NCBI GenBank assembly: GCA_000310025.1
Contig: FN649735.1
Span: 2,926,229-2,990,228 of the forward strand
Origin: Ectocarpus siliculosus
Lineage: Eukaryota > Sar > Phaeophyceae > Ectocarpales > Ectocarpaceae
DNA: 64,000 nt
Direction: 5' to 3'
Below the pieces are notes generated by a model. It did not search any database. It was given only the letters and a program-made list of their open reading frames with translations, and was not told the origin of the DNA. Below, in pieces: positions 1 through 64,000 of this stretch. The position numbers were made by a program, and so were the translations under genes. Positions within the stretch are counted from its first letter, which is position 1; each line of letters opens with the position of its first letter.

Positions 1-3000
1 GGGCACGTCGACGTCGTCCTTTCCCACAGGATGAGCTTTTCGATGCTGTGTGCTATCGTTTGCTTCGTCTGGAGCGACCGTGATTGTCCGGTGATCGTGG
101 GTCGGCAGTTTGGGATCTTTTCGCCGTAGAGCGGCCCTTCGTTTGGCCTCTCGGGACAGACTTATCCTCTCCTCCTGGAGATTAGCAGTCGTTACGGTAT
201 ATCGGATATGAAAAAAAAAAATCAACCAACATACACTATAGGAGAAAATGTTTAGGTTGCCAAGTCTAGAGAGGAGTGCAGAAAACGGGCACACGGACCT
301 CCCCGCTTCGGGCAAACTCTGCAATATGACGGCCAGGTCGGGACAGCCAGTCGTCAAACTATTAGATTGCATTCACTCTGAAGATCAAACCAATACGTTC
401 AGCCCATCTTGCTGCACTGCAACCACACACAGCCTCCCCGCACACACCAAATCCAAGATATGTATCTATGAGGTGAATTTCAACCAACGGTGATGCAACA
501 TAGCCTGAGCATATATATCGAAGCAAGACCTTACACCAATGCCCTCGACAAGGCAGAACGTCGAGACGTTACGCGCCGTCTAGGTGCTCGTGTGCTCGTG
601 CGCCCATCCACCGGACGGGAAGGAATGCCACACAAAATCTCGGGTAATAAAGCGCAGACCTGTCCAAGTTCTGATGTGGACCTCTTCGCCTCCAGGAACT
701 GCGCCCTTTCCGCCCTGGACGTCTCCCTCTCCCAAGCCCGTACAAAGCGCGCGGCGTTCTCTTTGGCACAGTCGTTGGCACTTCTCCCCCTCGAGGTAGA
801 TCCTGCGTCAGCCAGCAGGGCCCTCGCCTCGTCGAGTTTTTCCCTGGCCGCTCGGGTCGAATCGGCGAGGCTTTTTAACTTCTTGGAACGGTATCGTTGA
901 AGAGCGGTCTGCGTTGAATACGGAGTGGATGTGATCGAGGTCGGTGTTCGGCTACCAGACACGTCGCAATAAAAGCATACTGTGTGCGTTCGGGGGCACC
1001 TGCATGTACAACGTACACGTCTCGAATGGGTGAAGACGTCAGAGAGACGGATAGGATGTTTTGCTTTCCGGGCCCGTACAATTAACTTTCGTGGGAACCC
1101 TGCTCCCGTCGTGGCTAGACTAACTGACAACGTCAAAGCCCCCCCCCCCGAAACCAGCCCCACCCGTCACTCTATGGGCCCTGGATTCAATACCACGCAA
1201 TTGTGGTCCTTCCGCAGCCCTTGATTCGATTCTGAACCTACCCCACAATCTCAAGGCCTTCGCAGCAAGCATAAAAAGCTTTCTACCTCGGAGATCCGCG
1301 TCCCGGGAACCTTCGCCTCAGGGTTGCTTCCATTTTCCTTGGCCAGCAGACCGGGAGATTCCGCGATCGCGCTTGGTCCGTTTGGTATGTTCGAAGTACT
1401 CGGTCTCGCGGTGGCAAAAACCCTTCTGAGGGACAGGCTCAGCACTCCCCCTGTGCCGCCGTAGGCCTCGGCTGCCGCTGGTAGCGTTCCCGCTACTGTG
1501 TCAACCATGCTATTCTCGTCGTGTCCCGTCTCCGGCAGCTGCCCCTGCTTCGTATTTTTCACGGGCGATTTGAGATTCAAGTCAATCAAGTGGAGCCTTG
1601 GTGAACACCCCTCGATTTCACCCGCCGTGCCTCGGTCCTCTCGGCTAACCCCTCTTTCGTCTTTATCCGCGGGCGCAGGTGACGACATGACCTCCTGCAG
1701 CAGGTCGGACGGAACTTCCACAGCTCCCAACAGGACGGGGTCTCCCTCTGGAACCCTGTTCCACACCTCCAAGGTCAACGCTCCCGAAACTCGGTCGGCC
1801 CGCCGGGATGGGTGTTGGGGTGGCCGCAACCTACCGCCCCCGCCGCTATCGGCCGTCTTAGGAGTTCCTCTTGACGGGTTCGTTACGCACAGGAGGCTGT
1901 CTGGCAGACGGAAGTCGGTTGCCCACATAGGCTCCGACGAGTTTGGGATCGTCGTGGTCCGTCCCACCTCGAGGCCGTTCACGAGGACCACACAGTACGG
2001 GGTCGGGGTCTCCTTCCCTTCTCCTTGCCTGGTCTCCTTGACCTGGCCGTGGAGATGCAAATGGCCAACGACGAGTTTCGATTGCTCCGGATGATGTGTT
2101 CACTTGTCTTATTGGCAGCTAAAAACAGCAGGCTTCCTACGAAAAGCAGGAGGATGCCCGGGGCATGCTACGTGCATGTATGAGTTCCTGACAATCCAAC
2201 TGCGAAGCATCCATTCGGCGCGCAAACTACCATCACAGGTCAGAAACACGGCATGTCCCTGTCTCGCACCCTACGTCGTTCCAATTGCAATGCACGACGG
2301 TAAAGAAACGAACACCTGCCGCTGCACAACGTGGTTCATACGACATGCCGCACACAGATGTGCACTGAAAACACAAATGTGATGGTGGAGTGGGCTCTCA
2401 CCAGCGCCTCCGCCTCGTACACGCTGAGCACGATCGCGTCACCCATCGCCTCGACCCCACCGGTGGCTGCTTCCCTTCCGGCGTCAGAAACGGCTCCGGC
2501 AGGCAGTGGTAGGTCCGACAAGGTCTCGTCTGAGGCGGAGGAAGCGCAGGGAACATCCGGCACGGTCGGGCTGGGAAAAACGATCCGCACACCGATGCCC
2601 AGTAGGCCAGAATCTGGCACGACATCCCCTTGAAGTACCGACGTCTCGCTCCAAGAGGGCCCCCCAGAACTTGTGCAGTTGCGCGTGCTGCCGAAGTCGG
2701 CACCGCAGTCTCCACCTTCCCCCGTCATGGCAGTGGACGCGTTTTCGACGCCCGACCAGCAGCCGCACCGAGACGGTTGCGGCGGGTGTGGCGGGTGGAG
2801 CCGGAGTGGGAGGTAGTGGAACGGCACTTCTTTCAAGAGCGAGAAGGGCACCCGAGCTTCCCCCAAGAGCACGTCGCCTTCGCCGACCCCGCCGTTGAGT
2901 ACACCCTTTTGAACGACGGCCGCCGCCGCTTGGGGCCCCACTTGACTGTACACTCTCGCTCCGAGCGTGAATGGTTTCCCCCTTGTTATGAGAGTTGTTT

Positions 3001-6000
3001 CGTTCCAGCGTTAACGAGTAGGGAGAGATCAGAGTCTCCCTCCGGGTATTAGGGAGCCATTCACGTTTTTCGACCGGGTTAAGTTTCGCCCACCCAATAT
3101 CGACGCAAGAGTACGCCAGGGCGTTCACAAGTGTGAAGAAGGCGAAGCACGCCATCAACATACCGATGATGAAAATACCTCAGATTGGAGGGTCCTAACA
3201 AGGTACTACATACGCATGGAGTGATGTCTCATGCAACACCATCCCCCTGCTGAAAAGAGACGAGAACTGTTTCTGCCTGACAGCACACTTCAACCAATTC
3301 TGCACATGCGCACGGAAAACACTTGTGTTCATTTACCGCACCAACCGTCCGGAGTGGAGGGAGCGCTGTCCGATTTCTCACCGATATCCCTGGAAGTAGT
3401 GATGCGCAGTGAGATGCCACGCTCCCGGAGGGGGTGGCGGGAGCTGCACCATAAAGACTTCCGAAGACCAGACGGGAAACGTCGCCCCACGAGAAGTCGA
3501 CGAACGGGCAAAGGGCTCGCCGTCGAGAGTCAGTACGACGTACGGATTGACGCTCAGCTGTCCCGGGTCTTTCGGTAGGCCATGGCCGTCGATTACCTCC
3601 ACCTGTCGGGAATTCGCCGAGGTAGGGAGGACGAGGGTGCAAGACAGCACATGAAACCCCGCGTGAAGTCGTACGATAACTTGGCTGGGAATGCGGGATG
3701 GGATGGGGGAGATGGGTTCACCGATGTGTTGGCCCGAAAAGTTATTGCAACTTGGTTGCTGGACTCTTATCTGTGGATCGAGATGAATTCATTTTGAAAA
3801 AAAAGAACGTTGGAATGCATGGCATGAAGTAGTAGGACGCGTAACCACACAAACAGCAACCTACACACTGTAGAAACTGGCTCAAGTCTGTGGCGACTGA
3901 CTTGAAGGGGCTAAGTTGGTGACCCACCTCGAAGAATGGCGCTGGGCACTGGAGACCAAGCAAAGGACCTCGCGGAACGTCGAAGTGCCGCACAACCGCA
4001 ACAACGGAGGCTTGAGTAGCCCGGTAGGCGGTCACTTTCCTGTAGGGATAACGGTGAAAAGGCATGGGGACGGTGATGACGCGCATGGCAACGCTTGGCA
4101 AGGCGGAGATTCCAGGTAGTCGTATCAAGTACCGAGCAAATCATACTTACGCCAAAAAACACGAACGTTCTAGCCCTGAACCCTCGCTCTGATATTGGGC
4201 CCACCTCTTTAGGTGGTGAGTCAATGACCATGCTGTGGGTGTGTCTAGTCCTGCCTTTGCCGATAGCGCCAGCTCGACTCTCTGGCCTGGAGGCTGAAGC
4301 AACAGCTCATCGTCCACCAAACTTGCCCAACCGAGAACTCTCCGCGTTTTTTCTCGTCTTCGCCCACGCCCACGTCGCACGGCAGCAGCTGCAGCAACAA
4401 CCCCAGTTCCGCCGCCGGGACCAGCACGACCCATATTTTTGGCATTCGTCCTTGCGTTCACAACCTTTGCGGTACTGCCTTCAGCACCGGATGAGACGTC
4501 GTTCGGGCTATCGTCCACTGCTCGCCCTACCACGCGAGAAGCAACATCGTCCACCGCCGATGATGACGCCGGTACTGTTGATGGCGTCGAAATTGACCAA
4601 AATACCAGCCGCAAATCGCCCCGAACCTTTGCACCTCCGTCGCCATGCTCGGTCTCGTTGAGGCTGGCGCCATGAGCGTTGTCACGATCGGGCTCCAACC
4701 AACCTTCGTTGCCAGCCTCCCTGTCCGGTTTGTCGCCAACTTCCGGACGATGGTCCCCTGTTTCGCTGCCGCAGGCGTTGTCCACGAGGCATGCCGGTAA
4801 GGACAATCGAAAAGGCCGCCCGGTGTAGGCGTCTCCTTCCACGGGAATCCACCGCAGAGCATGTGTCGATCCACCCTCCCCACCCTCACCTAATCGCTTA
4901 GATGACGATGGACTGTCACCACGATGACCTTCGTCTTCGCCCAAACCGTTGCCTTGTGATGCTCCGAAGGTTTCCTGTTGCTTGTGGGATGGTGCTTCCT
5001 CCTGTGCGCTGGAAGGTCTCGGAGAAGCCAGTACGCCGCCGCCTAAGCTGACCCAGTCGTTACTAAGCATTTCGTCGCCGCCGTCGGAAAACCACGTTGA
5101 TGGGTCGGCACCTCTGGGCTTGGACCCGCCTGCGGGTTGGTCAAGTCCCACTCCGTTGGGATCCACGAGTTCAACCTGGTTGGGATCAGAGGAGCGCGAC
5201 TTGGAGGCTGTTGTGGCAGCCGCGGAACGAGAAGAAGAGCGCTTGACGTCACCTTGATCGTCTGCGCCTATTGGTAATGTGCCCTCTGGGTGGAGCGCGG
5301 GGAATGTTGCCTTGCTTTCAGCAATAAGCGGAGTTGAAGAACGGACGGCTCGCCGCAACCGCAGCCTGTGCACAAGACCCCCGTTCCAGAAGGCCTCGCA
5401 CAGAATCTCTCCACAAGAAGAATCGCCCGAATTTCCTCTGTCGTTCGAAGGACGCAATGATTCCGCACGAGGTGTGGCGTGTTCAACCCCGCCTTCCCCT
5501 TGCGTATCAACACACTCCGACAGTAGTGACTCGACGGCGCCACACAAACCCACCAGGGTCACTTCCACCCGTGGCTGTACGACGGCCGCTGCCGCCGCCG
5601 ATATGATCCTCTTGACCGCACGTTCTGCACAGTCGCGTCGCACTAGCCAGAGGGGTGGCGGCTTGGGTTGAAGCCCGGCAGATCTCACCCGCAGAACAAC
5701 CACTCTGTTTGCTTGGGGGTGGCATCGGCACCGCTTCTGCTTCGTCGGCCTTCGCACCAGATCCCGAGCGTTTTCCTCGGGGCAATTGCGAAACACCGGG
5801 ACCAAGATCTCGGTCCAATCATCGCGCAGGAGGTCTCGCTCGAAGAAACAGACCTCTGTCAGCTGCTGTGAGGATGCGAAGGTACAACCGGTTGAGGATG
5901 AAGATGTGGTAGGTCCCATCACGCCATTGTGGTGAGACCCGTGACCCAGCATGTCCAACTTTCTTCGTTCTCGGCCAGGTTGGACCTCTGTACCCACCGT

Positions 6001-9000
6001 CACTCGTAGACAATGCGAACGCCCACCTCCTTCATCGCCTTCGTAGCTGTCGTCCCGATCAACGTTACCCCCACCAGTGCTTCGACGAGGGCGACGTGTG
6101 CGACTTAGCACTTCTGAGTGATTGTCATTGGAAGCGTCCTTCATAATCCATGGCACGTACACGGGAAGAACAATCATATTGGACTTGGCGGCTGCTGTCG
6201 CCTGCGCCGGACATTCGCTGCTTGTCCCAAAATCGTCGTTGTCAAAGCTCTCACCGATGCTATTCTGGGAATCAGGAAACAAAACCTCGTCTACCACCAT
6301 CGGACCGTCTTCGCAGGACGACAGTTTCATGAACGCGGCGTGGTTCCCGTTCCACTCAGCACAGAGATGGAGCGCCGGCTCGTGGTGGCGTGGTGCGCCA
6401 GAGGCGGTAACTCCCGGCTGTTGGCGGTGCTGTCGGCTGGAGAGGCCACAGGAGGTGATCTTTGCAGCGTTGGGAGTAGGTACTGCACGCGTGCCGACCA
6501 CGCGGATCTCGATTCGCGGCACCTTTTATCAAGTGTGGCGGGGGCAGGGAATTGGGGGGAAATCTGGTGACACCCAGCGATTTCTTCATGACACGGCGGG
6601 GTGATGGTAAACGTACCAACACGCGCTTTCGTCGTACCTGCCCTGGGATAGCATCCAAGATGTCCTGGATGATCCCTCCCAGAACGTCTGTCACGAGGAG
6701 GCGAGTGCGGGTGCTCTCCGTGTTTTCTAGGCTCAACAACAGCCGGAGCGACCAACCCACAGCAGATTCTCCTCCGTCTTCACGCTCTTTCCGACGGCTA
6801 GACCCTGCCGCCCCGCATCGAGAGGGCGGGTTCATGCCTACCACCTGTTCAGTCGACAGGGCAGCCGCATTGCAAATTAGATTGATTCCCGTCAACACGA
6901 GGTCGATCGTTTGGACTATCCTAGCCCGCGTGCAGGTCGTGGGGGGGCTGCAAAACGTTGATTCTTAGGGGGGTCATTTATTCAACCACGCTTTATCCCT
7001 ACGTTATTGAACGTCCTTGGAACCATAGGAAGTCATGATTGGTTTCAACTCACCTGCTGGGACCCCAGCATGCTGAGAATATCACCGGCCTCTAGGACTG
7101 CGCGGCCAACAGGTGACGGTTGGATAAGCCCACACAAAAATGCCGACCATCGTGTTCGGTGTTGAGCATTCGTTATGCCAACGTCAACTCTCCGATCTTG
7201 CTTTCCTCCCGTGCAAGAGGCCGGCCCACCGCTGCCGCACGAGATCCTATTGAGTGTGATCTTCAAGAGGGAGGGCGAAGGGTTGCAATGCTGTTGTCGC
7301 GCCCCCCCTTCTCCTATTCGTCCGCGCGAAACATGCTCCTGTGCCCAGCTCTCGTCTACCGTAGTATCTGCATCGGCTGTTGATTCTGATGTTCTGCCGT
7401 GAGAGAAGGTCGCGGCTGCACATAACGGGAGGTAGAACACTTGCCCTTCCCACCGAGGAGTTGGCAGCCCGGCCAGTTGAGCCCGAGTCCCGCCTATATT
7501 GACTCCGCACCACTCGACGTCACATTGGTACTGCCCTTGCTCACGCTCCGCTACGTAATCGTCATTTTCCAGGTAACGGCCGCGGGACCTTCGTCCATCT
7601 GTTCTCCTTTCCTTCGTGCTGTCCTTGATCGTGTTGCCGACCCTGGAAGTGTGGCTACCGGTGGCGGTCCTTCCCGTTCCTCCGCTCCACTCGCTGTCCT
7701 CGTCGTCGCTCTCGCCGGAGTGGTCGCTTGTGGTCTTAGTGCTACCACTAGTGCCAGTGCCAGTGCCGACGCTGTAGCTGTTGATGCTACCATCTCTTGA
7801 ACAAGAGCCCCTTCTGCTGGCACTATCTTCCCCACTACCACTACCACTAGTTGCAAGGGACGAATCGTCATCGTCAGTGCCATACTCCGCCGCAGAAGCC
7901 CGAACGTGCATGTCCTCAGATGGAGAGATCTGGTTCGGATAGTTCGAGTCGATCTGAACCGAAATGAGCTCCAGTTTCAGTGTGAGCGGTGGGGCATCGC
8001 GGCTATCTTCATACCGCATTCTGCCGCTGAATACTTTATCGTCCTTTTCGAAACGCGCCATCTCCGATCCCGCCCCGCCCCCAACAGCGCCCAGTGGGGG
8101 TAGCATTCCTCCTGCCGAGCTCAAGGAGATGCACCGCGTGAGAGAAACACGAATGCACACCTCAGCGATACCCGCCACTCTCGTGTCCGCCGATAGCCCC
8201 CAGTCGTCCTCCCCGTACGGAGAAAGACGCAACCAAATGCCTTTGCCACCGTCACCAAAGCCTCCGACCTTTCGACTTTCACGAGATCTAACTCCCCCGC
8301 CCCCTGCCGTCATAGCGTTTTGCCCTTCCTCGCCGACCCCCACGGCTGCGGCAAGGAGGGACCGGGCATCGACGCCTGTGGCTCCCAAGAACCCACCGTG
8401 TGCATTGAACGCGCGGAGGTTTGCGACAGCAAATCTGTCAGGGTTTGCGTACCGCTCGGCTGTTCGTTGGGCGAACCTGATTGTGGCTGCCCGGCGGAAA
8501 GCGGCCCGACGCCCTTTTGACCCGCGCCATGCGCGCTGGATGTCGACGCTGGCGTGAAGCTCGGCTAGAGCTCGAAGGCGTTGTCGTTCGATCCTGCCAA
8601 AAAAATGCAGGGTACAGATGTAAGCACAGTGGTCCGCAACCTCGCTGGAGCTACCATTTGGACGGAGAGTTATCATGGTTGGAAACAGCCTTGCGGGTGT
8701 TAGAGGTGCCACCACGGCTCCACTGACCTTGCATGTATGAAGTTGTTTGTTTCAATTCTATCCGTCACCACTGAAAAAGCAGCCAAGCCTCCAACGAAAC
8801 GTGGGGGAAAAGGGGAGCGCAATAAAAAAAGAGTAGAAAGGAAGAAGTCGCTGGAAAAGAAGAAGTCGGACCAGCCCAATCGCCCCAAGCACAGCATATC
8901 GTGAAAGAGGCTTGTGCCCAGCCCCTGCCCCGCACTTGAGATCTCCTCAGTCACTCTTCCCAGGGAAAGGACATGTGCAGCAACACTTGAACCAAACCCC

Positions 9001-12000
9001 ACTGCCTATCTCTATTCGGGCCCCTGCTTACATTTGCAGCCGAGCCACGTGTGCTAAAGCTCTAGCCACCGCCCTCTCCATCTTCTTCCTCCACTCTAGC
9101 TGGATTTTGGTCACAGCTCGAGTTCGAACAGCGTCCACTATGAGCCGTTCCCACAAAGCGAAACGACCAGAAGGTGGCGGGTGTATCCCCGGCGGGAAAG
9201 CCTGGACGTTGTACGCCATGAATCCAGCGATGTTTGCTATGATATCTGTCGGTAGAAAGACACAGCAAGTGGAGTCAGTCGTTCTAACCGCGGCAGTGGC
9301 GCTTTGTCGGCAAGATTCGGAACAAAGAGGCGTACATGATGTGATAAGCGACAACTTCGAAAGTGGCAGCATATTCGAAAGGACAAAAAGACGCAGGCGC
9401 GACCACTGGGAAAGCTTGGAGTGAGCCTGAACATGCACCCATATACCCTGCACACCAGCGTTTCAATTGGAACGCCGTTGAAGCATGACAATCTCGTCAA
9501 AATGCTACCGATGCTCGTGTATGCAACCATTGCTTGGACAGATCGACTCTACAATTCTATATTTTGGTGAATTGTTACTAGTCGAATTCAAATGACCTGC
9601 CCACCTTCTCTACTGCTTCGGATGAACCAGTAGCGCTCGACAGATCTTGCGGCCGCTTCCACGTATAGAAACCCTCGGCGAAGTGCGGTAAACACTCGGC
9701 GGCAATGGTAACACCGCCACCGTGATTGGACAAGCGTTGCCGACGAGTGTAGATGCTTTCGATAACACGCAAACAGGTTCAAAAACCGGAGCTTGATAAT
9801 GTACCTGTTGCATGTTGGATGTGCATCGTGACCACAGGAGAAAATGCAGGGCTTGGGTTAGGGATAGGGCTAGATGATGATGTGCTCATTGATGCTACCC
9901 TTGTTTTTTCAACTTCGATAACGTATTTTTTCATTATTACTTCTCTTTCTCATATCGATTGTTCAGCCGGAGTACCATACTAGAGGCATGAATGATCCCA
10001 ACCCTCAAGATTCCATACAAATGCTACGGGCTCGACCGGTCATGAACTTGCGCTCCCTACCCTCACCGCCACATGGCACCCCCAAGCGTCGCCACAGCGG
10101 CCATCTCGGTGCCGTAGCGGTCCACGCTCCTGATCTCGTGGCCCACGGTCGCCCTCAGAGAATGGGCTATCGCGCAGCAGCGGCGGCAGTACCGGAGGTG
10201 GCGGCGGCGATCGCATCCCGCGACGCACACGGCCCTTGCTGCGCGCGGGAGCGGGGCGCCTGGCCCTTTCCACCGAGGGCACACTTCGCAACTACCGAAC
10301 CTCGCTGAAGCCTGTTGGGTGTATCGCGAAGGGGCGAACTTTGGTCTATCCGGCCGTACACATCGTTCGGGGCAGGCATGCGAATCATTGGTCGACGGCA
10401 ACAAGATCAGGTCGGGAATCACGTACACAAAGTACCGCCGCAAAGGGGCAAGAGCCCATGGCCATAGACGATGAAGGTTTAAAAGCATTTCGGTTTTCAT
10501 ATCATCAGGGAAAAGCGTGCTCTGCAGAATTGGTATCCGCTTGACTTGCTGCTAGGACCTACCCCGTAGTTCGCACCTGCTTCGTAGCATAAGTATCAAC
10601 ATGGCATTCTCTACTTCCAACATGACGCCCGCCATCTTGAGACGAGTGCGCGCGGGAAATGAGGCTCGCTGAACACCCACCCTTCGCTGGAAACGTAGCC
10701 AAGCGCGCTGCGTGAGTGTCGCCGCCTTCTGCCTCTTGCGATGCTCCAACAGCTCGAACGCCCCTTCGGAGTGAGCAGGTGGAACTTTCCTGGACTCCAG
10801 CACCGTCCCCGTGGTTCGGTAGCATTCCAAGCACAGCTCCTGTAATTCCGTGCGAGAGTCGAGTTCGAGGTTCGTTCAGTGCCACGCACGGAGGAGGTAC
10901 GGGAGCTTCGCACCGAATCTCAAGCAGAAGTGACCCCGATGACACCTGCTTTCCAACGCAAGACCTCGCGCTAGTGTGATGCGGCCATTCCGGTGCTCCC
11001 CTCATCTGTATCTTTACAACGATGGATCATCTATGATGGTCGCGTACGCTCTCATGCTCCAGCTTACCCATCAGCTCAACCAAAGGTATATGTGCGTTTC
11101 GTTGCCGGAGGCCGAAAACTCAGAACGTGACACAGGCGTCCCCCGCTCTGTCTTCTAATTCAAAAAGCTGACCAACCTGTTCCGTGGTCTCGAGGTACAT
11201 CTCGGCCAGCCGCGAGCAGCACAGAGCGCATGCCCCGAACTTCGCGAGGACGTTGCGCTGCCGACCTTGCCGCCGCCCGAGCCAGCCCCTCGCCACCATC
11301 TGCACCTTTCGTGCAGCCGCGTGCTCATCATGCAAGCACCGTAAACGCTGAAACCTGCGCCTGCTGGCTAGCCCGCGCGCGACGCACTGAATTATGGTGG
11401 CCGCCCGGTACCGGCGACGGCGGCGTGCGTTCAGGTTCCTCAAGAAACGTACAGCCTGTCAATGGGATCGCAGTGTTGGAGCCCAAGTGCAAAAAAAATG
11501 CATGCGCCATGGTGCTTGAAATGACTGAACGGCGAGGCAAACGATGGGGTGTTGTTACCCATTGCTAAATGAGCACCAATTGACAGCCATGGGGAGCACT
11601 GTCACGAAACACGCATTCTGAGCGAGCATGGAATATGGGTTTCGACAAAGGTTATTGCTTTGCGGTTGTTGTGTGACTGCCCGAACCGGCCACACGCATG
11701 GTACTTCATCGGCTCGACCTCATCGTGTGTTTTGAATCGCGGGCACCAATGACGTGCACGTTGACAAGCTCGTGCCCCCTTTTCGCTTTGTTTGGAATAT
11801 GAACGTCATCTCGCCTGCCTTGTCACCATCAACGCCGCCGCGACAGTTTTGTTCCTGGAATCCTTGACGCTCCTCGCCTCCCGTTTCCCCAATAATCCGC
11901 GATACGTCCGCTGGATTTCAATAGAGGCTTGTATTTCATCGCGTTTCCTTCGGCGGAGGAGGCGTGCCACCTTTCGGCCCAAAGCACCACGCCAAATTCG

Positions 12001-14300
12001 CTGGTTCGGTTTCGCGTGGGGCAAGACGAGCGAACCGTAAAAAAAATACGGGGAAAGGCAGATAATATTAGAGGGAGGTGGCGATCGCATCTGCGGGACC
12101 CCATACCTATTCCGGCCATATCAACATAAAACAGTGCATTTTCCAGAGAGACCAAGTACATGACCGCACCCACACCACTCGAGCGTTACGTTCCACTCCC
12201 TCTCCCTTTTCGCCTCCTTCACACCTGTATTTCAGTGCAGGATGCTTTCCCCCCCGCGCCGCCTCCCTCGCCCCCTTCTTCCAAGTCTCTCCGCTCGTCC
12301 CATGCCACAGCTACCCTCTTCCCCACCACTCCACGCTGCTTTCGCCACTTGCCCTCTCGTTTTCTCCTCAACGCCGCGGCTGCCCTCCGGCGTTTCCTGA
12401 TGCCCAACCTGGCGAAGAAGCCCCTCCACGCGGCTTGGATGGCCGTAGCAGAGATGAACTTAGGATCCCCTTCGAGCACAAGCCTTGACGCGTCCGGTAG
12501 TTCGGGGGTGGCCGGCCTAGCTCTTTCCACCGACTTTGTATCACCTGTCTTTTGCGTTGATCGTGGAGCACTCGAGGGACGCTTGCCTTCTCTTTCCCTC
12601 CTGGAACGAGGTTCCTGTCCAGGTTTTCCGTTGTCATGCAAGAGGACGTCTGAACGTCGAGACGAGGACGGTCTTCGATGCTTCTGCTGCTGCTGACTGT
12701 TGCTGCGGCCGGGCGTTCTTTCTTGTACTGCAGTATCCGGAGGCACGCCAGAATTTTGCTCCGAAGCTCCGGAAAGGGACATCTCTGTGTCGGCATCGCA
12801 AGCCACTCCTGCTTCGGATGCGCTGATTGGTCGCGGCGGGCCCCGTATGTTTCTCTGCAGTGTTTCGCCGGTAGGAGGCGAATCTCTACGCTCTTCCTCC
12901 AAACGGATCGCCTCCAAGAGGGTGTCAAGGACAGCCTTGTCAGCCGCTGCTGCTGTCTCCTTCCACCGCCGAAACACGGATCTAATCCAACGTTGAACCG
13001 CAACCGCTGAGTTGGCGGAGGCCTGTCTTTTACGTACCGCGGCCCCTGCGATCTTCTCCTCTCGCAAGCTGCAAGCACGTCGTCGCCCCAGGTTTCCCCG
13101 GTGCTTCGCCTGAGCCCACGTCGCCAAGATGCCCCCCACTCTCTCCCGCTCAGTCTCTACACGATCACGGTCCCTCTTTTCTCGTGCACGTCGCGCTAAG
13201 TCACGCGAGTGGAAACCGCGCCAGGTGCGCTGAATCTCAGCGGCGGCGGCGAACATTTCGTTTTCTCCTTCTCTTCTGCACGTGACTAGCATATGCCGGA
13301 AAGCCGGGCCTACGTATGTAATTTTGTACTGCCGCGCGACAAGCACTAGTAGGTGTGCACGCCGATCCAGCAGCTCCTGCTGGCAAGCGTTGCGCAAGTA
13401 GTTATCGAAGTCAACCGCGCGAAATCGGGTCGGCAATGACACCCGCCGTACCACTTCGAAACAAATGGGGCCCATTGCGGCCTCTGCTGACACTCTGAGG
13501 TTCTTGCGTGTGGTACCTTCTAAGTCACCACGACCCCCGAGGTTGTTTTCTTTGGGTCCGCAAACGATGGCGGACAGCCCTCTGTGAGGATGGAGATCGG
13601 GGCTGTTGCTGCTGAAGCTGTCGCCGCTTTCAAACCCAAGTCGCCTCAGCTGCTCAGCTTTTGCTCCTCCGATGTCCCAGCTGTACCCGTAATGCACGTA
13701 GCCTGATGCGGCGTGCGTGAGCCGGAAGACCCCTGCGATTGCGGCAGAACTTCCTCCACCGAAGGGAGCAGCGTTGTTGTTGAGACCTGCACTTCCGGGT
13801 CTGATTTGCAGGTCCCCAAGGCCAGACCTCCGTTTCCCCTTGCTTCGAAGCATGAGATCCATTGGATCATCATGCAGACCGTATAGAATACGCTCTTCCA
13901 GGGTAGGATGAGGGGTGAGGATGTTCACTGCCGATGGAGACGCCGGTGAGGCTTTAGTCCTAGACGTACGGCGGTCTTTTTTGCGAGTGCCCGGACGCCT
14001 CTGCGAACCGAGGTCTGCCGACAACACGCTTGACGATCGGCTGTAGAGCCGTGGCAACCGAGCACCGCCGTCGGTTTTGGCAGGGAGTTCATGTGTCCTG
14101 CTGTTACTGTCAAAATGTTCAAAGCGTGGTTGGCTGCGGTCTGTGCTTGCTCCATCCGTCCTGCCGCGGATGAACCCATCGAATGCTGTCAGAAGGCTGT
14201 CGAAATTATCCATTCGATGCCTGTCGGTGGGTTCTTCGTAGCCGCCACTGCCGCCGGCAATCATATCACTCGATCCCTTGACGCTGTTCCGTAAACGCAT
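1..14300 (-). CDS. Giant IQ-motif / B-box-like / C2-like protein, 3' end off the window
   Basis: Multi-exon minus-strand gene. Exons in coding order: 14300-12225, 12000-11827, 11455-11177, 10839-10577, 10300-10067, 9804-9597, 9426-9032, 8593-7054, 6844-6638, 6522-4151, 4093-3928, 3602-3382, 2981-2402, 2084-1287, 908-660, and 174 to beyond position 1. All junctions are phase-compatible, giving about 3,312 open codons. About ten IQ motifs (IQxxWRG type) lie near residues 352, 620, 690, 725, 770, 800, 893, 1030, 1190 and 1225. A Cys/His-rich segment follows near residue 940. After residue 1225 come C2-like regions and long Ser/Gly/Asp-rich linkers. IQ motifs bind calmodulin or myosin-type light chains, and C2 domains bind lipid or Ca2+, so a scaffold role is inferred. 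The first ATG (14300) is assumed to be the start; an upstream exon is possible because a CAG acceptor-like site sits just before it. The acceptors at 10300, 9426, 6844 and 2084 are the least certain. I know no named family with this exact order. Confidence 0.82.
1287..3602 (-). CDS. C-terminal C2-like exons of the giant gene (3602-3382, 2981-2402, 2084-1287)
   Basis: The first exon encodes a clear C2 half: VEVIDGHGLPKD, then NPYVVLTLDGEPFARS and TFPVWSSEVFMV. The next exon adds the closing strands DVLLGEARVPFSLLKEV. The same exon ends with DAIVLSVYEAEAL, which begins another C2 unit that continues across the next intron with PYCVVLVNGLEVGRT, MWATDFRLP and LTLEVWNRV ... VLLGAVEVPSDLL. So at least two C2 units are each split by introns. 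Canonical Ca2+-binding aspartate loops are not obvious, so Ca2+-independent lipid or protein binding is as likely. Confidence 0.78.
4151..6522 (-). CDS. Largest C2-like exon (about 790 codons) of the giant gene
   Basis: The exon starts in phase 0 with PRIEIRVVGTRAVP, a typical first C2 strand, and holds an acidic region, the segment VEVTLVGLCGAVESLL with CEAFWNGGLVHRLRL, and then long low-complexity linkers. It ends RRVLGWASLVDDELLLQPPG, then a short tail to TTG-GC/GTAAGT in phase 2. The beta-strand-like blocks suggest two or more divergent C2 folds separated by disordered insertions. No catalytic motif is visible. The next exon (4093-3928) completes the split alanine codon. Confidence 0.75.
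7054..8593 (-). CDS. Exon with last IQ motif and a C2-like region (giant gene)
   Basis: A strong acceptor (T-rich tract then GGCAG) opens this 1,540-base exon. It begins IERQRLRALAELH, then an IQ motif with core DIQRAWRGSKGRR near residue 1225 of the protein. It continues into a C2-like beta-rich region (LTLKLELISVQID, then CDVEWCGVNIGG and QVFYLPL) that is interrupted by a long Ser/Asp/Gly-rich insertion of about 90 residues. A classic CAG/GTGAGT donor ends it at 7054. The low-complexity insertion sits inside the predicted fold, which is typical of disordered loops in large algal proteins. The C2 assignment is from pattern only. Confidence 0.75.
10067..10300 (-). CDS. B-box-like zinc-finger exon within the giant gene
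   Basis: The exon reads FGSCEVCPRW, then after a basic stretch CVAGC, a YCRRCC block, AH, and GH followed by EIRSV. The order C-x2-C ... C-x3-C ... Y-C-x2-C-x3-H-x6-H resembles the B-box zinc-binding fold, where a terminal H...H pair closes the second site. The exon is entered in phase 2 and left in phase 2 at a CG/GTGAGG donor, both matching its neighbours. The exact acceptor (GCGAG at 10301-10305) is the only phase-compatible choice I found but is weaker than a nearby CAG. B-box modules mediate protein-protein contacts; the role here is unknown. Confidence 0.5.
12225..14300 (-). CDS. First exon of the giant gene: disordered N-terminus and two IQ motifs
   Basis: This 692-codon exon opens with a low-complexity Ser/Arg/Gly region. 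A better-ordered block around residues 290-350 (FEVVRRVSLPTRF, then an LLDRRAHLLVLVARQYK helix) follows. An IQ motif with core EIQRTWRGF comes near residue 352, then a charged linker, and a second IQ (AIQAAWRGFFARLG) near 620. The exon ends at GAG-ATA-CAG, phase 0, directly before a GTGTGA donor at 12224. The last three residues, EIQ, are the start of a third IQ motif completed by the next exon. Confidence 0.8.
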
Positions 14301-14961
14301 AGTCTGCCTATAGACTCCGACCTCGCGTATGCGGGACTAGTTTGTGGGCGTGCCTGTGCTGCCACCCGTGCTGCCACCCGTGCTGCCACACTATTGGTTG
14401 ATCCCGTCTCTATGTTGCCCTCGATCAGGATCATGCGCTGCTATTGGGTTCACCTCTTGGGTCGGTGACTCCTACAGTAATGTTGTAGCGCGTAGGCGGC
14501 CGATTTTTCTAGCAGCTTGATGCAGGATTTCACGGATCCCCGGGTTCCGCCGCATGCCGTTGTTGATTTTTCATCTCTCATCTGTCACCGTTGTTTACCA
14601 GATCCTACCATTGTAAGCTGTTCACGAGCTGGACAACGACTAAATGAACTGGAACCCTGTTCACCAGCCCCCAGACCGTCTCATGTTGCCCGAGAGCATC
14701 CCGTTGCTCCATGACTGCTGTTTAAGAAATCCGTTGAAGTGCGGTGGAATTGGACACGACGAAACGGTAATGCGGCCAAACTCACGCCACTCACGAACTC
14801 AAGCACGAGGTCTCAGCTGTACGGGCAGCAGGATGACCTCAGGGCTGCCTTGGTCGCGTGTTGCCCCCTTCTCTGTTCAGTTATCGCCAACCTCAAAGAC
14901 AGCAGCAGGAAACGTGGCTCTGAGTGCCCAGGCGGGCAGTAAGTGACCCACGTTTCGTGTG
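14301..14961. promoter_or_regulatory. Head-to-head intergenic region between the giant gene and the 14962 gene
   Basis: The minus-strand giant gene and the plus-strand gene at 14962 diverge from this 661-base stretch. It must hold the 5' flanks of both. I see a 12-base direct repeat (GTGCTGCCACCC) present three times near 14354-14392 but no clear TATA box. No long open frame with coding character is present. Promoter function is inferred from gene orientation only. Confidence 0.35.
14354..14392. repeat. Short tandem repeat GTGCTGCCACCC x3
   Basis: Three consecutive near-identical 12-base units are visible, the last ending CCACA. They lie about 60 bases upstream of the giant gene's start codon, so they may fall in its 5' leader or promoter. 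Confidence 0.7.
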
Positions 14962-17900
14962 ATGGAGAATGCGGAGGAACTGGGAAAATGCTCAGAGAAG
15001 GAATCACCACTGGCCAACGTGCCGGGAGACAGCCCTCGCACGAGCGAGGATAGTGTGACATGCCACAAGCAGGGCCGTGATTTAGAGAGAGACGAGCCTC
15101 CTCCCGAATTAGAGGGAAGGGCAGTGGAGCCTGACTCTCGGCGTGCCAACAGCAGAACCGAAGAGAAACCTGAGGAGGTGGGGGGTGAGCATCCTCCCCC
15201 GGAACAGACATTGCATGGGCAACCGATCACGATTTCTCAGTGTGTGTTTCAGGCGCACATCGGCAGGTGAAAATTGCGGCTGGGGCGAAGGTGACTATTG
15301 GTACTGCCAAAGCCTCTGTCATTGAGGCGAATGTAGCGAGTAGATGAATTAGAATATGGTCTTCGCCAAAGCTGTTTCACGCAATGAGTGTACCTAGATT
15401 TTGTGCTTACTTACACAGAGCAAGGACTCGGGAGAGTGGGCTACTGCTGCTGTAGCTACAATTACAATTGGTGAGCACCAGCTCAGCTTGCGCGAGTCCA
15501 TGATCAAGCGCGGTAGGTCGCACAGGAATCCACAACATTGAGTGGGTCGATTGTCGAAGCTCGATGTCTCGACGCAAAAAGGGAGATAATGCTGTCTTCT
15601 AGGCCAGAATCGGGGCGAACGGGTTTGCTTCCTATGTACATACCAAGAGTCGTCTATGCATGCAGCTCTCAATATATTTCGGAAGCCTTCCGTCTAGCAG
15701 TACGTACATACTCTATTCCTTTCTCCTTCTGCGCAGATATCGAGCTTCAGAATCCGACTCGGGGTTGTCGTCTCACATTCGACTTGTTGCACTTCAGCGG
15801 GATTTTCCGTCTCCGCTCTAGTGTTCCTCTAGAAGCAAGTATGGTCTACTCTATTCTGCTGGATAGAATGATCTTTAAGGAAGTTTGGGTATTCATGCAC
15901 CGTCTTTCCTGCTTGATGATCACGAACGAGCCCGCATATACGAACCTCCCTGCTGCGCGCGCGCTCAGGGCGCGCACGGTCGCCGAAGCCAGAGCCGTCT
16001 GCGAGGCCGTGTCGGCGATGATAGAGCGCGACGCCGCCTTTTCTGATTTCGTCTGCCCGTTCGCCTTCCGGCTAGCGCACGTTCGAGGGGCGAGAACACA
16101 GGCGCCGAGAAACATCGGTGACAGCAGCCGCGCACCCAAGAATAACGCTGACGCTGAGGAAGGTTTCTGCGACAACGGCGACGTAGGGTCAGGAGAAAAG
16201 CTGCTACACCTTCTGCAGAAGTGGGACGTTCGGCAGAGAGTGCTGATTGTCACGCGTATCAACGGAGGGTTTATGTGGGCTGAACTGATGGGGATTCGCA
16301 GGCAAGAGTTCCGCACAAAAAGTCATTCGGCTCTCGAGTATATTGCACCCAGACTGTTGAAGTATTCTACCTGGACTGTGTATACTGACCTCAGCATCGT
16401 TGAGATAATTCCTGAATTTACAGAGATGTGGCACCCATGCTATAATTATGGTACCACACAGGTATCACCACGTCGCTTCTCTTTTCCTTTTCGTAGGAGC
16501 AATACGGTCCGGTGGTTCGATGGTCTTTTGTTGGCCAGGTAAAGAAGGAAAAACAAATCGTTCAAACTCTGAGCCTCCTCGCAATTCGCGCGACATTCGT
16601 TTCCCACAATTTGTTTTTCAGATATAAGTTCGTTGTCGACCGAGCGAAGAAGCTCCTCGAGAACACGGATTTAGTATCGCTCCGCCGAGCGGTTGACACA
16701 GATATCCACCCTCCTCCAACCGCTAAGAAGAACAACGACCGTGCCGTCCACGACGCAGCCGTTTATGGGAGACATCATTTGGTCCCTGATGGTCCGTATC
16801 GCGTTGGAATCGACACCGTTGGTGACCGTTATGGTGTTGTCGGTGTTCCGAAAGAAGACAGCTGGGATCGATTTGCCGTGCCTCCCTCCTCCCGACGAAG
16901 CACTCCCGACCGCACAGAGTGTGGGAATTTGCTCAGAGCGCCTCAAGCTGTTGTCAGCGGGGCCCGGAGCGGGGGTGGGGGCGTGGGACTGCGAGCAAAT
17001 GGTATTCCGTGGTCAACCAAAGAGCGAGGGAGACGGACCCTCCCCCTTGCGCATAAGAGCATCTCGTCGAAGACCGTATCGTTTCCCCGGGGTCACGTGG
17101 CATCCGTGATGGGCGCCAAAGGTTACGGGAAGAAGAGAGGAAGAATAAACCACTTCGCGGTGCGGACCCCGGACTCCCCGGTGGCCGAGGACAGAAACAG
17201 AGGTGGCTCCAACGAAGGTGCCACGGCGCACGGTCCCGGTCCTGAAGACCCCCGCGACGCTGAGTCCTTCGACGGGCGACTCGCGATGACCTCAGGGTGG
17301 AGCCTCCCGCGCGAGCTAGACCCGACATCTTCTGTCACGAACCCGGTCGAAGGAAACGGCTGCGGCGGCGCGGTCACGCGCGAAGGCAGCTCCAGTGGGT
17401 GGGCCAACTGTTCCACCCACACCGCCGCGCCGTCGCGCGCCTCGACCTGCGACACGATAAACTCACCCAGCCGGGTGGCCACCATCATGCTCGGGGTGAT
17501 GCCCGGGATGTCGAAAGACCACCCTCTGCACCCACCGCCCCCCACCGCTACCGGAAAGGCCGCTGGCACCACCGTCGGGAGGTATCACCCTCGCGTAATC
17601 CACCGCGAGCTACCCTCTGACGGGAACGGCTCGACCTCTTCGGGAGGGTTTTCTTCCGTCGCTTTCTCGCCCATCGACACCGCCTCCTCACGAGCGGCAG
17701 GTGGCAGAACGCGCCACCGCCAGAATGGTCCGCTACAGCCGGGCGGCGGCGCCTCGACCGGGTGCTTCTCGTGTGACGATGCCGCATCGGTGGGGGGCAT
17801 GTGGCCGCATTGCCCGTCAGCAAGTGGACGCACTGGCGGCGGCGGCGGCGGCGGCGGTGCTGGTGCTTCTGGTAGTGGCAGTTATGCCTCCTCGGCAGGG

Positions 17901-18578
17901 GCAGCCGCGGGGCACCGCAGAGTTGGGTCCGTAGGCACGGGTGGGTACCCTTTTCCTTCCGGTCATGAAAAAGGGGGTGGTGTGGAGTATGTTGGTGGTG
18001 GCGGCAGCAGCCACGGGAATACTGCCCCTGACGGCCGCGCTCTGCCGTTCCTGCACCGCGCGCCTGGGTCAGGCGTGCGAGACGAGCCGTCACCAACTCT
18101 TGTTGTTGTTGAAGGCCCCGATGTTGTGGGTGGCGGTGGTGCCGGAGCAATGGCTCCTCCGCTTTCCAACGAAAGCTCCATGGGGCGATGGAAGAGCGAC
18201 AGCCCCAGCGACGATAGCATTAGCAGCACCAGCATCACGGGTGGTGGTGCAGCCGCACCGTTAGCTGAGGATGCATTAGCAGGCGATAGAGCCGAAAATT
18301 TGGCCGAGTCTGTCGTAGTTGACCCCGAGAACCTGTTGGGCGGGACAACCTTTATTGCCAGCAGCCCAGGAGGGGAACGAGGGCTTGGAGAGCGTACCCA
18401 AGAGCGTGATTCGCCCGCCACGTGGGCCTCCGATAGTCTCCCGGGCGCGACCTTAGGGCCGGTGTCTGGGAGGTCGGGGCCCCCGCCCACCAGGAGCAAG
18501 AGCGCTCTGAGAGGGTGGAGCGGCGACCGGGCGGCGCTGGCGTGCTCGCCGCTTGTGACAGAGAAGAGGTTTGCCTAG
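14962..18578 (+). CDS. Uncharacterised protein with long Gly/Ser/Pro-rich C-terminus; possible RGS-like part
   Basis: Proposed exons are 14962-15266, 15421-15512, one or more exons within 15737-16538, and 16622-18578. The first three junctions and the last one keep phase (2, 1, 2). The first exon is acidic (start MENAEELGKCSEKE). The region around 15930-16060 reads NEPAYTNLPAARALRAR and then MIERDAAFSDFV, which resembles the end of an RGS domain (NLP...R, then V..M...D....F). The front half of an RGS fold is not visible, so this is a weak hint. The last exon, 16622-18578, is low-complexity Gly, Ser and Pro and ends at TAG 18576-18578 after VTEKRFA. Whether 15737-16538 is one exon or contains short introns is unresolved. 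Function unknown. Confidence 0.5.
16622..18578 (+). CDS. Last exon of the 14962 gene, low-complexity tail
   Basis: A T-rich tract and CAG (16619-16621) precede this exon, entered in phase 2 so that AG + A makes an arginine (R-YKFVVDRAKKLLE). An 83-base intron (16539-16621) with a GTAAAG donor separates it from the previous open frame. The tail of about 650 residues is rich in Gly, Ser, Pro and Thr, includes a run of nine glycines, and has no recognisable domain. A long open frame with strong third-position GC supports coding. Confidence 0.65.
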
Positions 18579-21500
18579 TCTAAGGGGAGGTGAACGTCCA
18601 ACAGCGCGCCTAAAGCAATACCCCTCCCCCGATATGCCCCCCTCTCATTGCTGTTGTTGGGCTCGAGTTACGTGTTCTGAACCTATCGAGCTACGTGGAT
18701 TATTGCAAGGATGACGTTTCGTGAGGGTGGTACGTAGCTTAGGTTGATTACTGTTTTTTTTAGGTGTGCTATGCATGAATGAGCCACCAGAGACACGCTC
18801 GGAACAACGTGGTTATGGACAGGCTGTTTAGATGCAGAGTGGAAGAGGTTCTCTGGCATCGTCCTCGCGGGAAAAGACGCATGCTTCATGCGAGGAATCC
18901 AGACGAAAATAATGCTTGAGGTTCAAAGCAAGCGCCTACAACAGTCCTTAACCCTAGGCTCATCCACTGGCTGGGCTCCAACTGTTGCCGCGGAATGGCG
19001 AAGTGATGCGGACGGTATTTGCAACGTGGTCCCTGGAACTCGACTTCGAAAGTGCAAAGGTCCCACCCACAAGGTGTATGGTGTACCATTGCAGAGGTTG
19101 CTAAGCTGATGGACCATTGCATCGTCCAAAGAGTGACCTCCGTCATTACGAAGACGATTGATACGCTGCATGCAGTTGCAACTTGGATCCCCCCCCCCTC
19201 ACGATGATTCTGGTTCGGTTTCCGCTGTCAAGGCGATGCGTAGGCGTTCCATACTAAACATTTGGTGTGGTTTCGGGGCGTTGGCTTAGACCAGCACGAG
19301 ACATCGTTGTGTTGCAAACGTCGACGACGCGTGAAGAAGCAGCCCCCAAGGCTGTCGTCGCGTTTGACGAACACTGAGCGCCTGCAGGGCACGCCCCTTT
19401 TCTTGGTCAAGTGTGGCGGGACGTGCCTTGCCTCCCGGCTTAAGCTCGTCCCGAAATCGCCACAGGCCAGACCGACGTTTCGAGCAGCCGGTCCACAGAA
19501 GCAAATGCGCGGACAAATAGAATCAACTCCACACTTCGAGAGTGTCGTGTTCACACACCCGCATACCTCGGGAGAGAGTTCCGGCTAGCGGTACAAAGAA
19601 AACCTTGTGCGGCTTCCCACCACGGAGGATAAGCATATATTTGCTCTCCACAGACCACACACACACCGTCGGCGCTAGCACAAATCCACATGCACACCCT
19701 TCCCCGTGTCCTCCTTCGTCAGGGTTTCGACAACATAACGAAGAGGCCTTGTGTCCCACTGCTAAATTAGCACAACAAACTTTCCATTGGTCTCCCGGTG
19801 TCGGGCAGCGAAGCCGGTGGCCAAAAGGAATACTGGTGTAGCACAAGCTCACATACATGGTTGCTCACATGCGGATGGCTTTACACGAGGAGAACCTTAC
19901 ACTTGCCGAAAAACCCGAGTTGCCCGAGAGAGCGAAGAATTCGGGCAAAAGCTAACGGTCTTGCCAATCATGCGAAGAGGTAGCGGCAATCATGGCACCA
20001 CGTGATTTGGTACGGATCTCTTCCCATCGGGGAGCGCCCCTCACCCCCCCCCTCTATCCATCTCCCCGCAACGTCCAAGGACCTGCTTCCTGCCGATGCG
20101 AGGTGCACAATTAAACTATTGGCTCTTGTACGCGGCGTTTCCGAGAATCAAGGCCTGAGGACAACTTTGAGCCAGCAATGAACCAAAAATCCGGCGATTG
20201 GCAGTGATGTGTGGTTGAATCTGACAATTGACCCTTGCAGTACGTCTAATCCCCACATCAGTGTCCAATATGACGTAGATAACTGTGTCGAAGCACAGAG
20301 AGCGAGAAGCTAGTCGGGACGCCATGAACCTAAAGGCGTTCATTTAGAATATCTATATTTTCTCTAGCAGATATGTAGTATAGACCCGAAGATTGCTCGT
20401 CGAAAACAAGGAACAACTCCTTGAAATCTACCTGCCATATTATATTTGCGCAAAGAGATAAATGTTCTCGAGTTTACTTGCCTCTAGTAGGCCGCCGAGG
20501 GCTTTGGAAAACGTTACAAAAAAGCACAAGGTTTTCCCCTCCCGGCAAGCAAAATGCTTATCATTGGCAAAAAAGGGAGCAGAAGCAACAAGAACGTTCA
20601 AAATTGACAACCCTGGGGACGGGAGAGCTCTCTGGTTGTATGTGCACGTGCGTGAACGCACGTACCCTAAAATTTCCCTCTGCATCTCCGTGCCGGCCGG
20701 GTGTTTGGTCGGGGCAGCTTCAGCGTCCGCAAAATATCAACACGCACATGCACGAGGTCTTCCACCACACCCGGCCCCCTCGTACAACCACGTTGAAAAA
20801 GAAACCCTTCATACAACACACACGGAATTATTCACGAAACGCATGATATGGTATGCGTGGCACACATCTTCGTGCCCGCATTCCTGTTGTGTTTGCTGAT
20901 GTACCACGCTTGAAACCAAGCTGACATCTCTGTAGTTCCGGCGGTTGCGAAGTGCCCCGACGTACCCCGCGGTTATACCCCGCGGTTGTGCCTAGTCTCT
21001 TTCTCGTTGTCTCTTTCTCTGTCTCTTGTCTCTTACTGATCAAGACAAAAGCGTCTTTGTTCCAACGCGAGGGACGTTGAGGGTCAAGAAGGGTTAAGAC
21101 ATCGAGCAAAGCCAGTACGTTTACTTGCTGGACACAGAAGAAGTTGTCCATCAGTTATATAATCCCACGCCAACAGATTTCATCATTCTTGTGCGCTCAC
21201 CACACCCGCTCTCCTGCGAACATCGTAAGCATCCACTGCGTCCAGTAGGGATCCGCGAGCGGTGGTATTTCGGCGAGAAAATAGTGCCGGCACATCAGGG
21301 CGACCGCAAATGCTGCCTCGTCCGCCGCCAAAACTGCCAGTTCCTGCGACGCCGTCCACGCAGACAATTTCGAAGCCCTCGGTGCCTTTCGCTGGCGCAT
21401 CAAGGCACCTATCACATGCGACAGACTATCACAGCCTGCTCCATCTCATCCAAGTCCCATTCACCGACTCCTTCCTGAGGTTGATACCCCCCCGCACTCC

Positions 21501-21608
21501 TTCTTCGATCTTTGCGCAAGGACGCAAACTCTGCGCCCCAGCCTGTTGAGCCGGCGCCCTTGACGCCGGTCACCCACCCCCACCCCCAAGGCAGCAGGCT
21601 CGATCCCC
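18579..21608. other. Convergent intergenic region, no supported gene
   Basis: This stretch lies between the ends of the 14962 gene and of the cytidylyltransferase gene. The open frames in it (longest about 110-145 codons) lack family resemblance, often overlap on both strands and have no convincing splice context. It should contain both 3' UTRs. A small duplication, ACCCCGCGGTT twice, is near 20960-20985, followed by a TCTC-rich tract to about 21030. I see nothing else. Confidence 0.5.
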
Positions 21609-24600
21609 CTAACAGAAGCTGGTCCGCGCGAGCACGTTGACGCGTTCGCGGATCTGCCTTCTTTGCTCGCGGAAGCTCGTGCGGATAGCCCCATCCCGGT
21701 CGAAGATCTAACCACAGCGGCGGTGGGAGGGTGGGGGGTACCGTGAGCTCGACGGCACCCAAAAAACAACTGACTGGCAGCAGTGGGGGGCAGAACTGGT
21801 GTTGAATGCTCGCAACACTAACACCAAAGATCTCGATGGCGAGAGTCGCGTCTTCTTGGAGAGAGGCACGGTGACGGCGTTGGCGCTCCGGTGGATTCGA
21901 GACATGTCCCCGGTCATGGCCACCAACATACGTACAGTGGGCAAACATTCGGCTCGTTCTGTGTTAACGGTCGACGCAAGGCAAGGCAAAACGCCAACAA
22001 AGAATCGACCCCACAAACACAACAACCTGGCCACTACCGCTGCAGTCTCCAGAGATGGTTCCTTTGGTAGTGATTCTCGTCCAGTGTTTGGCGCCACACA
22101 GCAGTACCCGACATTGGATAGGCGAGAGCCATTTAGCACCGAGCTTGACCAAGCCCATGCAACTACTGCTGTACAAGAAGAGGGAATGCATCGCATACGC
22201 CCCACCTGCACGAAATTCCTCTGCATGTCCGTGATCGTCTCCTGGGCGTGGTTCCCTAGATCCAGCACCAGGTTGTGCCGCTCCTTGTTGCCGTTCGGGT
22301 CAACACCACCGCCGCCGCCACCTCGTCCCTTCACACCCTTGGTGATAAGGGCCCCACCAGCCTGTTGCTTGGTTTTCTTTTTCTGGCGGTCCAAGGACAA
22401 CGGCGAGCAGAGGCACAGCAAACCAGCAGAGGCCACAAGAATAGCTGGGTGTAAGCGGAAATTCCACTATCAATTCAACCACGTAGGAAAGGGGAGAAAA
22501 ACGTTCCAGGGAAAATTGTCGTCGACCTCATCGTCAACCGGTTCGCCTGGTTAATCTACACTATAAACAATACCACACACAACTCACGAAAACAAACGGC
22601 TTTTTGACTTGAAAACAAAAGCCTTCCCGGCCACCCTTACGGTTTCTCCTTGTCTTCCTCAACGCACGTACTGGTACACAAGACCACCATGTTGACAGCT
22701 CGGAGTAAGTATCCCGCTGAGACCGACGCCTAATCATATTTCGGGAGGGGTACGATCCATGCCACTTAAAACCAAACACGCGCACCCCGTTCGGCGTGTC
22801 GCTCAAAACTGAGGCGCTCGTCAGTTGCCAGCCGGTTAGCCCGATCGATGTCAACAAATCAAACGCACACACACACACACAAAACATACCTGGCGATCCT
22901 TTATGACCTTTCCCACTCGACGCGTAACTTTGTCCTGAAACCGTGTCGATTTTGACAGACAGGAACAGCGTCGGCGTCGTGACAAACGGCGTGCGCCCAC
23001 ATAGGAGATGTACCGTAGTAGGAAGGGAGATCAGAGGTCGGTGGAGAAATACACACCGAGAAACGTAAACACTGAAATACGCCGCGCGTAACATTGCAGC
23101 AGCAGCAGCACTAGGCGTTTGGAAATTGGCGTATGTTGATACACACAGTAGTGGTTTCGGCAGTATCTGGAATATCATATGGTGCTATTATTAGTAGAAA
23201 ACACCTCAATCAAAGCCCGTATCATCGGAGATATGGCTAGCCGTTGGTTGCGTCATTCTGCGGTTAGTTCCGCGGGGATCGAGGAGACACACCTTGACGA
23301 TGTCGAACTTGATGGCCTGTTCCTTGAGGAAAGGCACGTTCATGTCCCTCGCGTTGTAGCCACGCTCCATGTTTCTCCGCACGAAAACGTCGTAGTCTTG
23401 GATGATGCTGCCCGTACGTGCGTGAAACATGAAAAGCGTTGTTTCGCCGAACGTAACGACGCGAAAAACAAACAACAAAAAAAGAGGGCACAACAAAGAT
23501 CCGTCAAAGGCTTTACACAAAATCGAGCCGGGATATGTATTGCCACAGTGGGGTTGTACACGGTGTCCACAGGCAAAGTGAACGATATTCGTACTGTGCA
23601 GTGTCCGGCATAAAAAAAAAAAAATCATGACGTGGGTATTACTAGGGCAGAACTATTCCAAGACGAACCTCATCGCAAGTTCTTGGAGGAAGAGACTACG
23701 GACTACCGGAAGAGTCGGAGAGATGGCACCCCCGTGTTAGCGTTTTTGTATAGCGTATTTCTCCACAACCTGGGGGGGGGGGGGGGGGGTATTGTACCCC
23801 TGCCCAAAAGGGTAGTAGTTTTGGAAACATCTCGTCGAGGGCTTTCCTGAGAGGTATCGGTTGGTGTTCCAACCCTCCTAGTTGTGGAGAAATACGCTAC
23901 AAAAAAAAGCCAACACGGGGGTGCCATCTCTCCGATTCTTACGGTACGCCGACCAACAACACCCGCCCCCGCTACCACTTCACCATCCGTACCATCTTGA
24001 CCAATGAGAACATACGAACGATTCTGTGGATGATTAGGGAAAAAAGCACACGCACGAGGGGAGGCGCAAAAACGCAACCCGTGCACACAACACACGACTG
24101 CGTTCTTGGTCTCATACCCGACACGACTCCACCGTCCCTGCCGCGAAAGAGCTTCGATTTCAGCAAGCAACCAAGACATGAGACAAACCAGTAAGAAACC
24201 AGCACAACAGCGAATACAACACCAATATACGCAACAGCAACCACACCATCAACGGGTATGGGTATAAGGTAGACCGATCTCCAACCAACCTCGTGATGAT
24301 GTCACTGGTGGAAATTCCCTCCGTGCGCTGCGTCTCCACGAAGCGCCCCTGCCTCTTGAGGTGCGCGTACACGTCGCCAGACGAGCTCTGCCCGGAGGCG
24401 TCGCCGTACGGGAGTGCGTCGTGACACACAAAGTCGATCTGAAAAAACAAAACAAAAAGCGCACAACAACAACAACAACAACAAAAAGGTGGAAACAACG
24501 AAGGTCCACAATAGAAACCCCCCCGTTGTTCTCGTCGTCAGAAAACACAAAGGAGCCGGAAAAGTAAAAGAGGTCCGGTTGGAGGAATCGTTTGTGCAAG

Positions 24601-27600
24601 CAACGCTCAGAAAAAGGAAGGCGAGGGCAGGGGATGAAAAAGCGAATGGACCGTGCCCGCAACAAGGAAGCGCGGTGACCCGGCGTCTCACAGAAAGCAC
24701 CATGAAAATATCTTGTGGGCAACTATTCGCAAAAATAATCGATTCGTCCAACAGAAACCGCATCACGACAGCACAGTTTGAACAGCGTGAAAAAACCCTG
24801 TGGGAATCAATTTACGTTTATCACCCAACAGACCAGGCATCACGACTGAACAGCTTGAATCTCATGCAAAATACTGTGGGTAGCTACTCCCGGTTTATCA
24901 CAATCGCCACGAATACGGCACTCCAAATATCACCTGGTGGACAGCGATGAAGTCCTCGTCCACCACCCACGGGGCATCCTCCACCACCTCATCGACCCAC
25001 TTGCAGTGCTTCAGCGACTCGTACCTTTGAGAGGTATCATCGGCGGGATCGAGCCCGACACAGGGGCCAAGAGGTCGGTGTAAGTTGGCCGCAGTGTCAG
25101 AGAATGGCAGCGGACAACGGGGCAAAGAGAGATATACATTGGGGACCATATTGTTGGTGTCATCGTCCTCATCTCCGCGTGCGAAAACCGATTTAAGCTC
25201 GAGCGGCCATTATTTCGCACTCTTGGAAGGTGAACAAAAGAACGATTGCGGGAGCAGACTCAAGACACAAGGCAAGGTATTACCGATGAGACAAAAAACA
25301 GAAAAAACAGGTTCTGGTACTTGTACCCAAAGAGGCCGAGACATACAAGGAATGGCGAGAAGCAGAGCGACGCCAAGAAATAGGCCTATGGAGCAAACCA
25401 AGTTGCAAGAGACAAAGATGCATACGAAGACTCTTCGTCACGCGTGTTGGACGCAGCGTGGTTCGCGAATATGTACGACGGTGGCCGTGCTTGAGGTGTA
25501 CCCCTTTTGGGTCCTATCTTGGGTGGGTGACCATTCCTGTGTATGCCCTACCCAAAACCAGAATAAAAAACGCTGTAAATAAAGGTAAATGGATCAATTC
25601 TCTTCTGTGCTTCCTTTGTGTGCTTTTGAAGGCAAATATTTTTTTGTGCATGCAATAGTCAGAGACTTGCCCTTGAACGAGGCAAAAGAAGGGAGGGTCA
25701 AAACTCTGGAAGAAATTCATGCATTGCGACAGCCCCTCGTCCACCTCTCGAGAACTCCTCCAACCCCTTCGACGCCAAGACGGCCATCGTTTCAAATGAG
25801 TCAGAGACTTGTCGAAATCAGGCAGAGGAGGGAGGGTCAAAGCTCTCTGGGCTGTTCATACAATGCACACGTCCTGTAGGGGAGGACGAGGAGCGGCCGC
25901 AATGTTTGCATTACCTGCAGAGCTTTGACCCCGCCCTCTGCTCCACTTGAGGGGGGCAGAGGACGCAGACTCGAATCTCTCGAGGCAGTTCCTGCACGGC
26001 TGCTGCCCGAGAAGCTGCCGCAGTGCATCAACTGTCTTCAGAGGTTCGATCCTGTGTCCTCTGCCTAATTCAAGACCTTCAAGGTCATGATGGCCCTCTT
26101 ATAAAGTGAGCCAGCGCATTGTCCTCAAGTGAAGCAGAGGACGGGGGGTCAAAGTCCTGTGGGTAATGCAAACACTGTGGCAGCTGTCCACCTCTACAGG
26201 AAGTGGACGAGCAGCTGCCGCAGTGCATGAACTGCTTTGAGAGCTTACACCTGCCGTCCTCTGCCGCCTGCAAGACCTTAGACGTCAAGATGTCCCTCTT
26301 GTAAGCGAGTCAGGAAAATGTCCTTACATGACGCAGAGGAAGGGGGGTCAAAGCTAAGGACAGTGCATTCATTGGGGGTAGCTACCTGTCCACGTCACAA
26401 CGAGGTCGTGAGGGGTCATCTTTGGGGACGCTACTGCTGTACATGTGCACGAGAAGTTGCCGCAATGCATCCATTCCCTAGATTTACAGTGTAGACGCCC
26501 CGTGCTCTGCCTCCTTGAAGAAGTTCGATGCCAAAATGACCGCCCTCTTTCTAAAGAGAGCCAGCGAAATGTCCTGAAACGAGGCAGAGGACTGGAGGCC
26601 AAAGCTTCCTACGCAGTTCATGCGCGGCAGCAGCTACTCGAGTAGCTGACGCCGCCCATGAATTGCTTGGAGAGCGTACCCCTGTCCCGTCCCTCCCTCA
26701 AGACACCCGACGTCATGATGGCCCTCAATCAAAAGCCTTGAAATGAGGCAAATGGCGGGGGGGTCAAAGCTATCTAGGCGGTTGCTTCATGCACTGCGGC
26801 AGCTACTCGAAGGAGCTGCAGCAGTGCACCGCCTGTCTCGAGAGCTTCAACCCCGCGTCCTCTGTTCGACGTCAAGACGTTCGACGTCAAGACGTTCGAC
26901 GTCAATATGGCCTCGTCAAGTGAGTCGATGAATTGCCTTCAAATGAGGGAGAGGAAGGGGGGGTCAACCTCTTTAGGCGGTTGGTTGATATACGGCCGCA
27001 GCTACTCGTTCACTTCTACCGTGGCGTCGTGACGATACATCAGGCATTGCCCGTACATGAGGCACAGGACAAGGGGTCAAAGCGCTGTAGACAGCCGACA
27101 CACCGCGACAGCTACTGGCCCACTTGAACAGCGGGGTCGTGAGGATTCATCTTCGAGAGTGCCACCGTCGTAGTGCACGAAGCAGCTTCCGCAGGGAATA
27201 AACTGCCCACATAGAAGAGTTTGACCCCCCGCCCTCTGCCTCTTTTGAGAACAATTCAACCGACTCACTTTACATCAGGGATATCCTCCACGTTGGATTT
27301 CTTAGGTGGGGCAGAGGATGTGACAGCTAGGAATCTCTAGGCATTTTATGCATTGTACCCGCTCCTCGTCATTTCCAAAAGGACGAGGAGCGGCCACAGT
27401 GCATGAACTGCTAGAGATGGCCTCCCGCTTTTTCTCAAGTTTACCAGCGTAACCTCTGTATTGAATGCTTGTTGCGCACCGGGGATACTGCGAGGTTTCA
27501 GCCAGTCTACGCGTTGAGAGGTTGTGTTCGAAGTGCGTTTGAAGCACGGGCGAACACATCACACACACACACACACATATCGGACCAACCGAAACTTTAC

Positions 27601-30600
27601 CCTACCTTAAGGATCGTGTGGGGAGCGATTACTGTTTGTTCCCGAATGTTGTTGACAGGACGCGGTTGCCGCATTCTACTGTGCAGGGCGGCATGTCTCC
27701 CTATGTGTGTATGTGTGTGTGTGTGTTTTCTTATTTTGTCGTACCTCTCTGTGTCCTTCAGCACCGTCCGCCCCTTGAGCTCATGCGTGAGCTTGTCGTT
27801 GCAGCACCCCACCAGCAAGTACGAGTTCGGAAAAGACCGTTTCGCCTGACTCCACAACAAACCACCACAGACAAAGAAGAACCACGAAAGGAGACGCAGG
27901 TAGGCCACGATAAGAGAACACAACAGATCTGCCCAAAATCAACCACCACGAACACAAGAGAATGTGGATCTTTGTGTACTTTTTCGAAGCACAAAAAACA
28001 ACAGCTTGGGACCGTTCTCGATCAAACGGCAAACCGTTCCGATCCTACGACCAATGAACTGGATTAATGTTAATGTTCCGAAGCAACTGAAGGGGGCGCG
28101 ACAGGGGAAGCGTGGTCATGAGTTTCCGTCTCGCCGCGGGTCAACTGAACATCATACCACCGCCTCTCTCGAGACGATAGCCGTTTCTACCTTCCAAGGA
28201 AACCACTGCCAAAAATCGAGTGCTTCAGTATTGGCGGACGGGGGGAGGTGTTTCTTCCGGGTGGGCAGGCAGGCACAGCTGTTGACGATAATTACGTCTG
28301 ACAGAAGAGGACGGGGGGGGGGGGGGGGGGGCCAACAAAACCCGGCCCAAGCCCTTGGGGGGGCCCTTAGGGAAAAAGGCAAAAAAGCCGCCGGGGGAAA
28401 ACCAAAAGGGCCCCCCCCGGGGGGGCCCGGGGGCCCCCCCCCCCCCCTTTTTCAAAGCCGGGCCGAAACCCTTTGGAAAAAAAGGCCTTTCCCCCCGGGG
28501 GGGGCCCGGGGGAAACTTTTCCCCCGCCCTTTAAGGGGGGGGGAAAACCCGAAAGGAAAAACCATTTTTCTAAACCCCNNNNNNNNNNNNNNNNNNNNNN
28601 NNNNNNNNNNNNNNNNNNNNNNNNNNNNNNNNNNNNNNNNNNNNNNNNNNNNNNNNNNNNNNNNNNNNNNNNNNNNNNNNNNNNNNNNNNNNNNNNNNNN
28701 NNNNNNNNNNNNNNNNNNNNNNNNNNNNNNNNNNNNNNNNNNNNNNNNNNNNNNNNNNNNNNNNNNNNNNNNNNNNNNNNNNNNNGCCAAAGGAGGGGGG
28801 GGGGGGGGGGGGGGGGCACAGCAGTACCTGCTCGAGCGCCTTGGCGTGGCCGTAGTGGAAAAGGTCGAAAATGCCGTCGGCGTACAGCCGAAGCGGCCTC
28901 CCCGTGCTGGTCCCTGGCGCTCCCGCCACCAGCTTCGTCAAGTCCGGCCTGAAGCCGTTCGGAAGGAAGGCCATGTCCACACGGGCAGGCAGCGGGGGAA
29001 CGTTCTGCCGTGCCGTTAAGGCGGGGGGGATACGCGGACGGGATACAGCAGTTTCGTAAGCAGCCAAAAAGTTTCGCAGGGTAAGCACACTTCTTTTGGT
29101 TTCATTGGTTCTTTTTTCTTCTTTTTGTTCTCAGCCTGTCGTTGCGTTCACTCTCTCCTCCAGCCACTTTCGAGGGCTCGAGCCTCGAAACGTGCCAAAT
29201 GAACGAATGGGGGGAAGAGAATCGAAAAATCCCTGCTGAAGCGCCACCCGCCGTAGGCTTGTGTTTGGCGTGAAGGCATCCCAGTGTTGTTTTGACGTAG
29301 CCAAGATTTCTTGCTGGTTTCTTCTTGTTCCCTCTCTATATGGCCTACAATGGCAACCACGCTCTGCCTGTCCATCAGTCATAGGCCCACGTGGGTCGAT
29401 ATGGTGGGGAGGGGGGAATCGGGGGGTCACCGCAACCCCCTGCGCGACGACACAACAACGCAAGACTCAGGCGTACCACGGCATTCGTGAAAGTTCCCCA
29501 GTAGGCGAAAAGCATGACTGGACCACTACAATATCAGCTCTCGCTTGACGGCAAAGATAAAACTGGTTTACCACAGATTTTGTAAAATAATCTTCGCTTT
29601 CGTTCGTTGAGGTTCGCTGGGCTCTTCGGGTCAAAACCACTTCAGCTGTGACCGCTGTTGACCTCGGGAAAACGTCACACCGCCGCCGGCAGTCAGCTGT
29701 GGTTTGGTCCTGCTACAATAGATGCTTCTATTTTCTAACTCTTTCTAGCTATTATTTTAAATATTGAATCTTACATCGCCCCTTGATGACACGGGTGCAG
29801 TGCTCTCGTCGGAGGGATCACTTGAAAAAACAAGAGTGTGCACAGTGGTGCGCGTTAAATGTGACTGGGTGGTCAAACGGTGAGGACATGGTGCACCGCA
29901 CCAAAACTGTACTTGTACGTATCACCCCGCCTCAATGCCGCGTATGCACCGAAGCCGCAGCCTGATTTGGCTTCCCCCCGCCGTCTACCGAGGAAATTTT
30001 CAGGGGTGTCATCGGGGACGCAATTGTTCCGTCCTATCGTGTGGCCGCTGGGATAGTAATGCCTCCTCTATGATGATGTTGCCGAGATCAATCTTTTGGC
30101 GCGCGCGGGAGACTTACACGCTGCTTTGGGGGGGTCTCACAGGAACAGCCGACGCGACCTCGGAAATGGCACCGGTACACTATACTGTCGTGTTATTGGA
30201 TTCTCGGAGGAAGCACGTCCTACTTTGGCTGCGGGGTAGGCACAAGACCTTTCACTGCATTGTTCGAAGATCGCTTCGTGCATGTCGGCATCCTGTCGGG
30301 AAGAGGGGGGAGCCACCGTTGTATTTCTATGAAGCCGGGCGGGTTGCACAAACCGCTGCCGCCGTGTATGTGTATGCGTATGTGGCAAGCTATCTCTCAT
30401 GTCAAGGCCTTCGGGTATGACGGCCGTGCGAGGGCACATGACCAAGGTCTGCGAGAGTGCATTGGGGGCAGACGGGGGGGGGGGTTCGACGCGACTCCTC
30501 GCAACTCAGAAGAGGAACGGAACCGAATAGCAGCCGCAGTCGTTGCCACTTTTGCGAAATTGAGCGGCGGAATACATTGCGTCACGCGATGATGTAAGAA

Positions 30601-30981
30601 CTCTGTTGTTCCCATCTGTCCGCCGCTGCAGGGACGTTTGTCGTTATCCTCTCCTATTCGGACAGCAGCAAATGGACATCGAAATCATACTCTTCATCTC
30701 TCAGAGTACGAAAATGGTGCGGGTTTCTCATCGTGTGCAAAACCAGGGAACCGTGCCAAGTCTGTCCAGGGACTTTGGCCCGCATCCCCGCACACGCCAT
30801 GGTGTGTTTTTCAGCGTACACACTCTGCCCACTCCACCTTCTTCGCCTTGCTCTTCTTGGCAGCATGCCGGGCTCCTCCCGCCTTCGCCCCGGCTGAACT
30901 GCCACCCATGACTACAACCGAACTGCTCCCTCCTCCACTATCCTCCTCAGCCGACGATCGGAGCTTGCGCTTAGGGGCCAT
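21609..30981 (-). CDS. PCYT1: Choline-phosphate cytidylyltransferase (CTP:phosphocholine cytidylyltransferase)
   Basis: The enzyme makes CDP-choline from CTP and phosphocholine, the usual rate-limiting step of the Kennedy pathway to phosphatidylcholine, and works at ER or nuclear membranes. Nine exons: 30981-30838, 29004-28828, 27845-27745, 25024-24934, 24438-24290, 23407-23293, 22934-22890, 22382-22206, 21707-21609 (stop TAG). The total is 365 codons, close to the family size, with all phases matching. Exon 1 gives a basic N-terminus ([17 protein letters not shown]). Exon 2 holds [20 protein letters not shown] with the HxGH CTP-binding signature at residues 98-101. Exons 3-5 hold [28 protein letters not shown] and [11 protein letters not shown], all diagnostic; the wording is closest to plant-type enzymes. 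Exons 8-9 are basic and helical, as expected for the membrane-sensing tail. Only one catalytic domain is present, so ethanolamine-phosphate cytidylyltransferase (two domains) is unlikely. The exon 1 donor could alternatively be at TGT/GTACGC. Confidence 0.93.
23706..23944. mobile_element. MITE-like foldback element in cytidylyltransferase intron 5
   Basis: Two arms of about 60 bases, 23706-23769 and 23881-23944, are inverted copies with few mismatches (left begins CCGGAAGAGTCGGAGAGATG). Both outer ends are flanked by TA (23704-23705 and 23945-23946), consistent with a TA target duplication as made by Tc1/mariner-type transposases. The spacer includes a G run of about 18 bases. No open frame is carried, so it is non-autonomous. 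Confidence 0.6.
25676..27420. repeat. Tandem array of imperfect foldback (hairpin) units in cytidylyltransferase intron 3
   Basis: A core close to GCAGAGGACGGGGGGTCAAAG recurs near 25825, 26136, 26333, 26583, 26748, 26950 and 27065, at roughly 200-base spacing. After each core comes a GCACTGCGGCAGCTACTCG-like stretch. In several units this is followed by its reverse complement and by the inverted core (CCGTCCTCTGC), so each unit can fold back on itself. A linker like AGACGTCAAGATGGCCCTCT separates units. Copies are diverged. No coding frame fits the pattern. Confidence 0.75.
26864..26905. repeat. 15-base tandem repeat GTTCGACGTCAAGAC, nearly three copies
   Basis: Perfect head-to-tail copies inside a linker of the foldback array; the sequence looks like local expansion of the array's own linker motif (GACGTCAAGA). 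Confidence 0.75.
28313..28578. other. Low-quality garbled duplicate of 28800-29080 beside the assembly gap
   Basis: From the poly-G run onward the bases collapse into homopolymer-like blocks (GGG, CCC, AAA). Read in order, they track 28800-29080 almost base by base, each base smeared into its neighbour: for example GAGCGCCTTGGCGTGGCC in the good copy matches CAAGCCCTTGGGGGGGCCC here. This is what a failing Sanger read across a G tract gives. Any open frame through it is not real. Confidence 0.85.
28579..28785. other. Assembly gap (N run)
   Basis: 207 undetermined bases lie in intron 2 of the cytidylyltransferase gene, between exon 2 (29004-28828) and exon 3 (27845-27745). Because both flanks describe the same poly-G locus, the true gap may be zero or negative in length. 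Confidence 0.95.
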
Positions 30982-31100
30982 GGTTGCTGTGCTGGTTAGT
31001 TGGGTGTGTGGTGTGGAAATGCTGACCAGACGGCTTGCTTGGCTTTGAGAGAGAGGCTCCGTGATTGCGTATTTTCAAACTTTAGCCCCCCCCCGTCCCG
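30982..31100. promoter_or_regulatory. Bidirectional 5' region between cytidylyltransferase and gyrase A
   Basis: The cytidylyltransferase ATG (30981, minus strand) and the first possible gyrA ATG (31101, plus strand) are 119 bases apart and point away from each other. If gyrA starts at 31218 or 31269 the gap is 236 or 287 bases. The stretch has a C run near 31086-31095 and no obvious TATA box. It must hold both transcription starts unless the genes' 5' leaders overlap. Confidence 0.55.
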
Positions 31101-53421
<22,321 letters not shown>

Positions 53422-56194
53422 AAGTGATGGGGATCTGTTAGAACGTGCCTTGCCTGTGTTTGGCCTGTTGCTAGTTGTTGCTTGCGCGCTCTTGTCCTGG
53501 CACTGGCTGATGCTTCGGTGTTCCTGTGACTATTTACATCATCGGGGTTGCAATGGGTGGCGAATCGGCGTTCAACTTGCTCCTTCACCACATTAGGGTC
53601 ATGTTATGTCTAGCAGACATTCGCCCCTCGCTGTAGATCATGTGCTTCCTTCACGTGAGACAATGGATGGGAAATGCTGACCCACATTCGGATATCGGTT
53701 TTTATGTAGTTGTCCAATGAGTAACTGTAGCGTGACACGGCCTCACTCCCAGGCAACACCGCGCACGTATGAAGGCATGATTAGACTTTAATTAAACTTG
53801 CGCGGCTTTTGTCAAAACCACGCAAATTCCCCAAAACGTCCCTTATTCTACCGACATGTTTTACCCCTCTCACAACAAAGATGGCCAACAAGCTATCTTC
53901 ATGCTCCTGTTGCCGGGCAGACATCAATACTGCTAGCTGATGCTTGATGATCAGACGTATACAAAGTAGACTCCTATGAATGATGTGTAGTCATATTTCT
54001 GCGTTTACCCTCACTGTGAATCCATCCATTGCCAATCGTATCCTGGACTATTGATAGAGATGACGATCATGGAGATTTGGGTAACATCACCAAGTATAGT
54101 GATTCTCAGGGGAGGTGTTGGAGTCGATGAGGGCAACCCTGCTGGACCCACAGTTTTTTTCCCCGCCGGTAGGGGCTATGACCGGTAGTTTTTTTTCTCC
54201 CTTTACCCACCGACTGGATCTCGCGTGCTGCATGCCTCGGGCAATCTTGTCAGTGTGCAGTGAGAATCTCGAGAGGGGCGGGTTTTTTGCAGAGTTTTTA
54301 CAACACTCTTCCCTTCGGTATTTTCGATAGAACGTTTGGCCTAACTCTTAGACATGGCATTTTTGTACAGTTATTTCAAAGAGGAAGTGCGCAACTTTGC
54401 GGTGCCCGTGGTCCCCACTACGGATTAGAATGTGTGACAGCTGACAAATAGCTGTCCAGAACAGTGGTTAGACGCAATCTATGAAGCGGAGGTACTGGTC
54501 CGTCCGTGCTCGAGAGATTTGTCCGGATGGGATCTACACATATCTGAGTCAGTAAAATGCCAACCTCTGTACCTCTGTGTCGGAAACGGAAGAAACGGCG
54601 GCACAACGAAAGAGGCTCCGCGCGGTGACAACAATGGAGCACGAACGGTGCAGCATTGGAATTCGTAACACAAGCACGAACGAAACGACTCTACTGTTGT
54701 AATCCAGACTGTCACCGATCTACAAACTACACCACGATGAATTGCTGCCTTGCCAGCGACTGAGAGAACTTGCTCCCGAATGCTGAGCGAAGAGGAAACC
54801 GTTCTCATAAATTTGGATCTTTGGAGGGTGGCCTCGTCGGGGGCGGACAATCTGGTTTATTTTTTTCTGCTCCGCGCGGTGCATCGTCATTTCTTGGTCA
54901 TTTCCACTTCCTTCCCCTGCCACACCCACGCCATCCTCCTTGCAGTCCCGTTTTCTCCTCAAAACCCCCAATCTTCTGCTGAGAAAGATAGACACAAGAT
55001 TGGAGGGGGGCCAGAGAGCAGCACGCGCTGGTTGGCATACTGCTGCGGGTGCTGCTGGCTGCTATGCATAGGTGCGTCCTCCAACAGCAACTGAAACTGT
55101 ATAACTGTATGCCGATAACTGTAACTGTTCAACCACAGCCACAACGAGCGCGAGCGGTTTGCGCGACGAGAATGCCACCGTGCCTGCATGGCGCATTGCC
55201 TCTATGTATCGAGTGTTATGCCCAACTGGGCGAGCCCACTTCGATGCGGCAGGCGTTCGGAGGTGTTGGGTCCATTTGGGTTATCAGCGATCAATATGCG
55301 ATTGAGAGAACTGCTTAAGCTACTTGCTGTCAAGAGCTCTGCCTCTCACATCCGACAGGGGAAGCAACAGAGAAACGCAACCACAGTTCGGCGATCCAAG
55401 GTACCGCCTGGTTGGGTACTCGTCACATTCAACACATCATCTTGGTACATAGAGGGTCCAAATCATTCTACAAAGACGAATAGGCGTCAGAGATCCAAGA
55501 TCAACATACTCTTCGTGTCGATACTGCGCCGATAGGATATTTTGTTTCGGTGCGTCTGCTGTGTTCAACTGCACGGACGGTAGGAAGTGCATGTGCATTG
55601 AAGTATAATGCTCGGGAGTTCGAGTACGTAGTTTTACCGCAGGTGGCCATACCACCCGTATCTCCGGGTGTATAGGTTAGGGTTCGTACCTGGTACTTCA
55701 TGAGAACGCCCTAAAAGACAAAACTCGGGTGCTTGATTGGATGTTTCGTGGGTCCCGAAACAGGGCGCCCCAAGACAAGAAGCTGTATCACGGCTGAGCC
55801 GCGTGCATTTTCACCCAGCCCTCTTCAAGTGTAACATACATTCACGGTTAAAATTCGCACCACATTTTGTACGGCTTGGCGGTTTCAGTGGAACTTTTTT
55901 TGTCTTCGCCGCCTCGTATGCGTACCCCTTGAGATCGCCTCAATCCAGCGGACGTGCTCATCCCCATCATGTATATTTTGTCCTCCGTAGCACCTCACAC
56001 AGACCTTGCCTTACCACCAAACAAGAGCAAGTCAAAACCTCCATCGAAAAAGCTCTTACAGACTGCGTTTGTCGCCCGAAGCAAAAGACGAGTGAAGAAT
56101 TTCACGACGTCTTCGATTTGGCACCGTGGATATCAGTAAATTCGCCTCAGCCGTTCTCTCTGGGTCTCCCACGCTTTCTACAGTTTTCCCAAAC

Positions 56195-56325
56195 GACCCA
56201 TGGGAATCCGGCAGCCCATGGGTGACCCATGGGTGACCCATCGGCTTGCTCATGGGTAGCCCGTGGGCAGCCCATGGGCGGCCCATGAGCAACCCATGGG
56301 AAGCTCATGGGCGGTCAATGAGAGC
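56195..56325. repeat. CCCATGGG-type short repeat cluster
   Basis: Words of the form CCCATGGG, GCCCATGGGC and near variants recur about every 10-20 bases, producing many small palindromes. A further pair occurs at about 56547-56565 (GCCCATGGGCGG). Confidence 0.8.
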
Positions 56326-56400
56326 CCTATTACCGAACCAGCGTACTCCTAAACAGTATAATATCTACGTTGGAACGGGCACCATAGGGGCTAGTAACTC

Positions 56401-56430
56401 TAACCCTAACCCTAACCCTAACCCCAAACC
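56401..56430. repeat. Interstitial telomere-like repeat (CCCTAA)n
   Basis: The stretch reads TAACCCTAACCCTAACCCTA followed by ACCCCAAACCC, that is, about four hexamers then degenerate copies. Shorter telomere-like words also occur at 9845-9870, 43268-43290, 55676-55690 and 57196-57222. It is far too short to be a real chromosome end. Confidence 0.75.
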
Positions 56431-56464
56431 CACACGATACGTGCTAGGTTGGCGCTGGTGGCTC

Positions 56465-56545
56465 CTGTAAGTTCTAGGTTGATGTGCAGGTTGCTAAGTT
56501 CTAGGTTGATATGCCGGTGGCGAAGTTCTAGGTTGAAGTGCCCAT
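56465..56545. repeat. Tandem repeat of about 30 bases, AAGTTCTAGGTTGAtgTGC
   Basis: Three successive copies of a unit containing TTCTAGGTTGA followed by TGTGC, ATGCC or AGTGC are visible. Diverged relatives (GCTAGGTTGGCG, GCTAGATTGGCG) occur at 56445 and 57243, suggesting one expanding repeat family. Confidence 0.6.
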
Positions 56546-56864
56546 GGGCGGCCCATGGGCGGTTTAGCAAAACTGTCAGTAGTGTGGGAGATTGTTCTCT
56601 CTTGCCTTCAAGTGAGGTGCTTGAATATAAACTTTCAATTGTGAATGGCCTCCTTTCATGGAGGCTGTCAACCTCTCTAACTTTTGTCCCCATGTTGGCC
56701 TCATTTCCACAAGGGTACTCTAGTCTACGGTAGTGTCAATATAGCCTCCACCTTCGCGATCCAAACAAGTAATTGGAGACCGTAATCCCAAAGGGAAAGG
56801 GGCGAATACTGAAACGTAGATGCCCGTTTCACGGGATCTAGCCCAGTCTATCAGATGTTGGCTA

Positions 56865-57725
56865 TGACATTTTTGATCATGACCCACGGTCATGACCCGA
56901 TCATGACTCGGTTATGACTCCTGGTCATGACTCGGTCATGACCCTCACGCATGACCTACATAGTCATCGAGATGGAGTCATGATCTCGGTCATGATCTCG
57001 ATAATGGCCGGAGTCATGCCTCGTCCATGCTTTGGTCATGACTGGGTCATGCTTCGGTCATGACTTCCGTCAAGACTCGGCCATGGCCGTCATGACTACA
57101 TTAGTTCATCATCCCGTCGTGGCTGAGTCATGACTCGGCCATGACTCGATCATGATACAATTCTGGTGCTCTTTGGCAATGGCATGAATCCAGCTAAAAA
57201 CCCTAACGGTTACGCTAACCCTATCCCAAAGTCAAACGATAAGGTGCTAGATTGGCGCTCGCGGATAAATCCTACGTTGGTGTGCCGGCATGGCGCTACA
57301 GTAGGTTGGTGTTGATGAAACAACATCTAGGGGCGTGTGCCAGCATAGATGCTAGGTCGGCGTTGATGCATTAAACCTACGGAGACCATCGGGTCATGGT
57401 TGGGTCTCAATGGGTGATGATAATCATGTCCCGGTCATAGTGTACTCATCGTGACCCGGTGATGACACGATCACGACTCGGTAATGACCCAAACATGATC
57501 GGATCATGATCCAGCAGTCTGGCCGAAAATTCCCGCGAAAGCGAGGAACAACAACCTAATTCATGTCCCGGTCATGATCCGATCATTATCCGATCATGGT
57601 TGGGGCCACGGAACCGGGCCGTGGTCGAGATCGCAACCCATTCATGACCGGGTCATGACTCACTCCCGATCACCGGGTCATGATCCAGTCATGACCCGGT
57701 CATGATCGGATCATTCATGATTATG
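56865..57725. repeat. Dense TCATGA palindrome array
   Basis: Dozens of copies of the word GGTCATGACC or its variants (CGATCATGAC, CGGTCATGAC) are spread over about 860 bases, mostly 10-15 bases apart. The core TCATGA is its own reverse complement, so the array is symmetrical on both strands. No coding frame fits. Confidence 0.85.
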
Positions 57726-58193
57726 ATCACGGCTACGAGCTAGCCCAATATTGTCACGCATTGCACTGACGCCGCAAGATGTTTCACATCGGATTGGATT
57801 ATTTTGCGTGTTATCTTGGACTGCGTCTGCCAATAGAAGAAGAGTTGTTTCGGTCAGACCGGGTGTTTGATTCGCAAGCGCAGGTTGGCCGGTACGTTGG
57901 CCAAACTGTCTCTGTTCTTTTACCTGCAACTCAACCACTTTTGGTTACGTCCTTTTGCGCGCCTTGAGGTGCGCAAGCTCTCGGAGCAAGGCAGATTCTA
58001 CAACAGGTTAAACTGCCCAAAATTGTTGGGAAAAAAGGATGTCCCATCAACTCACCCAATACTGCATCAGTTCAGCGTGTGTTGCACTCATCCCTCGTGC
58101 CTACGAACCATCTCCCGCGGTGGCTTGCTGAAGCATCGAATACCTCGATTGTTTCCCGTCCGTGGTTTCAGCCCAGGACAGGAAATAGATTCG

Positions 58194-61100
58194 ATGGGGT
58201 TCAGCGACGATGAGTCCTCCGGCCTTGGCAGGGCCAGCGACGAAGTCCGCAGCAGCGGGAGCACAAGAGACGAAGAACCTACCTCCGACGCGGTGGAACG
58301 ATTGGCAAACCTTCAAGACTCGAAAGAAGAGGTGCCTGGTACGTTTCGAAATTGTTGACCCCGTGGAAAGAAGGTTAACAGGGGTACCGCTATCCCTGTG
58401 ACCCCCACGATTGATTTATCATGGAAGTTGGTTTAAGTTCTCATGAGCCCGAGTTACGTGCTGCTGCTGCTGCTGCTGCTGCTGCCGGCATCGAGAGGAT
58501 ATCTCTCAACAAGAAGTCAGTCCTCCTCCCGGCTCGCTAGCGGCTTGTTGCCTGGTGTTTGCACTTGCCATTTGACCTTTACGTTCACAATTCTGACGCC
58601 TCCTCTTCCACCGAGTAGTATGCCGGGCCGCTCTCTGGCGGTCCTTAGCTTGAAAAATTGCTCTACCATCACACTGTAGCGCGGAGCAACTAGATCACAT
58701 GTTTATATTTTTCCCGTAACATGCAAAAAAAAAAACGCTTCAAATCCATCTCTATCCACTCACAGCGTTAACGTTGTTATCTTTTTTCTCCAACGGCCGT
58801 TCGTTCTCAGCACCACCACCGAACACGCAAGATCTCGCAGCATCCAAACCAAAAAGTCGCCATCGAGACAACCCCGAGTGGTTGGCTTCTCTGGGGGAAA
58901 AGATCTCCGAGACACCTACTACCTCGAGCCCGCTCTGCACAGGTATGTTCCAAGTACCAGATTATAGCGATGATATTTGTTTTCATTTTGGCGCCTCCTC
59001 TTTCAAATGTGACGATGTTTGGCCGCTCTCCGGCGGCCATTCAGTCCCAATATTGCTGTCGCGGCGACGTTGGCTCGGAGTGGTGGGGTACTGATCGCAA
59101 ATTCTCCCGTTCGTGCAACGGCGATGCATTCTCAGCACCAGCGACCGCAGAAGATCTGGCGGCAGCTTCGAAAGACGGAGGGCGTCTTCGAGCCAACCCT
59201 GAGTGGCTGCCTTCTCTCAGCAACAACAAGGTCGTCGGGACCTCTGCCCAGGTCCCGCTCGATGCAGGTTAGTGTGACTCTCGGTTAGTATCGACAGCGC
59301 CGACTGGCAGACAACGAACGTCAGGCTTCCAAGTGTTTGTACCGTCCCATATTCCAATATTTTCCTGCTGTCAGTTGCGTTTCATGGTCCATGGATGCAT
59401 GTGCCGCGTCACCACGCAGGAGGAAGGCCACAAGAGACCTTTTTCTGCAGCTACCTTTTTTGTACAGGTTGCCCGAATTACTATAACGAGAAGGATTCCG
59501 TCGTCCTTTTCTCTTGTCGACCGTGCAGAATGTTGTTTCTTCAACGGGAATCGATCGCACAAGGCGGATAGTGCGAGAAAAAAGATCAGTTCGATTGACT
59601 TCACCAAGAGTCCAACGTACGTCCACAACGTCAGACGTTGCACAGGTTCTCTACTGGACCACTCAGCCGCAAGTATGTGCCATCACACCCAGATTGTATG
59701 AAGCATTGCAGTGAATAAGCATTCGGACACCGGTGGTGAAATTACAGCTTTCTGAATCATGCTCCTCGCCCAAAACTTACCATGGTCGGTCGTTCCCTTG
59801 TGGCCACTCAGTCGGAAAAGTTGCTGTCACTATGACTCTGGTATTGCGGTTTGTTGGTTTTCTTCTCCAACGATCGTACATTCTCAGCATCGCCAGGGAC
59901 AGCAGAAAACCTGGAGGCAGCTGCCAAAGACGGAGGACACCGTCGTGACATCCCGGAGTGGCTGGCTACTCTAAGTGACAAAAACATCGAGATTCCTACC
60001 TCGATCCCGCTCGATACAGGTGTGTACCATTCAGTGTCAGATAATGGTAGTGGACCAAAGCTTCGACGCCGACACGTTAGGTTGGCGTCGAACGTAAACT
60101 GTCAGCACCGCATGTCGAAAAGGATGACGTTATTTTCTCGTGCGAAGAAACTTGTTGCCGCCCCTTTTGTGTCGAGTTCGCGGGGTTTTGCAAAATGTTT
60201 GAACTCCCCCCGTGTACCCAATGTTGAGCTTCTAACAAGGTTCACTCCTGCTGCGAAGCACGTGCGCCACACCTCACCTTGCGGTGATGACGCTCTTTTT
60301 TTACGGCGTTGCCGCGTCCTCGGGATGAGGTTAATGGAGTTGCTTTGTTCAATAATCTGGAACTGCTGCAATTAATTGTATTCGTATCGTTTGCCGACGG
60401 GGGCGCTATTGGCTTGCGGCCTAACGCAACAGTGGTCGTTTTCCTCAAATGTTGTTGTCCGGTGCTATCTGCTGGCGGGGAATTCAGGAAAGCTTGAGGA
60501 CAGTTCGAAAGTCAGGGCCAGAAAGAAAATTCCAGACAACGGTACGTGCATTGAGGATGGTAAATTGTTGTCGATATTTTGAGCATATGTCCGCCCTCCA
60601 TTGATCTTTAGGCATTCTATGGCTTGACAAGACCGGTTATAGTTTTATCTTGGTTTCGGAACAAAGGCTCCGTGAGAACAGCTGATCAATCGTGTGATAA
60701 TATGAAAGTGGACATCAGTAGCTTGCTACGAAAGTCGACCACGTCGCCTCGATCCTCAAAACAATTATATCCACCTGGAACGAGATTGCTACTTCGCCCC
60801 CGTGCGCAGAGGCAAGATCCCCAACTTCTTCTCAATATCACGGGGGGTTATTCCGATAATTCAAAACGCCGTGCCTCAGTGACATGGGGGGACATCGGAT
60901 TTTTTCCCTGCGATCAACAAGAACGTTGGTCCAAAGTGAGAGGTCAACCTCCGCTAGATGCCCTTGTCCCCATGTTACGCAGTACGATCGCAAGTTGTTT
61001 CAAATTTCTGCCTCAACGCACAGGGGGTTGGTCCACCCTTAGTTCATGGTCGCTTAGTAGCTCGTCAACTCGTGTTCGACAGTTCTACATAGTTTCTGTT

Positions 61101-64000
61101 CGAACGTTGTTCGTGGAAATGTGCCAGGTGCAGCTTCAGCAGGATGCTTGGTTCGGTGAACTCCAATAGATAATCGTTAGCAACGACGTTGCAACAATTG
61201 TCCTGAACGGACCACACGACCTAGGCAAAGTGCGCATTTCGGTTTCGCTCAGCGACTCCATCAAGCTTGCGTCCGCCTTTGTTCGAGGGCAGCAAGGTTA
61301 GGGTCGACTTGGACGATGGATTAGGTAGATGATGAGGCGTTCCCCGAGTCGACACTGTTATTCCTGATGCTATGCATATGAACTGCTGCGCTCTTGACAT
61401 AATTTGGTCTTTGAAGACCGTCTACGAGCTGTTATCCAGGAGGGCGACAGAGAAGGGCTAGTTAATTTTTTGCGGCAGGTGAACGCGGAAGTGCGGCAGA
61501 AGCTGACGAAGACGTACGGTGGTACTGCCGACGAACATGAGGCCGACGAGGACGGTTTGTTCCGCAATACCTCTCCCCTCCTCCACGCGGCGATACGCGG
61601 ACAAGAGGAAGTATTTTCTCTATTGGCCGGTGCTATGGAGGTGATTACATTCGGGGAGAACATAGATGATGGCGTGTTTCCCATCAGCTTGTTCAGGTTT
61701 CCAGTACCGACTCCTTATGCCTCATTCTAGGAGTGCAAACACCTCCAACCGGCTGCGCCTTGCCGCGTTGACGGAATGGTGTGGGTAGTCGGCAGATACC
61801 TAGTAGTGGTCATAGCTCACAAACCATGCCAGTACAAAGAGTCGCCCGTAGATGTAGGGTGGAATCCTCCATCCTCGACGTTGAATCTGCACTTTCTTAC
61901 TGTTGTAGACGAGCGGGACTCTGGGCGCCGAAATGGTGAAAAGGGACGAGCACGGACGCACGGTGCCGCAGCTCGCGGCCCTCAGTGGGAATCAAGCAAC
62001 TTTCAGCCACGTGCGAAAATTGGTTCAGCGTCTCAGCACAAACGAGGTAGGCAGCGTGTCAATATTCCACTGCATCTTTCGCTGCGTAGGGGTGGAAAAT
62101 GAAACGCATGTGATGGTAGGGATCGATCTAGACAACAACTTTTTTCGAATTTCGTTTGGGAATATGTTTCGGAATTATTTTCGAAGAGAAGGTCGAGGTT
62201 TGGAAGCTGATCCTTCGACATCAATACTTCCTACTCGAAATCTCATCACTATTGCGAGAAAGGTCTAAACCAGTTTCAAACTTGTTTCTATCTGCAGTCA
62301 CCCTATGCATATATTCCTCAAGAATCACGATATTTCAAAGAGTAGATACGCATTTGAATCAACTGCACAGCGAGAATACTAATTTTGCGTCACTCCAAGC
62401 GTGCGCAAACTCTTCGAACTTTCTCCTCATAATTCCATGGTATTTTGTTCCCTACCAGATTCGTCAAATGCTAACGTCAACGGACAACAGTGGAAGCACT
62501 GTCCTCATGGCCGCTTTCAACAGCCGAAACACGGAAACGTTTCGAAGTGCTCTCGAGTTTACGATGGAGCAGCTCGACAGCCCGCAGGTATTTTCGCGGC
62601 GTATTGAACCGACTGCAACTCGCAGTGCAGGCGTGACAGATTGGATACTCGGCGAAGGCTCTCTGCAAACGTTCCTCTCGCGCCGGGCATCTTGAAGCAG
62701 TTCTGTTAGGCAGAAGCCTCGGCACGCCCCACTGCTTTATATGAGGTCGACACGAAGAAAACAACCCAGACGACATGCTGTCGAACAAGCAATGACCGCT
62801 ATGTGGTCTCGGTCTTGCCCCACCTGTTATCCACACGGGGAACACTCCATCATTTCAGTCTATTCCCGCATTGGCAGAACCACTTGCAAATAATTCATGG
62901 AAAACGTCCTAGGTTTTCCTATGGGTGCAGAGGTCAGGTGTTGGTTGTTGACATCAAAACACAACGTCGTGGCTGATGGCATAAAGCAGAACGATCATGT
63001 GCGGACGTTTGGAATGGCCTAATCAAAGCCCAAATATCAATTTTCGATATTCAACCTTCGCAGAAAGACAAAATTGAGATTCGCGAAAGCAAATGCCCGT
63101 GGCTGACATGTACGCAAATGAAGGTAGTCCGGCGTCTGAGTCTGACCTGCCTGACAAAGTAAAATGGTTGGAAAAATGTAGGTGACATCCTTTTGTATTG
63201 GTTTACGTTTGTCGACGTCCGACGTTATTGTTCCAGGTGCGGAAGCTTATCGAGATGACCGACAACGCCAACCAAACCCTGTTATCGATGGCGATCAACA
63301 CCAAGGACGCAGGGCGGTTTGAGTTCGCCCTGAACGAATGTCGACGGGCTGTTGGCTACACGAAGGTGATCCCAAGGAACCCCGAATTGAGCTTTTCTGC
63401 ACTCCGGTGTATTTCACTTCGGACGCAGTCCCTCGATGTGTGGGGCTCGATGGGATGGCATGTATGTCTCCAACGGTACGCGAATACTTTATTTCGTACA
63501 CGGGAAGGACAAAATGCAAACGGACCTTGTGACCGGATTCATTGACCCGGATTCACACCGCTGCACAGTGAGACCCAATTTTCGACTCCGTCATGTCGGG
63601 ATCTTGGGCACGTACTTACATTTTCGTCCACCCTTCCAGCTGGATGGGTTCACAGATAGCAAGGCGCCACCACGGAAGAAGCAAGACACCCCCCTCGAGT
63701 TCCGTTATAATCTTCTGTCGGAGGCGGTGTGGAGAAGCGAAAGCCTGAGAGTGTTCGAGGCCGTCTTGAAAGCTGCGGTGGAGGGTCAGAACATCTTCCA
63801 GGTCACGTAACTTATCTTCGAGGCGAAATCCCCAACTGTTACGGTATCACCGTCACGTGTGTTCATTTTTTTCCGTGCCCCGTCAGCGTGTGGTGACAAC
63901 GGAAACAGTCTTCTTGGGGGATATGTAGTTCGCTTTTTCTTGCTCGGGAACCGTGCCCTCCTTGCCCTGCTGCATGTGTGTTGCTCGTTCTACCCAATGT
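58194..64000 (+). CDS. Repeat-exon protein: three 44-residue repeats followed by ankyrin-like repeats, 3' end off the window
   Basis: Proposed exons: 58194-58338, 58811-58942, 59136-59267, 59888-60019, 60488-60541, 61417-61640, 61909-62046, 62459-62587, 63237-63365, 63640-63801, then beyond the edge. Phases run 1,1,1,1,1,0,0,0,0,0 and the frame stays open. The first exon is acidic and starts MGFSDDESSGLGRASDEV. Exons 2-4 encode three copies of a 44-residue repeat with LAA..K.....R.NPEWL..L. Later exons carry ankyrin-like blocks (DEHGRTVPQLAALSGN, DNSGSTVLMAAFNSRN, DNANQTLLSMAINTKD) and helices such as RLRAVIQEGDREGLVNFL. An extra small exon at 61253-61296 is possible but breaks phase. The start ATG is the first in an otherwise open frame, so an upstream exon cannot be excluded. 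Ankyrin repeats bind proteins; the role is unknown. Confidence 0.72.
58461..58484 (+). repeat. (CTG)8 microsatellite
   Basis: Eight perfect CTG units lie in intron 1 of the repeat-exon gene, 120 bases after its donor. Confidence 0.9.
58811..58942 (+). CDS. 44-residue repeat exon, copy 1
   Basis: A 132-base exon entered and left in phase 1. The acceptor is TTCGTTCTCAG and the donor G/GTATGT. It encodes (G)APPPNTQDLAASK ... RDNPEWLASLGEKIS ... PLCT. It is the most diverged of the three copies in its middle (KPKSRH). Confidence 0.78.
59136..59267 (+). CDS. 44-residue repeat exon, copy 2
   Basis: Again exactly 132 bases, phase 1-1, acceptor GCATTCTCAG, donor G/GTTAGT. It encodes APATAEDLAAASKDGGRL, then NPEWLPSLSNN and a tail ending VPLDA. 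The intron before it shares the block CGCCTCCTCTT...GGCCGCTCTC.GGCGG with the intron before copy 1, so the duplication included intron sequence. Confidence 0.8.
59888..60019 (+). CDS. 44-residue repeat exon, copy 3
   Basis: Also 132 bases and phase 1-1, acceptor ACATTCTCAG, donor G/GTGTGT. It encodes ASPGTAENLEAAAKDGGH, then IPEWLATLSDKN and a tail ending IPLDT. It is closest to copy 2 (shared KDGG and the PLD tail). Confidence 0.8.

Follow-up and report, generated by a model that had tools for sequence, protein, structure and literature searches.

What kind of gene carries three small exons of identical length in close succession, how did they arise, and what might the peptides that they encode do? 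These questions are raised by a 64-kb stretch of the Ectocarpus siliculosus genome (hereafter the window). The original prediction regarded the exons as one-exon-per-repeat units, perhaps of an undescribed type evolving by the kind of exon shuffling described for candidate immune receptors of brown algae.

Three repeat exons and the gene model around them

The three exons R1 (58811..58942), R2 (59136..59267) and R3 (59888..60019) lie on the plus strand, are 132 nt long each and begin and end in phase 1 (phase 1-1). TTCTCAG stands directly 5′ and GT directly 3′ of every one of them, and the phase 1-1 frame is open in all, so that the length, phase, positions and acceptors that had been predicted were confirmed in the sequence. 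Counted on the plus strand of the window, TTCTCAG occurs eight times, and three of these eight are the acceptors of R1-R3. Each exon encodes one related unit of 44 residues, as had been proposed: APPPNTQDLAASKPKSRHRDNPEWLASLGEKISETPTTSSPLCT in R1, APATAEDLAAASKDGGRLRANPEWLPSLSNNKVVGTSAQVPLDA in R2 and ASPGTAENLEAAAKDGGHRRDIPEWLATLSDKNIEIPTSIPLDT in R3. Alignment of the three units yields 14 invariant columns out of 46. PEWL is present in all three copies in the gene. The longer motif NPEWL, which had been described as common to the three, is found in two of them (IPEWL in the third), and two copies carry LAASK and LAAASK where the third has LEAAAK; the motif is thus shared, in a looser form than claimed. 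Given that the exons match each other at the DNA level with BLASTN E values of 1e-21, 5e-13 and 1e-7 (within a 3.5-kb region) and that their alignment scores lie 13.5 to 23.5 SD above those of shuffles, far beyond chance, their similarity is not accidental. We regard the three near-copies of one small exon as a real tandem exon duplication.

The repeat exons fit into a spliced gene model of 14 exons, with splice sites chosen by hand, which runs from an ATG at 58194 to a stop codon at 67901 and encodes 1323 amino acids with no internal stop. Since the window ends within the gene, which extends 3.9 kb beyond it, the contig was followed for a further 10 kb (L001), and coordinates were continued as L001 position plus 64000. 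The first coding exon, E1 (58194..58338, plus strand, 145 nt), encodes an acidic, Ser-rich N-terminus and ends in phase 1 at a GTACGT donor; its ATG is the sole Met codon in the open frame 57837-58358. R1-R3 are followed on the same strand by the non-repeat linker exon E5 (60488..60541, 54 nt, phase 1-1) and by exon A1 (61417..61640, 224 nt, phase 1 to 0), which resembles exons in two paralogous loci described below, C11 and C43. Downstream lie four phase 0-0 exons, also on the plus strand: the ankyrin-like exons A2 (61909..62046, 138 nt), A3 (62459..62587, 129 nt) and A4 (63237..63365, 129 nt), and A5 (63640..63801, 162 nt). The model closes with A6 (64040-64141), X1 (64752-65858), X2 (66117-66353) and X3 (66753-67901), all in continued coordinates. 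One donor in the model, that after X2, is GC. The introns are in phase 1 as far as intron 5 and in phase 0 from intron 6 to intron 13, which makes A1 the single asymmetric internal exon and leaves 11 of the 12 internal exons symmetrical. Because R1-R3 and E5 are all phase 1-1, 16 of the 16 possible combinations of including or skipping them preserve the reading frame; as a matter of arithmetic, the predicted frame neutrality holds, and copies could be gained, lost or skipped without damage to the frame of the ankyrin-like and pore parts. The splicing of R1-R3 itself is predicted from sequence.

Two kinds of simple repeat lie close to these exons. A perfect TGC triplet repeat of nine copies occupies window positions 58459-58485, within intron 1 of the gene model, and an 11-nt unit (TCATGACCCGG, with variants, and with periods of 22 and 24 as well) forms degenerate arrays at window positions 56874-57714, 0.5 to 1.3 kb 5′ of the model.

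The encoded protein and its paralogs

A Pfam scan of the 1323-residue product detected Ion_trans (PF00520) at residues 818-1040 with an E value of 9.2e-17 and 61.5 bits against a cut-off of 25, and PKD_channel with an E value of 2.4e-5 and 24.3 bits, slightly above its cut-off of 22.4. Ank_2 scored 24.8 bits (E 3.2e-5), below its cut-off of 27.3, over residues 243-303, encoded by the last part of A1 and a portion of A2; a match to Death_3 was at chance level. A search of PDB sequences returned 143 matches at E ≤ 0.01, of which the best 60 are all TRP-type channels. Inactive, which we take to be a TRPV-type subunit, came first (E 5.5e-12), followed by YVC1 and TRPM2, and the others among these 60 are TRPM2/4/5 and TRPV3/4/5. 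Judged by the best 60 of the 143 matches in this search, TRP channels are the Ion_trans family to which the protein is nearest. N-terminal ankyrin repeats occur in some TRP subfamilies only. The gene product looks like a TRP-like cation channel with ankyrin-like repeats, and the Ion_trans domain together with the TRP-type matches would place the 44-residue units at the N-terminus of such a channel, not in a ROCO or NB-ARC receptor. A gene known only as an odd exon array thereby gains a likely identity.

This gene, located on C10, appears to have relatives. When the pore exons were compared with the assembly (189,456,909 bases in 492 contigs; counts are lower bounds), 15 matches were found at E ≤ 0.001, including five long ones besides the gene itself, 50 to 68% identical, at C3:1014492, C11, C3:341495, C43 and C6:402411. 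The E. siliculosus genome thus contains at least six related TRP-like loci. The five paralogs were examined in 16 kb each; the exons mapped in them are those of the ankyrin-like and channel parts, which resemble their C10 counterparts to differing degrees. In an unrooted tree built from 628 channel positions, with 83 to 150 positions missing per paralog, C43 and C6 are split from the other four loci with a support of 99, and C11 and the C3 pair are split from C10 with a support of 79. At the pore match of the C3b paralog (C3:1014492-1014899, L003), one TAG lies within the open frame and may reflect a pseudogene, an intron or a sequence error. Two clusters of strong Ion_trans matches on another contig, at C17:2573041-2593472 and C17:5023796-5035308, are possibly genes with several tandem channel domains.

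We scanned the six loci for ankyrin-like exons with a profile of eight seed rows taken from the scanned loci themselves (two from C10, three from C3a, one from C3b and two from C43). Exons were admitted if they were 84 to 200 nt long, a multiple of 3, open, in phase 0-0 and preceded by a pyrimidine-rich stretch. The scan yielded two such exons in C10 (A3 and A4, both seeds), five in C11, five in C3a, three in C3b, eight in C43 and none in C6, and 15 of these 23 exons are exactly 129 nt long. Given that phase 0-0 and a length of 84 to 200 nt were conditions of entry and that the scan recounted its own seeds (eight of the 23 exons, one C43 seed row being a composite of two C43 exons), these numbers describe a pattern and do not test it, and the symmetry arises partly by construction. 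A2, A5 and A6 of the C10 gene were passed over. Ank_2 exceeded its cut-off of 27.3 in both paralog arrays scored, with 50 bits in C43 (six of its eight exons used) and 41.6 bits in C3a (five of five). Taken together, the exon scan and these two scores suggest that in this channel family each ankyrin-like repeat tends to have an exon to itself, with a copy number that varies among paralogs.

Distribution, origin and constraint of the 44-residue unit

Protein searches of the genome with the single units of R3, R2 and the copy on C12, in which the best candidates were scored, led only to the C10 gene and to C12:101926-102057; R1, itself outside the query set, was recovered by the R3 query. At least four copies of the unit are therefore present in the 189-Mb assembly, three in the C10 gene and one on C12; a large shuffled repertoire was not found. 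The lone exon, R4 (L002 4927-5058), is 132 nt long, with a TTCTTAG acceptor and a GT donor, and encodes PERL in place of PEWL, having lost the Trp. No other exon of the C10 gene was found around it in the readable part of its neighborhood, where N makes up most of two of the three loci (7456 of 10,000 and 4389 of 7,000 positions). Likewise, an exon DNA profile run with filters off against the window and 14 loci revealed no fourth, decayed copy in the gene, returning the four known copies and a next best E value of 1.2. Viral contigs, in one scan, gave 43 pattern stretches, none of which was confirmed as a relative of the unit. A mobile element spreading the unit was considered and rejected, as three genome DNA searches with exon and intron parts found the gene itself only, plus 77 nt of the C12 exon in one of them. 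The DNA search skips very common words and failed to recover a C12 flank sharing 71% identity with that of R2; having overlooked these known flanks, it makes only close further copies unlikely. As a separate observation, the peptide WDQNEIYRAPI is common to C12 (L002 ~4151) and to the region 5′ of the C11 paralog (L009 ~2516), and is perhaps part of a dispersed element.

A protein profile of the four units, run with filters off, did not detect the unit in the 16 kb of any of the five paralog loci (next best E 1.1), a region 5′ of which a copy would escape this search. With the repeat undetected in five of five paralogs, the channel apparently does not need it. The simplest reading is that the repeat was gained in the C10 lineage, the alternative being losses elsewhere.

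Similarity among the copies extends into their introns. We compared 185 nt upstream of each exon, at 58626..58810 for R1, 58951..59135 for R2 (beginning 8 nt past the end of R1) and 59703..59887 for R3. All six pairs of upstream flanks, that of the C12 copy included, are similar, with z scores of 2.9 to 13.2: the R1 flank scores 2.9 to 5.5 and the R2 flank 5.5 to 11.3 against those of the other three copies, and the R3 flank 2.9 against R1, 11.3 against R2 and 13.2 against C12. On the downstream side, the flank of R2 (59268..59517) is homologous to that of the C12 copy (158 of 224 aligned, z 15.5), and the other five pairs are unlike (z -2.4 to 1.2, with R1 compared over 40 nt only). Flank lengths were fixed after the BLASTN alignments had been viewed, and the alignment of introns that share 60 to 73% identity is uncertain. 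This pattern indicates that the duplicated unit comprised about 185 nt of intron and the exon, to which R2 and C12 add some 250 nt of the intron that follows. We conclude from these alignments that R1-R3 arose by duplication of the exon with flanking intron. Exon identity among the copies is 64 to 76%, and such divergence implies that they are not recent. Between the two C12-homologous flanks, about 180 nt of the R2-R3 intron (window 59521-59702) belong to neither C12 alignment.

Has the unit been under selection since? Over their full length, the copies show dN/dS values of 0.56 to 1.5, not significant in any of the six pairs (one-sided P 0.08 to 0.92). In the motif core, the columns of which were picked by eye after the alignment had been seen, pS (0.44 to 0.54) exceeds pN (0.16 to 0.30) in the three in-gene pairs, which are mutually dependent, with one-sided Fisher P values of 0.039 for R1/R2, 0.051 for R1/R3 and 0.016 for R2/R3; against the C12 copy the values are 0.13 for R1, 0.73 for R2 and 0.45 for R3. 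These results lean, weakly, toward the core of the in-gene copies being constrained at the protein level and the C12 copy being unconstrained.

The strongest competing explanation, to which we give appreciable though lesser credence, is that unequal exchange between intron repeats tripled an exon encoding part of a disordered tail, where the extra copies are tolerated without specific function and the likeness of their motifs reflects descent only. The full-length dN/dS values near neutrality are what this explanation expects, and it accords with the lost Trp of R4, the pairs of which show no significant constraint, and with the paralogs that do without the unit. It accounts less well for the retention of frame, 132-nt length, splice sites and PEWL in all three in-gene copies at a DNA divergence of 25 to 33%. 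In DNA alignments with free end gaps, moreover, the indels are exclusively of 3 nt in R1/R3 (two) and R2/R3 (one), and the length of 132 nt is retained despite them; the upstream introns of the same two pairs differ by indels of 1 to 9 nt. The R1/R2 alignment contains indels of 2, 1 and 2 nt too, and in the three C12 pairs lengths other than 3 nt occur as well.

We consider it improbable that the three frames are intronic remnants, left out of a real transcript that begins at another site or splices past them. Skipping would preserve the frame, the use of the exons is itself a prediction, and the lone C12 copy demonstrates that unattached copies exist; against this stand the consensus splice sites and matching phases of R1-R3 in a frame of 1323 residues, albeit one with hand-picked junctions, and a start codon with no other Met in its open frame.

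Proposed role and comparison with known systems

The original prediction took the unit to be neither a canonical LRR nor a canonical TPR, and our check against known domains agrees. The best Pfam matches (E 0.044 and 0.06) and the best NCBIfam match (E 0.21) all fall below cut-off, and the best PDB match (E 1.2) is not significant. An ankyrin origin was also considered and rejected: an hhalign comparison with the seed rows of the ankyrin-like exon scan gave a probability of 0.3% and an E value of 0.18, and the stretch contains no Pfam Ank match. An AlphaFold model of R3, poor in quality (mean pLDDT 62.8, pTM 0.20, four alignment rows), contains short helices at residues 5-12 and 23-29 and is otherwise coil. 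The unit may accordingly consist of two short helices, the first at about AEDLAAA and the second at about EWLATL, joined by a basic loop and followed by a linker rich in Ser, Thr and Pro. Since Pfam and NCBIfam yield nothing above cut-off and PDB nothing significant, it appears to be an undescribed repeat type. Among the open-licence matches listed, judged by titles and the openings of abstracts, no literature describes a PEWL-type repeat or TRP genes with one repeat to an exon. What seems to be new here is a tandem exon duplication, which we hold to be real, in a TRP-like channel gene and with an undescribed 44-residue unit.

We favor, with some reserve, a reading in which the tandem duplicates of exon and intron provide the N-terminal tail of a TRP-like channel with three docking units. 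One symmetrical 132-nt exon and its flanking intron DNA would have been tandemly duplicated in the 5′ part of the channel gene, and the N-terminal tail, cytosolic by analogy, would thereby carry three 44-residue units. Each unit could serve this tail, presumably flexible, as a short motif for docking to a partner protein and so for tethering the channel; the number of copies would then set how many binding sites exist. A broader and more speculative proposal, which we put forward tentatively, is that the N-terminus of this channel family is assembled from two sets of symmetrical one-repeat exons, ankyrin-like ones in phase 0-0 and variable number and, in one member, PEWL docking ones in phase 1-1, whose copy number and splicing might tune partner binding and hence sensing. 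Such channels would constitute a further class of exon-diversified receptors beside ROCO and NB-ARC-TPR proteins. If orthologs and transcripts agree, exon-by-exon diversification of repeats would extend beyond the proposed immune receptors to membrane channels, and the C10 gene would offer a small, tractable case of how a repeat array originates, with three copies, one outlier and duplicated intron flanks.

The idea that the gene is itself an immune receptor evolving through exon shuffling, like brown-algal ROCO and NB-ARC-TPR genes, is not supported and seems to us very unlikely: it has in its favor the shared one-exon-per-repeat design with symmetrical exons, which in the available passages on ROCO genes are 72-bp, phase-2 LRR exons (PMC11378527), but the spliced protein contains Ion_trans, the Pfam scan at E ≤ 1 includes no ROC, COR, NB-ARC, LRR or TPR, and only four copies of the unit, a lower bound, were found in the genome.

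The reading of the gene as a channel invites comparison with ankyrin-repeat TRP channels of the TRPV, TRPA and TRPN type. As in these, Ion_trans is C-terminal, and the best 60 of the 143 PDB matches are TRP-type; YVC1 and TRPM are their distant relatives. Ankyrin-like repeats, with Ank_2 below its cut-off in the C10 product and above it in both paralog arrays scored, would lie N-terminal to the channel. Unlike in these channels, 44-residue PEWL repeats precede the ankyrin-like part of the C10 product, and the ankyrin-like repeats measure about 43 residues, many on a phase 0-0 exon of their own. The NB-ARC-TPR genes of brown algae reportedly also have one exon per repeat, whereas NB-ARC and TPR are not among the Pfam matches here.

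TRP families are described as greatly expanded in brown algae, with 51 members in Sargassum fusiforme (PMC11085791), and the six or more related loci in the E. siliculosus genome match that description. The text of the same paper does not use the word "ankyrin", and the 12 of its 27 passages considered contain neither a repeat of the 44-residue type nor an exon architecture. As for function, inhibitor experiments point to an involvement of TRP channels in the calcium signals that copper induces in Ectocarpus (PMC5907779). A parallel in exon design is offered by the LRR-ROCO genes of brown algae, which, in the passages describing them, likewise devote a symmetrical exon to each protein repeat and multiply it by tandem exon duplication (PMC11378527). 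The two systems differ in their building blocks: 72-bp, phase-2 LRR exons joined to a ROC-COR core in those genes, and 132-nt, phase-1 exons joined to a probable channel core in the gene described here.
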